Shown: positions 1 through 64,000 of the stretch, piece after piece
Numbering within the stretch: the stretch's first letter is position 1
How the letters are laid out: each line of letters starts with the position of its first letter
Assembly (NCBI RefSeq): GCF_036250065.1
Contig: NZ_CP109199.1
Location: 558,001 to 622,000, forward strand
DNA: 64,000 nucleotides
Reading direction: 5' to 3'
DNA from: Micromonospora sp. NBC_01699
GTDB lineage: Bacteria > Actinomycetota > Actinomycetes > Mycobacteriales > Micromonosporaceae
The notes under the pieces: generated by a model
Told to the model about the DNA's origin: nothing
Seen by the model: only the letters and a program-made list of their open reading frames with translations
Database searches by the model: none
Translations under genes and position numbers: made by a program

Positions 1-723
1 CGGCTGGAGCGCGGCCTGCTGCCGCAGCCGCTGATGGACACCGACCAGGTCGAGGTGCACACCTTCTACCGGCCCGGCCGGCACGCCGCCCTGATCGGCG
101 GCGACTTCTACGACGTCGTCCAGACCACCCCGAACCGGGTCGACCTGATCGTCGGCGACGTCTGCGGGCACGGGGTGGACGAGGCGGCGCTCGGCGTCGA
201 GCTGCGGGTCGCCTGGCGGGCCCTGGTGCTCGCCCGGGTGCCGGACGACGAGGTGCTGCCCGCGCTGGAGCAGGTGCTGATGAGCGAGCGTCGGCTCCGG
301 GAGATCTTCGCGACGGTCGCCACCGTACGGCTGGACCTGGCCGCGAACCGGGCCACCTTCCGGCTCGCCGGGCATCCGCCGCCGCTGCTGCTCTCCGGTG
401 GCCGGGTCGCCCCGGTGCAGGTCCCGGGCGGGTTGCTGCTCGGGGTCCGCCCCCGCCCGCCGATCGCCTTCGATCTCGCCTTCGACACCGAGGACTGGTC
501 TTTGTTGCTCTACACCGACGGATTGATCGAGGGGCGGGTCGGCGAGGGGCCGGACCGGCTCGACGTACCGGGGCTCGGTGGGCTGGTCGCCGACCCGAGG
601 ACGCGGGGCGTGCCGCTGGCCGAGCTGCCGGGCTGGCTGGTCAGCCGGGCCGAGGAGCTCAACGGCGGCCCGCTCGCCGACGACGTGGCGATGCTGCTGG
701 TCAGCCGGGGCGGGGGTCGCTGA
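1..723 (+). CDS. SpoIIE-type PP2C serine phosphatase, 3' part
   Basis: The gene is cut by the left window edge; the frame is open from base 1 and leaves 240 residues. The visible part is a SpoIIE/PP2C-like phosphatase domain. The metal-binding motifs GGDFYD (around residue 33) and VGDVCGHG (around residue 51) are present, and a closing DDVAMLLV block sits near the C-terminus. This family dephosphorylates anti-anti-sigma factors or related targets in partner-switching pathways. The stop TGA shares one base with the ATG of the following histidine kinase, so the two are translationally coupled. Sensor domains (PAS, GAF or receiver), common in this family, would lie upstream and cannot be seen. 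Confidence 0.9.
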   Translation, partial: RLERGLLPQPLMDTDQVEVHTFYRPGRHAALIGGDFYDVVQTTPNRVDLIVGDVCGHGVDEAALGVELRVAWRALVLARVPDDEVLPALEQVLMSERRLREIFATVATVRLDLAANRATFRLAGHPPPLLLSGGRVAPVQVPGGLLLGVRPRPPIAFDLAFDTEDWSLLLYTDGLIEGRVGEGPDRLDVPGLGGLVADPRTRGVPLAELPGWLVSRAEELNGGPLADDVAMLLVSRGGGR

Positions 724-2492
724 TGAGTACGGCAACTTCGGCCCTGCGCCCGTACGGCTGGAGCCTGCGCCGCCGGGTCACCGCGCTACTCGTGGTGGTG
801 GGCTCGGTGCTGGCCCTGCTCGCCGTCGGCGAGGCGCTGGTGGCCAACGCGAACCGGACCCACCTGGACACCCTGTTGACCAAGACCGGTCCGCTGCGTA
901 CCGACGCGGAGTCGTTGCCGACCGCGCTGGTCGACCAGGAGACGGCCGTACGCGGTTACGCGGTCAGCGGTGACCGGGCGGACCTGGCGCCGTACGACGA
1001 GGGGATCGGGCAGGAGGGCGTCCTGATCTCCCGGATGGACGCGCTGCTCGACGACCAGCCGGAGATCCGCCGGCAGTTGCACCTGGTCCGGGACCAGGCG
1101 GAGCGATGGCGGGCGGAGGTGGCCCAGCCGATCGTCGACGCGACCACCAGCGGCGGCCCGAGCGCCGGCCAGCTGTTGGTCAACGAGCGGGGGCGGCAGC
1201 AGTTCGACGCGCTGCGCGGCTCGACCAGCCGGTTGCAGGAGCTGATCCTCGACCTGCGCAACGAGGTCGCCACCAAGGCCCGCAAGACCGGTAACACCCT
1301 GGTCCTGCTGCTCATCCTCGCCGGGGTGGTGGTGGTCCTGGCGGGGGTGGCCCTGCTGGTGTCGCTGAACCGGGCGGTGATCGGCCCGGTGACCCGCCTG
1401 GCCGAGCAGGTACGCGCGGTCGCCCAGGGCGACTACCAGCGCGACATCGAGCAGACGGGCCCACCCGAGCTGGCCCTGCTCGCCGCCGACGTGGACGCGA
1501 TGCGCCGCAAGATCGCCGCGGACCTGGCCGAGGTACGCGAGGCGCGTACCCGGATCGAGTGGGTCAACAGCCAGCTCCAGAAGCAGGCGGAGGAGCTGGT
1601 CCGGTCCAACCGTGACCTGGAGCAGTTCGCCTACGTCGCCTCGCACGACCTCCAGGAGCCGCTGCGCAAGGTGGCGAGCTTCTGCCAGCTGCTGCAACGC
1701 CGGTACGCCGGCCAGCTCGACGAGCGCGCCGACCAGTACATCGCGTTCGCCGTCGACGGCGCCCAGCGGATGCAGCGCCTGATCAACGACCTGCTCGCGT
1801 TCTCCCGGATCGGCCGGCTCACCACCGGTTTCGCCGAGGTCGACCTGAACCAGGTGATGGGCGATGTCGCCGGGCAGACCGAGGCGGCCCGGCAGTACGC
1901 CGGTGGCGAGCTGACCTGGTCCGACCTGCCGGTGGTGCTGGGCGAGGAACCGTTGCTGACCAACCTGCTGGCGAACCTGGTCAGCAACTCGTTCAAGTTC
2001 CGCCGCCCGGACGTTCCGCCGCTGGTACGGATCTCGGCCCGCCGGGTCGACGACGAGTGGGAGATCAGCTGCGAGGACAACGGCATCGGGATCGAGCCGG
2101 AGTTCGTGGACAAGGTCTTCGTGATCTTCCAGCGGTTGCACTCGAAGGACGCGTACCCGGGCACCGGGATCGGGCTGGCGATCGTGAAGAAGATCGTCGA
2201 GTACCACGGTGGGCGGATCTGGGTCGACCTGGAGGCCACCGAGGGGACCGTCATCCGGTTCACCCTGCCGGTGACGGTGGAGGTCGAGCAGCCGGAGACG
2301 GTGGAGGTCGACCAGCCGGAGACGGTGGAGGTCGACCAGCCGGAGCTGGCCGCCGCGCCGGCCGTACCGGGGCAGTCCGCCGGCCCGGACGGATCGCGAC
2401 CGGACGACGACAACTCGAACGAGCCGGACGGACCGGCGGCCGCTGGGCCGGACGGACCGCAGACCGGTGGGATGAAGGAGATCGTGGCATGA
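723..2492 (+). CDS. CHASE3/HAMP sensor histidine kinase
   Basis: This 589-residue membrane histidine kinase has a TM helix at about residues 18-39, an extracytoplasmic CHASE3-like helical region, a second TM at about 190-215, a HAMP segment and a DHp helix. The phospho-acceptor is His308 in SHDLQEPLR. The ATPase domain follows, with N-box [10 protein letters not shown] and G-boxes DNGIGIEP and [11 protein letters not shown]. This architecture is typical of phytochrome-like kinases that signal to stand-alone receivers, and one follows directly with a 4-base ATGA overlap. The signal is unknown. The C-terminal tail after about residue 515 is low-complexity and contains a 24-bp tandem repeat. Confidence 0.93.
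2273..2344 (+). repeat. 24-bp tandem repeat in kinase tail
   Basis: Three head-to-tail copies of a 24-bp unit (starting GACGGTGGAGGTCGA) lie at 2273-2296, 2297-2320 and 2321-2344. Copies two and three are identical; the first differs by one base (GAG for GAC). The repeat stays in frame and encodes ETVEVDQP-type octapeptides in the C-terminal extension of the histidine kinase. Confidence 0.9.
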
Positions 2493-2941
2493 CGGCACCA
2501 CCGGACGGCAGAAGTCCGATAGAGGTCCTGCTGGTCGAGGACGACCCCGGGGACGTGCTCATGACGCAGGAGGCGTTCGAGGAGCACAAGCTGCGCAACC
2601 GGCTGACCGTGGTCTGCGACGGCGCGGAGGCGCTGGCGTACCTGCGGCGCGAGGGCCAGTACTCGGACGTCACGCTGCCGGACCTGATCCTGCTCGACCT
2701 CAACCTGCCCCGCCGCGACGGTCGGGAGGTGCTGCGGGAGATCAAGAACGACGAGCAGCTCTGCCGGATCCCGGTGGTGGTGCTGACCACCTCGCAGGCC
2801 GACGAGGACATCCTGCGCAGCTACCAGCTGCACGCGAACGCGTACGTGACCAAGCCGGTCGACTTCGAGCGGTTCATCACGGTGGTCCGGCAGATCGACG
2901 AGTTCTTCGTCAGCGTGGTGAAGCTCCCGCCGCGGGGCTGA
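2489..2941 (+). CDS. Rcp1-like single-domain response regulator
   Basis: This 150-residue protein is a stand-alone receiver domain. It shows the acidic pocket in LLVEDDPGD, the phospho-acceptor Asp70 in LILLDLNLP, and the conserved Thr and Lys in VVLTTSQ and VTKPVD. There is no output domain, as in Rcp1-type receivers that pair with bacteriophytochrome-like kinases. Its ATG overlaps the TGA of the upstream kinase, so this kinase is the likely phosphodonor. The longer upstream frame is rejected because it would run inside the kinase gene. The target is unknown; signalling to the SpoIIE phosphatase of the same operon is an inference from position only. Confidence 0.92.
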
Positions 2942-2945
2942 CGCC

Positions 2946-3743
2946 ATGATCGATGAAGTGGGGGCGTTGCTCAGGACCACCGCGGCCGAGGTCATCCTGC
3001 CGCTCTTCGGTCACCTGGGGCGGGCCGACGTGTCCGAGAAGGCCCCCGGCGAGCTGGTCACGGTCGCCGACCGGCGGGCCGAGCGGGTCCTCGGCGAGGG
3101 ACTGCTGCGGCTGCTGCCCGGGTCCGTCGTGGTCGGCGAGGAGGGCGTCGCCGCCGACCCCGCGATCCTTGCGCACCTGCACGGTACGGTCCCGGCCTGG
3201 CTGGTCGACCCGCTCGACGGGACCGCCAACTTCGCCGCCGGACGGGAGCCGTTCGCGGTGATGGTGGCGCTGTTGGAGGCCGGGGTGATCCGGGCGAGTT
3301 GGATCCTCGACCCGATCGCCGACCGGCTGCTGACCGCCGAGGCGGGGCGCGGGTCGTACCTTGACGGGGTGGCGGTGCGGCCGACGGTCGACGCTCCGGC
3401 GACGGCGCTGCGCGGCGCGGTGATGTCCCGGTTCCTGCCGCCGGCCTGGCGGTCCTCGGTCGAGGCCGGCGCCCACCGGCTCGGTACGGTCCTGCCCGGT
3501 CAGCACTGCGCCGGCCGCGAGTACGCCGACATCCTCACCGGGGCCCAGCAGTTCGCGCTCTTCTGGCGCACGCTGCCCTGGGACCACGCGCCCGGTGTGC
3601 TGCTGTTGCAGGAGGCGGGCGGGGTGGCCCGACGCTTGGACGGGGAGCCGTACCACCCGGCCGACGACCGGGACGGACTGCTCGTCGCCGCCGACGAACA
3701 AACCTGGCACACGGTACGGGAGACGCTGCTCCCCGACGTCTGA
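2946..3743 (+). CDS. Inositol monophosphatase family protein
   Basis: This 265-residue protein has the metal-binding signatures of the IMPase superfamily: GEEGV (metal-ligand Glu) and WLVDPLDGTANF (the DxDG motif). A C-terminal WDHAPGVLLLQEAGG block completes the site. The family hydrolyses inositol phosphates, histidinol phosphate or 3',5'-bisphosphonucleosides; the true substrate cannot be told from motifs. It begins four bases after the response regulator stop and is probably the last gene of the signalling operon. Confidence 0.88.
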   Translation: MIDEVGALLRTTAAEVILPLFGHLGRADVSEKAPGELVTVADRRAERVLGEGLLRLLPGSVVVGEEGVAADPAILAHLHGTVPAWLVDPLDGTANFAAGREPFAVMVALLEAGVIRASWILDPIADRLLTAEAGRGSYLDGVAVRPTVDAPATALRGAVMSRFLPPAWRSSVEAGAHRLGTVLPGQHCAGREYADILTGAQQFALFWRTLPWDHAPGVLLLQEAGGVARRLDGEPYHPADDRDGLLVAADEQTWHTVRETLLPDV

Positions 3744-3978
3744 CCGGCGCCCTTGGCGTGATCATCGGCACCTTCGGTGTGACCGCCGATACAGAGTGTG
3801 AATGATGTGTTTCACTCACCGGCGACTATGCGATGTGGTGAGCCGTAGGGCCGACAGCGTGCCCGTGGTCCGGTAGTGTGACCCCCGGTCTCTCGCCCGG
3901 AGGCGCCACATCCGGCGCCGGCGGTGGCCGCCGCCGAAAGAGCTACCAGGTAACCGGGGTAGGCGGCCGACGGAAGGA
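3744..3978 (+). other. Long leader upstream of a secreted cell-wall-type protein
   Basis: This 235-bp gap holds no plausible gene. It contains several short GC-rich inverted segments, and near its 3' end a stretch (about 3925-3965) with CCGAAAGAGC, GGTAACC and GGGGTAGGCGG just before the ribosome binding site GGAAGGA (3972-3978). That 3' end loosely resembles the closing part of c-di-AMP (ydaO/yuaA) riboswitches, which often precede actinobacterial wall-hydrolase genes. The 5' hallmark blocks of that class were not found, so only a structured leader is proposed. Confidence 0.3.
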
Positions 3979-3987
3979 ATGGCTTTC

Positions 3988-5055
3988 GTGCCTCGCAGGA
4001 CGGCCAGGATCCGGCGCCGCGCGTCGGTAACGCTCGCGGCACTGCTCGCCGCCGTTGTGGTCGCCACCGGAACCCCCGCCGCCGCCGCGGCGCCCGCCAC
4101 CCGTACTCTCGGTTACGGGCCACTCGCGTTCGCGCCGAGCGGTCCCGGTGAGGAGGGCGGCAGCAAGGCCCTGCGCGACACGCTCGAAGCCGTCTCCAAG
4201 GGACACATCGAGGCCAAGGCCAAACTCGACAATTCGGTCAAGCGTCAGGCGGCACTCACCGCCGAGCTGACCAAGGTCGAGACCCGGCTGGTCGAGCTGA
4301 ACGCGATTGTCGCCGAGGTCGCCGTCGAGTCCTACCGGCTCGGCCGGCTCAGTGCCGTCGCCACCCTGCTCAACAGCGTCTCACCGGAGGCGTTCCTGGA
4401 GCGGGCCGCCGGGCTGGAGGTGATGGCCCAGCGCGACGACAAGCAGCTCCGGGCGCTCACGCAGGCCCGCGAGGAAGCGACCCGGGCCAAGGCCGCGATC
4501 GACAACGAGGTGCGCGAACAGCAGAAGCAGCTCGCCGTCATCGCCAAGCGCAAGACGGACGCCGAACGCGCGCTCGCCGCCGTCGGCGGCAAGAGCGCCA
4601 CCGGCTTTGTCGCCGCCAACTCGCCCTCGGCCAAGTCGGCCCCGAAGAACTCCGACGGCTCCTGGCCGAAGGAGTCCTGCACCGTCAACGACCCGACCAC
4701 CTCCGGCTGCATCACCCCGCGCACCCTGCACGCGATGAACCAGGCCAAGGCCGCCGGCTACAAGCGCTACGTCTCCTGCCACCGCCCCAGCGGCGGCGGG
4801 GAACACCCCAAGGGACGCGCCTGCGACTTCTCCTCCGCGACCGACGGCTTCAAGGACGCCGACGCCACCGGTGGCGACCGCACCTACGGCAACAACCTCG
4901 CCGCGTACTACGTGAAGAACGCCGGCTCGCTCGGCGTGCTCTACGTCATCTGGTACCGACAGATCTGGATGCCCGGCACCGGATGGCGGTCCTACAACGG
5001 CGGCGGCAGCCCGGCCGGCGACCACACGAACCACGTTCATCTCTCGATGGTTTGA
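3988..5055 (+). CDS. Secreted coiled-coil protein with ARB_07466-like C-terminal domain
   Basis: An N-terminal signal peptide (Arg-rich n-region, then about 20 hydrophobic residues ending in an Ala-rich cleavage zone) is followed by a long helical coiled-coil region (roughly residues 50-200). The C-terminal domain of about 130 residues carries SCHRPSGGGEHPKGRACDF and DHTNHVHLSM, His/Asp motifs like those of ARB_07466-type and M15-like peptidase folds. A role in wall processing is likely but not shown. GTG 3988 is preferred over ATG 3979 because GGAAGGA lies 9 bases before the GTG and touches the ATG. The protein is 355 residues. Confidence 0.8.
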   Translation: MPRRTARIRRRASVTLAALLAAVVVATGTPAAAAAPATRTLGYGPLAFAPSGPGEEGGSKALRDTLEAVSKGHIEAKAKLDNSVKRQAALTAELTKVETRLVELNAIVAEVAVESYRLGRLSAVATLLNSVSPEAFLERAAGLEVMAQRDDKQLRALTQAREEATRAKAAIDNEVREQQKQLAVIAKRKTDAERALAAVGGKSATGFVAANSPSAKSAPKNSDGSWPKESCTVNDPTTSGCITPRTLHAMNQAKAAGYKRYVSCHRPSGGGEHPKGRACDFSSATDGFKDADATGGDRTYGNNLAAYYVKNAGSLGVLYVIWYRQIWMPGTGWRSYNGGGSPAGDHTNHVHLSMV

Positions 5056-5091
5056 CGCGAACCCGCAGCCAGCCTGCGTACCATCCCACCG

Positions 5092-6672
5092 ATGGACACA
5101 ACACCCGCTGACGTACCGGCCCCGGCGGACGCGCCCGTGACACCGACGGGTCCGCCCACGCCCGAGGCGGCCGGTGCCCGCGCACTGCCCAACGGCCTCG
5201 CCGCCACCCTCGTCTTCCTCGCCAGCGGCGCGGTGCTCGTGCTGGAGACCGTCTCCCTGCGCCTGGTCGGCCCGTACCTCGGCGTCACCCTCCAGGTCAC
5301 CAGCTCGGTGATCGGGGTGGCGCTCGGCGCCATCGCGTACGGCGCCTGGCTCGGCGGCTGGCTGGCCGACCGGCGCGACCCCCGTACGCTGCTCGCCCCG
5401 GCCCTCGTCCTCGCCGGCATCAGCACCGCCATCACCCTGCCGGTGGTCCGATACGCCGGTGAGGTGCTGCGCGGCGGCGCCACCGCCGGCATCCTGCTGC
5501 TGACCGCGCTGGCGGTGTTCCTGCCCGCCGCACTGCTCGCCGCCGTCACCCCGCTGGTGGTGAAGCTGCAACTGAGCGACCTGCGCCGGACCGGGCAGGT
5601 CGTCGGGCGACTGTCCAGCATCGGCACCCTGGGCGGCATCACCGCCACCCTCGGCACCGGATTCGTGCTGGTCGCAGCCCTGCCGAGCACCGTCATCATG
5701 GTCGGGCTCGCGCTGCTGCTCGGCCTGACCGGGCTCTGGCTCGGCTGGTACCTGTGGCGGTTGGACCGGACCACGACGCCGGGCCGCCCCCGGGTGAAGG
5801 CGGCCGTGGCGCTGCTCGGACTGGTCGGGGCGGGACTGGCCACGGTGGCGCCGAACCCGTGCGACGTGGAGACCGCGTACCACTGCGCCAGCGTCGAGGC
5901 CGACGAGGAGAACCCGGACGGCCGGCTGCTGGTGCTCAACTCGGCCTGGCACTCGTACGTCGACCTGGCCGACCCGACGCACCTGGAGTTCACGTACACC
6001 CAGTGGATCGGCGCGGTGACGGACGTGTTCGCGCCGGCCGGGCAGCGGCTGGACGCGGTGCACCTCGGCGGCGGCGGGTTCACCATCCCGACCTACCTGA
6101 GCGCCACCCGACCGGGCACCGTCAACACCGTGTTCGAAATCGACGGTGAGCTGGTCGAGCTGGGCCGCCGCGAACTGGGCGTACGGCCGGGCCCGGAACT
6201 GCGCGCGGTGGTCGGCGACGCCCGGATGCTGGTCGGCGAGCTGCCCGACGACAGCGCCGACCTGGTGGTCGGTGACGCCTTCGGTCACCTCGTGGTGCCC
6301 TGGCACCTGGCCACCAGGGAGATGGCGGCCGACATCCGCCGGGTGGTCCGCCCCGGCGGCCTGTACGTGCAGAACGTCATCGACTACCCGCCGCTGCGGT
6401 TCATCCGCGCCGAACTCGCCACCGTGATGGCCGAGTTCAGCCACGTCGCGCTGGTCGCGCCGCCGAACGCGATCACCGGAGCGCGGGGAGCGAACTTCCT
6501 GATCGTCGCCACCGACACCCCGTTGCCGCTCGACGCGATGCGCCTGCGGCTCGGCGCGACCGACGAACCGGTCACCGTGCTCGACGGGCCGGACCTGGAC
6601 GAATTCGTTGGCGACGCGATGGTGCTCACCGACGAGTACGCCCCGGTCGATCAGCTCCTCGCCACCGCCTGA
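5092..6672 (+). CDS. Membrane-anchored spermidine-synthase-like protein
   Basis: This 526-residue protein is a fusion. The N-terminal ~220 residues contain about six or seven hydrophobic helices. The C-terminal ~270 residues are a spermidine-synthase-like Rossmann domain with VHLGGGGFTIP, an acidic VFEIDGELVELGRR strand end, VVGDARMLV and DLVVGDAFGHLVVPWHL. Such 'fused MFS/spermidine synthase' proteins are common in actinomycetes and their substrate is not established. The aminopropyltransferase fold is recognisable, but polyamine synthesis should not be assumed. It starts 36 bases after the preceding secreted protein on the same strand. Confidence 0.82.
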   Translation: MDTTPADVPAPADAPVTPTGPPTPEAAGARALPNGLAATLVFLASGAVLVLETVSLRLVGPYLGVTLQVTSSVIGVALGAIAYGAWLGGWLADRRDPRTLLAPALVLAGISTAITLPVVRYAGEVLRGGATAGILLLTALAVFLPAALLAAVTPLVVKLQLSDLRRTGQVVGRLSSIGTLGGITATLGTGFVLVAALPSTVIMVGLALLLGLTGLWLGWYLWRLDRTTTPGRPRVKAAVALLGLVGAGLATVAPNPCDVETAYHCASVEADEENPDGRLLVLNSAWHSYVDLADPTHLEFTYTQWIGAVTDVFAPAGQRLDAVHLGGGGFTIPTYLSATRPGTVNTVFEIDGELVELGRRELGVRPGPELRAVVGDARMLVGELPDDSADLVVGDAFGHLVVPWHLATREMAADIRRVVRPGGLYVQNVIDYPPLRFIRAELATVMAEFSHVALVAPPNAITGARGANFLIVATDTPLPLDAMRLRLGATDEPVTVLDGPDLDEFVGDAMVLTDEYAPVDQLLATA

Positions 6673-6819
6673 GCCGCGCCACCTGACCGTCACCGCAGGT
6701 CATCCGGCTCCCGTACCGGATAGCTATTCATCTCTCGGTCAACCACTGACCTCCTGACCGTCGTCCCCCGGCGGTTGGATCGGGTTCCACCCGAACCACC
6801 CCACGTCAGGAGATCTTCG

Positions 6820-7953
6820 GTGCGACGTACCCTTTCCATCCTCGGCCTGGCCGGCGTCATGCTGGCGGCGGTGGTGGCGGTCCCCACCTCGTCGTTCGCC
6901 GCCCGCGACGGCGGCGAGTCGGCCGAGCGGCACGCGGACAGGTCCCGCGACGCGGCGAAGCCGCTGGTGATCGCCCACCGTGGAGCCAGCGGCTACCGGC
7001 CCGAGCACACGCTGGAGGCGTACCGGTTGGCGATCCGCCTCGGTGCCGACTTCATCGAGCCCGACCTGGTGTCCACCCGCGACCGGGTGCTGGTCGCCCG
7101 GCACGAGAACGAGATCTCCGGCACCACCAACGTGGCCGACCACCCGGAGTTCGCCGCCCGCAAGGCCACCAAGACCATCGACGGGATCGCGGTCACCGGC
7201 TGGTTCACCGAGGACTTCACCCTGACCGAGCTGAAGACGCTGCGGGCCAAGGAGCGGCTGCCGCAGGTCCGCCCGACCAACACCACCTTCGACGGCACCC
7301 TGGAGATCCCGACCCTCCAGGAGGTCATCGACCTCGCCAAGTCCGAGAGCCGGCGGCTCGACCGGACCATCGGCATCTACCCGGAGACCAAGCACCCCAC
7401 CTACTTCCAGTCGATCGGGCTGGCCCTGGAGGAGCCGCTGGTCCGGGTGCTCGACCGCAACGGGCTGGACAGCCGCAGGGACGCCGTGTTCATCCAGTCC
7501 TTCGAGACGGCGAACCTGCGCAAGCTGAGCAGGCTGACCGACGTACGCCTGGCGCAACTGCTCGACGCCGCCGGTCGGCCGTACGACTTCACCGTCGCCG
7601 GTGACCCGCGCACCTACCAGGACCTGGTCAAGCCGGAGAACCTGAAGTGGATCAGCACGTACGCGGACGGGATCGGCGCGACCAAGAACCTGCTCGTGCC
7701 CCGTGACGCCAGCGGCAAGCTGCTCGCCCCCACCACCGTCGTCCGGGACGCCCACCGGGTCGGCCTGGACGTGCACGCCTGGACGTTCCGGGCGGAGAAC
7801 CAGTTCCTGCCGACCGACTTCCGGCTCGGCGCCGACCCGAACGCCCGTGGCGACATCACGGCCGAGTACGAGCTGTTCTTCAGCCTCGGCCTCGACGGTG
7901 TGTTCAGCGACCACCCGGACACCGCCGTGGCCGCCCGCGCCGCCCTGCGCTGA
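6820..7953 (+). CDS. Secreted glycerophosphodiester phosphodiesterase
   Basis: This 377-residue exported GDPD-family enzyme has a signal peptide (MRRTLSILGLAGVMLAAVVA start). The catalytic motif IAHRGASGYRPEHTLEAY includes His53, and the metal ligands sit in FIEPDLVSTRD and ARHEN. Further family blocks are GIYPETKHP, QSFE and VHAWTFR. The family hydrolyses glycerophosphodiesters to glycerol-3-phosphate and an alcohol. GTG 6820 is chosen because AGGAGA (6808-6813) lies six bases upstream; the longer frame from 6775 would put a non-signal extension before the hydrophobic stretch. The gene converges on the HAD hydrolase and ends at a strong hairpin. Confidence 0.92.
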   Translation: MRRTLSILGLAGVMLAAVVAVPTSSFAARDGGESAERHADRSRDAAKPLVIAHRGASGYRPEHTLEAYRLAIRLGADFIEPDLVSTRDRVLVARHENEISGTTNVADHPEFAARKATKTIDGIAVTGWFTEDFTLTELKTLRAKERLPQVRPTNTTFDGTLEIPTLQEVIDLAKSESRRLDRTIGIYPETKHPTYFQSIGLALEEPLVRVLDRNGLDSRRDAVFIQSFETANLRKLSRLTDVRLAQLLDAAGRPYDFTVAGDPRTYQDLVKPENLKWISTYADGIGATKNLLVPRDASGKLLAPTTVVRDAHRVGLDVHAWTFRAENQFLPTDFRLGADPNARGDITAEYELFFSLGLDGVFSDHPDTAVAARAALR

Positions 7954-7967
7954 CCCTTCCACTCGGA

Positions 7968-8009
7968 GCCGGGCGGCGGATCGGAGCGATCACCGGTCCG
8001 CCGCCCGGC
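7968..8009. terminator. Bidirectional hairpin between convergent genes
   Basis: A 15-bp GC-rich stem (7968-7982 with 7995-8009, one G-T wobble) and a 12-base loop lie between the GDPD gene and the reverse-strand HAD hydrolase. There is no T-tract, which is usual for actinomycete terminators. Confidence 0.7.
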
Positions 8010-8056
8010 CGCGGTGCCGGGCTGACCGATGGACAGGCAGCCCGCTCGTACGCCGG

Positions 8057-8788
8057 TCAGAAGTGGTCGAGCAGGTCGGGGAAGGTCGACAGGGTCAGCA
8101 CCCGGCTGTCCTCGGGATCGAGGTCGGCGTGCTCCAGCGCCCACGGGTACGGGTCCGGGATGTAGACCGCGTTCATCCCCGCCGCCCGCGCCGGCAGGAT
8201 GTCCGACTTCGGGGAGTTGCCGATCATCCAGGTGGCATCCGGCGACAGCCCGTGCTCGGCCACCACCTGCCGGTAGACCTCCACGTTCTTCTCCACCACG
8301 ATGTGCGTACGGCGGAAGTGGTGTCCCAGCCCGGACGCGTCGATCTTGCGTTGCTGCTCCTCGGTGTTGCCCTTGGTCAGCAGCAGCAGGACGTGCCGCC
8401 GGCCCAGCTCGGTCAGCGTGTCCGCCACCCCGGGCACGAGTTCCACCCGGCGCTCGACCAGCGCCACCGCGAGTTCCTCGATCTGCCGCCGTTCCGCCTC
8501 GGTGGCCGGTCGTTCGCGCAGCCGGGCCAGGCAGTCGCCGAGACTGTGCAGGAAGATCGCGCTGCCGTACCCGTGGGTCACCACGTTGGCCCGCTCGATG
8601 TCGTCCAGGATGGCCCGGATCTCGACCCGGTCCAGGGTCGGGTGGGCCACCCATTCGAGGAAGTCGTCGATCACCCGCTCGAACAGGATGTTGTTCTCCC
8701 AGAGTGTGTCGTCGGCGTCGAAGATCAGCACCTGTCCGGCGCGTCGCGCACCGATCGTCCCGGTCGGTTCCACGGTTCTCCTCACCAT
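8057..8788 (-). CDS. HAD-family hydrolase
   Basis: This 243-residue haloacid-dehalogenase-type hydrolase has the nucleophile motif LIFDADDTLW. Motif II lies in LLLLTKGN, the conserved Lys in the cap-to-core region, and the late acidic motif in MIGNSPKSDILPA. The extended helical cap between motif I and motif II fits a phosphatase of small metabolites, substrate unknown. The frame extends to TTG 8824; ATG 8788 is preferred, and GTG 8773 is also possible because GAGGAGA lies just before it. Confidence 0.85.
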   Translation of the reverse strand: MVRRTVEPTGTIGARRAGQVLIFDADDTLWENNILFERVIDDFLEWVAHPTLDRVEIRAILDDIERANVVTHGYGSAIFLHSLGDCLARLRERPATEAERRQIEELAVALVERRVELVPGVADTLTELGRRHVLLLLTKGNTEEQQRKIDASGLGHHFRRTHIVVEKNVEVYRQVVAEHGLSPDATWMIGNSPKSDILPARAAGMNAVYIPDPYPWALEHADLDPEDSRVLTLSTFPDLLDHF

Positions 8789-9087
8789 CGTCGGCTCGGG
8801 GACTGTACTCAACCGGGTCGACAACGGCGACGGATTAGTACCGGATCCGTGGCTGTCCAGAACAATTCATCGACGGAGCCGATCATCAGTTCCGGCTGCC
8901 GTCGAATCGGACCGGACCGGCAACGACCAGCGCAAACAATCCGTCGGCCGGGGCGGTGGCAAAGCGTACGGGCGGGGCGTCGATGATCGATTCCTGTCGG
9001 CGCCGGAAACGACACACACCGGGCCATGGACCGATCGACCCGGCTCGGGTAGCTTCCGCAGCCAAGACCGATGACGGGAGACCGGCA

Positions 9088-9690
9088 GTGGGAACGTACG
9101 CGGTCGTGACGAAGGCACCGCTGGACCGGGTACGCGACTCGGTACACGCGGGCCGGGTCGGCGGCTTTGTCGCACCCGATCCGCTCGGCACCATCGTGCT
9201 GTTCGACTCCCCACCGGGCACCAGGTCCAGCAGTCGCCGGTTGGCCAGGCCCGGCTCTGACCTGGTCCGGCGTACGGGTGTGCCGGCCTGGATGCTGCTG
9301 GCCAACGAGTCGCTGGCGGAGGCGACGATGCTGACCCCCGACGGCGGTCAGCAGAGCCTCCAGTGGACGGCGGGCTGGCAACCGCCCGAGGAGCCGACCG
9401 AGTACCTCTCCGACCGCAAGGCGTGGGACGTCTACTGCGCTGAGATCGCCACCGCCTACGGCCGCCCGGAACAGGCCGGCGAACTGGCGCTGATCCGCAA
9501 CGACCCGGTGCCCGGTCGCCCGCAACCGCTGGTCGCGGACCTGCTGCGGCAGGTCTGCCGGGTGTTCGACCTGCCGGACGTGGCGGTCGGACGGTCCCTG
9601 CTGGTCGGCGACGAACCCGGACTCTACGAGGCCGAGCGGGTCGACGGGACGCACCGGGGTCTGCTCGGCCGGCTGCTGGCCCGGTCCTGA
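9088..9690 (+). CDS. Hypothetical protein, first gene of a two-gene unit
   Basis: This 200-residue soluble protein shows no family I recognise. It has no signal peptide and no TM segment. Conserved-looking blocks are GTYAVVTKAPLDRVR at the start and VWDVYCAEIATAYGRPEQ-like helices in the middle. GTG 9088 is chosen because GGGAG lies eight bases upstream and the frame before it is not plausible protein. The next gene starts one base after its stop, so the two are very likely cotranscribed and may act together. Confidence 0.65.
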   Translation: MGTYAVVTKAPLDRVRDSVHAGRVGGFVAPDPLGTIVLFDSPPGTRSSSRRLARPGSDLVRRTGVPAWMLLANESLAEATMLTPDGGQQSLQWTAGWQPPEEPTEYLSDRKAWDVYCAEIATAYGRPEQAGELALIRNDPVPGRPQPLVADLLRQVCRVFDLPDVAVGRSLLVGDEPGLYEAERVDGTHRGLLGRLLARS

Positions 9691-9691
9691 G

Positions 9692-11011
9692 ATGACCGAC
9701 CTCCCGACGACCGGGGCCGGTGAGACGATCGACGTGGTCCGGGCCAGCGCGTACCGCCTCGGCGCGCTCGCCGACGCCGCACCGGCGACGCCGCTGGCCG
9801 AGGCGGACGGCTGGACCCGGCTGCGGTCATCCGGTGCCGACGGGGAGGGGACGGACCTCGCCGCGCTCAGCGTCGCCGCCCGTACTCCGGCCTGCCGGCT
9901 GCGGGTGGACGGCGACGGCGGGCTGCGGCTGTCCGCGTACGGGCCGGACGGCGGTTCGGTCGGGCCGCTGGACGGCACCTGCGCCGAGTCGGACGCGTTG
10001 GCGGTCGCCGCCCTGTTCGGGCTGCCGGACGGCGCCGCCGTGCTGCACCGCGCGCTGACCAGCCCGTCGACCGGTTACCACCCGACGGCCCGGCTCGCCG
10101 ACGCCTGCCGCGCCCTCGGCCTGCCACTGGAACTGCTGACCCCCGCCGGGTCCGCGCCGGTCACCGCGCGGGCGGCCGCGCCGGCCCAACCGGAGGTCGG
10201 CGTGGTCCTGATGTACGCGCCCGCGCGGGTCGCCGCCGCCGACGCCCCGCTGACCACCCAGTCAGCCTGGACCGTCCCGGTCGACGAGAGCCGCAGCCTG
10301 CACCTCTGGGACGGTCGGGGGCAACGGGCCAGCCTGGCGTTGGCCGCCGAGGTACTGGCCGACAAGCGCTGGGCAACGCTGGCCTACTGGTGGTCGGAGC
10401 GGACCGCGGGTTTCGTGCTCACCCGGCGCAACCGGGTCGCCGGGGCGCACGAGTGGGGTGGTGGCGCACCGGTCACGCCCGAGGCGACCGCGCGGGCCGG
10501 TCGGCAGTTGGCCGAGGAGTTCGGGATACCGGAGCAGGCACTGACGGTCACCGCCCTGCTGCGGCGTACCGACCTGGTGCCGGTGGCGGCGCTCACCGAA
10601 CTGGGGGAGCTGATCGGCGTACCCGTCGACGTCATCGGCCGGGGCGCCGGGGAGTTGGCGGACTGGGCGGCCACGGTTCCCGGCGCGGTACGCACCGAGC
10701 GGATGGGCTTCGCCGCCGCCGTGGTCCACTCCGTACGCGAATACTCGGCGAAGCCGCCGAAGGCCGATCCCTACCATCCCCGGCCGAGGTGGCAGCGAAT
10801 ACTCAGCGGCGTACGGCTGCTGGTGTTCGTACCGATTCTGGCCCTGGGCGTGGCCGGCTGGCTGCGTGGTGAGGTCAGCGGCTGGTGGGTCCTGCTCGGG
10901 GTGGTGCTCACCGCCGACGCGGCCTGGGGCCTGCGGCCCGGCCGGCGCAGCCGGATGCACGTCAACCGGGGTACGACCTCGACCGGCGGCCGCTCGCCGG
11001 GTTCCGGGTGA
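9692..11011 (+). CDS. Hypothetical protein with C-terminal membrane helices
   Basis: This 439-residue protein is of unrecognised family. Residues 1-350 look soluble and mixed alpha/beta. The last ~85 residues carry two hydrophobic helices (LLVFVPILALGVAGW and WWVLLGVVLTADAAWG) separated by a short loop, followed by a basic tail, so the bulk of the protein is probably cytoplasmic and tail-anchored. It follows the preceding unknown gene with a one-base gap. Its ATG is preceded only by the previous gene's coding end, consistent with coupled translation. Confidence 0.65.
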   Translation: MTDLPTTGAGETIDVVRASAYRLGALADAAPATPLAEADGWTRLRSSGADGEGTDLAALSVAARTPACRLRVDGDGGLRLSAYGPDGGSVGPLDGTCAESDALAVAALFGLPDGAAVLHRALTSPSTGYHPTARLADACRALGLPLELLTPAGSAPVTARAAAPAQPEVGVVLMYAPARVAAADAPLTTQSAWTVPVDESRSLHLWDGRGQRASLALAAEVLADKRWATLAYWWSERTAGFVLTRRNRVAGAHEWGGGAPVTPEATARAGRQLAEEFGIPEQALTVTALLRRTDLVPVAALTELGELIGVPVDVIGRGAGELADWAATVPGAVRTERMGFAAAVVHSVREYSAKPPKADPYHPRPRWQRILSGVRLLVFVPILALGVAGWLRGEVSGWWVLLGVVLTADAAWGLRPGRRSRMHVNRGTTSTGGRSPGSG

Positions 11012-11088
11012 GCGAACGGTGACAGCCCGGCTGGCTGCCGCCGGCCGGTGTGCCGACCGGTTCCGGAGGGTATAGCCTCGGAGTCGGC

Positions 11089-11117
11089 AGTGACCGATCA
11101 TCATCTATCTGGTCACT
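11089..11117. promoter_or_regulatory. Inverted repeat upstream of GAF gene
   Basis: AGTGACC (11089-11095) and GGTCACT (11111-11117) form a perfect 7-bp inverted repeat with a 15-base spacer. A TATAGC hexamer that could be a -10 element lies just upstream at 11071-11076. The arrangement suggests an operator or a leader hairpin for the GAF-domain gene. Confidence 0.35.
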
Positions 11118-11137
11118 CGTCGTTCCCATCCTGGCAA

Positions 11138-12040
11138 GTGCGGAGCGTGCGAGTTCAGGGGAAGCCGGATGGAGGCTTTCCGTCCCTGCCCATCCCCGAT
11201 CCGGAAAGCGGTACCCTCTTGCCCCTCGAAGCCCCCGCGTCGTCGCCGGAAGACGAAGACGAGGCCGCCCGGCTGGCGGCCGTACGTCGTTACGAGATCC
11301 TCGACGCGCCCCGGGACGGCACCTTCGACGAGATCGCCGAGCTGGCCGCGATGGTCTGCGGCACCCCGATCGCCAGTGTCACCATCGTCGACGCCGACCG
11401 GGTCTGGTTCGCCGCCGAGAGGGGCCTCGACGGCGTCACCGAGGCCGGCACCGAGCCGGGCCTGTGCACCTCGGCCTTCCGCGCCGACGGCCCGTACGTC
11501 GTCGCCGACGCGGCGCTGGATCCGCGTACGCTCAACCATCCGCTGGTCCGGGGCGAATTCGCGTTGCGGTTCTACGCGGCGGCGCCGATCGTCACCACCG
11601 ACGGGTTCCGGCTGGGCACCGTCAACGTGATCGACCGCAAGCGCCGCCAGGTCACCGAGAACCAGACAGCGGTGCTGACGAAACTCGCCGCCCTGGTCGC
11701 GAAACAGTTGGATCTGCGCCTGGCCGCCATCCTCGCCGTACGCGCGGAGCGGGAACTGGTCGCCGCCGAGTGCCGCGCGACCGCCGTACCGGCCGACCTG
11801 ACCACCCGCGTACGCGACGTCGCCATCGCCCACCGCCAGTTGCCGCACCCCAACCACTGCCAGCTCGGCGGTGCCCGCAACCCGTGCCCCCGGCCGGCGG
11901 AGCTGAAGCTCGCCGACTCCTGGGGCGACTCGGCCTGGAGCTGCACCGAGCACGTCGAGGAAGCCCTGCTCAACGTCCGTTCGGTCTTCCTGGCCAACGA
12001 GGACCTCGGCGGCCTGGCCGCGTACGTCAACCGCAACTGA
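11138..12040 (+). CDS. GAF-domain protein with Cys-rich C-terminal module
   Basis: The open frame runs from 11048, but the real start is uncertain. An in-frame GTG at 11138 or 11147 is favoured because an inverted repeat and a possible promoter lie inside the longer frame. A GAF domain covers about 150 residues, from AVRRYEILDAPRDGTFDEIAELAAMV-type helices to the TVNVIDRK strand. The last ~70 residues form a distinct module with three Cys (HCQLGG, NPCPRPAE, WSCTEHVEEA). GAF domains bind small ligands or mediate dimerisation; the Cys module could hold a metal, which is inference. No output kinase or DNA-binding domain is present. Confidence 0.8.
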   Translation: MRSVRVQGKPDGGFPSLPIPDPESGTLLPLEAPASSPEDEDEAARLAAVRRYEILDAPRDGTFDEIAELAAMVCGTPIASVTIVDADRVWFAAERGLDGVTEAGTEPGLCTSAFRADGPYVVADAALDPRTLNHPLVRGEFALRFYAAAPIVTTDGFRLGTVNVIDRKRRQVTENQTAVLTKLAALVAKQLDLRLAAILAVRAERELVAAECRATAVPADLTTRVRDVAIAHRQLPHPNHCQLGGARNPCPRPAELKLADSWGDSAWSCTEHVEEALLNVRSVFLANEDLGGLAAYVNRN

Positions 12041-12121
12041 GCTCGTTCGGGGGCATCAAGCACCACTTCCAGCTTGAAGTTGGTGCGTCACAGGATGTGA
12101 TCTTGGTGTACGTATGTGGGT

Positions 12122-12376
12122 ATGACGCGCATCACGGTGGACGTGAACGATGAGTGGCTGGAGGCGGCCCGCGAGGTGTTGGGCACCGACACCAAGGTCG
12201 CCACCATCAACGCGGCGCTGCATGCGTTCGCGTTGCGCAGGCAGGCGGTCGAAATCGTGAACGCGTTCGACAGCGTGCAGTTCGAGTTCACGGATCCGGA
12301 CCGCTCCTGGGGCTATGGCGGAGGTCGCGACCTGTCGCGGCTGGTGGAGGACGCCCGTCAGGCTGATGCCGCGTGA
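12122..12376 (+). CDS. vapB: VapB-family antitoxin
   Basis: This 84-residue protein (86 if GTG 12116 is used) matches the actinobacterial VapB/DUF2191-like antitoxin pattern. It has an N-terminal ribbon segment MTRITVDVNDEWL, a helix with TKVATINAALHAFA, and a C-terminal acidic tail that would occupy the toxin. It should bind its own operator as a dimer and neutralise a PIN-domain RNase. Its TGA overlaps the ATG of the downstream vapC remnant (ATGA-type overlap), as in intact vapBC operons. The toxin is broken, so this is now an orphan antitoxin. Confidence 0.85.
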   Translation: MTRITVDVNDEWLEAAREVLGTDTKVATINAALHAFALRRQAVEIVNAFDSVQFEFTDPDRSWGYGGGRDLSRLVEDARQADAA

Positions 12377-12590
12377 TGGCCGGCAGCGTCTACCTCGCCG
12401 ACACATCCGTCTATGTCCTCCAGGGGCCTATTCGCAGGTTCGACGTCGGTTCGAAGCCCTGCTGGCCGAGGGACGGCTCGCGGCCTGCCAAATCACCAGC
12501 CTTGAGTGCCTGAACAACGCCGACTACGACCGCATCGCAGCCATCACCGGGCAAGCCATGGAATGGGTGGTGGCGAAGGGGTCGCTCTAG
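12376..12590 (+). pseudogene. vapC: Degraded vapC PIN-domain toxin
   Basis: The frame opens MAGSVYLADTSVYVLQGP with the first catalytic Asp of a PIN domain, then leaves the frame near 12425. The continuation RRRFEALLAEGRLAACQ appears in another frame, and is followed directly by a typical VapC C-terminus, NADYDRIAAITGQAMEWV, ending at TAG 12588. Compared with the usual length of about 130 residues, the middle of the protein, with the remaining acidic active-site residues, is deleted. A frameshift plus an internal deletion make the gene non-functional. The antitoxin upstream is intact. Confidence 0.85.
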
Positions 12591-12771
12591 CCTTCGGCGC
12601 TGCGTGACGTGAGCCGAGTCGGATTGCCGGCGTAACAGCACAACCGTTGGCGGTCGAGCTGCGTCAATGAGATGAGGGTCCCTGATCGGGGGACCGGCAT
12701 CGTCGCGTCCCGATGCGTGCGTCAGCGCGGGCCGGGGGGCGACCGTGGGCTCAAGAGAGGGAAAGCGCTTG

Positions 12772-15700
12772 ATGGCACGGGGTAGACACAGTCGTTCCAA
12801 TCGGGTGGCGGTGACCGCGGCGGTGGTCGCCGCCACTCTCGGCATGTCCGGCAGCCCGGCGCTGGCACAGCCGCAGCCGTCGACACCGGCGACCACACCG
12901 CCCGGTTCCGGTGGGCCGGTCCTGCCGGCGGACCGGACGTACACGGTGACGCTGTTGACCGGGGACGTGGTGACCGTTTCGGGGCGGGGTTCGGCCTGCC
13001 CGGTGGTCAGTGTGCGGCCGGCGAAGCCGAGCGGGGTCCAGCACCGCAGCTGCGGCGCGGACGGTCACGTACGGGTCGTGCCGGGTGAGGTGGCCGGCCT
13101 GGTCGGGTCGGTGCTGGACGAGTCGCTGTTCGACGTGACGGCGCTGATCCTCGACGGCTACGACGACGCGCGTACGACAGAGTTGCCGCTGATCGTCCGG
13201 CCGGGCGGGGCCGGGGCACGCGCGGCGGGCACGCTCGCCGCCGAGCCGCTCGCCGCGAGCCTGGGCGAACGCCGAGCACTGCCGACCATCGCCGCGGTCG
13301 CCGGCCGTCAGCCGAAGACGAGCGGGGCGGACTTCATCCGTACGCTGACCAACCGCGCGCCCGCCGCGCCCGGTGCGCGGACCGCGGACGCCGGCCCGAA
13401 GGTGTGGCTGGACCGCCGGGTGTCGGTGGCCGGCGCGACCGCACCGCTGAACGCCGCTCCGGACACCGATCGTCGGCCGGACACCGGGCGGCTCGACCGG
13501 AACCTGACCCAGATCAGCGCGCACAAGGCGTGGCGGGACGGGGTCACCGGTCGGGGCAGCCGGGTCGCCGTGCTCGACACCGGTGCCGACTTCACCCACC
13601 CCGACCTGGTCGGACAGGTGGTGGAGCGGGCCGACTTCACCGTCGACGGCGGCGACGCGGTCGACGGCAACGGGCACGGCACCCACGTCGCGGCCACGAT
13701 CGCCGGCACCGGCGCGGGCGCACCCGGCCAACGCCGAGGGGTCGCGCCCGACGCCGACCTCGTCATCGGCAAGGTCCTCACCGACGACGGGTACGGCAGC
13801 GACTCGCAGATCATCGCCGGCATGGAGTGGGCGGCGGCGCGGGCCGACGTGGTCAACATGAGCCTCGGCGGATGGGAACCCAGCGACGGTACGGACCCGT
13901 TGTCGCTGGCCGTCGACAACCTCACCGCCCAGCACGGCACCCTGTTCGTCGTCTCCGCCGGAAACGCCGGCCCGACCCCCGGACAGATCTCCTCGCCCGG
14001 CGCCGCCGGCACCGCGCTCACCGTCGGCGCGGTCGACGGCACCGACACGCTCGCCGAGTTCTCCGACCGGGGGCCGCTGGTCAACACCATGGCCGCCAAG
14101 CCGGAACTGGTCGCCCCCGGTGTCGACATCGTCGCCGCACGGGCCACCGGTACGTCCATGGGCACCCCGGTCGACGCCCGCTACACCGCCGCCTCCGGCA
14201 CCTCGATGGCCGCCCCGCACGTCGCCGGGGCCGCCGCCCTGCTCGCCCAACGACACCCGGGCTGGCGCCCCGACCAGCTCAAGGCCGCCCTGGTCGGCGC
14301 CGCCGAGCCACTGTCGAACGTGGACAGTTACGCGGTCGGTGCCGGCCGGCTGGACGCCGTACGCGCCCTGACCGGGGTGGTCGCCGGACAGGACGTGGTC
14401 GATCTCGGCATCTTCGCCTATCCGCAGTCCGGAACCGCCTCGACCAAACTGAGCTGGATCAACAACGGCCGGAGCCCGGTCACCCTGAACCTGGGCCTGA
14501 CCGTACGGACCCGTACCGGTGCGAACGCGCCGCCGGGCGCCGTGCGGCTCTCGGCCGACCGGCTCACCGTCGGCCGGGGCGGCGTCTCGACCGTGACCAT
14601 GCGGGTCGACCCGACCCGGCTGGCCGCCAAACCGGGGCTCTACACCGCGACCGTCACCGCCCGGACGCCGGGCGGCACATTTGTCGCCAGCACCCCGGTC
14701 GCCTTCTACGTCGAACCGCGCAGCTACGACCTGGCGCTGCGCGTCACGTCGCTGCCCGATGCCGGCCCCGGCATCGACCAGTGGGGCGGGGTACGGATCG
14801 CCAGCATCGACGACCCGACACGCTTCAACGAGTTCACCAACCTGTCGCCGACCGAGCCGGTGACGATCCGGGTGCCGGCGGGCCGGTACAGCGTCGCCGG
14901 CTACCAGGTCGAGGACAACCCGGACACCGGGCTCAGCCGCATGATCCTGGTCGGTGACCCGGACGTGGTCGTGGACCGGGATGTGACCCTGGTCGCCGAC
15001 GCCGGGCAGGCCAGCCCGGTCAGGGCGACGCTCGACGGGTTGGCGACCGAGGCCGCCCAGGTCGGCGTCACCTACCGGCAGCGGGCGGCGGACGGCACCC
15101 TGGTCAGCGAGGACTTCGCGTTCGCCTGGGGCGAGGCCGCGAAAACCTGGGGAGCGTACGCCATCCCGATGGAGAAGCCCGGCATCGGCGGCTTCGAGGC
15201 GTACGCGAGCGTGAGCCTGCACGCCCCCGGCACCGTGCCGACCCCGTTCGTCTACGAGCTGATCCGGGCCCTGCCGGACGGCATCCCGACCGACCTGTCG
15301 TGGCGGGTCACCCCGGCCGAGCAGGCCCAGCTCATCCGGATCGACCAGACCTTCCACACCATGGACACCCCCGGCGCGGTCACCAGCCACAAGCGGTACG
15401 GCCTGACCGCCGACGAGATGTTCCTGATCGACGCCGCGACGAACGAGGTCCCGGCCACCCGGGTCGACTACCTCACGCCCGGCTACTCCTACGTGGACGA
15501 GGCGTTCTTCTCCGGCGCCTTCGACCTGTTCGACCCGCAGACCGTGGTGGTGACCCAGGAGGCGATGCGGCAGTACCCGGCCGGCAGCCGACACCAGAAG
15601 ACCTGGGTACGCCAACCGCTGCGCCCCGACTGGTACGACGACCCGACGCTCTCACCGAGCGAGTGCCAGCCACAGCCGATCCGGCGTACGCAGGGCCTGC

Positions 15701-16305
15701 TGCGGGTGGACCTGGTTGAGTTGTCCGACCAGCACCAACGGTTCGACTGCATCAGCCCCTGGGACGGGTTCTACGACCTGACCACCCGCAAACTGACCCT
15801 GTACCGCGACGGCGTACTGGTCGGCGAGCAGCCGGAGTCGTACGGCGAGTTCGAGATTCCGCAGGCGGCCGGCGACTACCGGCTCACCTACGACCTGGAC
15901 GCGACCCGGCTGATGAGCCTGTCGAGCCGGGTCAACACCGCCTGGACGTTCCGCTCCACCGGCCCGGCGAGCGCCGACAGCGACATCCCGGTGCCGCTGC
16001 TGTCGGTCGACTACGCGCTGCCGCTCGACGCGGCGAACAAGCCGAACGGTGGTGAGGCCAGCTTCACGGTGTTCCAGACGCACGGCGTGGCGCGGCAGAA
16101 CCTCACCTCGTTCACGCTGGAAACCTCCGTCGACGACGGCGTGACCTGGCAGCCTGTGGCCGTACGGCCGGGTGGTTCCGACACCTTCACCGCCGCGCTG
16201 CCGGCGGTGGCGGCGGGGCAGTTCGTCTCGTTGCGGATCAAGGCGACCGCCGACGGTGGCAGCGGCATCGAACAGACCATCATCCGCGCCTACCGGGGCG
16301 CCTGA
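12772..16305 (+). CDS. Large secreted S8 subtilisin-like serine protease
   Basis: This 1177-residue exported protease has a signal peptide ending around ALAQ (residue 33). A propeptide-like region precedes the peptidase S8 domain, whose triad is Asp269 (VAVLDTGADFTHP), His302 (GNGHGTHVAA) and Ser478 (GTSMAAPHVAG). The oxyanion Asn lies in VVSAGNAGP. About 600 further residues form beta-rich C-terminal domains. This layout matches large actinomycete S8 proteases of the 1000-1200 residue class. ATG 12772 is preferred over GTG 12745 because GAGAGGGA lies nine bases before it. A perfect hairpin closes the gene. It is monocistronic and sits inside the decaying accessory zone yet looks intact. Confidence 0.93.
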   Translation: MARGRHSRSNRVAVTAAVVAATLGMSGSPALAQPQPSTPATTPPGSGGPVLPADRTYTVTLLTGDVVTVSGRGSACPVVSVRPAKPSGVQHRSCGADGHVRVVPGEVAGLVGSVLDESLFDVTALILDGYDDARTTELPLIVRPGGAGARAAGTLAAEPLAASLGERRALPTIAAVAGRQPKTSGADFIRTLTNRAPAAPGARTADAGPKVWLDRRVSVAGATAPLNAAPDTDRRPDTGRLDRNLTQISAHKAWRDGVTGRGSRVAVLDTGADFTHPDLVGQVVERADFTVDGGDAVDGNGHGTHVAATIAGTGAGAPGQRRGVAPDADLVIGKVLTDDGYGSDSQIIAGMEWAAARADVVNMSLGGWEPSDGTDPLSLAVDNLTAQHGTLFVVSAGNAGPTPGQISSPGAAGTALTVGAVDGTDTLAEFSDRGPLVNTMAAKPELVAPGVDIVAARATGTSMGTPVDARYTAASGTSMAAPHVAGAAALLAQRHPGWRPDQLKAALVGAAEPLSNVDSYAVGAGRLDAVRALTGVVAGQDVVDLGIFAYPQSGTASTKLSWINNGRSPVTLNLGLTVRTRTGANAPPGAVRLSADRLTVGRGGVSTVTMRVDPTRLAAKPGLYTATVTARTPGGTFVASTPVAFYVEPRSYDLALRVTSLPDAGPGIDQWGGVRIASIDDPTRFNEFTNLSPTEPVTIRVPAGRYSVAGYQVEDNPDTGLSRMILVGDPDVVVDRDVTLVADAGQASPVRATLDGLATEAAQVGVTYRQRAADGTLVSEDFAFAWGEAAKTWGAYAIPMEKPGIGGFEAYASVSLHAPGTVPTPFVYELIRALPDGIPTDLSWRVTPAEQAQLIRIDQTFHTMDTPGAVTSHKRYGLTADEMFLIDAATNEVPATRVDYLTPGYSYVDEAFFSGAFDLFDPQTVVVTQEAMRQYPAGSRHQKTWVRQPLRPDWYDDPTLSPSECQPQPIRRTQGLLRVDLVELSDQHQRFDCISPWDGFYDLTTRKLTLYRDGVLVGEQPESYGEFEIPQAAGDYRLTYDLDATRLMSLSSRVNTAWTFRSTGPASADSDIPVPLLSVDYALPLDAANKPNGGEASFTVFQTHGVARQNLTSFTLETSVDDGVTWQPVAVRPGGSDTFTAALPAVAAGQFVSLRIKATADGGSGIEQTIIRAYRGA

Positions 16306-16315
16306 CCGACACGGT

Positions 16316-16350
16316 GGGGCCCCGGATCACAAACCGCGATCCGGGGCCCC
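16316..16350 (+). terminator. Strong hairpin after the subtilase
   Basis: A perfect 13-bp stem (16316-16328 with 16338-16350, arm GGGGCCCCGGATC) with a 9-base loop starts ten bases after the protease stop. No T-tract follows. Confidence 0.85.
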
Positions 16351-16498
16351 GCTGTCTGCGGTAGGTCATTCAGACCGCAGTCCTTGCCCGCTACACGAAG
16401 CGGGGGCAGGCTGTCTGGTGTGTCCGCATTTCGACCACGTGGGTAATCACGCGACAGCTCCCTTGCGTTTCTTTCGAATTGGAGACAACCTGATCGGT

Positions 16499-17026
16499 AT
16501 GGTCGCCACAGCCGACGTCATGGACGAGCAGACAATCCTGCCCGACGCCGCAAACGCGGGGGTTGTTTTCGACCTTCTCAAGGTCCTTCGCGATCGGGGT
16601 CAGGCGGTGCCGGAAGCGCGGGCGCGGCTGGTGAGCGCGAACGGGTCGAGTTCCAGCGAACTCCCCGACGGTCTGCATGACATTCTGGTCAAGGCACTCG
16701 AAGCCCTGGCTCAGGGCTATGCCGTGACCATCGCACCGCAGCACACAACCCTCACCACCCAGCAGGCGGCCGATTTGCTCGGCGTGTCGCGACCAACCCT
16801 GATCAAGTTGCTGGACGAAGGAAAGATCCTCTACGACCGCCCGAGCAGTCATCGCCGAGTGAAGCTTGCCGACCTGTTGGGATTCCAGCAGCGGAGACGG
16901 CAGGAGCGGCGCGAGCTACTTGATGAAATGACCTCGGACAGCATCGAGATGGGCCTTTACGATCTTGTTGTTCCAGAAGACGACGATGACGGCGACGAGG
17001 CATCTCATGAGCGAGTTTCCGATTAG
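16499..17026 (+). CDS. Excisionase-type HTH antitoxin
   Basis: This 175-residue protein has a central MerR/excisionase-like helix-turn-helix: TTQQAADLLGVSRPTLIKLL, then LDEGKI and HRRVKLADLL. This arrangement is common in antitoxins that precede a PIN-domain toxin in actinomycetes. The C-terminal segment after about residue 130 is acidic (PEDDDDGDEA) and would contact the toxin. The PIN gene follows after 25 bases. ATG 16499 is the best visible start, although its nearest GGAGA is 14 bases away, so a start a few codons earlier is possible. Confidence 0.78.
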   Translation: MVATADVMDEQTILPDAANAGVVFDLLKVLRDRGQAVPEARARLVSANGSSSSELPDGLHDILVKALEALAQGYAVTIAPQHTTLTTQQAADLLGVSRPTLIKLLDEGKILYDRPSSHRRVKLADLLGFQQRRRQERRELLDEMTSDSIEMGLYDLVVPEDDDDGDEASHERVSD

Positions 17027-17051
17027 GAGAGGCTCCGCCTAAGCTCTCCTG

Positions 17052-17528
17052 GTGCCGTTCTCCGCTCTGCTCGACGCGAACGTTCTGGTGCCGAACGTGC
17101 TCCGGGATACTCTGCTCCGAATCGCGGGGACCGGGCTGTATCGCCCGCTCTGGAGCGACGACATCCTGGCGGAGACTCGACGGACAGTCCTCCGGCTGCA
17201 CCCGAAGATCGAGCCGGCCAAGTTTGATCGCACGATCACGCACATGAACCGCTCGTTCGATGACGCGCTCGTCACCAACTACCGGTCGGTTGTGGATGGT
17301 ATGACCAACGACCCGGGGGATCGTCACGTCCTGGCCGCCGCCGTGGTGGGGCCGGGCCGGCCTGATCGTCACCCGAAACCTCAGGCACTTCCCGAAGGTG
17401 TCACTCCTGCCACCGGGCGGCGGCCCGGGATGAGGAAGATCAGTGTCGAGGACCTGCGTACTGGACTCAGTCGTTCTGGTGCCCCCGACTTCGCTGACCG
17501 AATTAAGGCTCGCCTGAGCGTCAACTGA
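17052..17528 (+). pseudogene. Frameshifted PIN-domain toxin
   Basis: The first ~99 residues match a PIN RNase of the type paired with excisionase-like antitoxins: LLDANVLVPNVLRD, ILAETRR and NDPGDRHVLAAAVV keep the acidic residues. One extra G in the run 17348-17351 then shifts the frame. The expected continuation GRAGLIVTRNLRHFPKV is present in the next frame and ends at TGA 17431. The C-terminal block ISVEDLRTGLSRSGAPDF returns in the original frame, so an additional deletion has removed the segment between. The frame stays open for 158 residues but the product is chimeric. It is probably an inactive toxin, though the catalytic acids survive. Confidence 0.78.
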
Positions 17529-17726
17529 CGGTCCTGGTCCACACGTGGTCCCGCGATAAGGCATAGCCAGCCTTTAGTAGTACGAGAGTGCGCGTCAAGG
17601 CTGGGTCGGGGCGTTCGGTCGTGATGATTGTTGTCGCTCGGTGAGGCAGCGCGAGGACGACTAGACCATTTTTGTCGTACCGGCCGGGTAGACCGTCTCG
17701 TTGTTGTCGAGATTTCAGGAGTGATC

Positions 17727-18428
17727 ATGTCAAGGCTTGTTGATCGTCTTATTGCGGCAGTCGATGACGATCGTCAAGACGCCGGGATTGCGTTCAGTGC
17801 GACGTACCAGCCGGTCGGCGGTCCGGGCGGAAAGATCATGCCGCCCACTTTCCCGATTCCCGATCATGAAACCCGGTCCGCTCAGCGCGAGGGACGGCTG
17901 CCGAGGCCGTACGTTTTCGAGCAGCGTCTGGTCGACGGGGAGCGGCGGGACACCGTCGTGGTGGACCAGGTGCCCTCGCAGGCCAACCGGGTCGAGGAAG
18001 CGCTGCTCGTGGCACGCGACGGCGGCCGGTTCGACCTGCCGATGTTCGAGCTGGTCATGAAGGAGGAAGGGGTCAGGCTCACCTCGCTGGACTTTCCCCA
18101 CCGGTACGCGGACGCGTACCTGCGGGACAGTGAGGTCGGAGGGGTCCGGTTCGACCGCAGTGACGTCGGGCGGGAGCTGCGCTCGGCGACGGCGACCGAC
18201 GTACGACCGCTCTACCGGCGGGAGCCGTACTCGTTGCTGTTCGGGGCCTGGGACTCGCACCGCAAGGGACGGTGGCCGAAGTTCGCCCGGATCTACTCGT
18301 CCGCGATGTTCGGGACCGAATGGTTGGAGGCACTCACGCCGGTCGTTCGTGACCGGCCACTATTGCGACCAGTCGGATCCCAAGTCCAGCGAGGAATACA
18401 CCCAGGGCCTCACGCCGGTCGTTCGTGA
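17727..18428 (+). pseudogene. csb1: Truncated type I-G Cas7 (Csb1/GSU0053 family) fused to CRISPR repeat
   Basis: ATG 17727 follows AGGAG by five bases. Residues 1-202 match the Csb1/Cas7 protein of type I-G (formerly I-U) systems. Family blocks are ATYQPVGGPGGKIMPPTFP, VDQVPSQANRVEEAL, TSLDFPHRYADAYLRDS and LLFGAWDSHRKGRWPKFAR. Cas7 forms the crRNA-binding backbone of Cascade. From codon 203 the frame reads straight into the first CRISPR repeat (LTPVVRDRPLLR) and the first spacer, and stops inside the second repeat. The 3' part of the gene and any leader are therefore missing. No csb2, csx17/cas8, cas3, cas4-cas1 or cas2 is present in the window. It is a relic of a deleted locus. Confidence 0.9.
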
Positions 18429-18816
18429 CCGGCCACTATTGCGACTTGCGGAACGGCACAACCCCTCCGGACAGCAGACCGACTCACGCCGGTCGTTCGC
18501 GACCGGCTACTATTGCGACCTGGTACGCGACCGCAGGCTCAATCTGGTCAGGCATCGGCTCACGCCGGTCGTTCGTGACCGGCCTCTATTGCGACGCGCA
18601 GCACGAACAATCAGTACAACTCCAGCGCCTCGACTCACGCCGGTCGTTCGCGACCGGCCTCCATTGCGACTCTTCGCGGGTGCGGTTCAGCTCGCCTTTC
18701 AGCGCTCCTCACGCCGGTCGTTCGCGACTGGCCTCCGTTGCGACGCATGGTTGCACTACTCGCTGGCAATGAACCACGACTCACGCCCGTGCGCTCCGTA
18801 CCGTTGATCTGGCGCA
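18333..18816. CRISPR. CRISPR array, six 37-bp repeats plus a decayed seventh
   Basis: Repeats (37 bp, from CTCACGCCGG to TTGCGAC) lie at 18333, 18409, 18483, 18559, 18634 and 18708. A decayed copy that keeps only its first eight bases starts at 18780. The six spacers are 39, 37, 39, 38, 37 and 35 bp long and all differ. The repeat holds a 7-bp inverted repeat (GCCGGTC / GACCGGC, 6-base loop) that would form the crRNA stem. Repeats one and two are identical; later ones gather changes, with a G-T wobble in repeat six that keeps the stem. This polarity suggests the leader end was on the csb1 side. The first repeat is fused to truncated csb1 with no leader between. Confidence 0.95.
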
Positions 18817-19159
18817 GCAGCCGGCACCGGCGGTGGAGCGGCCCGAGCCGGAGTCGGCGCTGCGACGGGTTACCCGGAGCCGCCCCGGTGGGCCGACTCC
18901 GGTCCGGCTGGACCCGAATCGGGGCGACGACCACGGTCCGGGCGAGTAACGCGGAGAGTCTGTACATCGGCGTTTGTGTGAGTACAACATCTTTGGTGTA
19001 CGTCCTTGCCGCGTTATACGCCCGCGACGGCGAATAGCCAGCCGACTGGACTGCGCGGGACACGCCACCAGCTCCGGCTACCGAGCCGCAGTCGCCGTTG
19101 CGGCAGGCTCGTCCACCAGCACCGAACGAGCCGACGATGCCGCTGTACGGCGGTGAACC
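18817..19159. other. Intergenic stretch after the CRISPR array
   Basis: The stretch of 343 bp downstream of the last decayed repeat has no convincing gene. Short open frames exist on both strands but lack ribosome binding sites and recognisable sequence. It may be the scar of the deleted CRISPR-Cas or other accessory DNA. Confidence 0.5.
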
Positions 19160-20128
19160 TCAGACGGTGACGACGAGTTTGCCGGTCGTGTGCGCTCGGG
19201 CGAAGTCGACGCACGCCTGGACGCCCTGGTCGAGGCTGTAACGGCGGCCGATCGTGGCCGTCAGCTCGCCGCCGGAGGCGAGTTCGCCGACCTCGCGCAT
19301 CCCGCCGTACGTGCCGTCCATGTCGAGCACGAACCGGAGCTGTACGTCGTCCCGACCGATCCACTCCTGCTGAGGAATCGGAAAGGTGATGGTGAGCAGG
19401 CGCCCGCCCGGCCGGACGGCGCCTGCCACACCGGTGAGCTGGTCGCTCGGCAGGGTCAGGTTGAGCGCGACGTCGACGTCGGACGGGTAGTCGGCTTCGG
19501 CGTACCCGATGGTTTTCTCGGCGCCGAGGGCTCGCAGGATGTGGGCGTCGGCGGTGGTCGCGGTGGCGATCACCCGTGCTTTCGCGGCGGCGAGCAGCGG
19601 GATAACCGCGGTGCCGACGCCGCCGGTGGCGCCGATGACCAGGACGGTTTCGCCGGGCTGCACGTTGGCGGTGGCGATCAGTGCCCGAGCGGTCAGGCCG
19701 GTGGTGGGCAGTGCCGCCGCCTGTTCGATGTCGAGGTTGCTCGGGCGGTGGGCCAGGAACGGGGTGTCGGCTTCGAAGACGGCGTACTCGGCGAGCGAGC
19801 CGGTGCTCAGTGACGGGCGGTTCGTGCCGGCCATCGCGCGCAGGGCCCGGGGTACGGCCTGGCCGAAGATCTCGTCACCCACCCGGTACGCGGTAACCCC
19901 GGCACCGACCTCGCTGACCGTGCCGGCGAAGTCGTTGCCGGGCACGTGCGGGAACTCCAGCGGCGCGAAGTCGTGGAACTCGCCGCTGGGCAGCCGGATG
20001 TCGGCCGGGTTGATCGAGGCGGCGGCGATCCGTACCTGGATCTGCCCCGGACCGGGCCGGGGGACCGGCACATCGGCGATCGTGTACTGCTCGGGAGGTC
20101 CGTAATGGGTGACGACAACTGCCTTCAT
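19160..20128 (-). CDS. Quinone-oxidoreductase-like MDR family NADP-dependent oxidoreductase
   Basis: This 322-residue medium-chain dehydrogenase/reductase of the zinc-independent quinone oxidoreductase class starts MKAVVVTHYGPPEQY. It has the GroES-like fold blocks (VPGNDFAGTVSEVGAGV, VGDEIFG) and the Rossmann motif VLVIGATGGVGTAV. The structural-zinc Cys cluster is absent. Such enzymes reduce quinones or enones. The gene is divergent from a TetR repressor gene. The shared 90-bp region carries two copies of one palindrome, so control by that TetR protein is very likely. Confidence 0.9.
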   Translation of the reverse strand: MKAVVVTHYGPPEQYTIADVPVPRPGPGQIQVRIAAASINPADIRLPSGEFHDFAPLEFPHVPGNDFAGTVSEVGAGVTAYRVGDEIFGQAVPRALRAMAGTNRPSLSTGSLAEYAVFEADTPFLAHRPSNLDIEQAAALPTTGLTARALIATANVQPGETVLVIGATGGVGTAVIPLLAAAKARVIATATTADAHILRALGAEKTIGYAEADYPSDVDVALNLTLPSDQLTGVAGAVRPGGRLLTITFPIPQQEWIGRDDVQLRFVLDMDGTYGGMREVGELASGGELTATIGRRYSLDQGVQACVDFARAHTTGKLVVTV

Positions 20129-20146
20129 GGATGCCTCCTGGAAACG

Positions 20147-20199
20147 GACCGCACGGTCATGTTCTGACGGGAAGCTAGCAATAAACGGACCGGGCGGTC
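20147..20199. promoter_or_regulatory. Paired TetR operators in divergent promoter
   Basis: Two palindromes GACCGCACGGTC (20147-20158) and GACCGGGCGGTC (20188-20199) share the pattern GACCG-NN-CGGTC, and both are preceded by AAACG. Their centres are 41 bp apart, close to four helical turns. One lies 18 bp from the oxidoreductase ATG, the other 19 bp from the tetR GTG, so each covers one of the two promoters. Confidence 0.8.
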
Positions 20200-20218
20200 A
20201 ACTTGTTAGGGTGGCGGC

Positions 20219-20818
20219 GTGACCGCCAACCGTCCGCTGCGCGCCGACGCCGTCCGCAACCGTCGGTTGCTGCTGGCCGCGGCAGCGGACGAGTTCGCGG
20301 AGCGGGGGATGGACGCCTCGGTCGCCGACATCGCCCGTCGGGCCGGCGTCGGCAAGGGCACCGTGTTCCGCCACTTCGCCACCAAGGACGACCTGATCGC
20401 GGCGATCGTGCTCGACCGGATCGACGAACTCAACGCGGTCGGCGAAAAACTGCTCGGGGCGACCGATCCGGGCACCGCGCTGCTGGAGTTCCTCACCGCC
20501 GCCGCGCAGCAGCGACAGCAACGCGACCTGTCGTTCCTGCACGCGGCCGGCGAGCCGAGCGCCGAGGTCACCAGGGTCCGCGAGCGGATGTACGCCACCG
20601 TGCACCAGCTGGTCGACCGCGCCCGCGACCACGGTGCCGTACGTGCCGACGTCACCGGGGACGACATCATCCTGTTGATGTGCGCGCCGAACTACGTCGC
20701 CAGCTACGTACCGGACGCCTCGCCCGACCTGTGGCGGCGCTACCTCGCCATCATCTTCGACGGCCTGCGCCCGCAGGGCGCCCACCCGCTGCCCCACCCG
20801 CCGCCGGCGACACTCTGA
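20219..20818 (+). CDS. TetR-family transcriptional repressor
   Basis: This 199-residue regulator has an N-terminal TetR HTH (about residues 10-55) with NRRLLLAAAADEFAERGMD, VADIARRAGVGKGTVFRHF and TKDDLIAAIV. The variable C-terminal ligand domain gives no clue to the inducer. It starts at GTG 20219. It faces the MDR oxidoreductase across two identical-pattern palindromes, the classic layout of an autoregulated detoxification switch in which an electrophile or quinone relieves repression. Confidence 0.9.
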   Translation: MTANRPLRADAVRNRRLLLAAAADEFAERGMDASVADIARRAGVGKGTVFRHFATKDDLIAAIVLDRIDELNAVGEKLLGATDPGTALLEFLTAAAQQRQQRDLSFLHAAGEPSAEVTRVRERMYATVHQLVDRARDHGAVRADVTGDDIILLMCAPNYVASYVPDASPDLWRRYLAIIFDGLRPQGAHPLPHPPPATL

Positions 20819-20968
20819 CGCTGGCGGTAGCCGGGGCAACCCGAATGGTCACGCCCGACACCTGCCGGGGCGAAGTCATGGGCGGTGAGGTCGATCGATC
20901 GAGCGTTGGCTGTCTGATCAGGCCACCCGACCAGTGTTACTTATGGGTTTCGCCCACATAGCCCGTGC

Positions 20969-20978
20969 GTGACGTCAC
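20969..20978. promoter_or_regulatory. Palindrome GTGACGTCAC upstream of transporter operon
   Basis: A perfect 10-bp palindrome GTGACGTCAC lies 56 bp before the start of the substrate-binding protein gene. A short inverted element (TATGGG, 5-base loop, CCCACATA) sits 22 bp further upstream at 20942-20960. Together they are candidates for regulation of the ABC transporter operon; no known regulator is assigned. Confidence 0.35.
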
Positions 20979-21033
20979 TCCTAGCGTGAGCCGACAAACA
21001 AGTTACCCACTACTCCCTCACGTGGAGCCATAC

Positions 21034-22242
21034 ATGACGGTCCGGACCACCCGGCGAGCGCTCGTCGCAGCCGCCAGTTTGATGGCCGTGGCGCTCGCCG
21101 CCGCGGCGTGTGGCAGCCCGCAGGAAACCGCCACCGGGGGCGGCGACTCCAACACCACCCCGGTCAAGGTCGGCCTGGTCTACTCCCAGTCTGGAGCGCT
21201 GGCCAGCTACGGCAAGCAGTACATCGAGGGCTTCAAGGCCGGCCTGTCGTACGCGACCAAGGGCACCAACAAGATCGGTGACCGGCCGGTCGAGGTGACC
21301 GAGGTCGACGACGCCGGTGACCCGGCCAAGGCGGTCTCCGCCGCCAAGGACCTGATCGGTAAGGGCACGAAGATCATCGCTGGCTCGACCGCCTCCGGTG
21401 TCGCGCTCCAGGTCGCCCCGATCGCCGCCCAGAACAAGACGCTGTTCATCTCCGGCCCGGCCGCCACCGACGGGGTCACCGGGGTCAACAAGTACACGTT
21501 CCGCTCGGGCCGGCAGTCGTACCAGGACGTTGTCACCGCCAAGTCGTTCATCGGCGACGCGACCGGTAAGAAGGTTGTCGTCTTCGCCCAGGACAGCGCG
21601 TTCGGCAAGAGCAACGAGGCGGCCGTACAGGCGGTCATCGGCGGGGCCGGGGCCACCGTGAGCAGCGTGCTCGCGCCGGCCAGCGCCACCGAGTTCACCC
21701 CGTTCGCCAGCCAGATCAGCGCAGCCAAGCCCGACCTGCTCTTCGTCGCCTGGGCCGGCACCACCGCCCCGGCGATGTGGCAGACCCTCGACCAGCAGGG
21801 CGTACTGGCCTCGACCACGGTGGTGACCGGGCTCGACATCCGCGCCTCGTGGCCGACCTTCGGTGCCGCGGGCACGAAGATCTCGTTCCTGTCGCACTTC
21901 TTCGACGGCGCGGTCGAGAACGACGCCACCAAGGCGCTCAAGGCCGGCGTACCCGGCGGCACGCTCGACCTGTTCCACCCGGACGGCTTCACCGCCGCCC
22001 AGATGGTGGTCCGGGCCGCGACCGAGGGCGGCGACGACGTCGACAAGATGGTCACCGCCCTCGAAGGGTGGAGCTTCGACGGGGTCAAGGGCAAGAACAC
22101 CATCCGCCCGGCCGACCACGCCCTGCTCCAGCCGATGTTCCAGGCCAAGCTGACCGGCAGCGGCGACCAGCTCAAGGCGGAACTCCAGAAGGCCCTGACC
22201 AGCGACGAGACGGCGCCGCCCGCGGTAGCCATGAAGGGCTGA
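21034..22242 (+). CDS. Branched-chain amino acid ABC transporter substrate-binding lipoprotein
   Basis: This 402-residue LivJ/LivK-type periplasmic-binding protein has a signal peptide ending in a lipobox (LAAAACGS), so it is membrane-anchored. The ligand-binding core begins VKVGLVYSQSGALASYGKQ and continues through IAGSTASGVALQVAPIAA. GGAG lies seven bases before ATG 21034; the longer frame from 20965 has no support. It is the first gene of a five-gene transporter operon. The ligand could be a branched-chain amino acid, an amide, urea or another small organic acid, since the family is broad. Confidence 0.9.
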   Translation: MTVRTTRRALVAAASLMAVALAAAACGSPQETATGGGDSNTTPVKVGLVYSQSGALASYGKQYIEGFKAGLSYATKGTNKIGDRPVEVTEVDDAGDPAKAVSAAKDLIGKGTKIIAGSTASGVALQVAPIAAQNKTLFISGPAATDGVTGVNKYTFRSGRQSYQDVVTAKSFIGDATGKKVVVFAQDSAFGKSNEAAVQAVIGGAGATVSSVLAPASATEFTPFASQISAAKPDLLFVAWAGTTAPAMWQTLDQQGVLASTTVVTGLDIRASWPTFGAAGTKISFLSHFFDGAVENDATKALKAGVPGGTLDLFHPDGFTAAQMVVRAATEGGDDVDKMVTALEGWSFDGVKGKNTIRPADHALLQPMFQAKLTGSGDQLKAELQKALTSDETAPPAVAMKG

Positions 22243-22250
22243 GTGAAGTA

Positions 22251-22994
22251 GTGCTGGCCACCCGAGGCCTCAGTTGGCGAATCGGCGAAGTCGCCATCGT
22301 CGACAACGTCTCCTTCGACCTGGCGCCGGGAGAGTTCCTCGGCGTGATCGGGCCGAACGGAGCGGGCAAGACGTCCCTGTTCAACCTGATCTCCGGGCTG
22401 CGGCGCCCCACCGAGGGGCAGGTGCTGCTGCACGGACAGGACATCAGCGGGCTCCCGCCGCACCGGCGGGCCGGCCTCGGGCTCGGCCGCACCTTCCAAG
22501 CCTCCTCGGTCTTCGGCTCGCTCGACGTGCGGGAGAACGTGCGGCTCGCCGTACAGGCGCATCGTGGCGGGTCGATGAAGCTGTGGCGGCGGGCGGCGGC
22601 CGACCGGGACGTGGCCGCCGCCGCCGACGCGGCGCTCGACCGCGTCGGCCTCAACCACCGGGGTACGGCACTCGCCGGCACCCTCGCCCACGGCGAGAAG
22701 CGCAAACTCGAAATCGCGCTGCTGCTCGCCGGTGAACCGACGGTGATGCTGCTGGACGAGCCGATGGCCGGGGTCAGCGCCGAGGACGTGCCGGAACTGG
22801 TCGCCGTCATCCGGTCACTGACCGGCGACAGCGGCCGGTCGGTGCTGATGGTCGAGCACCACATGGACGTGATCCTGGAGCTCGCCGACCGGATAGCGGT
22901 CATGCATCACGGCGCGCTGCTCGCCATCGACACCCCGGACACCGTCATGGCCAACGCCACCGTGCAAGAGGCGTACCTGGGGGAGTCACTGTGA
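22251..22994 (+). CDS. livG: LivG-type ABC transporter ATPase
   Basis: This 247-residue ATPase has Walker A GPNGAGKTS, Q-loop TFQASSVF, the signature-like LAHGEKRKLEIALLLA and Walker B VMLLDEPMAG. The switch His lies in VEHHMDVI. The ALAGTLAHGEKR block and the long insertion before it are typical of LivG. It starts at GTG 22251, eight bases after the binding-protein stop; a longer frame upstream overlaps that gene and is rejected. Its TGA overlaps the GTG of livF. Confidence 0.9.
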   Translation: MLATRGLSWRIGEVAIVDNVSFDLAPGEFLGVIGPNGAGKTSLFNLISGLRRPTEGQVLLHGQDISGLPPHRRAGLGLGRTFQASSVFGSLDVRENVRLAVQAHRGGSMKLWRRAAADRDVAAAADAALDRVGLNHRGTALAGTLAHGEKRKLEIALLLAGEPTVMLLDEPMAGVSAEDVPELVAVIRSLTGDSGRSVLMVEHHMDVILELADRIAVMHHGALLAIDTPDTVMANATVQEAYLGESL

Positions 22995-23725
22995 GCGCCG
23001 CGTTACCCATCCTGACCGTCGAGGACCTTTCGGTACGCATCGCCGGGCTGCACATCCTCCAGGGCGTCTCGTTCACGGTGGCGCCGACCGGGGTGACCGT
23101 GCTGCTCGGGCGCAACGGGGTCGGCAAGACCACCACCCTGCGCGCCATCATCGGGCTCACCCCGCGCAACGGCGAGGTGAGCGGCGCCATCCGTACCGGT
23201 TCGCAGAGTCTGACCGGGCAGCCGACCCACAGGCTGGTCCGGGGCGGGCTCGGTTACGTGCCCGAGGACCGGTGCGTGTTCGCCGGACTCACCGTGAGCG
23301 AAAACCTGCGGCTCGCCGAACAGCGTGGCACAAAACCGGCGTACGACAAGGTCTATGAACTTTTCCCTGAACTGGACCGGCGCGGACGGCAACGGGCCGG
23401 CTCGCTCTCCGGTGGTCAGCAGCAGATGCTCGCCATCGGTCGGGTCCTGCTCAACGACAACAAGCTGCTGCTGGTCGACGAGCCGACCAAGGGGCTCGCC
23501 CCGAAGGTCGTCACCGAGGTGGCCGAGGTGCTCGAACGGGTCGCCGTCACCGTGCCGGTGCTGCTGGTCGAGCAGAACCTCGCGGTCGTACGCCGGCTCG
23601 CCGAGTCCGCGATCGTGCTCGACGCCGGACGGGTCGCCTGGACCGGCAACGCCCGCCAACTACTGGAGGAGCCGGACCTGACCAAGAACCTGCTCGGAGT
23701 CGGATCGTCGGGGGTGCACGCCTGA
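22991..23725 (+). CDS. livF: LivF-type ABC transporter ATPase
   Basis: This second ATPase of the transporter has 244 residues, with Walker A GRNGVGKTT, signature LSGGQQQMLAIGR, Walker B LLLVDEPTKGL and switch region VLLVEQNL. The VPEDRCVFAGLTVSENL block is characteristic of LivF. It overlaps livG by four bases (GTGA) and livH by one base (TGATG), so the operon is tightly coupled. Confidence 0.92.
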   Translation: MSAALPILTVEDLSVRIAGLHILQGVSFTVAPTGVTVLLGRNGVGKTTTLRAIIGLTPRNGEVSGAIRTGSQSLTGQPTHRLVRGGLGYVPEDRCVFAGLTVSENLRLAEQRGTKPAYDKVYELFPELDRRGRQRAGSLSGGQQQMLAIGRVLLNDNKLLLVDEPTKGLAPKVVTEVAEVLERVAVTVPVLLVEQNLAVVRRLAESAIVLDAGRVAWTGNARQLLEEPDLTKNLLGVGSSGVHA

Positions 23726-24615
23726 TGGGCACCATCGTGCTGTTGACGCTGACCGGGCTCGGTCTGGCGGCGCTGTACTTCCTCGTCGCCGCCGGGCTGT
23801 CCCTGGTGTTCGGCCTCGCCGACGTACTCAACTTCGCCCACGGGCTGTTTCTCTCCGTCGGCGCGTACGGCACCTGGTGGGCGGCGAACCACCTGCCCGG
23901 TGCCGGATCGGGCGGCTTCGGTTTCGTGCTCGCGGTCGCCTTCGGGGTGGCCGTCGGAGCGCTGGTCGGGGCGCTGGTCGAACTCGTCATGATCCGGCCG
24001 CTCTACTCGCGCAACATCGAACAGGTGCTGGTCACCGTCGGTCTGTCGCTGGCCGGGGTGGCGCTGCTCCAGGCGACCTGGGGCGCCGACCCGCGCGACT
24101 TCCCGCGCCCCGACTGGGCCCGGCAGGTGACCGTGGTGCTGGGCGCGAAGGTGCCGAACTCGATTCTGCTGCTGATCGTCGCCGCCGTCGTGGTGCTCGC
24201 CGCGCTGCTGGCCTTCCTCCGCTACACCCGCTACGGCCTGGTGATCCGGGCCGGGGTGGAGAACCGGGAGATGGTCACCGCGCTCGGCATCGACGTACGC
24301 AAGGCGTTCACCCTGGTCTTCGTCATCGGCGGGGCGGTGGCGGCACTCGCCGGTGGGCTCGGCGGCGTTTACTACGGCTCGGTGTCACCGAGCCAGGGCG
24401 GCTCGCTGCTCATCTTCGCCTTCATCGTGGTGGTGATCGGCGGGATGGGCTCGGTGGTCGGCTCCGCGTACGCGGCGGTTGTCGTCGGCCTGCTCCAGCA
24501 GTTCGTCAACTACTACGGCACCTCCGGTGCGGGTGACCTGTGCGTGGTCGCGCTGCTCGCGGCGGTGCTGCTGCTCCGCCCGCAGGGCATCGCCGGAAAG
24601 GCGGTAACGGCATGA
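23725..24615 (+). CDS. livH: LivH-type ABC transporter permease
   Basis: This 296-residue integral membrane permease has about eight hydrophobic helices. The LivH signature is present: FGLADVLNFAHG near the N-terminus and VTALGIDVRKAFTLVFVIGGAVAALAG in the later loop and helix. It pairs with LivM to form the channel. Its stop overlaps the ATG of a 26-codon bridge ORF that leads into livM. Confidence 0.92.
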   Translation: MGTIVLLTLTGLGLAALYFLVAAGLSLVFGLADVLNFAHGLFLSVGAYGTWWAANHLPGAGSGGFGFVLAVAFGVAVGALVGALVELVMIRPLYSRNIEQVLVTVGLSLAGVALLQATWGADPRDFPRPDWARQVTVVLGAKVPNSILLLIVAAVVVLAALLAFLRYTRYGLVIRAGVENREMVTALGIDVRKAFTLVFVIGGAVAALAGGLGGVYYGSVSPSQGGSLLIFAFIVVVIGGMGSVVGSAYAAVVVGLLQQFVNYYGTSGAGDLCVVALLAAVLLLRPQGIAGKAVTA

Positions 24616-24692
24616 CCGAGCGTAGCGAGGTCATCAGTCAGCTCAGTCGTGCAAGGCATGGCGGCGACGAGCGAAGCGAGGAACTGGCATGA
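24612..24692 (+). CDS. 26-codon bridge ORF between livH and livM
   Basis: This short ORF begins in the ATGA that ends livH and ends in the ATGA that begins livM, so it spans the gap exactly. The product, starting MTERSEVISQLSRARHGG, has no recognisable domain. ATGACCGAGC occurs at both ends (24612 and 24689), and CGAGCGTAGCGAG and CGAGCGAAGCGAG occur inside, which suggests a duplicated or inserted element. A role in carrying ribosomes from livH to livM is an inference from the overlaps. Confidence 0.5.
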   Translation: MTERSEVISQLSRARHGGDERSEELA

Positions 24693-25807
24693 CCGAGCTT
24701 CAGACTCCTGTGGCGGCGCCGGAGGTGGCCGCGCCGGCAGAACCGGAGAACCGCCGGGGCTGGTTCGGCATCGTCCGGCCCTGGCTGCCGCTGGTGGCGC
24801 TGGTGGTCTTCGCGATACTGCCGTACTCGACGGTGTCGCTGCCGGGGCTCTTCGACGGGCCGCTCAACTCACCCGGCACCCTGCAACTGCTCGCCATCTG
24901 CCTGGTCTTCGGTGGACTCGCCGCCGGGTACGACCTGCTGTTCGGGCGTACCGGCATGCTCAGCTTCGGGCACGCGCTCTACTTCGCCGCCGGGGTCTAC
25001 GGCACCGACATCCTGGTCACCAAGGGCGGGCTGCCGCTGTGGCAGGCGGCCCTGCTGACGCTCGCCGGAGGCGTCATTCTGGCCGCCCTGCTCGGCGCGG
25101 TCGCGCTGCGTACGGCCGGGATCGCGTTCGCCATGGTGACGCTCGCCTTCGCCCAGGTCGGCGCGACCCTGGTGGCGCTGGACTCGGGTGGGCTCACCGG
25201 CGGCGAGGAGGGTCTGCCGCTGGACGTCTCCGGGTTGCCGGACAGCCTGGTCGGGGTGGCGAACACGGTCAACCTGTACTGGTTGGCGCTGGCGTACCTG
25301 GCCCTGGTCGTCTTCGTGGTGGCCCGGGTGGCCGCCTCGCCGACCGGTCGGGTGCTCGCCGGACTGCGTGACGACGAACGGCGGATCGGGGTGCTCGGGC
25401 TGGATCCGTACCGGTTCAAGCTGATCGCCTTCACCCTGTCCGGCGGCCTCGCCACCGCCGGTGGGGTGATCTACTGCCTGCTCGTCGGTGGCGCGTCGCC
25501 GCACATCACCTCGTCCGAGCTGACCCTGTCACTGCTGGTCATGGTGGTGCTCGGCGGACCCGGTACGCGTTGGGGACCGGTCATCGGCGGTTTCCTCTAC
25601 ATGTACCTGGACCACCGCCTGACCGACTTCGGCTCCTCCTCGGCGGTGGACAGCCTCCCCACCGTCCTCAGCGCCCCCCTGTCCCAACCCCTGTTCGTCC
25701 TCGGCACCGTCTTCATCCTGGCGGTGTACTTCTTCCCCGGCGGCCTAGCCAGCCTGAGCACCCGCCTAACTCCCCTCCGCCGCCTCCTCCACCGCCCCAC
25801 CCGCTGA
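24689..25807 (+). CDS. livM: LivM-type ABC transporter permease
   Basis: This 372-residue permease has an N-terminal hydrophilic extension of about 28 residues and about ten hydrophobic helices. The LivM core contains GYDLLFGRTGMLSFGHALYF and the cytoplasmic-loop block GRVLAGLRDDERRIGVLGLDPYRFKL. A VLGGPGTRWGPVIGG block precedes the last helices. With livH it forms the membrane channel. It ends at a long hairpin shared with the convergent lipoprotein gene. Confidence 0.92.
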   Translation: MTELQTPVAAPEVAAPAEPENRRGWFGIVRPWLPLVALVVFAILPYSTVSLPGLFDGPLNSPGTLQLLAICLVFGGLAAGYDLLFGRTGMLSFGHALYFAAGVYGTDILVTKGGLPLWQAALLTLAGGVILAALLGAVALRTAGIAFAMVTLAFAQVGATLVALDSGGLTGGEEGLPLDVSGLPDSLVGVANTVNLYWLALAYLALVVFVVARVAASPTGRVLAGLRDDERRIGVLGLDPYRFKLIAFTLSGGLATAGGVIYCLLVGGASPHITSSELTLSLLVMVVLGGPGTRWGPVIGGFLYMYLDHRLTDFGSSSAVDSLPTVLSAPLSQPLFVLGTVFILAVYFFPGGLASLSTRLTPLRRLLHRPTR

Positions 25808-25821
25808 CCGCTTGAGGCGTT

Positions 25822-25876
25822 GATCATGAAGTTAGCGCGGCGACACGCCGATGTCGGCCGCGCTAACTTCATGATC
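25822..25876. terminator. Long hairpin between convergent genes
   Basis: A perfect 19-bp stem (25822-25840 with 25858-25876, arm GATCATGAAGTTAGCGCGG) closes a 17-base loop that contains a further CGACA/TGTCG stem. It sits between livM and the reverse-strand lipoprotein and can terminate both. Confidence 0.85.
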
Positions 25877-25903
25877 GACCGAGGGGTCGGGTCAGGGTGG
25901 GGG

Positions 25904-26725
25904 TCAGGCGTTGATTAGTTCGTAGGCGGCGGCGGGTGCGGGTACTGCGTCGGCGGCGGCCGGGGCGGCTACGGGCGGGGCGGAGCCGTAGTCGGCGTAC
26001 GTGACGCTGTAGTCGTACGCCTTGGTCTTGCCCACCGCCGGTACGTTCACCACCAGGCTGGTGAGCCGGCCCTCGGCGTCCACGGTCGCCTGGAAGGGCA
26101 GGGTCTTCGCCGCCTCGCCGATCCCGGCGGCGGTCTCCTCGGCGAGAATGTTGGTACCGACCGCGCCGCTCAGGTCGACGGTGCCGGCGTACTTCCCGCC
26201 GCCGCTCTCGGTGATGGTCGTGTTCGCCAGCAGCGGCTTCAGGTCGGCCACGTCGGCGCTGCTCCAGGTGGTCGGCACGGCGTCCGCGCTGGTCAGCTTG
26301 GCCGGATCCAGCAGCATCCACTTGGCCGGCAGCTTGGGCAGACCGGTGAGGCCCTTGGTGTCGGTGAAACTGATCTTCGTCCAGGTGTCCTTGTCCACGG
26401 TCAGGTACGCCATGTGCATGGTGAAGCCCATCGACGGTTCCTTGTACGACATCCGCAGGTGCGTGCCCTTGACCTCGGGTGCCACCTCACCGGTGAGCGT
26501 CGTCTCCCAGTCCTTGATGGTGTACGCGAAACCGGGGCGGGTCTCGTCCGGAACAGCTGCGAGCAGCGTTTCCTTGGGATTGGGCGCCGCCGTCGCCGGT
26601 GCCGATGCCCCCGGCCCCGTCGCGTCCTGCCCGCATCCGGACAGCAGACCGGCTGCCACCGCGACCGCCGCGACGGTGACGGTCGCCCGTCGGAGGCCGT
26701 GAATCATGGTGTTTCGTCCCCGCAT
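25904..26725 (-). CDS. Secreted lipoprotein of unknown role
   Basis: This 273-residue protein has a signal peptide and a clear lipobox LLSGCG (Cys about residue 31). A Ser/Ala/Pro linker is followed by a beta-rich domain resembling actinobacterial LppX/LprG-like or DUF-type lipoproteins, with VDKDTWTKISFTD, WMLLDPAKL and ATVDAEGRLTSLVV. Those families carry lipids or act in the cell envelope, but the assignment here is tentative. ATG 26725 has GGAAG six bases upstream; ATG 26707 is an alternative. It is monocistronic and divergent from recQ. Confidence 0.75.
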   Translation of the reverse strand: MRGRNTMIHGLRRATVTVAAVAVAAGLLSGCGQDATGPGASAPATAAPNPKETLLAAVPDETRPGFAYTIKDWETTLTGEVAPEVKGTHLRMSYKEPSMGFTMHMAYLTVDKDTWTKISFTDTKGLTGLPKLPAKWMLLDPAKLTSADAVPTTWSSADVADLKPLLANTTITESGGGKYAGTVDLSGAVGTNILAEETAAGIGEAAKTLPFQATVDAEGRLTSLVVNVPAVGKTKAYDYSVTYADYGSAPPVAAPAAADAVPAPAAAYELINA

Positions 26726-26938
26726 GTTTGTCTTCCTGCTCTGTCCGCCCGGACGTACCGGGTGGGTGGCTTGTCTCGATCACGAGAGTGCTCGCACATA
26801 TTGCCGGACGGCTCCCGCTATATCGACCGGCCGCCCGGACGGGGAGTTCGCTCGTTCGGCGTCCCGCGTCGTCCGCTCTGGTCGTTTCCGGGCCCCGGGT
26901 GGGCCAACTCGTTTCGTCGGGACCGGGCGCTACCCGGT

Positions 26939-26990
26939 GTCGCGTTTCGGGAAAGCTCCGGCAGCTGCTTGGCGTCGCGTTTCGGGAAAG
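26939..26990. repeat. Two 17-bp direct repeats upstream of recQ
   Basis: GTCGCGTTTCGGGAAAG occurs at 26939-26955 and again at 26974-26990, 35 bp apart start to start. The second copy ends 27 bases before the recQ GTG. The location fits a promoter or operator, but no known box matches. Confidence 0.55.
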
Positions 26991-27017
26991 GTCCGTCCTC
27001 GCTGGTAGAAATGCCAG

Positions 27018-29198
27018 GTGACGGATGACCGGGTGGCGGTACGGGAACGGGCCGAGGCGGTGCTGCGCCGGCTCGCCGGTGATCATGCGCGGCTCCGGGA
27101 GGACCAGTGGCGGGCGATCGAGGCGCTGGTGGTCGACCAACGGCGGGTGCTCTGTGTGCAGCGCACCGGGTGGGGCAAGTCGGCGGTCTACTTCGTTGCC
27201 ACCGCGCTGCTGCGCGCCGGAGACGGGCGGTCCGGAGTCGGGGGTGGGGGAGTGGCCGCCGGGCCGACGGTGATCGTGTCGCCGCTGCTGGCGTTGATGC
27301 GCAACCAGGTCGAGGCGGCGGCTCGGGCGGGCATCCGGGCCCGTACGATCAACTCGGCGAACCTGGACGAATGGGATGAGATCGCCGGGGAGATCCACGC
27401 CGGTACGGTCGACGTCCTGCTGATCAGCCCGGAGCGGCTGAACAACCCGGACTTCCGGGACAGCGTGCTGCCCCGGCTCGCCGCCACCACCGGACTTCTC
27501 GTCGTCGACGAGGCGCACTGCGTCTCCGACTGGGGACACGACTTCCGGCCCGACTACCGCCGGCTGCGTACGTTCCTCGCCGGGCTGCCGGAGCGGACCC
27601 CGGTGCTCGCCACCACCGCCACCGCCAACCAGCGCGTCACCGACGACGTCGCCGAGCAGCTCAACACGGGTAACAAACCGGGGCAGGCCGGGGAGGCGTT
27701 GGTGCTGCGTGGGCCGCTGGACCGGGCCTCGCTGCGGTTGGCCGTACTCGACCTGCCCAGTCCGGCGCACCGGCTCGGCTGGCTTGCCGACCACCTCGAC
27801 GAGCTGCCCGGCTCCGGGATCATCTACACCCTCACCGTCGCGGCGGCCGGCGAGACGGCCGAGTTCCTCCGCTCCCGCGGGTACGCCGTCGCCGCGTACA
27901 CCGGGCAGTCCGACGACGCGGAACGCCGAGCCGCCGAACAGGACCTGCTCGACAACAAGATCAAGGCGCTGGTGGCAACGTCGGCGCTGGGCATGGGCTT
28001 CGACAAGCCGGACCTCGGCTTCGTCGCCCATCTGGGCGCACCGCCGTCGCCGATCGCCTACTACCAGCAGGTCGGCCGGGCCGGCCGGGCCGTCGAGCAC
28101 GCCGAGGTGCTGCTCCTGCCCGGTGCCGAGGACCAGGCGATCTGGCGCTACTTCGCCTCGCTCGCCTTCCCGCCCGAGCAGCAGGTACGCACGGTGCTCG
28201 CCGCTCTGCACCCCGACCGTCCACTGTCCACACCCGCCCTCGAACCGATCGTCGACCTGCGCCGTACCCGGCTCGAACTGATGCTCAAGGTGCTCGACGT
28301 CGACGGCGCGGTCCGCCGCGTACGCGGTGGTTGGTTGGCCACTGGCGAACCGTGGCACTACGACGAGGCCCGGCTGCGCCGGGTGGCCCAGGCGCGCACC
28401 GCCGAACAGCAGTCGATGCGCGAGTACGTCAGCACCACCGACTGCCGGATGGAGTTCCTCCGCCGCTGCCTGGACGACCCCGACGCCGTCCCCTGTGGAC
28501 GGTGCGACGGCTGCGCCGGTGCCCGCTACGACACCGGTGTCTCGGCGCCCGCGCTCGCCGCCGCGCAGGCGTGGCTCGGCCGCCCCGGCGTCGACATCGC
28601 GCCGAAGAAGCTCTGGCCGACGGGTCTGGAGGCGGTCGGCGTACCGCTGCGCGGCAAGATCGCGCCGAGTGAGCAGGCACTGCCCGGCCGGGCCCTCGGG
28701 CGCCTGTCCGACCTCGGTTGGGGCGGGCGGCTGCGGAGCCTCGTCGGCCCGGAGGCGGCCGACACGACGATCCCCGACGACGTCGCGGCGGCCATGGTCG
28801 AGGTGCTCCGGGACTGGTCACGCGGCACCGATCCGTGGCCGGCCCGACCGGTCGCGGTGGTCGCGATCGGCTCCCGTAGCCGCCCCCGACTCGTGCACAG
28901 CCTGGCCGAGCGGATCGCCACCATCGGCCGGTTACCGCTGCTCGGCGAGGTGCCGCCCCGGCAGGGCGCGTCCGGCGGCGACGGTCCGCGCGGCAACAGC
29001 GCTCAACGCGTACGCACGCTGCACGACGCCTTCGTCGTACCGCCGACGCTGGCCGACGCCCTCGCCAACCTCACCGGCCCGGTGTTGCTGATCGACGACA
29101 TCGTCGACTCCGGCTGGACCATGACCATGGTCGCCCGCCTACTCCGCCAATCCGGCGCCCCCACCATCCTCCCCCTCTCCCTCTCCCTCACCTCCTAA
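27018..29198 (+). CDS. recQ: RecQ-family DNA helicase with phosphoribosyltransferase-like tail
   Basis: This 726-residue superfamily 2 helicase has Walker A QRTGWGKSAV, the DEAH box VVDEAHCVSDWGHDFRPDYR and motif III ATTATANQ. Motifs V and VI are GMGFDKPDLGFV and QQVGRAGRA. A four-Cys zinc element (CRMEFLRRC, CGRCDGC) follows, as in RecQ. There is no HRDC domain. Instead the last ~200 residues end in VLLIDDIVDSGWTMTM, a phosphoribosyltransferase-like PRPP-loop motif. Such fused RecQ proteins occur in actinomycetes, and the role of the tail is unknown. It starts at GTG 27018. Confidence 0.9.
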   Translation: MTDDRVAVRERAEAVLRRLAGDHARLREDQWRAIEALVVDQRRVLCVQRTGWGKSAVYFVATALLRAGDGRSGVGGGGVAAGPTVIVSPLLALMRNQVEAAARAGIRARTINSANLDEWDEIAGEIHAGTVDVLLISPERLNNPDFRDSVLPRLAATTGLLVVDEAHCVSDWGHDFRPDYRRLRTFLAGLPERTPVLATTATANQRVTDDVAEQLNTGNKPGQAGEALVLRGPLDRASLRLAVLDLPSPAHRLGWLADHLDELPGSGIIYTLTVAAAGETAEFLRSRGYAVAAYTGQSDDAERRAAEQDLLDNKIKALVATSALGMGFDKPDLGFVAHLGAPPSPIAYYQQVGRAGRAVEHAEVLLLPGAEDQAIWRYFASLAFPPEQQVRTVLAALHPDRPLSTPALEPIVDLRRTRLELMLKVLDVDGAVRRVRGGWLATGEPWHYDEARLRRVAQARTAEQQSMREYVSTTDCRMEFLRRCLDDPDAVPCGRCDGCAGARYDTGVSAPALAAAQAWLGRPGVDIAPKKLWPTGLEAVGVPLRGKIAPSEQALPGRALGRLSDLGWGGRLRSLVGPEAADTTIPDDVAAAMVEVLRDWSRGTDPWPARPVAVVAIGSRSRPRLVHSLAERIATIGRLPLLGEVPPRQGASGGDGPRGNSAQRVRTLHDAFVVPPTLADALANLTGPVLLIDDIVDSGWTMTMVARLLRQSGAPTILPLSLSLTS

Positions 29199-29274
29199 CC
29201 CACCCGCCCCACCCCACCCACCCACCCCACCCGCCCCACCCGCCCCACCCCGCCCCACCCCGCCCCACCCCGCT
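29199..29274. repeat. C-rich low-complexity tract
   Basis: About 75 bp after recQ consist of repeated CCCACC and CGCCCCACC units. They directly precede the long hairpin and probably arose by slippage. Confidence 0.7.
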
Positions 29275-29336
29275 CGCGATCTAGGGCAAATACGTGTGAG
29301 TTGATCTTCAAATACACGTATTTGCCCTAGATCGCG
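29275..29336. terminator. 23-bp perfect hairpin between convergent genes
   Basis: A perfect 23-bp stem (29275-29297 with 29314-29336, arm starting CGCGATCTAGGGCAAATACG) closes a 16-base loop between recQ and the reverse-strand NlpC/P60 gene. Nearly the same core, GATCTAGGGCGAAT, occurs in the hairpin near 58.1 kb. Confidence 0.88.
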
Positions 29337-29442
29337 GACGGATTGGGGGGGAGGGGAGGGGGAGGAGGGAGGGGGTGGGGGTAGTCCCGGCCGTCCGCTA
29401 CATGAAGTGGCCCTGGTCGGGAGGGAGTGGGTCTACTTCGAG

Positions 29443-30423
29443 CTAGGTGGGGCGGCCGTAGCTGTGGATGGGTTGGTAGTTGACGTCTTCTAGTTGGACG
29501 GGTTTGCCGGATCTGGGGGCGTGGATGATGTTGCCGTTGCCGACGTAGATGGCGACGTGGTGGATGTCGGCGTAGTAGAAGATGAGGTCGCCTGGCTGCC
29601 GCTCGGCACGGCTGATCCGCTTCACCACGCGCCACTGCCGGGCCGCGTTGTGCGGCAACTGCACGCCGCCCGCGCGCCAAGCGGCAGCGGTCAGCCCGGA
29701 GCAGTCGTACCCGTCCGGGCCCTCGCCACCCCACTGGTACCGCTTGCCAAGCTGGGCGTACGCGAACCGGACCGCCGCCGCGGCGGCGCCGCTGCCGAGG
29801 TCGGGCGGGCGGGGAGCGGTCCGGGGTGGGGCGGGTTCACGTTCACCGGCGGCGTCGCGTAGCCGGCTCAACCGGCTGATTTCGCCCTCGATATGCTGCT
29901 TCCGCGTCGCCAACTGGCGTTCCTGGGCGCGCTGCTGTTCGTCCAGCGCCCGCGCCGCGGCCCTCGCCACGGAGAGCTGATCATGGGTGACCGCGAGCTG
30001 CGAGATCACCCGACGCTGGTCCCGGCTCAGCCGGTTCAACATCAACAGTGAGCCGAGCAGGTCGCCGGTGGTCGCGGTGAGCAGCGCCGAGACGGCCGCG
30101 AGCGGCTGTGCCCCGTGCCCCCGGTAGACCTGGGCCGCGAGCCGGGCCGCCTCCTCCCGGTGGACGGTCATGGTCTCCGCCAGCGCGGCCAGGTCGCGGT
30201 CCAGCTCGGCCGCCCGGACCCGGGTCCCGCGCAGCTCCTCGTGCAGGTCGTTGTACTGCTCGATCACGATTTCGAGCTGTTCCGCTGCGGCGGCGAGCTG
30301 CTGTTCGGTGGTCTTGCCGGGCGGTTCTGCACCGGCCGGCCGGGGCGCGGGGGCGAGCGCCAACATCACGGACACCCCGGCTGCGAACGCCGCAGTGCGG
30401 CGCGGTACGACGGTTGTCGGCAC
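29443..30423 (-). CDS. Secreted NlpC/P60 cell-wall endopeptidase
   Basis: This exported peptidoglycan hydrolase has a signal peptide, an N-terminal coiled-coil region of about 170 residues, a Pro/Ala linker and a C-terminal NlpC/P60 domain. The catalytic Cys is in DGYDCSGLTAAAW and the catalytic His in HHVAIYVGNGNIIHA. The family cleaves stem-peptide bonds, and the coiled coil commonly regulates access, as in RipA-type proteins. GTG 30423 (326 residues) gives a clean signal peptide; ATG 30495 would add 24 residues. The frame upstream to 30777 is low-complexity and is rejected. Confidence 0.88.
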   Translation of the reverse strand: MPTTVVPRRTAAFAAGVSVMLALAPAPRPAGAEPPGKTTEQQLAAAAEQLEIVIEQYNDLHEELRGTRVRAAELDRDLAALAETMTVHREEAARLAAQVYRGHGAQPLAAVSALLTATTGDLLGSLLMLNRLSRDQRRVISQLAVTHDQLSVARAAARALDEQQRAQERQLATRKQHIEGEISRLSRLRDAAGEREPAPPRTAPRPPDLGSGAAAAAVRFAYAQLGKRYQWGGEGPDGYDCSGLTAAAWRAGGVQLPHNAARQWRVVKRISRAERQPGDLIFYYADIHHVAIYVGNGNIIHAPRSGKPVQLEDVNYQPIHSYGRPT

Positions 30424-30647
30424 GATCTGTCCAACGATTGACCATCGGCGTTGGGGACGGGATGGCCCGGCGTCGGCGACAGGATCGTCCAACATTGGGG
30501 GACGGGATGATCCGAGGTTGGGGGCGGGGAGCGTTCGGCGTCGGCGGTGGGAGGCGTGCGGGATCTCCGGGCAGGTGGGGGTGAGCGGGGTGGTGGTGGA
30601 AGATCGACGGGGCTGGGTGTGGATGCTCGGGGGGTATTCTGCTCGGC

Positions 30648-31052
30648 ATGACCGACGAGCCGCTGGCCGAGGCCCCTCCCGCCGACCCCGCTCCGGCCTC
30701 CGTGAACCCCGCTCCGAGTCCTGCCACCGAGCACGGCAGCGAGCACGGCAGCGAGCACGGCAGCGAGCACGGGTCATACTGGTACGCCTCGGACAAGCAG
30801 GCCATCCTCGGTCGGCTGCGCCGGATCGAGGGCCAGGTACGCGGCCTGCACCGGATGGTCGAGGAGGACACGTACTGCATCGACGTGCTCACCCAGATCT
30901 CGGCCGCGACCAAGGCGCTTCAGGCGGTCGCGGTCAACCTGTTGGAGGGGCACATCGCGCATTGCGTGATGGAGGCGGCTCGGGACGGCAGTGATCCGTC
31001 CGCCAAGGTCAAGGAAGCGTCCAACGCCATCGCCCGCCTCGTGCGGTCGTAG
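30648..31052 (+). CDS. csoR: CsoR-type copper-sensing repressor
   Basis: This 134-residue metal-sensitive regulator has an all-helical DUF156 core, from ILGRLRRIEGQVRGLHRMV to the end. Cys77, His102 and Cys106 have the same spacing (25 and 4) as the Cu(I) ligands Cys36, His61 and Cys65 of M. tuberculosis CsoR, so copper is the likely effector. The first ~43 residues are an unusual extension rich in Pro, Ala and Glu with four EHGS repeats, possibly a further metal-binding tail. It is followed 12 bases later by a His-rich membrane protein gene, so the pair forms a probable copper-response operon. Confidence 0.9.
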   Translation: MTDEPLAEAPPADPAPASVNPAPSPATEHGSEHGSEHGSEHGSYWYASDKQAILGRLRRIEGQVRGLHRMVEEDTYCIDVLTQISAATKALQAVAVNLLEGHIAHCVMEAARDGSDPSAKVKEASNAIARLVRS

Positions 31053-31064
31053 AGGAGACCAGTC

Positions 31065-32210
31065 ATGTCGTCGGTGGTCGGGTCGGAGTCGGTGGCGACG
31101 GACGGCGAGTCGGTGGTCGGGTCGGGGTCGGTGGCGACGGACGGCGAGTCGGTGGTCGGGTCGGGGTCGGTGGCGACGGACGGCGAGTCGGTGGTCGGGT
31201 CGGGGTCGGTGGCGACGGACGGCGAGTCGGTGGTCGGGTCGGTGGCGACGGACGCCGAGCTGGAGCCGCCGCCGCCGCCGGCAGCGGAGCGTGGCACGGC
31301 CAGGACCGCTCTCTTTGTCGGCGGGTTGATTCTTGCCCTGGTCGGCGGGTTCGGGCTCGGCCGGCTGAACACCGACGCCGGCGGTTCGTCCGGTGGCGCG
31401 CCGGCTGGCGTGAGTGCCGGTGACCACACCCACGCGCCGGGCACCGGGGCGCACGAGCACGGTCCCGCGACGACCACGACCGGTGGCACCACCACGACCG
31501 GTACGGAGGTGGGCGGGCTCTCGCTCAGCGCCTCCGGCTTCACGCTGGTGCCGACGACCGGCACGTTCCAGGCCGGCCGGGCCCAGCCGTTCCAGTTCCG
31601 GGTGCTGGGCGCCGACCGTCGTCCGGTCACCGGGTTCACGGTCGTGCACGACAAGCCGCTGCACCTGGTGGTGGCCCGACGCGATCTCTCCGGCTACCAG
31701 CACCTGCATCCGACGATGTCCCCGGACGGCACCTGGACCGTGCCGCTGACGTTGCCGACGCCGGGAATCTGGCGGGCATACGCCGACTTCACCGCGCCCG
31801 ACGCCACCGGCAAGCAGACCGCGGCCACGCTCGGCGTCGACCTGGTGGTGGCCGGTGACTACGCCCCCGTGGCGCTGCCGGCGGCCGCCCGGGAGGCGAA
31901 CGTCGGGGAGTTCACGGTCACCTACGAGGGCACCCCGCAGGTGGGGGTGACCCAGCCGCTGCTGTTCCGGGTCTTCGCCAACGGCAGCCCGGTCGCCGGC
32001 CTGGAGCGCTACCTGGGCGCGTACGGGCACCTGGTCGCGTTGCGCGCGGGTGACCTGGGCTATGTGCACGTGCATCCGGAGGAGGAACTGGTCGGCGGGG
32101 CGGTGAAGTTCTGGGTGGCCGCGCCGAGTCCGGGCAGCTACCGGTTGTTCTTCGACTTCCAGGTCGCCGGGGTGGTGCGTACCGCCGAGTTCACGCTGAT
32201 CGTGGCCTGA
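31065..32210 (+). CDS. Membrane-anchored HxHP-motif protein, CsoR-linked
   Basis: This 381-residue protein has a repeat-rich N-terminus (about residues 3-65), one TM helix (TALFVGGLILALVGGFGLG) and a His-rich segment GDHTHAPGTGAHEHG. An extracytoplasmic part follows, with two beta-sandwich-like domains. HLHP and HVHP motifs occur once in each domain, and similar His pairs bind copper in YtkA/FixH-like or CopC-like proteins. With csoR directly upstream, binding or buffering of copper outside the membrane is the best inference. ATG 31065 follows GAGGAGA by six bases. The 39-bp tandem repeats at the N-terminus are unusual. Confidence 0.72.
   Translation: MSSVVGSESVATDGESVVGSGSVATDGESVVGSGSVATDGESVVGSGSVATDGESVVGSVATDAELEPPPPPAAERGTARTALFVGGLILALVGGFGLGRLNTDAGGSSGGAPAGVSAGDHTHAPGTGAHEHGPATTTTGGTTTTGTEVGGLSLSASGFTLVPTTGTFQAGRAQPFQFRVLGADRRPVTGFTVVHDKPLHLVVARRDLSGYQHLHPTMSPDGTWTVPLTLPTPGIWRAYADFTAPDATGKQTAATLGVDLVVAGDYAPVALPAAAREANVGEFTVTYEGTPQVGVTQPLLFRVFANGSPVAGLERYLGAYGHLVALRAGDLGYVHVHPEEELVGGAVKFWVAAPSPGSYRLFFDFQVAGVVRTAEFTLIVA
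31071..31259 (+). repeat. 39-bp tandem repeat in coding sequence
   Basis: Four 39-bp units (31071-31109, 31110-31148, 31149-31187, 31188-31226; unit begins TCGGTGGTCGGGTCGG) and a shortened 33-bp fifth unit (31227-31259) are almost identical. They keep the frame and encode SVVGSGSVATDGE-type 13-mers on the cytoplasmic side of the TM helix. Near identity implies recent expansion. Confidence 0.92.
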
Positions 32211-32241
32211 GCCGGCACGACCGGGCCACAAACGGCGGGGC

Positions 32242-32706
32242 TCAACCGGCCTTGCGGACCGGGCGTTGGGCGAGGTAACGCAGCAGGTCGCGGATCAGTT
32301 GCTTCTCGTCCGTCGGCACGCTCGGGTCGGCGAGCCGGGTCAGGATCACCCGTACGTCCGCGTCTATCTGGGCGTCGGCGCGCTTCGCGGCCCGACCCGT
32401 CCGGATTCCGGTGCCGGTCGGGGACTGCCGGCGTTCGTCCCGTGCCGGTTCACCGTCGGGCAGGCCGAGCGCCCGGAACGCCGCCGTGACCGGTACGTCG
32501 AGCGCGGCGCAGAAGCCGCGCACCTTCGCCAGTTCGGGGTAGTCGTGCCAGTCGCCGGCCAACCAACGGAACACCGTGGACCGTCCGACGCCGGTGTGGG
32601 CGGCCAGGTCGGTGACGCTCCAGCCGCGTTCGTCCTTGGCGTCGTCGATGGCCCGGCGTACGAAGCGGGCAAATGCCGCCTGGGGCGAGTCCGATGCGGC
32701 ACCCAT
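32242..32706 (-). CDS. XRE-type helix-turn-helix regulator
   Basis: This 154-residue protein has a Cro/C1-type HTH around residues 15-75: ARFVRRAIDDAKDERGWSVT, DLAAHTGVGRSTVFRWL, then FCAALDVPVTAAFRALGLP. The C-terminal ~60 residues are helical with DEKQLIRDLLRYLAQRP and may mediate dimerisation. Small regulators of this kind are numerous in Micromonosporaceae-type genomes, and the target is unknown. ATG 32706 is preferred because AGGAGAGG lies about 12 bases upstream; the frame further upstream looks non-coding. Confidence 0.82.
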   Translation of the reverse strand: MGAASDSPQAAFARFVRRAIDDAKDERGWSVTDLAAHTGVGRSTVFRWLAGDWHDYPELAKVRGFCAALDVPVTAAFRALGLPDGEPARDERRQSPTGTGIRTGRAAKRADAQIDADVRVILTRLADPSVPTDEKQLIRDLLRYLAQRPVRKAG

Positions 32707-33122
32707 TGTCAGTGGACAGCCCTCTCCTGTTGGAGCACGACCTTTGCCCCTTGAGCGTAGTGGTAACTCGGTGCATCGCCACTCAACCAATCATGGGCCG
32801 GTCTCGTGGCCGGGACTGCCGCCGTGACCGAACCGAGTCGGGCCGACGACCGGCCCCACCCCGTCCCGGCGCGACGAGCCTGGTCGGGAGGCCGACCGGG
32901 AGAGCGCGGGGGGCTAACCGAGAGAGCGCTGGAGGCCGACCGGGGACGGTGGAAGGTCGCGCCGGCCGGAGGTGGCCAACACGCCCGGTGACTGGTTGAA
33001 TCCACTATGCTCGACCATCGCGCGGGTCGACCGGCCGTAACGGGCTCGGCCAACCGGCGACCATCGTCTGGCGTCTATCGCCTGCGGACCCGTCCCCACC
33101 TAGGCGAGTGAAGAGGATCAAC
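32707..33122. other. Intergenic region between divergent genes
   Basis: These 416 bp have no convincing gene. A 14-bp direct repeat GGAGGCCGACCGGG occurs at 32887-32900 and 32931-32944. The region must contain the promoters of the HTH gene (left) and the small membrane protein (right), but no clear boxes are visible. Confidence 0.5.
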
Positions 33123-33527
33123 GTGGCCGCTCCAGCCCAACCGCTTCCGCACCGACCCGGGTCGATCAGCCTGTTCTTCGTGGTCAAGGCCGCCATCTTC
33201 GCGGCCGGGTTCTGGACCTGGCTGCTGGTGCTGGTCTTCACCCGGACCGAGGCCACGAGTCTGCACCTCCTGGCCGCCACCGGAACGATCATCACCACCC
33301 TGGTGTCGGTGCTGCTCGGCGTCCGGATGGCGCTGCAACGCAACGCGGCGCGGCGGCACGCCGAACTCAAGCGGCTGCTCGTCGACATCTCCTGGAACGC
33401 GTTCGCCGCCGCCGGCAACGCCGAGGTCGAGACCAGCGGCAACGTCGTACCGTTTCCGACCGCGGCCTACGACGCCGCGACGTCCGGACGTACGCCGGGC
33501 GACAGCAACGGCGACCGCCGCCGCTGA
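33123..33527 (+). CDS. Small two-helix membrane protein
   Basis: This 134-residue protein has two TM helices (about residues 18-40 and 48-70), a basic loop RMALQRNAARRHAELKRLL, and a polar C-terminal tail that is probably cytoplasmic. No family is recognised. GTG 33123 is chosen because AGAGGA lies five bases upstream; GTG 33108 lies in frame upstream but has no ribosome binding site. It converges on the methyltransferase gene with a 13-base gap. Confidence 0.7.
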   Translation: MAAPAQPLPHRPGSISLFFVVKAAIFAAGFWTWLLVLVFTRTEATSLHLLAATGTIITTLVSVLLGVRMALQRNAARRHAELKRLLVDISWNAFAAAGNAEVETSGNVVPFPTAAYDAATSGRTPGDSNGDRRR

Positions 33528-33540
33528 GCCCGGGCCGCCG

Positions 33541-34680
33541 TCAGTCCAGCAGGGTCTGCAAACGGGGTACGACCTGCCACTGCGACACCAGCCCCCGGTA
33601 CTCGGCCCGCTGCTGCGGCGTCGGCTCGGCACCGGTACGGCGGGCGCGCAGCAGCAGGTTGCGTGGCGTGTGCTGGCTGTCGACGAACTCGACCACCTCG
33701 ACCCGGTAACCGTGCAGCCGGAGCAACCCGGCCCGCAGCGAGTCGGTGAGTACGTCGGCGAACCGCTCCCGCAGGATGCCCTCGCGGGTCAGCAGGTCGT
33801 ACGGCTCCGGTGCCGGGCGGCCACGCAACTGCCGGGCCAGGTCGTGATGGCAGCACGGGGCGGCGAGCACCCAGCGGGCGTCCCAGCGCACCGCGCGGGC
33901 GAGTGCCTCGTCGGTGGCGGTGTCGCAGGCGTGCAGGGCCAGCACCAGGTCCGGTGCCGGTTGCACGACCGCGTCCAGGATGGTGCCGGCGACGAACCGT
34001 ACCCGGTCGGCGCAGCCGAGTTCCTCGGCCAGTTCGGTGTTGCGCTGCCGTTGGTCCTCGCGCACGTCGACACCGACCAGTTCGACCTCCAGCCCGCGCC
34101 CGGTCAGGTACCGGTACGCCGCGAAGGTCAGGTACGCGTTGCCGCAGCCGAGGTCGACCACACGCAGCGGGCCGGTCAGGTCGCTCGGCAGGGTCGCCGC
34201 CAGCGCCCGCAGGAACGCGTCCACCTGGCGGCGCTTGGCGGCGCTGCCGCCGATCGAGGCGAACAGCGGGTCGCCCGGATCGAGCAGGTAGTCCTTGGCC
34301 CGGTCATGCTCGGCCGGGGCCACCGAGGCGCGGTCGGCCGCCGCCCGGTGCACCTGGGCGTCGCCCTTCTTGGTCACCCGTACCTGCACGGTGGCGGTGG
34401 CCGTCTCCACGTGCCAGTTGCCGAACGGCTCGGCGAGCAGCGCGTCGACCGCCGCGTCCGACTCCGGACCGGGTGCCACGTTGCGGGTGTACGGCCGGGA
34501 ACCGTCGAAGGTCGCTATCTGTAGTCGGGGCCCGGCCTTCAGGGCCACTGGTCGCAGTTCGGCGCGGACCAGGGTGGGTGCCTGTCCCCGGCGGCGGCCG
34601 GCCGCGACCGCCCGGGTCAGTCCGGGGTCGAGCAGCAGCGCCCGTACCTCGGCGAGGGCGAGTTCGAGTTGTTCGGGCAT
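33541..34680 (-). CDS. SAM-dependent methyltransferase (METTL25-like)
   Basis: This 379-residue protein has a central class I methyltransferase fold: VVDLGCGNAYLTFAAYRYL (motif I), VGVDVREDQRQRN (motif II) and LVLALHACDTATDEAL (motif IV). APCCHHDLARQLRG follows. The LHACD and PCCHH blocks resemble the METTL25/RRNAD1-type family, whose substrate is an RNA or ribosomal component in eukaryotes; the bacterial substrate is not known to me. ATG 34680 is preferred because AGGTGG lies directly upstream and the frame beyond is unlike protein. It lies downstream of the RhlE-like helicase on the same strand. Confidence 0.82.
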   Translation of the reverse strand: MPEQLELALAEVRALLLDPGLTRAVAAGRRRGQAPTLVRAELRPVALKAGPRLQIATFDGSRPYTRNVAPGPESDAAVDALLAEPFGNWHVETATATVQVRVTKKGDAQVHRAAADRASVAPAEHDRAKDYLLDPGDPLFASIGGSAAKRRQVDAFLRALAATLPSDLTGPLRVVDLGCGNAYLTFAAYRYLTGRGLEVELVGVDVREDQRQRNTELAEELGCADRVRFVAGTILDAVVQPAPDLVLALHACDTATDEALARAVRWDARWVLAAPCCHHDLARQLRGRPAPEPYDLLTREGILRERFADVLTDSLRAGLLRLHGYRVEVVEFVDSQHTPRNLLLRARRTGAEPTPQQRAEYRGLVSQWQVVPRLQTLLD

Positions 34681-34823
34681 GTCCACCTGGCCTTTTCGAG
34701 CGGGTTCACGGGGGAGTTGACAGCGGTCGATGGTCGACCGGCCGGGTCGCTCCCCGGACACGGTTGCGGCCTCCGCCGAGGATCGGGGAGGCCGCAACCG
34801 TTGGGCAGTGGTGCTGGGGAAGG

Positions 34824-36623
34824 TCAGGCGCTGGCGGAGTCAGCGGCGGACGAACCGTCGCTGGTGGAGTGCCCGTTGGACGTACCCGATTCGGTGGCGT
34901 CGGCGTCGGTGGACGCCGAACCGGCCCGCGAGCCCCGTCCGCCGCGGCGGCGGCGCCGGGTCCGACCGCGGCCGGTGCCGGCCTCGTCCGACCCGTCGCC
35001 GACGGCGTCGGCCGCCGGGCCGGTGCCGTCGGACACGACCGTGGTGGCGCCGTTGGTGGCTGTTACCGCGCCGGCGACCTCACCGGCGACGACCTCGCCC
35101 GCGCGCCGCCGGCGGCGCTGGCGGGTGCTGGTCCGGACCGCCTCGTCGGTCTGGTCGACCGGCGCGTCCGTGGTGGTGGCGGCCGGCCGGGCACCGCCGG
35201 AGCGGCCGTCGCCGTCCCGGCGGCCACGGGTACGACCGCTGCTGCCGCCGCCGCGGCCGGCGCTGTCGCCGCTGCGGCCCTCGGGCCGGCGGGCGCCCCG
35301 GGACCGTCCACCGAGGTCCTCCTCGACCTCTGCGGAGAGGCCGACGCGGGTCCGGTCGGCGGTCGGCAGCGTGCCCGAGACGTCGGTCGGGATGTGCAGG
35401 TCGGTGTAGAGGTGCGGGGACGTGTGGTACGTCTCCGGCGGCTCCGGCATGTCGAGCCCGAGCGTCTTGTCGATGATCCGCCACCGGGGCATGTCGTCCC
35501 AGTCGACGAAGGTGATCGCGACACCGGTGGCGCCGGCCCGACCGGTACGACCGATCCGGTGCGTGTACGTGTCCTGGTCTTCCGGACAGTCGTAGTTAAT
35601 CACGTGGGTGACGCCGGTGACGTCCAGCCCACGGGCGGCGACGTCGGTGGCGACCAGCACGTCGATCTTGCCGGTACGGAACGCCCGCAGCGCCCGCTCG
35701 CGCGCACCCTGCCCCAGGTCACCGTGGACCGCCGCGACCGCGAAACCACGGAAGTCGAGATCCTCGGCCACCCGGTCGGCGGCCCGCTTGGTCCGCGTGA
35801 AGATCATCGTCAGCCCGCGTCCCTCGGCCTGCATGATCCGGGCGACGATCTCGACCTTGTTCATCGAGTGGGTGCGGTAGACGAGCTGCTGGGTCAGCGG
35901 CGACGGGCCGGTCTCGGCGGTGTGCCCGGCGTGGATAGTCACCGGCTGGTGCAGGAAGCGCCGGGCCAGCGTGACGATCGGATCGGGCATGGTGGCCGAG
36001 AACAGCATCGTCTGCCGCTTCTCCGGCAACATCGCCAGGATCTTCTCGACGTCGTCGAGGAAGCCCAGGTCGAGCATCCGGTCGGCCTCGTCGAGAACCA
36101 GCGCGTGCACGCCGTCGAGCCGCAGGTGCTTCTGCTTGGCCAGGTCCATCAACCGGCCGGGCGTACCGACCAGGATCTCCACACCCTTGCGCAGCGCCTC
36201 GACCTGCGGCTCGTACGCCACCCCGCCGTAGATCGGCAGTACGCGTACGCCACGGGTCTTGCCGGCGGCGGCGATGTCCTTGGCAACCTGGAGGCCCAGC
36301 TCACGGGTTGGTACGACAACCAGCGCCTGCGGCACTCCGGTGCTGCCCTCGGCGGGCGCGGTGACCCGCTCCAGCAGCGGTACGCCGAAGCCGAGGGTCT
36401 TGCCGGTGCCGGTGGGCGCCTGGCCGATCAGGTCGGTGCCGCGCAGCGCGATCGGCAGGGCGTATTCCTGGATCGCGAAGGCGCGGACGATGCCGACGGC
36501 GGCGAGCGCGTCCACGGTTTCCTGACGTGCGCCCAGGTCCGCGAAGGTCGGGGCCTCCGGGCGTACCGGCGCGTCGGCGGCCAGCTCTTGGCCAGCCATT
36601 ACTTCTTCGATTTGATCGCTCAT
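34824..36623 (-). CDS. DEAD-box RNA helicase (RhlE-like)
   Basis: This 599-residue helicase has the Q-motif region FADLGARQETVDALAAVGI, Walker A APTGTGKT, motif Ib VGTPGRLMDL and the DEAD box LVLDEADRMLDLGF. SAT LFSATMPD, ARGLDVTGV and HRIGRTGRAG complete the helicase core. The C-terminal ~200 residues are rich in Arg, Gly and Ser, a typical RNA-binding tail. Synteny with DUF3107, TetR and MoeZ matches M. tuberculosis rhlE (Rv3211). ATG 36623 is taken as start; ATG 36599 is also possible. It probably acts in RNA unwinding during ribosome assembly or decay. Confidence 0.93.
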   Translation of the reverse strand: MSDQIEEVMAGQELAADAPVRPEAPTFADLGARQETVDALAAVGIVRAFAIQEYALPIALRGTDLIGQAPTGTGKTLGFGVPLLERVTAPAEGSTGVPQALVVVPTRELGLQVAKDIAAAGKTRGVRVLPIYGGVAYEPQVEALRKGVEILVGTPGRLMDLAKQKHLRLDGVHALVLDEADRMLDLGFLDDVEKILAMLPEKRQTMLFSATMPDPIVTLARRFLHQPVTIHAGHTAETGPSPLTQQLVYRTHSMNKVEIVARIMQAEGRGLTMIFTRTKRAADRVAEDLDFRGFAVAAVHGDLGQGARERALRAFRTGKIDVLVATDVAARGLDVTGVTHVINYDCPEDQDTYTHRIGRTGRAGATGVAITFVDWDDMPRWRIIDKTLGLDMPEPPETYHTSPHLYTDLHIPTDVSGTLPTADRTRVGLSAEVEEDLGGRSRGARRPEGRSGDSAGRGGGSSGRTRGRRDGDGRSGGARPAATTTDAPVDQTDEAVRTSTRQRRRRRAGEVVAGEVAGAVTATNGATTVVSDGTGPAADAVGDGSDEAGTGRGRTRRRRRGGRGSRAGSASTDADATESGTSNGHSTSDGSSAADSASA

Positions 36624-37285
36624 CTGGTTGTGGGGGTGCCCTCTCGTGGTGCGCCCCGTCAGTCCGTAGGGCGCGGTTTCGGTTGGCGCGGGCCACACGG
36701 TCTGCGGCTGAAATGCCGACTCAAACCGGGCCGCACGCGCGCCGCAGGAAGAATTCGAGGTACGCGAGACCTGCGGCAACTGCTCCATGTTACCTGAGCC
36801 GGGCAAATGTCGCCCCTACTCGGTCTTACGCGCAACCAACGGGGGTGTACGGCTGTGGTGCGCATTACCCGATAGCGGGCCCCCGGTGACGCGCAGTCGC
36901 ATCAGCGGCACCAAATTTGCGTACCCATTACCGCAATGCGGTGTTCCGGGCCGGTGTTGGATGCGGCGTGCGCGGATCGGCGCGATCGTCCGGTTCAGCC
37001 ACCACCGCGACCCGAAGATGGCACGGCGGCTGATCGGGGAGGGGCTGTCGCGGGCGGGCGGTTGGCCGGCGAGCGGGTCGGATCGACTGGGCTGATCGCC
37101 GAGGGCACCGTCGGCGGTGCGGGCGCACCCGCGCGCTGTTGCGGCGGTCGGGCGGAACAACTACAGCCTGTAGAACCAATCGGGTAGAACAACCGGACCG
37201 GCGGCACCGGGCCTCGTGGCCGCGAAACGCCCCGGCCCGGCCGTCGGGCCGGTGTCGGGACGTCAGCGCGTCGGGGCGGACCGGG
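36624..37285. other. Intergenic region upstream of the helicase
   Basis: These 662 bp hold no convincing gene. They contain the helicase promoter region, a near-repeat GTAGAACCAA/GTAGAACAAC at 37170-37195, and the terminator of the DUF3107 gene at the right end. In M. tuberculosis two small genes occupy the matching position. Confidence 0.5.
37232..37252 (-). terminator. Hairpin after DUF3107 gene
   Basis: An 8-bp GC stem (CCGGCCCG at 37232-37239 with CGGGCCGG at 37245-37252) with a 5-base loop lies 33 bases past the DUF3107 stop on the reverse strand. Confidence 0.65.
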
Positions 37286-37510
37286 TCAGCGGGCGACGAA
37301 ACCGACGGCCCGGGGGGACGCCTCGGCGATCTCGACGTAGGCGACCTTGGTCACCGGGACGATGATCCGGCGGCCCTTCTCGTCCGTCAGGGACAGGGTG
37401 CCGTCGTTGGCGATGGCGTCGGTCACGATCTGCTCGATCTCGGCCGGCGTCTGCGCGCTTTCCAGCACCAACTCGCGCGGCGCGTACTGCACGCCGATCT
37501 TGACCTCCAC
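37286..37510 (-). CDS. DUF3107 small protein (TB9.4-like)
   Basis: This 74-residue protein matches DUF3107 along its full length: MEVKIGVQYAPRELVLES, EIEQIVTDAIANDGTLSL, and IIVPVTKVAYVEI. Members are small beta-rich proteins found across actinobacteria; the M. tuberculosis homologue is TB9.4 (Rv3208A). The function is not established. A TetR gene lies just upstream on the same strand (65-base gap), as in mycobacteria. Confidence 0.92.
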   Translation of the reverse strand: MEVKIGVQYAPRELVLESAQTPAEIEQIVTDAIANDGTLSLTDEKGRRIIVPVTKVAYVEIAEASPRAVGFVAR

Positions 37511-37575
37511 GGGACCTCCTCATCCAGGGCGAAACTTCGCCGTTGCGAAGGCTATCCGATGAGCGGAGGTATCCG

Positions 37576-38217
37576 TCAGGCCGACTCGCCCTGGAGGGGG
37601 AAGCTGGCGATGCCACGCCAGGAGAGCGCGGCGAGCAGCGCCTCCGCCTCGGACTTCGGCACCTGACGGCCGCCGGCGAGCCAGAACTGGGCCGCCGTCT
37701 CGGCCGCGCCGACCAGGCCGGAGGCGAGCAGTTCGGCCCGCGCCCGGTGTACGCCGGTGGTCGAGATGATCGTGTCGGCGATCGCCGCGATGCACCCCCG
37801 CTCGACCCGGTCGACCCGGTCCCGTACCGCCGGCTCGTTGCGCAGGTCCGACTCGAAGACCAGCCGGAACGCCTCGCTCTTGTGGTCGATGAAGTCGAAG
37901 TACACCCGTACCGCGCCGCTGACCCGCTCCTTGTTGTCCGTGGTCGCCGCCATCGCGTCCCGGACCATCGCCACGATCGCGTCGGCGTGCGTGTCCAGCA
38001 GTGCCAGGTACAGCTCAAGCTTGCCCGGGAAGTGCTGGTAGAGCACCGGCTTGGAGACCCCGGCCCGCTCCGCGATGTCGTCCATCGCCGCCGCGTGGTA
38101 ACCCTGGGCGACAAAAACCTCCTGAGCGGCGGCCAGCAACTGCTTACGCCGGGCCGAGCGAGGCAGCCGGGTGGGTCGGCCTGCTGTCTGCGCACCGCTC
38201 TCCGCAGCAGCGGTCAT
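37576..38217 (-). CDS. TetR-family regulator (Rv3208-like)
   Basis: This 213-residue regulator has an HTH at about residues 22-68: RRKQLLAAAQEVFVAQGYH, MDDIAERAGVSKPVLYQHFPGK. The C-terminal domain is all-helical. Its position between DUF3107 and a DUF3152/MoeZ pair matches Rv3208 of M. tuberculosis. The ligand and targets are unknown. It diverges from the large Pro-rich protein gene. Confidence 0.9.
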   Translation of the reverse strand: MTAAAESGAQTAGRPTRLPRSARRKQLLAAAQEVFVAQGYHAAAMDDIAERAGVSKPVLYQHFPGKLELYLALLDTHADAIVAMVRDAMAATTDNKERVSGAVRVYFDFIDHKSEAFRLVFESDLRNEPAVRDRVDRVERGCIAAIADTIISTTGVHRARAELLASGLVGAAETAAQFWLAGGRQVPKSEAEALLAALSWRGIASFPLQGESA

Positions 38218-38367
38218 GGGAACCTCCGTGTCTCACGTCGCACAACCATCGACCTCGATCAGGTCGGATCGACGTATCACGTCGCGCCGCCGAATTAGGC
38301 CACCGCTGTAACTTATCGCCACTGTCACCACACGGTAGCCTCAGCGGGGGCGACCAAGGAGCGCACG

Positions 38368-41259
38368 GTGGACGAAACAGGGCAACCCGGGGCCGCCGCA
38401 CCCGGCGAGAACGGTAACGGGGCAGGTCCGCACGGTGACCTGCCTCGGCCGGCCAATGGTTGGGCGGTGGCCGATTCCGGCTGGCCCAACGGGGCCAAGC
38501 CGGTCGAAGGCGGCTCCGAGTCACGGCCGAGGTGGCGCCAGTCGCCAGAACCGGGGGGCCCGCCGTCATGGGCGGACGAACCGGCGACGAGGTACACCGA
38601 CCCGACGAACGCGGCCCGCGAGTCCGGGCAGCCGACCAACGGGTCCGGCTTCGGCGAACGGCACTATCCGGAACCACCGGTCGCGGCGTACCGGGCTCCG
38701 GCCAGCGCGCCGCCGTACCCGTACCAGGGGGAGCCGGAGTACGCGTACCCGGAGGACTTCGGGCCGGAGCGGATAGCCGTACCGGCGCCACGGCCGACGT
38801 CGGCGCCGGACCGCTCCACGGTGGAGCAGGACCGCGCGCCGTCCGGGCCGGACCGGTCCGCCGGCAACCCGGACCGTCAGCCGACCGCCGTCGGGGACCG
38901 GTCCGCGCCGGGTCCGGACCGTGGACCGGCCGGGTATGACCGGTCCACCGGCGCCGGGGAGCGGACCTCGACGCCGCCGGGTACGGGCGAGTCGCCGGAG
39001 GCGACCGAGCCGGCCCGGCACGCGTACGGCGATTCCGCCCCGACCTCGGCCCCGCCGGCCGGTCAACCGGCGCAGCCGGGCGGTACGCCGCCCGGATTCG
39101 AACCCGCGCCGGTGTATCGCGCGGTGCCGAACTACGACCTCACCCCACCGAAGCGGCTGGAACCGGTACCCGTCGCGGCGAACCCGGCCGACCGGGGCGG
39201 CCCGGCCGCCGACCGGGACCAGCCGACACCGCTGCGGAGCGTCCCGGACCCGCACGAGCGGGGGCCGGAGCCGGAGCACGATGCGGACCGCGCGGCGCCC
39301 GCCCGGCCCGCCTGGGCCCGGTCCGGTGGCGGTGTCGAACCCAACTGGCCACGTTCCGGCGCCGCCGCCGAGAGCGACGTGCCCGGACCGGAGCGGACCC
39401 GTGCGGCCACGCCGCCGGACGCCGACGGCCGCCCCGCCTGGGCGCGCTCGGACGGCCGGGCGGAACCCGGCGAACCGGCCCGCCCGACCTGGGCCCGATC
39501 CGGCGCCGGGCCGGCGGGGGCGGATTCCAACCGTCCGGCCTGGGCCCGGTCCGACAGCGGGTTTCAGGCCGCCGCCGCGTCCTGGGCCCGAAACGAGGCC
39601 GAGTCCGAGGCAACGGCCGGTGCATCCGGCCCCGGTTGGTCGAGGTCCGGGCCGAACCCGCCGCCCGGTGGGGACACCGGCCGGGAGTGGCCGCGTTCCG
39701 CACCCGAACCCGAGCAGCCGGCCGAGCAGGCCCGGCCGGGATGGGCGTCGAGTTGGGCGCCGCCGTGGGCGAAGGACAGCCAGGAACCCGAGGCGCGGCG
39801 CGCCCGTCGCGACGAGTCACCCGGCTGGCCGGATTCGACCCCGGTGCCGACGCCGGGCCAGTTGTCCGGACCGGAGCCGAGCATGGGCTACCCACCGCCG
39901 CCGGGTCCGGCCGGCTATCCGGCCGAGAGTGAGCCGCCGGGCTATCCGGCGCCGCCCGACCCGGCGGGTCGGGGTGGCGGTTACCCGGCCGGGCCGGAGC
40001 GCCCGTGGGCGACGCCGTACCCCGGCTACCCGGCCGTACCGGCGCAGCCGGGCCCGGTCGACCAGGGCCCGGTTGACCATGGGCCGGTAGAGCACGGCCC
40101 GGCGATCCGGGCGGCGGCCGAACCGGCGCCGGAGGCACTGCCGCAGCGGGTGCCGGCCGAGCCGGACGTGCCCACCATGCCCGAACCGATTCCGGGCGAG
40201 CCCTCGGCGGAAACGCCGGAACTGGCCCGGATCGCCACCCACCTGCGCCGCGAGGACGCGCCCAGCCAGCTCCGCGACCGTCCCGAGGGCTTCGACGTGA
40301 AGGCCATCCTGGCCGCCGTACGGGGCGTTCCCGGGGTACGCGACGCGTCCCTGCGGACCACCCCGGCCGGTGCGCACAGCCTGCGCCTGGACCTCTCCGA
40401 CGGGGCGGATCCGGCGGAGGTGAGCCGGCAGGTGGCCCGGTTGCTCCAGGACCGGATGGGACTCGCGGCGGCCCCGAAGCTGCCCGGCACCCCGGTCCCC
40501 GGCGCGATGCTGCCCGGTACGCCGACGCGGGGCGCGATGCTGCCCGCCGCCCCGGTGTCCGGTGCGCCGACGTCCGCCCCACCCGCCGTCGGGCAGTCCG
40601 AGGCTCGGCGGCCGGTCGCCGACGCCCCGCCCGCCGAAGCTCCCACCGAGCCACCCCGCCGACGCCGACCGGCCGCCGCACACCAGGGCCGGGCCGCCGT
40701 GGAGGACCGGCCACCGGGCCCGTACGGCGGTGGCACCGGCATGTCCGGGATGGCCACCGGTAGTCCGGTGACCGCCGGTACGTCGTACTCGGGTGGCCAG
40801 CCCACCACCACCGAGACCGCACCCTCGCGGCCGCTGAACACCGATGGCCTCCCCGGTCCCCGGGTGGTGCTGGACCACGTCCAGGTGAGCACCTTCGGCC
40901 TGGAGGCGACCGTCGAGGTACGGCTCGCCGCCGGTGAGCAGCGGGCGACCGGACTGGCGTCCGGGCCGGCGGTGGACGGTTACGTGCTCCGGCTCTGCGC
41001 GGTCTCCGCCGCGGTCGCGATCGACGAACTGCTGCGCGGCTCGGAACGGGTGACCGAGATGGGGCGGTGCTTCGTGGAGCACGCGGCGGTGGTGCCGTTC
41101 GGCAGCTGCGAGGTGGCGACCGTGGTGGTGCTGCTGGTCTGCGACGGGTGGGTGGAGCAGCTCGCGGGTTCCGCGCTGGTCGCGGGCGACCCGCGGCAGG
41201 CGGTGGTCCGGGCCACCCTGGCCGCGGTCAACCGGCGGTTGGAGGCGCTGCTCGTCTGA
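38368..41259 (+). CDS. Large Pro-rich protein with small conserved C-terminal domain
   Basis: This 963-residue protein is cytoplasmic-looking (no signal or TM). Residues 1 to about 620 are Pro/Gly/Arg/Ala-rich and disordered, with repeated ARPAWARSG-type segments. A short folded region RREDAPSQLRDRPEGFDVKA follows at about 625-720, then a further linker. The last ~135 residues form a compact domain, from GPRVVLDHVQVSTFGLEATV to AAVNRRLEALLV. No family is recognised for the folded parts. AAGGAG lies before GTG 38368. It is inserted between tetR and the DUF3152 gene, which are neighbours in mycobacteria. Confidence 0.8.
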   Translation: MDETGQPGAAAPGENGNGAGPHGDLPRPANGWAVADSGWPNGAKPVEGGSESRPRWRQSPEPGGPPSWADEPATRYTDPTNAARESGQPTNGSGFGERHYPEPPVAAYRAPASAPPYPYQGEPEYAYPEDFGPERIAVPAPRPTSAPDRSTVEQDRAPSGPDRSAGNPDRQPTAVGDRSAPGPDRGPAGYDRSTGAGERTSTPPGTGESPEATEPARHAYGDSAPTSAPPAGQPAQPGGTPPGFEPAPVYRAVPNYDLTPPKRLEPVPVAANPADRGGPAADRDQPTPLRSVPDPHERGPEPEHDADRAAPARPAWARSGGGVEPNWPRSGAAAESDVPGPERTRAATPPDADGRPAWARSDGRAEPGEPARPTWARSGAGPAGADSNRPAWARSDSGFQAAAASWARNEAESEATAGASGPGWSRSGPNPPPGGDTGREWPRSAPEPEQPAEQARPGWASSWAPPWAKDSQEPEARRARRDESPGWPDSTPVPTPGQLSGPEPSMGYPPPPGPAGYPAESEPPGYPAPPDPAGRGGGYPAGPERPWATPYPGYPAVPAQPGPVDQGPVDHGPVEHGPAIRAAAEPAPEALPQRVPAEPDVPTMPEPIPGEPSAETPELARIATHLRREDAPSQLRDRPEGFDVKAILAAVRGVPGVRDASLRTTPAGAHSLRLDLSDGADPAEVSRQVARLLQDRMGLAAAPKLPGTPVPGAMLPGTPTRGAMLPAAPVSGAPTSAPPAVGQSEARRPVADAPPAEAPTEPPRRRRPAAAHQGRAAVEDRPPGPYGGGTGMSGMATGSPVTAGTSYSGGQPTTTETAPSRPLNTDGLPGPRVVLDHVQVSTFGLEATVEVRLAAGEQRATGLASGPAVDGYVLRLCAVSAAVAIDELLRGSERVTEMGRCFVEHAAVVPFGSCEVATVVVLLVCDGWVEQLAGSALVAGDPRQAVVRATLAAVNRRLEALLV

Positions 41260-41334
41260 GCGGAAGCGGCCCGAAGGGGCTGGATGAGGCGGCAATGCTG
41301 CGCTACTGACTGTGACGTGGCACGCTGGGCAACG

Positions 41335-42243
41335 ATGTCCACTTCCAGTCCCCGTTCCCGGTCCCGAGCCCGTGCCACCAGGGCGAACGACTCGGATCGG
41401 TACCGCGGAGTCCGGCGGCGGGAACCCCCGCGCGGACGACGTCTCGCTATCGTCATGGCGGTGCTGGTGGCGGTCGTGGGGGTGCTGCTCGGCCTGGTCG
41501 GCCCGCCGTTGCTCGATCGGTTGAGCGCGGCCGAGCGGCCGGTGACGGCCGGTCCGAAGAGCATCGGCAGCGCGGTCCAGCCGCCCGTTACGGCCACGTC
41601 GGCGCCCGCGGTGGTGCAGGCGCCGACGCCACCACTGCTGCGGATGCCCGGCCCGGTGCCGCAGTCCGGCAGGGACTCCTTCCGGTACGCGACCGGTGCG
41701 GGCAAGGTCGTCGGCCACGCGGGTACGCTGCGGCGCTACCGGGTCGCCACCGAGGACGGCTCCGGTGAGGACGTGAAGGAGTTCTCCTCGGCGGTGGAGG
41801 AGGCGCTGGGCGATCCGCGCAGTTGGACCGGCAGCGGGCAGCTCCGGTTGCAGCGGGTGCCGGACGGTTCGAACTACGACTTCACCGTCTACCTCGCCAC
41901 GGCCGACACGGCGGCCCGGATGTGTGCCGCCGGTGGGACCGACATCCGGATCGGCGGCAAGCCGTACACGTCGTGCCGGACGCCGGGCAAGGTGATCATC
42001 AACCTGAACCGGTGGATGCTCTCGGTCGACTACCTGGTCGCGGCGAAGCTGCCGCTGGCGACGTACCGGCTGTACGTGATCAACCATGAGACCGGCCACC
42101 AGTTGGGGCACGGGCACGAGCAGTGCCTCGGCAAGGGGAAGCCGGCGCCGGTGATGCAGCAGCAGACGCTGTTCCTGAACGGTTGCACCGTCAACCCGTG
42201 GCCGTACCTGGACGGCGCGCGGTACGAGGGACCGCCGGTCTGA
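41335..42243 (+). CDS. DUF3152 protein with metzincin-type zinc motif
   Basis: This 302-residue protein has a basic N-terminus, one TM or signal-anchor helix (LAIVMAVLVAVVGVLLGLVG) and an external DUF3152 domain. Near the C-terminus HETGHQLGHGHEQC fits HExxHxxGxxH, the zinc site of metzincin metallopeptidases. Four Cys in the domain could form disulfides. The homologue in M. tuberculosis (Rv3207c) sits next to moeZ/moeB1 in the same way. Peptidase activity is an inference from the motif. ATG 41335 is chosen as start. Confidence 0.85.
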   Translation: MSTSSPRSRSRARATRANDSDRYRGVRRREPPRGRRLAIVMAVLVAVVGVLLGLVGPPLLDRLSAAERPVTAGPKSIGSAVQPPVTATSAPAVVQAPTPPLLRMPGPVPQSGRDSFRYATGAGKVVGHAGTLRRYRVATEDGSGEDVKEFSSAVEEALGDPRSWTGSGQLRLQRVPDGSNYDFTVYLATADTAARMCAAGGTDIRIGGKPYTSCRTPGKVIINLNRWMLSVDYLVAAKLPLATYRLYVINHETGHQLGHGHEQCLGKGKPAPVMQQQTLFLNGCTVNPWPYLDGARYEGPPV

Positions 42244-42374
42244 CCTCCGGTGGCGGTCCCGCCACGGGTATTCCCGCCCCGGTTTCCGGGACAGGTGTTC
42301 CACCTCATGGTCAATGCCCGCTTTCCCGAGCGACAATGGCGCGGCACACCACTATCGATTCCGGGGAGTTCACC

Positions 42375-43556
42375 GTGTCGTTGCCCCCGCTCGTCGAGCC
42401 CGCCGCCGAGCTGACCGTTGAAGAGATCCGCCGCTATTCGCGCCACTTGATCATTCCCGACGTCGGGGTCGAGGGGCAGAAGCGGCTCAAGAACGCGCGG
42501 GTGCTCTGTGTGGGCGCCGGCGGCCTGGGCTCCCCGGCGCTGATGTACCTGGCCGCGGCCGGTGTCGGCACGCTGGGCATCGTCGACTTCGACACCGTCG
42601 ACGAGTCGAACCTCCAGCGCCAGATCATCCACGGTCAGTCGGACATCGGCCGGCCCAAGGCGGAGTCGGCCGCGGCGACCGTACGGGAGATCAATCCGCT
42701 GGTGAACGTGGTGATCCACAACACCGCGCTGGACCGGGACAACGTACGCGAGCTGTTCGGCCAGTACGACCTGATCGTCGACGGCACCGACAACTTCGCC
42801 ACCCGGTACATGGTCAACGACGCGGCGGTGCTGCTCGGCAAGCCGTACGTCTGGGGTTCGATCTACCGGTTCGACGGCCAGGCGTCGGTCTTCTGGGCCG
42901 AGCACGGCCCGTGCTACCGCTGCCTCTACCCGGAGCCGCCGCCGCCCGGCATGGTGCCGTCGTGCGCCGAGGGCGGCGTGCTCGGCGTGCTCTGCGCGTC
43001 GATCGGCTCGATCCAGGTGACCGAGGCGATCAAGCTGCTCACCGGCATCGGCGAGCCGCTGGTCGGCCGGCTGACCGTGTACGACGCCCTGGAGATGGAG
43101 TACCGCAAGATCAAGGTCCGCAAGGACCCGGGCTGCGTGCTCTGTGGCGAGAACCCGACGGTGACCGACCTGCTGGAGGACTACGAGGACTTCTGCGGTG
43201 CGGTCTCCACCGAGGCGCAGGACGCGGTGGTCGGCTCGACCATCACCGCCTCGGAGCTGAAGGACTGGCAGGACACCGGCAAGGACCACTTCCTGATCGA
43301 CGTCCGGGAACCGGCCGAGTTCGAGATCGTCCGCATCCCCGGCTCGACGCTGATCCCGAAGGGCGAGATCCTCTCCGGTGAGGCGCTGGCCCGGCTGCCG
43401 CAGGACCGGCAGATAGTGCTGCACTGCAAGTCCGGGGTGCGCTCGGCGGAGGCGCTGGCGGCGCTGAAGGCGGCCGGTTTCCGGGACGCGGTGCACGTAC
43501 AGGGCGGGGTGCTCGCCTGGATCAAGCAGGTTGACCCGGCGCTGCCGGCGTACTGA
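42375..43556 (+). CDS. moeZ: Adenylyltransferase/sulfurtransferase MoeZ
   Basis: This 393-residue fusion has an N-terminal E1-like ThiF/MoeB domain: VGAGGLGSPALMYLAAAG for ATP and FDTVDESNLQRQI. Zinc ligands lie in CYRCLYPE and CVLCGE. A C-terminal rhodanese domain has the active-site Cys in LHCKSGVRS. MoeZ activates the C-terminus of ubiquitin-like sulfur carriers and transfers sulfur to them for molybdopterin, thiamine or cysteine pathways. GTG 42375, six bases after GGGGAG, gives the usual MSLPPLVEPAAELT start. A strong terminator follows. Confidence 0.95.
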   Translation: MSLPPLVEPAAELTVEEIRRYSRHLIIPDVGVEGQKRLKNARVLCVGAGGLGSPALMYLAAAGVGTLGIVDFDTVDESNLQRQIIHGQSDIGRPKAESAAATVREINPLVNVVIHNTALDRDNVRELFGQYDLIVDGTDNFATRYMVNDAAVLLGKPYVWGSIYRFDGQASVFWAEHGPCYRCLYPEPPPPGMVPSCAEGGVLGVLCASIGSIQVTEAIKLLTGIGEPLVGRLTVYDALEMEYRKIKVRKDPGCVLCGENPTVTDLLEDYEDFCGAVSTEAQDAVVGSTITASELKDWQDTGKDHFLIDVREPAEFEIVRIPGSTLIPKGEILSGEALARLPQDRQIVLHCKSGVRSAEALAALKAAGFRDAVHVQGGVLAWIKQVDPALPAY

Positions 43557-43590
43557 TCATTACACCGGCCGGCGGGGCGACCGTCGGACA

Positions 43591-43631
43591 GGCTCCTTCC
43601 GTGCCGATTTTCGGTGCGGAAGGAGCCTTTT
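43591..43631 (+). terminator. Intrinsic terminator after moeZ
   Basis: A 17-bp stem (43591-43607 with 43611-43627, arm GGCTCCTTCCGTGCCGA, one G-T wobble) with a 3-base loop is followed by TTTT at 43628-43631. This is the most typical rho-independent terminator in the window. Confidence 0.9.
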
Positions 43632-43751
43632 GATGGGCGGTGGCCTGATTTCTGATCGACCGTGGCCTATGAGCGGACCTGCCGAGTGGCTGGTTGACCT
43701 CGGCTGACTTACCGAGGCAGAGAAAGTTTCCCACCGGTAGCCTTCTCTCCC

Positions 43752-44573
43752 GTGGTGGACATGGACGGTGCGATCGGCTTTGTCGTGGCGCACGGCGACG
43801 CGGTGGACCGGGCTCGGCTTTCCCGGCTGCGTACCGGTGCGCCACCTCCGCCGGAGGTGCTCGGCGACGTCGAGATGGGCGCGGCTCCGGACGGTGGCTG
43901 GCCCGCGCTCTGGGGCGGCGAGATCGCCTCGGTCGACGCCACCTGCTTCCGGCTCGCCGAACTCGACGACCTTGGCGCGCTCGACCGGCCCGCCGCCCGG
44001 AAGGCACTCGACTGGCTCGCCGGCCGGCAGGGTCCGGACGGCACCTGGGAGGAGCACGAGTCACTGGCCCGCGAGGCGCCGGACTGGGCGAAGCCCGGCG
44101 ATCCCGAGGCCGAACTCTTCCTCACCGCCAACGCCGGCTTCTGGCTCACCGTGGCCGGGCTCGACGCCCGCGCCGCCGGGCCACTCGACCACCGGGTCGG
44201 CGGCGTGTACGCCGGCTCGGTGCACGCCGCCGCCAAGGCGATCGCCGGCCGGTTGAGACCCGACGGCACCTGGCCGTCGTTCCTGGCCGCCGGTTGGTTG
44301 TCCGCCGCCGTGCTGCACCGGCAGGAACTGTTCTACGAGTCGGCGCGGATCCAGGGTGTGCTGGTCGACCGGCTGCCGGCGATGTCCCCGGCCGACGTGG
44401 CCTGGATGGCGTCGGCGCTGGTCCGGGTCGGGGTGAACCCGCAGGACTGGCTGCTGGTCGCCGCCCGCCGCCGGCTCGCCGAGACCCAGCGCAGCGACGG
44501 CGGCTGGCCGAGCGAGGACGGCGACACCTTCGACGTACACACCACGCTGCTGGTCATCCGCGCCGTCCGCTGA
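43752..44573 (+). CDS. Prenyltransferase/squalene-oxidase-repeat protein
   Basis: This 273-residue all-helical protein has two recognisable QW-like repeats: LDWLAGRQGPDGTW and LAETQRSDGGWPSEDGD. They form an alpha-toroid fold related to the terpene cyclase and prenyltransferase superfamily. It is shorter than true cyclases and lacks a visible DxDD or zinc site, so it is probably a fold relative rather than a cyclase. Such proteins are common in actinomycetes without known function. GTG 43752 is the start. It converges on proA. Confidence 0.8.
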   Translation: MVDMDGAIGFVVAHGDAVDRARLSRLRTGAPPPPEVLGDVEMGAAPDGGWPALWGGEIASVDATCFRLAELDDLGALDRPAARKALDWLAGRQGPDGTWEEHESLAREAPDWAKPGDPEAELFLTANAGFWLTVAGLDARAAGPLDHRVGGVYAGSVHAAAKAIAGRLRPDGTWPSFLAAGWLSAAVLHRQELFYESARIQGVLVDRLPAMSPADVAWMASALVRVGVNPQDWLLVAARRRLAETQRSDGGWPSEDGDTFDVHTTLLVIRAVR

Positions 44574-44598
44574 AACCGGGCGGCGGGGGCGGCGCCGG

Positions 44599-45888
44599 TC
44601 AGCCGCGCAGGTGGCCGTCGCCGGTGACGACGTACTTGGTGGAGGTCAGCTCGGGCAGCCCCATCGGGCCACGGGCGTGCAGCTTCTGGGTGGAGATGCC
44701 GATCTCGGCACCGAAGCCGAACTCGCCGCCGTCGGTGAACCGGGTGGAGGCGTTCACCATCACCGCGGCCGAGTCGACCCGGGCGACGAACTCCCGGGCC
44801 GCGCCGACCGAGTCGGTGACGATCGCCTCGGTGTGGCCGGTGCCGTACCGCCGGATGTGCTCGACCGCGGCGTCGAGCGAGTCGACCACGGCGGCCGAGA
44901 TGTCCGCGGCCAGGTATTCGGTGCCGTGGTCGGAGTCGGTGGCCGGCACCACGTCGGCGGAGTAGGCCCGGATGCGGTCGTCGCCGTGCACGGTCACCCC
45001 GGCGGTCGCGAACGCGGCCAGCATCGCCGGCAGGAACGCGTCGGCGACGTCCGCGTGCACCAGCAGCGACTCGGCGGTGTTGCAGGTCGACAGGCGCTGG
45101 GTCTTGGAGTTGAGCGCGATGTCGACGGCCTTCGCCACGTCGGCGGCGGCGTCCACGTACACGTGGCAGTTGCCCACCCCGGTCTCGATCACCGGCACCG
45201 TCGACTCCTCGACCACGGTCCGGATCAGCGAGGCGCCGCCGCGCGGGATCAGCACGTCGACCAGGCCACGGGCGCGCATCAGCTCCTTGACCGAGTCGCG
45301 GGACGAGGCGTCCAGCAGTTGGATCGCGTCGGCCGGCAGCCCGGCCCCGGTGACCGCGTCGCGCAGCACCTCGACCAGGGCGGCGTTCGAGTGCGCCGCC
45401 GACGAGGAACCGCGCAGCAGGGCGGCGTTGCCGGACTTGAGGCAGATGCCGGCGGCGTCGACGGTCACGTTCGGCCGCGCCTCGTAGATGATGCCGACCA
45501 CCCCGAACGGCACCCGGATCTGGCGCAACTCCAGGCCGTTGGGCAGGGTCGAGCCGCGAACGACCTCGCCGACCGGGTCGGCGAGCCCGGCCATCTCCCG
45601 CAACGCGGCGGCGATGCCGGCCACCCGGTCCGTGCTGAGCGCCAACCGGTCCAGGATCGCCGCGGACAGTCCGGCCGCGCGTCCGGCCGCCAGGTCCGCC
45701 TCGTTCGCGGTCAGGATCTCCGGCGTACGGGCGACCAGCGCGTCGGCCATCGCGTGCAGGCCGGCGTCCTTGGCGGTACGGGTCGCGGTGGCGAGCGTGT
45801 TCGCCGCCGTACGGGCCCGGCGTGCCTGTTCGCTGACGCTAATGTTCGCCGCCGTACGGGCCCGGCGTGCCTGCTCGGTGACGCTCAT
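44599..45888 (-). CDS. proA: Gamma-glutamyl phosphate reductase
   Basis: This 429-residue enzyme of proline synthesis reduces L-glutamyl-5-phosphate to the semialdehyde with NADPH. Blocks are [31 protein letters not shown] and the catalytic Cys region [26 protein letters not shown] is at the end. ATG 45888 is chosen, as GAGGAG lies six bases upstream. The N-terminus carries a 45-bp tandem duplication, so [14 protein letters not shown] appears twice in near-identical form. It lies 17 bases after proB in one operon. Confidence 0.95.
45799..45888 (-). repeat. 45-bp tandem duplication of the proA start
   Basis: The first 15 codons of proA (45844-45888) are repeated directly (45799-45843), with three base changes. 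One of them turns the second copy's ATG into ATT. The duplication therefore copied the start codon and first codons, and the inner start was then lost. Confidence 0.92.
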
Positions 45889-45905
45889 CTCGAACTCCTC
45901 GTTTC

Positions 45906-47018
45906 TCACAGCAGGACGAGGTCGTCGCGGTGCACGACCTCACGCTCGTACGCCGGGCCGAGGGCGGCGGCGAGTTCGCCGGTGGACCGCCCGAGCAGTC
46001 CGGGCAGTTCGACCGCGTCGTAGTTGACCAGCCCTCGGGCGACCGGGGTGCCGAGGATGTCGACCAGGTCGACCGGGTCACCGGCGGTGAAGGTGCCGTC
46101 GACGGCGGTGATGCCGGCCGGCAGCAGCGACTTGCGGCGGGTGACCACGGCCTGCACCGCGCCCGGGTCCAGGTGCAGCCGGCCCCGGGGCGAGGTGGCG
46201 TGGGCCAGCCAGAACAGCCGGGCACCGGGCCGCTGCACGGCCGGGTGGAACAGGGTGCCGACGTGGTCGGCGCCGGCCAGCGCCTCGGCGGCGAGCGGTG
46301 CGGCGGTGAGCACGACCGGGATGCCGAAGCCGGTGGCGATCCGGGCCGCCTCGACCTTGGTGACCATGCCGCCGGTGCCGACACCGGCCCGTCCGGCCCG
46401 GCCGATGGTTACCGTCGCCAGGTCGTCGGTGCTGTGCACCTGCTCGATCCTGGTGGTGCCGGGCTTGGCCGGGTCGCCGGTGTAGAGGGCGTCGACGTCG
46501 GAGAGCAGCACCAGCAGGTCGGCCTGGACCAGGGCGGCGACCAGTGCGGCGAGCCGGTCGTTGTCGCCGAACCGGATCTCCTCGGTGGCGACCGTGTCGT
46601 TCTCGTTGACGATCGGTACGGCCCGCAGGTCGAGCAGCTTGCGCAGGGTCCGGTACGCGTTGCGGTAGTGCACCCGCCGGGTGACGTCGTCGACGGTGAG
46701 CAGGACCTGCCCGACGGTGCGTCCGTGCCGGGCGAAGCTGGCCGCGTACCGGCCGATCAGCAGGCCCTGCCCGACGCTGGCGGCGGCCTGCTGGGTGGCC
46801 AGGTCACGCGGTCGGCGGGGCAGCCCGAGCGGGGCCAGACCGGCGGCGATCGCACCGGAGGAGACCAGCACGATCTCCCGCCCGTCCGCCGCCAGCGCGG
46901 CGAGTACGTCGGTGAGGGCGTCGACCCGATCGGTGTCGAGTCCGCCGCTGGCGGTGGTCAGCGAGGACGAGCCGACCTTGACCACGATCCGCCGCGCTGC
47001 CGTGACTGCTTCACGCAC
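45906..47018 (-). CDS. proB: Glutamate 5-kinase
   Basis: This 370-residue enzyme catalyses the first step of proline synthesis. The amino acid kinase domain (about residues 1-255) has [45 protein letters not shown] and [16 protein letters not shown] domain (about 280-370) has [23 protein letters not shown] 47018 starts the typical [17 protein letters not shown]-terminus; the longer frame runs into the divergent gene. proB and proA form one operon. Proline feedback inhibition is usual for ProB. Confidence 0.95.
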
Positions 47019-47079
47019 CCGCCCATTCTGCGCGGTTATCGGCGGTGGGCGGCGGTCGGCTCCCATATGCTGGCGATCC

Positions 47080-47388
47080 GTGACGACGGAAGAGTACGTC
47101 GAGGCCGTACTGGCCCTGGTCGAGCGGATCCCGCCGGGACGGGTGATGTCGTACGGGGCGATAGCGGACGCGCTGGCCGCTCGCTCCGGCCGCAACTCCG
47201 CCCGCCAGGTCGGGTCGATCATGAGTCGGCACGGCGGCGGTGTGCCCTGGTACCGGGTGGTGAACTCGGCCGGTCGGCTGCCGCCGGGGCACGAGTCGCG
47301 GGCGCGGGCCCGGCTGGTCGCCGAGGGTGCCCCGATGCGCGGCGACCGGGTGGACCTGCGGACCGCCGCCTGGTTCCCAACGGACTGA
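47080..47388 (+). CDS. Alkyltransferase-like protein (ATL), MGMT relative
   Basis: This 102-residue protein matches the DNA-binding domain of O6-alkylguanine-DNA alkyltransferases (IPPGRVMSYGAIADALAA, SARQVGSIMSRH). The active-site motif PCHRV is replaced by PWYRV, so it has Trp in place of the alkyl-acceptor Cys. ATL proteins bind O6-alkylguanine without repairing it and hand the lesion to nucleotide excision repair. GTG 47080 starts 61 bases from the divergent proB. Confidence 0.9.
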   Translation: MTTEEYVEAVLALVERIPPGRVMSYGAIADALAARSGRNSARQVGSIMSRHGGGVPWYRVVNSAGRLPPGHESRARARLVAEGAPMRGDRVDLRTAAWFPTD

Positions 47389-47482
47389 TGGGATGCGGTC
47401 GCCGCACCCCGCTTTCCGGGCGGTCAGGATCGGATCTTCGGGGGGTGGGGCGGACCGCGTACCGCCGTTAGCATTCGGCCCC

Positions 47483-48898
47483 ATGACTGCCTCGCCGGCC
47501 GGGACCGGCCTGCCCCGCCGGGTACGCGCCGGGTACGCGCTCGGATCGCTGGCCACCGGGGCGTTCGGCACCGTACCGGGGTTGGTGCTGCTGCCGTACC
47601 TGACGGACACGTTGGGGATCGCGGCCGGCATCGCGGCGCTGCTGGTGTTGCTGCCGAAGGCGTGGGACGTACTGGTCAACCCGGTGGTCGGGCGGATCTC
47701 CGACCGGTCCCGCTCGCCGTGGGGGCCGCGCCGGCCGTTCCTGCTGTTCGGCGGGATCGCGCTGGCGGTGCTGTTCGCGGCGATGTTCGCCGGACCGGTG
47801 GGCACCGGTGCCGACGCCGGCTGGTACGTGGCGTTCGCCTTCCTGGCCACCGCGACCGCTTTTGCCTTCTTCCAGGTGCCGTACGTGGCGATGCCGGCCG
47901 AGTTGACCGACGACTACCAGGAACGTACCCGCCTGATGACGTGGCGGATCGCGGTGCTGGCGGTGGCCATCCTGGTCTCCGGCGCGGTCGCCCCGGCCGT
48001 GGTGCAGGCGGGTGGCTCGGGCATCCCCGGACACCGGTGGATGGGTCTGTTCGTGGCGGTGCTGATCGTCGCCGGTGCGGTGGGCGCCTTCGTCGGCACC
48101 CGAGGCACCTCGGCCGGTACGGTCGGCGAGAGTGAACCGAGCCTGCGGGCGCAGTTGCGGGTCGTGTCGGGCAACCGGCCGTTCCGGTTGCTGCTGGCCT
48201 GTTTCGTCATCCAGTCGGCCGGGATCGCGACCGTGCTCGCCGGGGTCAACTACTTCGTCGAACAGGTGCTGGACGCGGGCGAGGGCGGCACCACCATCGC
48301 GTTCGTCGCGTTTGTCGGGCCGGCGCTGCTGGTGATGCCGCTCTGGTCCCGGATCGGTGCCCGGATCGGCAAGCTGAGGGCCTTCGTCCGGGCCTCACTG
48401 ATCTTCGCGGTCGGCGCGTTGGCGCTGGTCGCCGCGCCGCTGCTGCCGTCCGTGCTGCCGTACCTGGTGATCGTGGTGATCGGCTGCGGTTATGCCGGCC
48501 TCCAGGTCTTCGCGCTGGCCATGTTGCCGGACTGCATCGCGTACGACACCGCGCGGACCGGGCGCCGGCAGGCGGGGGTGTTCACCGGGGTGTGGACGGC
48601 GGGGGAGACGTTCGGGTTGGCCTTCGGGCCGGGCATCTACGGGCTGGTGTTGCAGGTGTTCGGTTACGTCTCGTCGGACACCGGGACGGCGGCGGCGCAG
48701 TCGGACACCGCCCGGCTCGGGGTGCTGCTCGGCTTCACCGTACTGCCGGCGCTGCTGGTCGGGTTGCCGGTGCTGCTGCTGCGGCGCTACGACCTGACCT
48801 CGGCCCGCCTCGCCGAGGCCGAAGCGGCGGCCGAAGCGGGGGCGGGGGCGGGGTTCGAGCGGTCGGCGGCGGTCGGCGAGAGCGAGCCGAGCCGGTGA
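47483..48898 (+). CDS. GPH-type MFS transporter
   Basis: This 471-residue membrane protein has 12 predicted helices. The pattern WDVLVNPVVGRISDRSRSPW and GPRRPFLLFGG after helix 2 is the mark of the glycoside-pentoside-hexuronide:cation symporter family. PDCIAYDTARTGRRQAGVFTG occurs in the second half. The substrate is unknown. The first codon is ATG 47483. Its stop overlaps a GTG (48895) that could start the downstream PLP enzyme, so the two may be coupled. Confidence 0.88.
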   Translation: MTASPAGTGLPRRVRAGYALGSLATGAFGTVPGLVLLPYLTDTLGIAAGIAALLVLLPKAWDVLVNPVVGRISDRSRSPWGPRRPFLLFGGIALAVLFAAMFAGPVGTGADAGWYVAFAFLATATAFAFFQVPYVAMPAELTDDYQERTRLMTWRIAVLAVAILVSGAVAPAVVQAGGSGIPGHRWMGLFVAVLIVAGAVGAFVGTRGTSAGTVGESEPSLRAQLRVVSGNRPFRLLLACFVIQSAGIATVLAGVNYFVEQVLDAGEGGTTIAFVAFVGPALLVMPLWSRIGARIGKLRAFVRASLIFAVGALALVAAPLLPSVLPYLVIVVIGCGYAGLQVFALAMLPDCIAYDTARTGRRQAGVFTGVWTAGETFGLAFGPGIYGLVLQVFGYVSSDTGTAAAQSDTARLGVLLGFTVLPALLVGLPVLLLRRYDLTSARLAEAEAAAEAGAGAGFERSAAVGESEPSR

Positions 48899-48924
48899 TC
48901 GAGTCGGCTGTTACGGTGTCCGCC

Positions 48925-50412
48925 ATGGTCGAGGCGCTGCCCCCGCACGGCGTACCCGCTGCCCAGGTGTTGGACGAGGTACGCGGCCTGCGGGCCGCCG
49001 ACCGGCCGACCCACGGCGGGCGGTTGTTCGCCTACGTCTACGACCCGGCGGTGCCCGGCCTGGACGACTTGGCGAACTCGGCGTACGCGCTGTCGGCGCA
49101 CGTGAACGGGCTCGACCCGACCGCCTTCCCGTCGCTGCTGGCGATGGAGAACGCGCTGGTCGGCGCGGCGGCCACGGTGCTCGGCGGCGGTCCGGGCAGC
49201 AGCGCGCCGGAGGTGGTCGGCAGTGTCACCGGCGGCGGGACCGAGTCGCTGATCCTGGCGGTGAAGACCGCGCGGGACGCGCACCCGGAGATCGGGGCGC
49301 CCCGGCTGGTGGTGCCGGTGACCGCGCACGCGGCGTTCGCGAAGGCGGCGCACTATCTCGGCGTCGCGCTGGACCTGGTGCCGGTGTCACCGGAGACGTT
49401 GCGTCCGGATCCGGCCGACATCGCCGCCGCGATCGGTCCGCAGACGGTGCTGGTGGCGTGCTCGGCGCCGTCGTACGCGCACGGGGTGGTCGACCCGGTG
49501 GCCGCGATCGCACAGATCGCGGCGGCGGCCGGGGTGCGCTGTCACGTGGACGCCTGCTTCGGCGGCTGGACGCTGCCGTACCTGCGCCGGCTCGGTGTCG
49601 AGGTGCCGCCGTTCGACTTCGCCGTGCCGGGGGTCACCTCGATCTCGGTCGACCTGCACAAGTACGCGTACGCGCCGAAGGGTGTGTCGGTGCTGCTGCA
49701 CCGGGACGAAGGGCTGCGCCGACCGCAGTACTTCGCCTTCGCCGACTGGCCCGGTTACACGATGCTGAACCCGGTGATCTCGTCCACCCGTTCGGGCGGG
49801 CCGATCGCGGCGGCGTTCGCCACCCTGCGGTTTATCGGCGACGCGGGTTACCTGGCTCTGGCTCGGACCACTGTGGATGCTGTGCGTGGGTTGGCCGACG
49901 AGGTCAGGGGCGTGGACGGGCTGCGGCTGCTGGCCGAGCCCGAGGCGACCGTGGTCTGTTTCGGCACCGAGGATCCCGGCCTGGACCTGTTCGTCCTGGC
50001 GGACGAACTCACCGTCCGTGGTTGGCACACCCAACCCCAGTTGGCGTACGGCGATCTGCCGGCCAGCATCCACCTGACGGTGACCGCCTCGGTGGCGCCC
50101 CGGGTGGCCGATTTCGGGGTGGACCTGCGGGCCGCCGTGGCCGCCGCACGGGTTGCCGGTCCGGTCGAGCTGCCGGCCGAGTTGCTGGCGCTGGCCGGCG
50201 CGCTGACCCCGGAGCAGCTCACCCCGGAACTCGTCGCCGGCCTCGCCGCCGGGTTGGGCCTGGGTGGCGGTGACGGTGCCGACACCGGGTCGAGCGGGCC
50301 GTTGCCGGAGCGGGTTGCCGTGGTCAACACCCTGCTCAACGCCGCCCCGGTACGCCTGCGTGAGCGGTTGCTGGTGGAGTTCCTCAGCCTGTTGCAACGC
50401 CCGACCTACTGA
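48925..50412 (+). CDS. PLP-dependent group II decarboxylase-like enzyme
   Basis: This 495-residue pyridoxal-phosphate enzyme has fold type I. VTGGGTESLILAVKTAR binds the cofactor phosphate, CHVDACFGGW supplies the Asp, and SVDLHKYAYAPKGVSVLL the Schiff-base Lys. The closest type is sphingosine-1-phosphate-lyase-like or tyrosine/aspartate decarboxylase-like, and the substrate is uncertain. ATG 48925 fits the usual N-terminus; GTG 48895, which overlaps the transporter stop, would add 10 residues. Coupling with the GPH-type transporter suggests possible uptake and metabolism of one substrate, which is inference. Confidence 0.85.
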   Translation: MVEALPPHGVPAAQVLDEVRGLRAADRPTHGGRLFAYVYDPAVPGLDDLANSAYALSAHVNGLDPTAFPSLLAMENALVGAAATVLGGGPGSSAPEVVGSVTGGGTESLILAVKTARDAHPEIGAPRLVVPVTAHAAFAKAAHYLGVALDLVPVSPETLRPDPADIAAAIGPQTVLVACSAPSYAHGVVDPVAAIAQIAAAAGVRCHVDACFGGWTLPYLRRLGVEVPPFDFAVPGVTSISVDLHKYAYAPKGVSVLLHRDEGLRRPQYFAFADWPGYTMLNPVISSTRSGGPIAAAFATLRFIGDAGYLALARTTVDAVRGLADEVRGVDGLRLLAEPEATVVCFGTEDPGLDLFVLADELTVRGWHTQPQLAYGDLPASIHLTVTASVAPRVADFGVDLRAAVAAARVAGPVELPAELLALAGALTPEQLTPELVAGLAAGLGLGGGDGADTGSSGPLPERVAVVNTLLNAAPVRLRERLLVEFLSLLQRPTY

Positions 50413-50550
50413 CCGCCGGTCGGTGCCGACGTCCGCCCCTCGCGGTTTTCCCCGGTCGGGACTGCGTTAGCGTCAACGCCCGTCGAAGGATGATCCAGCC
50501 ACCCGGACGGGGTTGTCCTCCGGCCTCCATCCCGGCTCCGAGAGGCGCAT

Positions 50551-51387
50551 GTGAACATCCTGGAAGCGGTGCTGCTGGGCGCGGTGGAGGGGCTCACCGA
50601 GTTCCTGCCGGTATCCAGCACCGGCCACCTCACCATCCTGGAAAAGCTGCTCGGCTACTCCATCGACGACCCCGACATCACCGCGTTCACCGCGATCATC
50701 CAGGTCGGCGCGGTGTTCGCGACCCTGCTCTATCTCCGCAAGGATCTGGTCCGGATCCTCACCGCCTGGGTACGCGGGGTGTTCAGCCCGGCGGGTCGGG
50801 CGAGTCCGGACTACCGGTTCGGCTGGGCGGTCATCCTGGGTTCGATCCCGATCGGGGTGATCGGGCTGCTGTTCAAGGACCAGATCGAGACCACGTTGCG
50901 CAGTCTGTGGTTCGTCGGCTTCGCGCTGATTCTCTGGTCCGGGGTGATGTGGTTCGCCGACCGGGCCGCCACCCAGGTCCGCCACGAGTCGGACGTGACC
51001 TGGAAGGACACGCTGATCATCGGCACGGTGCAGGCCCTCGCGCTGATTCCGGGCATCTCCCGGTCGGGTGCGACGATGTCCGCCGGGTTGCTGCGTGACC
51101 TGGACCGGGTCACCGTGACCCGGTTGTCGTTCTTCCTCTCCATCCCGGCGCTGATGGCCGCGGGCGCGCTCCAGGTGGTGGACGAGTACGACAACATCAG
51201 CACCGGGGTCGGCTGGCCGGCGACCATCACCGCCACCCTGGTCAGCGGGATCGTCGGTTACTTCGCCGTGGCCTGGCTGCTGAAGTTCATCGCCCGGCAC
51301 ACGTACACGATGTTCATCGTCTACCGGGTGATCCTCGGCACGGTGGTGCTGGTCCTGGTCGGTACGGGCACCATCTCCGCCACCTGA
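50551..51387 (+). CDS. uppP: Undecaprenyl-diphosphatase UppP
   Basis: This 278-residue membrane enzyme recycles the lipid carrier for peptidoglycan by dephosphorylating undecaprenyl diphosphate; it also underlies bacitracin tolerance. The signatures are GAVEGLTEFLPVSSTGHL near the N-terminus and LIPGISRSGATMSAGLLRDL in the second half. About eight TM helices are visible. GTG 50551 follows GAGAGG. A long perfect hairpin follows the stop. Confidence 0.95.
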   Translation: MNILEAVLLGAVEGLTEFLPVSSTGHLTILEKLLGYSIDDPDITAFTAIIQVGAVFATLLYLRKDLVRILTAWVRGVFSPAGRASPDYRFGWAVILGSIPIGVIGLLFKDQIETTLRSLWFVGFALILWSGVMWFADRAATQVRHESDVTWKDTLIIGTVQALALIPGISRSGATMSAGLLRDLDRVTVTRLSFFLSIPALMAAGALQVVDEYDNISTGVGWPATITATLVSGIVGYFAVAWLLKFIARHTYTMFIVYRVILGTVVLVLVGTGTISAT

Positions 51388-51405
51388 GTCCGATCCGACG
51401 ACCCG

Positions 51406-51455
51406 GCAGCGGCCCGGTGTCCCGCCCCTGCACGGGTGGCACACCGGGCCGCTGC
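51406..51455 (+). terminator. 15-bp perfect hairpin after uppP
   Basis: The arms GCAGCGGCCCGGTGT (51406-51420) and its exact complement (51441-51455) enclose a 20-base loop that itself can pair. It starts 19 bases after the uppP stop. Confidence 0.88.
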
Positions 51456-51499
51456 GCTGCGTGGCGGTACGAATACATCGACGAACTTATTTCCAGGTC

Positions 51500-51527
51500 T
51501 TTACTGTAAATAGTGTTTACTATAAAT
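51500..51527 (+). promoter_or_regulatory. AT-rich direct repeats at LPMO promoter
   Basis: TTTACTGTAAAT (51500-51511) and TTTACTATAAAT (51516-51527) are near-identical 12-mers 16 bp apart, each close to a palindrome (TTTAC/GTAAA). The second contains TATAAA as a possible -10 box with TTTACT upstream as -35. Such AT-rich DNA is rare in this window, so it is a probable regulated promoter of the chitin-type LPMO gene. Confidence 0.6.
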
Positions 51528-51568
51528 TGTTAAGGGCGCCCTGCCGAGTCCGAGTAAGGAGCCCTTCG

Positions 51569-52315
51569 ATGCGAAGATCTGCCGTACTGTCGCTGCTGAC
51601 AGCCGCAGCCCTCGTCACCTCCACCCTGGTCGTCGCCGCGCCCGCGCAGGCACACGGCTACATCTCCTCACCACCCAGCCGCCAGGCCAACTGCGCGCAG
51701 GGTCGGGTCGCCAACTGTGGACAGATCCAGTGGGAACCACAGAGCGTCGAGGGGCCGAAGGGGCTGCGCAACTGCCACGCCAACATCGGGCACTTCGCCG
51801 TACTCAGCGACGAGAGCCGTAACTGGCCGGCGACCTCGGTCGGCACCTCGCTCACGTTCAACTGGGTGCTCACCGCCCGGCACTCGACCAGCACCTGGGA
51901 GTACTACATCGGCAACCAGCGGGTCGCGTTGTTCGACGACAACGGCCGCCAGCCCGGTGCCACCGTCTCCCACCAGGTGAACCTCGGCGGCTTCTCCGGC
52001 CGGCAGAAGCTGCTCGCCATCTGGAACATCGCCGACACCGCGAACGCGTTCTACTCCTGCGTCGACCTCCAGATCGGTGGCGGTGGCGGCAACCCGCCGC
52101 CGAACCCCACCCCGACGCCGACCCGTACGGCAACCCCGCCGCCGACCAACCCGACCACCCCGCCGCCGGCCGGTGGCACCTGGGCCCCGGGCACCGCGTA
52201 CCAGGTCGGTAGCACGGTCACCTACGGCGGCGTCAGCTACCGCTGCCGTCAGGCACACACGGCCATCCCCGGCTGGGAGCCGCCGAACGTGCCCGCGCTC
52301 TGGCAGCAGCTCTGA
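51569..52315 (+). CDS. Secreted AA10 lytic polysaccharide monooxygenase with C-terminal CBM
   Basis: This 248-residue exported copper enzyme has a signal peptide ending AQA, which exposes His29 (HGYISSPPSR) as the N-terminal residue of the copper histidine brace. The second His is in TARHSTSTWEYY. The catalytic domain ends near residue 170. A Pro/Thr linker leads to a ~45-residue CBM5/12-like module (WAPGTAYQVGSTVTYGGVSYRC). AA10 enzymes cleave chitin or cellulose oxidatively; the CBM type favours chitin. AAGGAG lies seven bases before ATG 51569. A hairpin terminator follows. Confidence 0.93.
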   Translation: MRRSAVLSLLTAAALVTSTLVVAAPAQAHGYISSPPSRQANCAQGRVANCGQIQWEPQSVEGPKGLRNCHANIGHFAVLSDESRNWPATSVGTSLTFNWVLTARHSTSTWEYYIGNQRVALFDDNGRQPGATVSHQVNLGGFSGRQKLLAIWNIADTANAFYSCVDLQIGGGGGNPPPNPTPTPTRTATPPPTNPTTPPPAGGTWAPGTAYQVGSTVTYGGVSYRCRQAHTAIPGWEPPNVPALWQQL

Positions 52316-52330
52316 CAACTGCCAACACCG

Positions 52331-52361
52331 GCGGGCCCGTACCCATCCGGTACGGGCCCGC
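52331..52361 (+). terminator. 13-bp perfect hairpin after LPMO gene
   Basis: GCGGGCCCGTACC (52331-52343) pairs with its exact complement (52349-52361) around a 5-base loop, 16 bases after the LPMO stop. Confidence 0.85.
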
Positions 52362-52421
52362 GCCCGGCGTCGACCGTCGAGTCCGCCTCCCTGCCCGTCG
52401 TCCGAGCCGAAAGAGCGGGAC

Positions 52422-53030
52422 ATGACCCGTCACCGTCGTACGCTGCTCGTCCCGGTCGTGCTGTTGCTGCTCGCCGGCTGCGGTGGGCCGCCCGCCGCGA
52501 CACCGGCGGAGCCCACCCCCGACGTGGCCCGGCCGGCGGCGTCCGCGACCGCCACCGCGTCACCGGGACCGTTCAACCCGGCCGACGTGATGTTCCTGCA
52601 AATGATGGTGACCCACCACGGACAGGGTTTGGAACTGGTCCGGTTGGCCGAGAGTCGGGCCCGGCGACCCGAGGTACGCACCCTCGCCGCGGCCGTCGAC
52701 GTCACCCAGGCCGAGGAGCAGGAGACCATGCGCGGCTGGCTGCGTACCTGGGGGGAGCCGACCGAGGCGGACCCGGCCGACCACGCCCACGCCGACCACG
52801 GCGGGTTGCCGGCCACCGGCCCGGAGCAGATCGCCGCGCTGGCCCGGACCACCGGAGCCGAGTTCGAGACCGCGTTCCTCAACCTGTTCATCGCGCACCA
52901 GCACAACGCCGTCGAGATGGCCCGCAACGAGACCAAGTTCGGGCAGGACCCCGCCGCCAAGGAGCTTGCCGGTCGGATCGACCAGTCCAGGACCGCCCAG
53001 ATCAACCAGATGCTGGCCCTGCTCGGCTAG
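52422..53030 (+). CDS. DUF305 lipoprotein
   Basis: This 202-residue protein has a signal peptide and lipobox LLLLAGCGG (Cys about residue 20), a Pro/Ala/Thr linker, and a four-helix DUF305 domain. The typical blocks are FLQMMVTHHGQGLELVRLAE and FIAHQHNAVEMARNE. These His-rich ferritin-like bundles occur near metal and copper genes; a DHAHADHGG segment between the repeats adds further His. The function of the family is not settled. ATG 52422 opens the lipoprotein; the longer frame overlaps the LPMO end and is rejected. Confidence 0.88.
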   Translation: MTRHRRTLLVPVVLLLLAGCGGPPAATPAEPTPDVARPAASATATASPGPFNPADVMFLQMMVTHHGQGLELVRLAESRARRPEVRTLAAAVDVTQAEEQETMRGWLRTWGEPTEADPADHAHADHGGLPATGPEQIAALARTTGAEFETAFLNLFIAHQHNAVEMARNETKFGQDPAAKELAGRIDQSRTAQINQMLALLG

Positions 53031-53077
53031 GGACGCATGGTGGCGACGCGTCGACCGCGCCGCCACCCGTACCGGTG

Positions 53078-54295
53078 CTATTTGATTTTCATCGTGGCCC
53101 GGTTGTCCCCGGGCTCGAAGTCGGCCGCGACGCCGCCCCCGCCGTTCAGGTTCAGCAACGCGACCGTGGCGGTGGTCGGCAGCCCCGGCCCGGCGTTGAC
53201 CAGGTGGAAGGTCACCTTCCGCTCCTCCCCGGCCCGCAGCGGTTTCAGCGTGCAGAAGCTCCGCTCACCGTCCGTTCGGGAGTCCTCGCAGTCGTACCAG
53301 CCGGGGCTCGCCGCGGTACCGGCGCCGCCCGGCCGGACGTCGAACTCCAGTCGTGGCCGCTGTGCCGTGACCGTGCCGACATTGCGCAGCGTCAGGGTGA
53401 CCTCCCCGGTCCGCAGCCCGCCGCCCTCCGGCGCGCGGTAGACCAGGTCCGTCGCGGTCACGGTGAGATTCACACCGTACGGGTTGTCCGGGAACGAACG
53501 CGGCCCCTCGGACTGGCCGAACACCTGCCCGTCCCACCGGTAACCACGCCACTGGCGCTGGGAGTACTCCAGCGGCCAACCGCCGCCCGGAGCCTCGTCG
53601 GCCACCTCGACCCGGACCACCCCGTTGGCCCGTACCTCGATGTCGGTGAACCACTGCGCCTTCGGGTCGCTACGCACCACCTGGCCGACCGTGACGATCC
53701 CACCGGCATCGTCCCGGTCGAACGCGACCACCTGCATCGGCCCGCCCTGGCCGACCAGGCAGGTGACGAGCGCGACGGTCTCGGTGGCGCCATCGGCGTC
53801 GACATCGCCGTACGCGGTCGCGACCAGGACGTTGTCACCGTCGTCGACGGCCCTGTCGGTCAGCCGCGCACCGTTGGCCGGGCAACCCGGACCGGAACGC
53901 CAGGCGGGCAGGTCGACCGTTGCCCGGAGCAGGTCCGCGCGGCTGATCCGGCCGTCCGGTGCGCCCGGCGTGGCACTCGCCGACACGCTCGGCCCGGCCG
54001 ACGGGGTCGGGCTGGTCGACGGGGTCGGGCTCGGCGTCGGCCCGTCGGTGGCGATCGGCCCGGTCGGGCTGGGCGAGGTGCGGTTCAGGGCCGCGTACCC
54101 GGCCACCGGGCCGACGATGACGACCAGGGCCAGCGCGAGTGCGCCGGTCGTCGCGACCCGGCGACGGCGCCGGACGGTGCTGCGTACGGCATCCGGGCCG
54201 GGTGGCGTCACCCGGTCGAGCAGCCCGGTACGGAAGGCGGCGAACTCGGCGTCCAGCGCGACGTCGTCGTACCCGAAATCGTCGGTGTCAGCCAT
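53078..54295 (-). CDS. Membrane protein linked to SigE-type sigma factor
   Basis: This 405-residue protein has a cytoplasmic N-terminus of about 45 residues, one TM helix (about residues 47-67), a Pro/Ser/Thr linker and a large external domain with DVDADGATETVALVTCLV and a late beta-sandwich region. Its start overlaps the sigma factor stop by eight bases, so it is cotranscribed. This is the place where an anti-sigma factor is expected, although no zinc-binding HxxxCxxC motif is present. A sensor or anti-sigma role is inferred from position and topology. Confidence 0.75.
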   Translation of the reverse strand: MADTDDFGYDDVALDAEFAAFRTGLLDRVTPPGPDAVRSTVRRRRRVATTGALALALVVIVGPVAGYAALNRTSPSPTGPIATDGPTPSPTPSTSPTPSAGPSVSASATPGAPDGRISRADLLRATVDLPAWRSGPGCPANGARLTDRAVDDGDNVLVATAYGDVDADGATETVALVTCLVGQGGPMQVVAFDRDDAGGIVTVGQVVRSDPKAQWFTDIEVRANGVVRVEVADEAPGGGWPLEYSQRQWRGYRWDGQVFGQSEGPRSFPDNPYGVNLTVTATDLVYRAPEGGGLRTGEVTLTLRNVGTVTAQRPRLEFDVRPGGAGTAASPGWYDCEDSRTDGERSFCTLKPLRAGEERKVTFHLVNAGPGLPTTATVALLNLNGGGGVAADFEPGDNRATMKIK

Positions 54296-54851
54296 TGCTC
54301 TGCTCCCTGCGGTCGGTCAACTGCTCGGCCAGGGCGACACGGGCCCGATGCAACCAGGACTTCACCGTGCCCTCCGCCACCCCCTCCTGCCGGGCTATCT
54401 CGGCGATCGTCATGTCACCGAGGTGGTGCAACACCACCGCCCGCCGATGATTCGACGGCAACAGGGCCAACGCCGCGGTCAACGCCACCCGATCCGGCGT
54501 CGGACCCGCCACGTGCTCCTCCCGCTGCCGACGCAGATACGCCTGCGCCGTACGCAACCGCCGCCACCGACTCGTCGCCAGATTCCACGCCACCCGACGC
54601 ACCCAGGCCACCGGATCGTCGTACCGAACCACCCGGTCCCACCGCGCGAACGCCCGACAGAACGCCTCCTGCACCAGATCCTGCGCCTGCCCCAGATCCC
54701 CCGTGTACGCACACAGATGCACCGTCATCGACCTGAAATGCGCGTGGTAGAACGCATCAAACTCCACTTTCTCGGCTCTGTCCGGGTCCGCTTCACCAGC
54801 GGGCGCAACCGGTGGTGAAGCATCGACACCCGGACCTGTCGTCACCGTCAC
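54288..54851 (-). CDS. SigE-family ECF sigma factor
   Basis: This 187-residue ECF sigma factor has region 2 at about residues 25-95 ([39 protein letters not shown]). Region 4 is at about 125-180 ([40 protein letters not shown]). It belongs to the SigE-type subgroup expanded in Streptomyces and Micromonosporaceae. GTG 54851 follows GGGGAGGA; GTG 54845 is an alternative. It shares an operon with the overlapping membrane protein, its presumed regulator. Confidence 0.9.
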
Positions 54852-54979
54852 TCGTTCCTCCCCGTCCGGGCCCCTGCCCGAGGACGCCCGTAACACGTGC
54901 CGGCGATGGCGCCGGTTGCGGGGAAGCGGCACGACGATGCTGTGGTTCACTGTCGGGTGCCGGACCGAGAGGGGGGACC

Positions 54980-55543
54980 ATGCAACTGCCCGGAGTGCTC
55001 GGCGAGCCGATCCGGTTCGTACTCAACTGGGGTCGCCGCTATTCATTGTGGGTCTTCAATTTCGGACTGGCCTGCTGCGCGATCGAGTTCATCGCCACCA
55101 GCATGGGACGGCACGACTTCATCCGGCTCGGGGTGATCCCGTTCGCCCACGGCCCCCGCCAGGCCGACCTGATGGTGGTTTCCGGCACGGTCACCGACAA
55201 GATGGCGCCGGCGATCAAGCGGCTCTACGACCAGATGCCCGAGCCGAAGTACGTCATTTCGTTCGGTGCCTGCTCGAACTGCGGCGGCCCGTACTGGGAT
55301 TCGTACTCGGTGACCAAGGGGGTCGACCAGCTCATCCCGGTCGACGTCTACGTGCCCGGCTGCCCGCCCCGGCCGGAGGCACTGCTGCACGGCATCCTCC
55401 GCCTCCAGGAGAAGATCGCCGCCGAGCAGTCCGGGATCGGCGGCGTGTCCCGCCCGGATCCGCTCAGTGCACCGGTCGACGCCGGCACCGGCCGCAGCGT
55501 CGCGTCGCTCACCGCACCACCGGTACGCCCGCCCGCGACCTGA
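54980..55543 (+). CDS. nuoB: NADH-quinone oxidoreductase subunit B
   Basis: This 187-residue NuoB/PSST subunit carries cluster N2 near the quinone site. The four Cys ligands are visible: the pair in GLACCAIEF, one in FGACSNCGG and one in [12 protein letters not shown]. The C-terminal ~35 residues are a variable Pro-rich tail. ATG 54980 follows GGGGGGA. It is separated from the other nuo genes of the window by a DUF2252 gene and an oppositely oriented dehydrogenase. No nuoA lies upstream and no nuoC or nuoD directly follows, unlike the usual order. Confidence 0.95.
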
Positions 55544-55637
55544 CCACACCACCGGTACACCTGCCCGCGAGCTGGCTGCGTCGCCGGTCAGCCGACCTGT
55601 GCACCGGGCCTGGCCGGGGCGGACTAGCCTGCGGAGC

Positions 55638-56948
55638 ATGAGCACTGATCAACGGGCGGACCAGCTGGTCGACGTCCTGATCGCCGAGTTCGGCGAGTCG
55701 ATGGCCCTGGACCCGGCCGCGTTCCGGCGCAAGTTCCGCAAGATGGCCGCCACCCCGTTCGCCTTCTACCGGGGCAGCGCCTCGGTCTTCTACGCGGACC
55801 TGACCGGCGACTTCGCCGACGACCGCTTCCTCAACCCGCGTACCAGCCGGGTCTGGATCCACGGCGATCTGCACGCCGAGAACTTCGGCACCTACATGAA
55901 CGGCTCCGGCCAACTCGTGTTCAACGTCAACGACTTCGACGAGGCGTACGTCGGGCCGTTCTCCTGGGACCTGAAACGGTTCGTCGCCAGCGTGGCGTTG
56001 ATCGGGTACGCCAAGGCCCTATCCGACGACGTGATCACCGACCTGGTGAGCCGGTTCGCCGAGGCGTACCTGACCGAACTGCGGGCGATCGCGGCCGGCG
56101 GCGAGGAGGCGATCGGCTCGATCACCCTCGACAACGCCGACGGGGTGCTGCGTACGGTGTTGCAGCGGGCCCGGTTGAGCACCCGGGTCGACCTGCTCTC
56201 CGCCCAGACCACGATCGACAACTACGAGCGCCGGTTCGCGCTCGCCGACGGCGTGTTCGAGATCGACGAGGCGGCCCGCGCCGAGGTGGTGGCCGCGTAC
56301 GAGCGCTACCTCGACACCCTGCCGGTGTCGAGCGGGGGCCTGCGTCCGGTTGCCGCCCAGATCAAGGACGTGGTGCTGCGCAAGGGCGTGGGCATCGGTT
56401 CGGCCGGCCTGCCGTCGTACAACCTGCTGCTGGAGGGGCACACCCAGGCGCTGGAGAACGACGTGGTGATCTACATGAAGCAGGCCCAGGTGCCGGCCGT
56501 CGCCCGGTACATCGACGATCCGGGCGTACGCGGCTACTTCCAGCACCAGGGGCACCGTACCGCCGAGTCGCAGCGGGCCCTTCAGGCGCACGCCGACCCG
56601 TGGCTGGGCTTCACCGAGCTGGGCGGGATCGGCCAGTTGGTCGCCGAGGTGTCCCCGTACGCCGCCGACCTGGACTGGTCCGACGTCAACGAGCCGGCGG
56701 AGCTGGCCGGGGTGATCGGTGACCTGGGTCGGGCGGTGGCCCGGATGCACTCGGTCGCCGACGACGAGTCCAGCCACGACCTGGTCGACTACTCCACCGA
56801 GGAGGAGATCGTCGCGGTGGTGGACAAGGACGAGGCCGGCTTCGTGGCCCACCTGGTCGACTTCGCGCACACCTACGGGTTGCGGGCCCGCGAGGACCAC
56901 CAGATCTTCGTAGACCTGTTCCGCAACGGCCGCCTGCCCGGCCTGTGA
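55638..56948 (+). CDS. DUF2252 protein
   Basis: This 436-residue protein matches DUF2252, a family with a protein-kinase-like fold. Blocks are KMAATPFAFYRGSASVFYAD, WIHGDLHAENFG (resembling the catalytic HGDLH loop), VNDFDEAYVGPFSWDLKR, and VVIYMKQAQVPAVA (a candidate ATP Lys). A phosphotransferase activity is possible but unproven. It starts at ATG 55638 and lies between nuoB and the rest of the nuo genes. It has no evident link with respiration. Confidence 0.85.
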   Translation: MSTDQRADQLVDVLIAEFGESMALDPAAFRRKFRKMAATPFAFYRGSASVFYADLTGDFADDRFLNPRTSRVWIHGDLHAENFGTYMNGSGQLVFNVNDFDEAYVGPFSWDLKRFVASVALIGYAKALSDDVITDLVSRFAEAYLTELRAIAAGGEEAIGSITLDNADGVLRTVLQRARLSTRVDLLSAQTTIDNYERRFALADGVFEIDEAARAEVVAAYERYLDTLPVSSGGLRPVAAQIKDVVLRKGVGIGSAGLPSYNLLLEGHTQALENDVVIYMKQAQVPAVARYIDDPGVRGYFQHQGHRTAESQRALQAHADPWLGFTELGGIGQLVAEVSPYAADLDWSDVNEPAELAGVIGDLGRAVARMHSVADDESSHDLVDYSTEEEIVAVVDKDEAGFVAHLVDFAHTYGLRAREDHQIFVDLFRNGRLPGL

Positions 56949-56951
56949 CCG

Positions 56952-56998
56952 GGCCGGTCCCGTTGGAAAGCCGGGCCTGCTTGAAAGGCCGGCCCGGG
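56952..56998. terminator. GC-rich hairpins between convergent genes
   Basis: GGGCCGG (56952-56958) with CCGGCCC (56990-56996), or CCGGGCC (56972-56978) with GGCCCGG (56992-56998), can form alternative stems in the 51-bp gap between the DUF2252 gene and the convergent dehydrogenase. Confidence 0.55.
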
Positions 56999-56999
56999 C

Positions 57000-58043
57000 T
57001 CAGCTGAAGTCGAGCACGGTCTTGATCTCGTTGGGGGCGGGGGTGTACGCCTCGGTGTACGCCTCCACCGGCACCCGGCGGCTGATCAGCGAGCCCAACC
57101 ACTGCCGGTCGGCCCTGGCCAGCGCGGTCGCGGCGAGGTCCCAGTGCCGACGGTTGGCGTTGACCGAGCCGAACACCACGTTGTTCTCCAGCACCAGCTC
57201 CCGGTTCAGCGCACCGGCGTCAAAGTCGATCAGGCGCCCGCCGGTGGAGACACCGGTGAGGCAGACGATCCCGTTCGGCGCGGCCTGGCACATCACGTCG
57301 AGGACCACCGACGGCGCTCCGGTGCATTCGAGCACCACGTCGGGGGCGAACCCGAGCGCGGCCATCCCCTCGGAGTGGTACTGCGCGCCCAGCGCCCGTA
57401 CCAGCTCCGGCTTCGGCCCCGTCTTGGCGAGATCCAGTACGTGTACGGTCAGGCCGCGTTGGCAGGCCAGCAGGGCGGCCAGCAGGCCGATCGGGCCGGC
57501 CCCGGTGACCAGTACGGTCTCCGGCTTCCACACCGCCCGCGCACCGATCCGCTCGATATGTTCCCATGCCTTCGCCACCACACTGGTCGGTTCGAGCAGC
57601 GTGCCGACCTCGGCCAACGCCGGTTCCAGCAGGATGGCGTACTCCGGGTCGACCCGCCAGCGTTCGCGGGCGAAGCCGGCCCGGCCCTTGATGCCGTGCT
57701 CGGTGTACTGGCCGTTGCGGCACATGTCCCACTCGCCGGCCGCGCAGTTCGGGCACGGCACCGGATCCGGATGCCGGACCACCCCCGCGACCAGGTCACC
57801 CGGACGCAGCGAACCCGTCGGATCTTCCAACACCCGACCGAGCGACTCGTGCCCGATGACAAGCTCCGTCGCCCCCGGCGGCGCCTCCCCATAGTGCCCC
57901 GCGATGATCTCGTGATCGGTCCCGCACACCCCCACGGACAACGCCTGAACCAGCACCGCCCCCTCATCGATCGGCGGCTCCGGATAGTCCTCCGCCACCC
58001 CCAACGACCCAGCCACCCCCGGCACCACCGTCACAGCCCGCAC
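57000..58043 (-). CDS. Zinc-dependent glucose-dehydrogenase-like MDR enzyme
   Basis: This 347-residue medium-chain dehydrogenase has the catalytic zinc region VGVCGTDHEIIAGHYGE and GHESLGRV. Structural zinc Cys residues lie in CPNCAAGEWDMCRNGQYTEHG, and the NAD(P) motif is VTGAGPIGLLAALLA. The HGIKGRAGFARE block fits glucose 1-dehydrogenase-type enzymes. GTG 58043 is preferred (GGGGAGGA seven bases upstream, usual MRAVTVVPG start) over GTG 58061, which lies inside a strong hairpin stem. It is transcribed against the nuo genes. Confidence 0.88.
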   Translation of the reverse strand: MRAVTVVPGVAGSLGVAEDYPEPPIDEGAVLVQALSVGVCGTDHEIIAGHYGEAPPGATELVIGHESLGRVLEDPTGSLRPGDLVAGVVRHPDPVPCPNCAAGEWDMCRNGQYTEHGIKGRAGFARERWRVDPEYAILLEPALAEVGTLLEPTSVVAKAWEHIERIGARAVWKPETVLVTGAGPIGLLAALLACQRGLTVHVLDLAKTGPKPELVRALGAQYHSEGMAALGFAPDVVLECTGAPSVVLDVMCQAAPNGIVCLTGVSTGGRLIDFDAGALNRELVLENNVVFGSVNANRRHWDLAATALARADRQWLGSLISRRVPVEAYTEAYTPAPNEIKTVLDFS

Positions 58044-58057
58044 CCTCGTATCCTCCC

Positions 58058-58140
58058 CCACCCTCCCCGCGATCTAGGGCGAATACGTGTTTGTTGATCT
58101 CCGATCACCACCATTCGCCCTAGATCGCGGGAGAGGGTGG
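58058..58140. repeat. Very stable hairpin between divergent genes
   Basis: A 19-bp perfect stem (58066-58084 with 58113-58131, arm CCCGCGATCTAGGGCGAAT) is extended by eight further pairs (58058-58065 with 58133-58140) with one bulged base. The core GATCTAGGGC(A/G)AAT is shared with the hairpin at 29.3 kb. Here it lies between divergent genes, upstream of both the dehydrogenase and nuoC, so simple termination does not explain it. Confidence 0.85.
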
Positions 58141-58191
58141 GGCGTGGGGGGAGGGGGTGGGAGGGGTGGGGGGTCATAGGATTTGGGGGTG

Positions 58192-58767
58192 ATGGCGGAG
58201 GAGATTGGTGCGCGGCTGGGCGTGGTGCTCGGGGGTGCGGAGATCACCGTCGGGGTGTCGGGCGGGCAGGCGTACGCGCGGGCCACCGTCGACGTGGCGC
58301 CGGACGGATGGCGGGACGCGGTTCGGGGGGCCCGGGACGACGCCGAGCTGAGCTGCGACTTCTTCGACTGGCTCTCGGCCGTGGACGAGCTGGCGGACGG
58401 GTTCGACATCGTCGCGCACCTCTGGTCGATCCGGCACCGGCACGGTGTGCTGCTGCGTACCCGGGTGCCCCGGTCGGACCCGCGGGTACCGTCCGTGGTG
58501 GACCTCTTCCCCGGCGCCGCCTGGCACGAGCGCGAGACGCACGAGATGTTCGGGATCGGGTTCACCGGGCACGACGACCTCCGGCCGCTGCTGCTGCCAC
58601 CGGAATTCGAGGGACACCCGCTGCGCAAGGAGTTCGTGCTCGCCTCAAGGGTGGCCAAGCCGTGGCCGGGGGCGAAGGAACCGGGCGAGTCGGAGGCGGG
58701 AGCCGCCCGCCGGCAGCCGATGCGGCCGCCGGGCGTACCGGCACCGGGCGAATGGGGCGACCGCTGA
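58192..58767 (+). CDS. nuoC: NADH-quinone oxidoreductase subunit C
   Basis: This 191-residue NuoC/30-kDa subunit is identified by its C-terminal signature HERETHEMFGIGFTGHD and LRPLLLPPEFEGHPLRKEF. NuoC supports assembly of the peripheral arm with NuoD. ATG 58192 (or GTG 58189) is the likely start. The stop overlaps the ATG of nuoH (TGATG). In standard operons nuoD follows nuoC; here nuoH follows directly. Confidence 0.93.
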   Translation: MAEEIGARLGVVLGGAEITVGVSGGQAYARATVDVAPDGWRDAVRGARDDAELSCDFFDWLSAVDELADGFDIVAHLWSIRHRHGVLLRTRVPRSDPRVPSVVDLFPGAAWHERETHEMFGIGFTGHDDLRPLLLPPEFEGHPLRKEFVLASRVAKPWPGAKEPGESEAGAARRQPMRPPGVPAPGEWGDR

Positions 58768-59729
58768 TGCCGCTCTGGCTGGAACTGCTGATCCGGGTGG
58801 TGGCCGTGGTGGTTGCGTTCCTCACCCTGCCGCTCGTCGTCGGCCAGCTCGAACACAAGGTGATGGCGCACATGCAGGGCCGGCTCGGCCCGATGTACGC
58901 GGGCGGCTTCCACGGCTGGGCACAGTTGATCGCCGACGGGATCAAGTTCGTGCAGAAGGAGGACATCACGCCCCGGGCGGCCGACCGGGCGGTGTTCCGG
59001 CTGGCGCCGGTGGTGGCGCTGGTGCCGTACCTGTTGGCCCTGCTGGTCATCCCGCTCGGACCGGGAGATCTGGTCGGACAGCCGCTGGACGTCGGCCTGT
59101 TCTTCGTCCTGGCCGTGATCGGCGTGGGTGTGGTCGCGGTGCTGATGTCGGCCTGGGCCTCGGCGAACAAGTACGCCCTGCTCGGTGGCTTGCGCGGGGC
59201 GGCCCAGTTGCTCGGCTACGAGCTGCCGCTGGTGCTCTCGGCGGCGAGCGTGGCGATGGCCGCCGGCACGCTGAGCCTGCCCGGCATCGTGCAGGCGTGG
59301 CAGCCGTGGTGGCTGATCTGGCAGGCGCCGGCCATGTTCGTCTTCTTCATCGCCGGGCTGGCCGAGATCCGCCGGCCGCCGTTCGACATGCCGATCGCCG
59401 ACTCCGAGTTGGTGTTCGGTTACCTGACCGAGTACACCGGCCTGCGGTTCGCCTTCTTCCTGCTCGCCGAGTACGTCGGCATCGTGGTGATCGCGGCCCT
59501 GACCACCGTCCTGTTCCTCGGTGGCTGGCAGGGCCCGTTCGGCGACGAGTACCTCGGCTGGCTCTGGACCCTGCTCAAGATCTTCGCGGTGTCCTTCGTG
59601 GTGATCTGGTTCCGGGTGGCCTACCCGCGCCTGCGCGAGGACCAGTTGCAGCGGCTCTGCTGGCTGGTGCTGGTCCCGGTGGCGCTCGGTCAACTGGTGC
59701 TCACCACCGCGGTCCGTGTCATCTTCTGA
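58767..59729 (+). CDS. nuoH: NADH-quinone oxidoreductase subunit H
   Basis: This 320-residue NuoH/ND1 membrane subunit has about eight TM helices and forms the quinone-entry channel. Signatures are QLEHKVMAHMQGRLGPMYAG, ANKYALLGGLRGAAQLLGYE and EIRRPPFDMPIADSELVFGY. LKIFAVSFVVIWFRVAYPRLREDQ is at the end. It is translationally coupled to nuoC by one overlapping base. Confidence 0.95.
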   Translation: MPLWLELLIRVVAVVVAFLTLPLVVGQLEHKVMAHMQGRLGPMYAGGFHGWAQLIADGIKFVQKEDITPRAADRAVFRLAPVVALVPYLLALLVIPLGPGDLVGQPLDVGLFFVLAVIGVGVVAVLMSAWASANKYALLGGLRGAAQLLGYELPLVLSAASVAMAAGTLSLPGIVQAWQPWWLIWQAPAMFVFFIAGLAEIRRPPFDMPIADSELVFGYLTEYTGLRFAFFLLAEYVGIVVIAALTTVLFLGGWQGPFGDEYLGWLWTLLKIFAVSFVVIWFRVAYPRLREDQLQRLCWLVLVPVALGQLVLTTAVRVIF

Positions 59730-59750
59730 CTGGCCGGGCACGTCGCTCCC

Positions 59751-59790
59751 TGAGCGGAGGCGTCGTTTTCTGAGCGGAGGCGTCGTTTTC
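59751..59790 (+). repeat. 20-bp perfect tandem duplication after nuoH
   Basis: TGAGCGGAGGCGTCGTTTTC occurs twice head to tail (59751-59770 and 59771-59790) between nuoH and the SnoaL-like gene. Identity of the copies implies a recent slippage event. Confidence 0.9.
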
Positions 59791-59825
59791 TGGACGGGGC
59801 GGTTCGGGGGCTAGGCTGACTCATC

Positions 59826-60257
59826 GTGGTCGACATCGACAGCGCGGTACGGCGGTTCGTGACGGACGTCTGGCACGACTCCCGCGAGGAGACGGCGTAC
59901 GAGTTGGTCGCCGACGAGTGCCCCGGTCTCGGCGGTTCGGGGCCGGCGGCGGTGCTGGCCTGGCACCGGGAGCGCCGGACGGCCTTTCCAGACCTGCGAT
60001 ACAAGATCGTCGACCTGATCGTCTCCGGTGAGCGGGCCGCCCTGCACTGGCGGGCCGCCGGCACCCAGCGTGGCGCCTTCGGGCCGGTGCCGCCGACCGG
60101 GCAGGTGGTGAGCTACTCCGGCGCCACGTTCCTGCGGTTCGATCCCGTGGGCAAGATCATCGATGTGTGGAGCGTCAACGAGCTGTTCCAGCTGCTGCAA
60201 CAGCTCGGTGTCGAGGTGCTGCCGCCGCTCACAGGTGCCGGGGGATCAGCCGACTGA
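59826..60257 (+). CDS. SnoaL/NTF2-like protein
   Basis: This 143-residue protein matches the SnoaL-like ester-cyclase/NTF2 fold: FVTDVWHDSREETAYELVAD at the start, WHRERRTAFPDLRYKIVDLI in the middle, and GATFLRFDPVGKIIDVWSV near the end. Members act as cyclases, hydratases or ligand-binding proteins; no substrate can be assigned. GTG 59826 is the start. It is inserted between nuoH and nuoI, and its 3' end overlaps the Uma2 remnant on the other strand by 29 bases. Confidence 0.8.
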   Translation: MVDIDSAVRRFVTDVWHDSREETAYELVADECPGLGGSGPAAVLAWHRERRTAFPDLRYKIVDLIVSGERAALHWRAAGTQRGAFGPVPPTGQVVSYSGATFLRFDPVGKIIDVWSVNELFQLLQQLGVEVLPPLTGAGGSAD

Positions 60258-60803
60258 CCGGCAGATTCAAGGGCCACGGCTCGCCGGTGTCGACGAACTT
60301 GTTCCACCGGCCCGTTTCCGGGTAGACCTCGTGCACCGGGTCGATCTTGTACGTGTAGACGGTCAGCCCGTCCTCGAACTCGATCCGCCAGTAGAGCGGG
60401 ATACCGGCCTGGGCGTAGAGCGCCGGCTTCAGGATCCGGTCCATCGACCGCGAGCCCTCGGAGACGATCTCGACCGCGAGCACCACCTCGTGCGGCTCGT
60501 ACCTCGTGGTCCGGCGGGCGGGCGGCGGCAGCGGTGGTGACCAGCACGTCCGGGATGAACGAGCGGCGCCGGTTGATCCGTACCTCGACACCCTGGGTGA
60601 CGTCGTACTCGTCCGGACAGGCGGCGTCCAGCGCGGCGGCCAGCCGCCAGGCGATCGTCTGGTGGGCGGCCGTGGGGGAGGGCGACATGATCAGAACTCC
60701 GTCGAGCAGCTCGCGGCGGCGAGCCGTCGTCGGGCAGGGCATCCAGATCGTCAGTGGTCCACCCGTCCCTCGGCGGGTAGGCGTCGCTGAGTGCGGAGGT
60801 CAT
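60229..60803 (-). pseudogene. Frameshifted Uma2-family endonuclease
   Basis: A Uma2-type (restriction-endonuclease-fold) protein can be read only across three frames. MTSALSDAYPPRDGWTTDDL opens at ATG 60803. RRRELLDGVLIMSPSPTAAH to FIPDVLVTTAAAA continues in a second frame after a shift near 60725. RRTTRYEPHEVVLAVEIVSE to the end continues in a third after a shift near 60522, stopping at 60229. The catalytic-type blocks PDVLV and VVLAVEIVSEGS are present. Two independent frameshifts make it a pseudogene. Uma2 genes are numerous in actinomycetes and mobile. Confidence 0.85.
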
Positions 60804-60928
60804 GCAACGTTCATCTCACGCGGGGCCGGATGCCCCGTGCCCAGGGTACGGCACCACGTACGGCCGGTAGGGCGGGAAGTGGCGGGTGGTGGTCGCGCGG
60901 GGGCGACCGACAGTGCAGGATGGGCGGC

Positions 60929-60958
60929 ATGAGCGAGCAGAGTGGGCCGGTGGCATGA
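60929..60958 (+). CDS. 9-codon leader ORF overlapping nuoI start
   Basis: ATG 60929 (after AGGATGGG) opens MSEQSGPVA and stops in the ATGA that starts nuoI, a 4-base overlap. No independent function is proposed. It resembles the bridge ORF between livH and livM and may feed ribosomes into nuoI. Confidence 0.4.
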
Positions 60959-61560
60959 AGGTGCCCGGAGAGGGTCTCGCGAAGGGGCTGGCGGTCACCC
61001 TCAAGACGATGGTCGGCCACTCGCACACCCAGCAGTACCCGGACGTCGAGCCCGAACTGCCGCCGCGCTCGCGCGGGGTGATCGCCCTGGCCGAGGAGAA
61101 CTGCACGGTCTGCATGCTCTGCGCCCGCGAGTGCCCGGACTGGTGCATCTACATCGACTCGCACAAGGAAGAGGTCCAGGTCCCCGGCGCGGCGCGGCCC
61201 CGACAGCGCAACGTACTGGACAAGTTCGACATCGACTTCTCGCTCTGCATGTACTGCGGCATCTGCATCGAGGTCTGCCCGTTCGACGCGCTCTACTGGT
61301 CGCCGGAGTTCGAGTACGCCGAGTACGACATCAAGGACCTGCTGCACGACAAGGACCACCTCGGGCAGTGGATGGCGACCGTACCGCCGCCGCCCGCGCA
61401 CGACCCGAACGGTGAGCCGGCGAAGGAGGAGACCGCCGCCGCGCGCAAGGCGGCCACCCCGGCGCCGGGCGCGTCCCGCCCGACCGCCCCACCGGTACGC
61501 CCACAGCGTCCCGCCGGCCCGCCCGCCTCGGAACCGCCGGCCCCCTCGGAGACGCCATGA
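60955..61560 (+). CDS. nuoI: NADH-quinone oxidoreductase subunit I
   Basis: This 201-residue NuoI/TYKY ferredoxin-like subunit has two [4Fe-4S] motifs, [12 protein letters not shown] and [12 protein letters not shown], which pass electrons to NuoB. The N-terminal helix region [19 protein letters not shown] is typical. The last ~60 residues are a Pro/Ala/Glu-rich tail not found in compact homologues. Its stop overlaps the ATG of a tandem-repeat ORF that leads to nuoJ. Confidence 0.95.
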
Positions 61561-61721
61561 CCGGGACGACAACCATGGTCGGGACGACAACCATGGTCGG
61601 GACGACAACCATGGTCGGGACGACAACCATGGCCGGGACGACAACCATGGTCGGGACGACAACCATGGCCGGGACGACAACCATGGCCGGGACGGTGGCC
61701 GGGCTGGGAGAGCGGTCGTGA
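61557..61721 (+). repeat. 18-bp tandem-repeat ORF bridging nuoI and nuoJ
   Basis: Seven complete 18-bp units (61557-61682; unit ATGGTCGGGACGACAACC with a few GTC/GCC/ACC changes in the second codon) and a partial eighth form an open frame of 54 codons. The frame starts in the ATGA ending nuoI and stops at TGA 61719 inside the GTGA that starts nuoJ. It would encode repeated M(V/A)GTTT hexapeptides, with an ATG in every unit. Nothing like it belongs to complex I, so it is probably a slippage-expanded linker that keeps the translation chain between nuoI and nuoJ. Confidence 0.9.
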
Positions 61722-62221
61722 CCGGGGCGGACGTGCTGCTGCTCGCCCTCGGCGCGGTCGCCGTCGGCTCCGGCGCGCTGGTCGTCGGCACCCGGCACCT
61801 GGTCCGGGCCGGTCTCTACCTGGTGGTCTGCCTCGGTGCGGTCGCCGGGCTCTACCTGGTGCTCACCGCCGAACTGCTGGCCTGGGTGCAGGTGCTGGTC
61901 TACGTCGGCGCGGTGGTGGTGCTGCTGCTCTTCGCGGTGATGCTCACCCGCGCCCCGATCGGCGCCTCCACCGACCTGGACCGCCCCGGCTGGCCGGCCG
62001 CCCTGATCGGCGGCGGCACCGGGGCCGGACTGACGCTGCTGCTCATCGACGCGTTTCGCTGGTCCAGGGTGGACCTGCCGACACCGGGGACCGCCGAACG
62101 GCTCGGCACGGAGATCTTCGGCCGCTGGGTGCTGCCGTTCGAGGTGCTCTCCGTACTCTTGCTGTCCGCGCTGGTCGGGGCGATCGCGATCAGCGTACGG
62201 ATTCCGGGGCGGCGCCGATGA
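61718..62221 (+). CDS. nuoJ: NADH-quinone oxidoreductase subunit J
   Basis: This 167-residue NuoJ/ND6 membrane subunit has five TM helices. The key block GLYLVLTAELLAWVQVLVYVG contains the helix with the pi-bulge and the conserved Glu. VVLLLFAVMLTR follows. GTG 61718 overlaps the stop of the repeat ORF (GTGA), and the gene's TGA overlaps the ATG of nuoK. Confidence 0.93.
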   Translation: MTGADVLLLALGAVAVGSGALVVGTRHLVRAGLYLVVCLGAVAGLYLVLTAELLAWVQVLVYVGAVVVLLLFAVMLTRAPIGASTDLDRPGWPAALIGGGTGAGLTLLLIDAFRWSRVDLPTPGTAERLGTEIFGRWVLPFEVLSVLLLSALVGAIAISVRIPGRRR

Positions 62222-62613
62222 GACCCGTCATCCCGTACGTCACCGCGGCGATCCTGTTCGGCCTCGGCGTCTACGGCGTGCTCCGCCGACGCAACGCCGT
62301 ACTGGTGCTGATGGCGGTCGAGCTGATGCTCAACGCGGTCAACCTGCTGCTGGTCACCGCCGACAGCACCACCCGGTCGGCGCTGCCGCACGGCGGGCAG
62401 GTGTTCGCCCTGTTCGTCATCGTGATCGCCGCCGCCGAGGTGGGCGTCGGGCTGGCCATCGTGCTCCAGCTCTACCGGCTGCGCGGCAGCGTCGCGCTCG
62501 ACGAGGTGAGCCTGCACGAGCACCCGCCGGACGAGGGACCGGAGCCGGCAGTCGACGCCACCGGCGGCGGGGACGCCACCGGTTCCACCACCAGCGGGGT
62601 GGGGGCCAGGTGA
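62218..62613 (+). CDS. nuoK: NADH-quinone oxidoreductase subunit K
   Basis: This 131-residue NuoK/ND4L subunit has three TM helices. Conserved Glu residues of the proton path are in VLMAVELMLNAVNLLLV and IVIAAAEVGVGLAIVLQLYR. A ~30-residue Asp/Glu/Gly/Thr-rich C-terminal tail extends beyond typical NuoK length (about 100). It overlaps both neighbours by four bases. Confidence 0.95.
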   Translation: MRPVIPYVTAAILFGLGVYGVLRRRNAVLVLMAVELMLNAVNLLLVTADSTTRSALPHGGQVFALFVIVIAAAEVGVGLAIVLQLYRLRGSVALDEVSLHEHPPDEGPEPAVDATGGGDATGSTTSGVGAR

Positions 62614-64000
62614 GGGTCGAGATCGTGCTCGGTTGGCTGCTGCCGGCCGTACCGTTCGGGGTGGCCCTGGCCGGGCTGCTGCTGCCGCAGCGGTCCCGGG
62701 CGGTCGCCGCCGGCCTCGGCATCGCCGGTGCCGCCGTGAGCCTGGTCGTCGCGGTGTTCCTGCTCGTGACCCTGGACGGCGCCGCCGCCGAGGGATCCGC
62801 GCTCTGGGTCGAGTTCGGCGGGCTGGAGGTGACCGCCGGGGTACGCCTCGACCCGGCCGCCGCCCTGGTCGCGATCGCCGTGGCGGTGGTCGCGCTGGCC
62901 GTGCAGGTCTACTCGGTCGGCTACCTCGCCGACGACGACCGGTACGCCCCGTACGCCGCGCAGATCAGCCTCTTCACCGCCGCCATGCTGCTGGTGGTGG
63001 TCGCCGGTGACCTGCTCCTGCTGCTGGTCGGCTGGGAGGTGATGGGCATCTGCTCGTACCTGCTGATCGCGCACGACCGGCGGCTGCCGGAGGCACCGGC
63101 GGCGGCGGTGAAGGCGTTCCTGGTCACCCGGGTCGGTGACGTCGGCTTCCTGCTCGGCATCGCGGTGCTCGGCTTCACCGCCGGCAGCTTCCGGATCTCC
63201 GAGGTGCTGGGCCACGACTTCCACCCGACCACGCTCACCGTCGCCTGCCTGCTGCTGCTGGCCGGGGTGGCCGGCAAGAGCGCCCAGTTCCCGCTGCACA
63301 CCTGGCTGCCGGATGCGATGGCCGGTCCGACCCCGATCTCGGCGCTGATCCACGCGGCCACCATGGTCGCCGCCGGCATCTACGCGGTGACCCGGCTCTA
63401 CCCGCTGTTCGTCCAGTCCCCGACCGCGCTGACCGTGCTCGGCGTGATGGGCGCGGTCACCCTGCTGCTCGGTGCGCTCGCGGCCACCGCGCAGGACGAC
63501 CTCAAGCGGGTGCTGGCCTGGTCCACGGTCTCCCAGATCGGTTACATGGCCGGCGCGCTCGCCGTCGGCTCACCCGCCGCCGCGCTGTTCCACCTGCTCA
63601 GCCATGCCGCGTTCAAGGCGCTGCTGTTCCTCGCCGCCGGCTGCGTCATCCACGCCACCGGCACCAACTCGATGGCGGCGATGGGCGGACTGCGCCGCCG
63701 GATGCCGGTCACCTTCTGGTGCACGGTGATCGGGCTCGGCGCGCTTGCCGGGGTGCCGCCGCTGGCCGGCTTCTGGAGCAAGGACGGCATCCTGGCGGTC
63801 GCCGAGCGGGCCGCGCTCGACGGGGTCGGCCCGGCCGGCGCACCGGTGGGCTGGCTGGTCTGGATGTCCGGCCTGGTCGGGGTCGCCGTCACCGCCTGGT
63901 ACGCCACCCGCCTGCTGCTGCGTGCCTTCGCCGGCGCCTACCGGGGCGACGCGGCGCCGCACGACCCGCCCGCCCTGCTGCGCTGGCCGGTGCTGGTGCT
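62610..64000 (+). CDS. nuoL: NADH-quinone oxidoreductase subunit L, 5' part
   Basis: GTG 62610 lies in the GTGA overlapping the nuoK stop, and the frame is open to the window edge (463 complete codons). It encodes the NuoL/ND5 antiporter-like subunit. Blocks are LLVGWEVMGICSYLLI with the key Glu, AFLVTRVGDVGFLLG, GKSAQFPLHTWLPDAMAGPTP and LIHAATMVAAGIYAV. DDLKRVLAWSTVSQIGYM and SHAAFKALLFLAAGCVIHA follow. At least ten TM helices are visible. The rest, including the lateral helix, is outside the window. Confidence 0.95.
   Translation, partial: MRVEIVLGWLLPAVPFGVALAGLLLPQRSRAVAAGLGIAGAAVSLVVAVFLLVTLDGAAAEGSALWVEFGGLEVTAGVRLDPAAALVAIAVAVVALAVQVYSVGYLADDDRYAPYAAQISLFTAAMLLVVVAGDLLLLLVGWEVMGICSYLLIAHDRRLPEAPAAAVKAFLVTRVGDVGFLLGIAVLGFTAGSFRISEVLGHDFHPTTLTVACLLLLAGVAGKSAQFPLHTWLPDAMAGPTPISALIHAATMVAAGIYAVTRLYPLFVQSPTALTVLGVMGAVTLLLGALAATAQDDLKRVLAWSTVSQIGYMAGALAVGSPAAALFHLLSHAAFKALLFLAAGCVIHATGTNSMAAMGGLRRRMPVTFWCTVIGLGALAGVPPLAGFWSKDGILAVAERAALDGVGPAGAPVGWLVWMSGLVGVAVTAWYATRLLLRAFAGAYRGDAAPHDPPALLRWPVLV

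Follow-up and report, generated by a model that had tools for sequence, protein, structure and literature searches.

Remains of a type I-G CRISPR-Cas locus behind a predicted PafBC-type promoter element in Micromonospora sp. NBC_01699

The window analyzed here is a 64,000-nucleotide stretch of the Micromonospora sp. NBC_01699 genome (contig NZ_CP109199.1, positions 558,001 to 622,000), and coordinates refer to it unless stated otherwise. It contains the first 202 codons of a csb1/cas7g gene (17727..18332, forward strand), the 3' half of which is gone. A CRISPR array of six 37-bp repeats (18333..18744, same strand) follows directly, with repeat 1 abutting codon 202 without a gap. The csb1 fragment matches PF09617 over residues 23-197 (E 2.7e-40), TIGR02570 (E 3.8e-16) and the PADLOC Cas7g profile (E 1.6e-38). 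Read onwards in its frame, it passes through repeat 1 and spacer 1 into repeat 2 (18333..18428, forward strand), adding 31 codons before a stop at 18426-18428; at this point the Csb1 of relatives L029 and L032 runs on as DRRAGRFDP or ERRAGRFDP, and the window has the repeat instead. The fragment is the sole PF09617 match in the whole genome, and two congeners (G001 and G002) have no match to this profile.

Intact Csb1 measures 377-419 amino acids in 48 of 51 related rows, counted with the locus itself excluded and with residues before the match added back (L029 and L040 share one contig, as do L019 and L041). The three exceptions are a broken gene (L062), a gene at a contig end (L058) and a partial match (L065). 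Here 202 of about 393 residues are kept, and codons 1-201 are unspoiled: the fragment retains 48 of the 49 columns that are invariant across 15 intact Csb1 proteins, the only departure being codon 202 at the junction. Pairwise dN/dS, for which synonymous sites are near saturation, is 0.107-0.344 between the fragment and five intact relatives and 0.078-0.261 in eight pairs of intact genes. A comparison of intact Csb1 with solved structures found no relative (best E 0.2). A first-pass annotation, made from the sequence alone, had called the gene a truncated, 202-residue Csb1-family Cas7 and the locus a type I-G relic, and it had allowed that residues 1-202 might fail to match a Csb1 profile. The profile matches, the length of the relatives' proteins and the absence of partner genes described below bear out relic, subtype and truncation alike.

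The six repeats lie at 18333-18369, 18409-18445, 18483-18519, 18559-18595, 18634-18670 and 18708-18744, with start-to-start distances of 74-76 bp and no leader before repeat 1; the repeat tool aligned 47-nt copies, of which the 37-bp repeat is the common part. Between and after them are six spacers (18370-18408, 18446-18482, 18520-18558, 18596-18633, 18671-18707 and 18745-18779), all different and 35-39 nt long. The sixth (35 nt) is ended at 18779 because what we read, from the sequence and an alignment to G002, as a short stub of a seventh repeat, CTCACGCC, begins at 18780. This stub (18780..18790, forward strand) marks the right-hand junction, and beyond it lies the 3' remnant (18810..18949, forward strand) of a gene whose complete homologue occupies this site in G002. 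That homologue (L090 3820-5622, reverse strand) encodes 600 amino acids, with a DnaJ-like zinc-finger match at E 0.0013, below the cut-off. Repeat search and spacer extraction agree on six repeats and six distinct spacers straight after csb1, as first described. The original right-hand limit of 18816 is about 25 bp too far, given that the alignment to the G002 gene already starts at 18810.

Allowing up to 3 mismatches, the 37-bp repeat occurs six times in the genome, always in this array, with no match on the opposite strand and none to a reversed control pattern; there are thus no further arrays with this repeat. Its closest counterparts in relatives are those of L040 (9 mismatches) and L032 (10 mismatches), the only ones within 10 substitutions. 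Four repeats were folded, two of the six in the window and two from relatives: a central hairpin forms in all four and a free 12-nt 3' tail in three, with z-scores of -2.61, -1.35, -1.51 and -2.90. Both window repeats give the hairpin followed by the 12-nt tail, and in the L040 repeat the tail is partly base-paired to the 5' end. Type I-G processing is reported, in the accessible text of PMC9638904, to cut 4 nt past the hairpin and leave an 8-nt handle. The predicted tail of the window repeats fits such a cut, and by the geometry given there the array has the type I-G feature of a 36-37-nt repeat with a hairpin and room for an 8-nt handle.

The genome (G000) is a single contig of 8,280,328 bases (8.28 Mb) with a completeness of 100. 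Type I-G, formerly named I-U, is typified by csb2, which is a Cas5-Cas6 fusion. We searched for the partner genes in 33 genomes, namely the 31 with csb1 matches among 354 genomes of the family and the csb1-less congeners G001 and G002. For csb2 (TIGR02165) there is no match in G000, and the same search finds it in 29 of the 31 csb1-positive genomes, hence in 29 of all 33; it is absent from G000, G183, G001 and G002. The same 29 of 33 genomes have cas3g (TIGR02621) over the cut-off, so that among the csb1-positive genomes only G000 and G183 lack both; the best of nine weak TIGR02621 matches in G000 (E 4.5e-22) is a type I-C Cas3. Short cas8g (NF049934) exceeds the cut-off in 11 of the 33 genomes and is not found in G000, nor is csx17 (TIGR04113), searched in G000 without positive-control relatives. 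In the window, the relatives' Csb1, Csb2, Cas3g and Cas8g score by tblastn against the csb1 fragment only (all else E 0.26 or weaker), in line with the earlier statement that it holds no other cas gene.

The single cas1 match in the genome, at 7.356 Mb, falls inside a type I-C locus, for which a profile scan gives Cas1c, Cas2, Csd1, Csd2 and Cas3 together with two large arrays of a repeat unlike that of the window. This locus spans 7.347-7.365 Mb (L009 6.5-19.9 kb; L010 1.2-3.5 kb). There are a few base differences between the repeats of its two long arrays. Some 4 kb separate the array at L009 6.5-8.5 kb from the other, and its distance to the cas genes is greater still.

Comparison with close relatives, as the first-pass annotation had proposed, shows what an intact locus looks like. 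G313 (L066) and Micromonospora sp. ATA32 (L040) carry csb1, csb2, cas3g, short cas8g and an array in this order, with an extra array before csb1 in L066, and in the other genomes with an over-cut-off short Cas8g the coordinates give the identical csb1-csb2-cas3g-cas8g order. L040 and L066 resemble the window in their Csb1 (79% identical over the relic length), in the plan of the repeat, in an upstream element discussed below and in having csb1 as the first gene of the operon. Unlike them, the window has csb1 cut at codon 202 and has lost csb2, cas3g, cas8g and the leader. An array search around csb1 found arrays flanking the gene on both sides in several Actinomadura and neighboring loci. When the Cas1c of this genome is used as a tblastn query (E 1e-4 or better), cas1 is found beside type I-G genes in L056, L057, L060, L061, L063 and, in a second csb1 branch, L070 and L071; the same search found none in the examined flanks of loci of the relic's own clade, which hence seems to lack a neighboring adaptation module. 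The second branch in Micromonosporaceae (L020-L028, L030, L034-L036, L038, L070 and L071) is 29-35% identical to the relic, and L070 and L071, read at 20 kb, hold csb2, cas3g, cas1 and arrays of another repeat.

Another type I-G remnant that keeps only the N-terminal part of csb1 is found in M. foliorum (L062, with which L072 of G183 is equated). It matches residues 1-182, much the same part as in the window, and G183 shares with the window's genome the lack of csb2 and of cas3g over the cut-off. The M. foliorum csb1 is, however, split over several frames, whereas the window frame is intact, and its short array lies upstream of csb1, unfused, rather than being joined to it. The relic in the window is a further example of a kind already known. 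Among characterized systems, the type I-G effector of Thioalkalivibrio sulfidiphilus, as far as the accessible text of PMC9638904 describes it, shares the Cas7 type, the repeat hairpin, the 4-nt gap and the 8-nt handle. It is a working effector of Csb2, Cas7, Cas8g and Cas3, whereas the window lacks a complete set, and its locus has cas4-1, whereas the relic clade showed no cas1 in the flanks examined.

Spacer 5 is the only spacer with a plausible, if imperfect, target. It matches a DivIVA-domain-like gene of G002 at 30 of 37 bases (200 simple letter shuffles: mean 21.9, maximum 26), with TTC on the 5' side of the match, and its translation, ALKGELNRTRE, compares with ALQGELDRTRD in the G002 protein. 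The TTC of this one imperfect target agrees with the TTN PAM given for T. sulfidiphilus in the accessible text of PMC9638904. The target gene sits in the G002 segment that occupies this same site, and its DivIVA assignment is marginal (Pfam E 2e-4, below the cut-off; TIGR03544 24.3 bits, just over the 22-bit cut-off). We take the match as evidence that the array may once have been working. The other five spacers reach at best 20-26 of 35-39 bases in G002, G001 and the rest of the window, and spacer 4 has a partial match of 18 of 19 nt in L077 of G002 (E 0.019). Searches of phage and plasmid sequences with the array gave no significant match (best E 0.4 in both), two weak phage matches overlap spacer 5, and a degenerate spacer-5 pattern occurs in 0 viral contigs; the DivIVA-like protein has no phage or plasmid match at E 1e-3 and none in PHROGs.

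Two further kinds of spacer targeting were considered and rejected. For self-targeting to have broken csb1, it would have had to rely on 13 nt of complementarity between the middle of spacer 1 (18382-18394) and csb1 (18082-18094), which in our judgement is chance. For targeting of the type I-G island by the type I-C system, we used the 35 spacers between 40 type I-C repeats (found with up to 7 errors) and alignments of at least 17 nt, and found no match in window positions 16400-18800. The best matches are 18 of 18 nt at window position 61775 (E 2.8e-4), one in L047 (E 0.004) and one in L064 (E 0.017), and one spacer has a 17-nt match inside the L066 csb1 (E 0.35); given 35 queries, these are taken as chance.

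At this site the sister genomes G002 and G001 carry other genes, including sigma- and anti-sigma-like ones (named by eye), and the G+C content of the island is 0.59-0.67, compared with 0.70-0.72 in its flanks. A horizontally acquired island is hence the simplest reading. Such an island would have brought csb1, csb2, cas3g, cas8g and an array between subtilase-like and alcohol-dehydrogenase-like genes (named by eye). In L066 the stretch from codon 202 to the array runs from position 7.9 kb or so to about position 14.2 kb, and given the intact order of csb1-csb2-cas3g-cas8g-array, one deletion of ~6 kb would explain the junction. It would have fused csb1 codon 202 to a repeat of the downstream array and removed everything from the 3' half of csb1 through csb2, cas3g and cas8g to the array leader, and the right-hand break would have cut repeat 7 and run into another gene. 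We found no strain that still has the full island here, so that the single deletion is one we infer. Since only 1 of 49 invariant columns is altered, and that at the junction, either the break happened recently or the fragment remains under constraint; the state of the locus suggests a recent loss. The remaining pieces would be the promoter and beginning of csb1, one half of a Cas7, and six repeats that now stand behind that promoter. Any transcript would include the repeats but, without Csb2, complete Cas7, Cas8g and Cas3g, interference would not be expected: the absence of Csb2 would leave no known enzyme to cut this pre-crRNA, and half a Cas7 with neither Cas8g nor Cas3g would make no effector. 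We are therefore highly confident in reading the locus as a type I-G CRISPR-Cas system that decayed recently, and we expect it to be an inert relic.

The first-pass annotation had also suggested that crRNA might still be made and depend on Cas proteins encoded elsewhere, which would make the locus a minimal working system whose transcribed and processed array is served in trans, for example by the type I-C locus. The array is indeed in good condition and has come to stand behind the csb1 promoter, and the type I-C locus offers Cas1, Cas2, Cas7, Cas8 and Cas3 with its two large arrays. The genome-wide family searches nevertheless speak against provision in trans, which we reject: csb2, csx17, short cas8g and over-cut-off cas3g are missing, the only cas1 is that of type I-C and the type I-C repeat is unlike. 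Moreover, when Csb2, Cas7 and Cas8g were tried singly, only Csb2 cut the repeat, according to the accessible text of PMC9638904. A working system is thus very unlikely. We regard as similarly improbable that the 202-residue fragment has been retained for some other function, such as that of an RNA-binding or dominant-negative protein. Such a role might account for the 48 of 49 invariant residues, for the dN/dS values given above, with synonymous sites near saturation, and for the similar extent of the M. foliorum relic. Clean codons are, however, explained equally well by recent loss, and the M. foliorum fragment, being split over several frames, is not maintained.

Assemblers tend to err at repeats, and a misjoin there could have dropped ~6 kb of an intact operon. 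The assembly is a single contig with a completeness of 100 and would have had to leave out the dropped genes altogether, and we consider such an artefact hardly probable. The chance that the repeats are an ordinary dispersed element instead of a CRISPR array, which the first-pass annotation had named as a finding that would overturn it, is negligible: all six genome matches lie in this one array, and repeats of the same plan adjoin csb1 in relatives. Recent decay of a type I-G locus remains the reading that we adopt in what follows.

Upstream of csb1 the window has a predicted PafBC-type (RecA-NDp-like) promoter element (17672..17694, forward strand; TTGTCGTAC-N8-TAGACC), with TGTCG at 17673-17677 and TA at 17689-17690; its TGTC starts 54 bp ahead of the csb1 start codon. 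Further upstream, a helix-turn-helix gene (16172-17026) precedes a PIN-domain gene (17052-17528; PIN_3 E 1.8e-4, below the cut-off), the last part of whose frame looks shifted. The pair is toxin-antitoxin-like, and tblastn found no relatives of the PIN protein in the other csb1 loci examined. Rfam gave one match in 17000-19500, far below its gathering score.

The element recurs in the relatives. Within 180 bp upstream, TGTC[AG]-N11-TA is present in 24 of the 28 csb1 loci that are at least 50% identical to the relic, compared with a mean of 0.46 and a maximum of 3 loci in 200 dinucleotide shuffles and a background of 0.36% of 4497 windows. Over all 51 upstream regions, for which csb1 start codons were extrapolated from the match, this loose pattern occurs in 28; below 50% identity, where the second csb1 branch falls, it is mostly missing (4 of 23, one being L055 at 49.5%). 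Scanning spacings from 4 to 21 gave 25 of 29 loci (at least 49% identity) at N11 and at most 2 at any other spacing, and on the reverse strand at most 1 locus at any spacing. The carriers are the window, L013-L015, L017-L019, L029, L032, L041-L053, L055, L062 and L064. Among the 29 loci the element is absent in L011, L012, L054 and L065, the last of which matches residues 61-109 only, so that its upstream frame is probably wrong; it is also absent in L016 (46% identity). Clustered by upstream similarity, 19 of 23 clusters carry it, that of the window included; L019 and L041, from the same contig, fall into a single cluster. The count leaves out L031, L033, L037 and L039 (no tblastn match), L040 (same contig as L029), L066-L070, L072 and L073 (longer copies of counted loci) and L071 (a second-branch csb1).

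Mycobacterial PafBC (RecA-NDp) promoters, in the accessible text of PMC8151990, PMC6789036 and PMC8223512, resemble the csb1 element in having TGTCR and TA at the same spacing. The M. tuberculosis form is given as TGTCGG, TGTCAG or TGTCAC followed by N10-TA-N3-T (accessible text of PMC8151990), and this exact form occurs in 12 of the 28 loci (background 0.044%). In the Micromonosporaceae copies, including that of the window, the sequence is mostly TGTCGTA and the final T of the mycobacterial form is missing; the window, with TGTCGT-N10-TA-GAC-C, has this looser version. Its assignment hence rests on the position and spacing that it has in common with its relatives. The loose pattern was written after the Micromonosporaceae copies had been seen, so a fairer test comes from the exact forms and from the spacing scan.

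The genome also holds an adjacent pafB-pafC-like pair of WYL genes at 3.283-3.285 Mb; one protein matches solved PafBC complexes (9fnd_X, E 6.5e-66; 6sj9 PafBC, 9.5e-48) and the other the PafC of 7p5x (E 1.1e-83). According to the accessible portions of the sources, RecA-NDp promoters are not confined to mycobacteria but are also reported from other Actinobacteria (PMC8223512), and PafBC becomes active in response to single-stranded DNA (PMC11804915). These sequence patterns suggest that one clade of type I-G operons in actinomycetes may respond to DNA damage. On balance, we lean towards the view that the type I-G branch of Micromonosporaceae, Actinomadura and relatives, Streptosporangiaceae and Nocardiopsis belongs to the PafBC regulon, in which single-stranded DNA from damage or invaders would act as the on-switch. 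Here the deletion would have left that switch before a leaderless array, a natural transcriptional fusion of DNA damage to the array. In the accessible text of the literature searched, which lay mostly outside subscription journals and bioRxiv, we found no report of PafBC control of any cas operon; CRISPR appears in the accessible PafBC texts as CRISPRi, in connection with other WYL regulators and CRISPR-associated WYL proteins, in general remarks on defence and in structural comparison.

The locus offers a clean case of type I-G loss, in which promoter, half a gene and array are kept and a search of the genome turned up none of the partners. The damage-type promoter common to the relatives is the part that is worth specialist attention: if the assignment is true, it would link one CRISPR subtype with PafBC, the DNA-damage regulator of actinobacteria, and hint at when these systems switch on.
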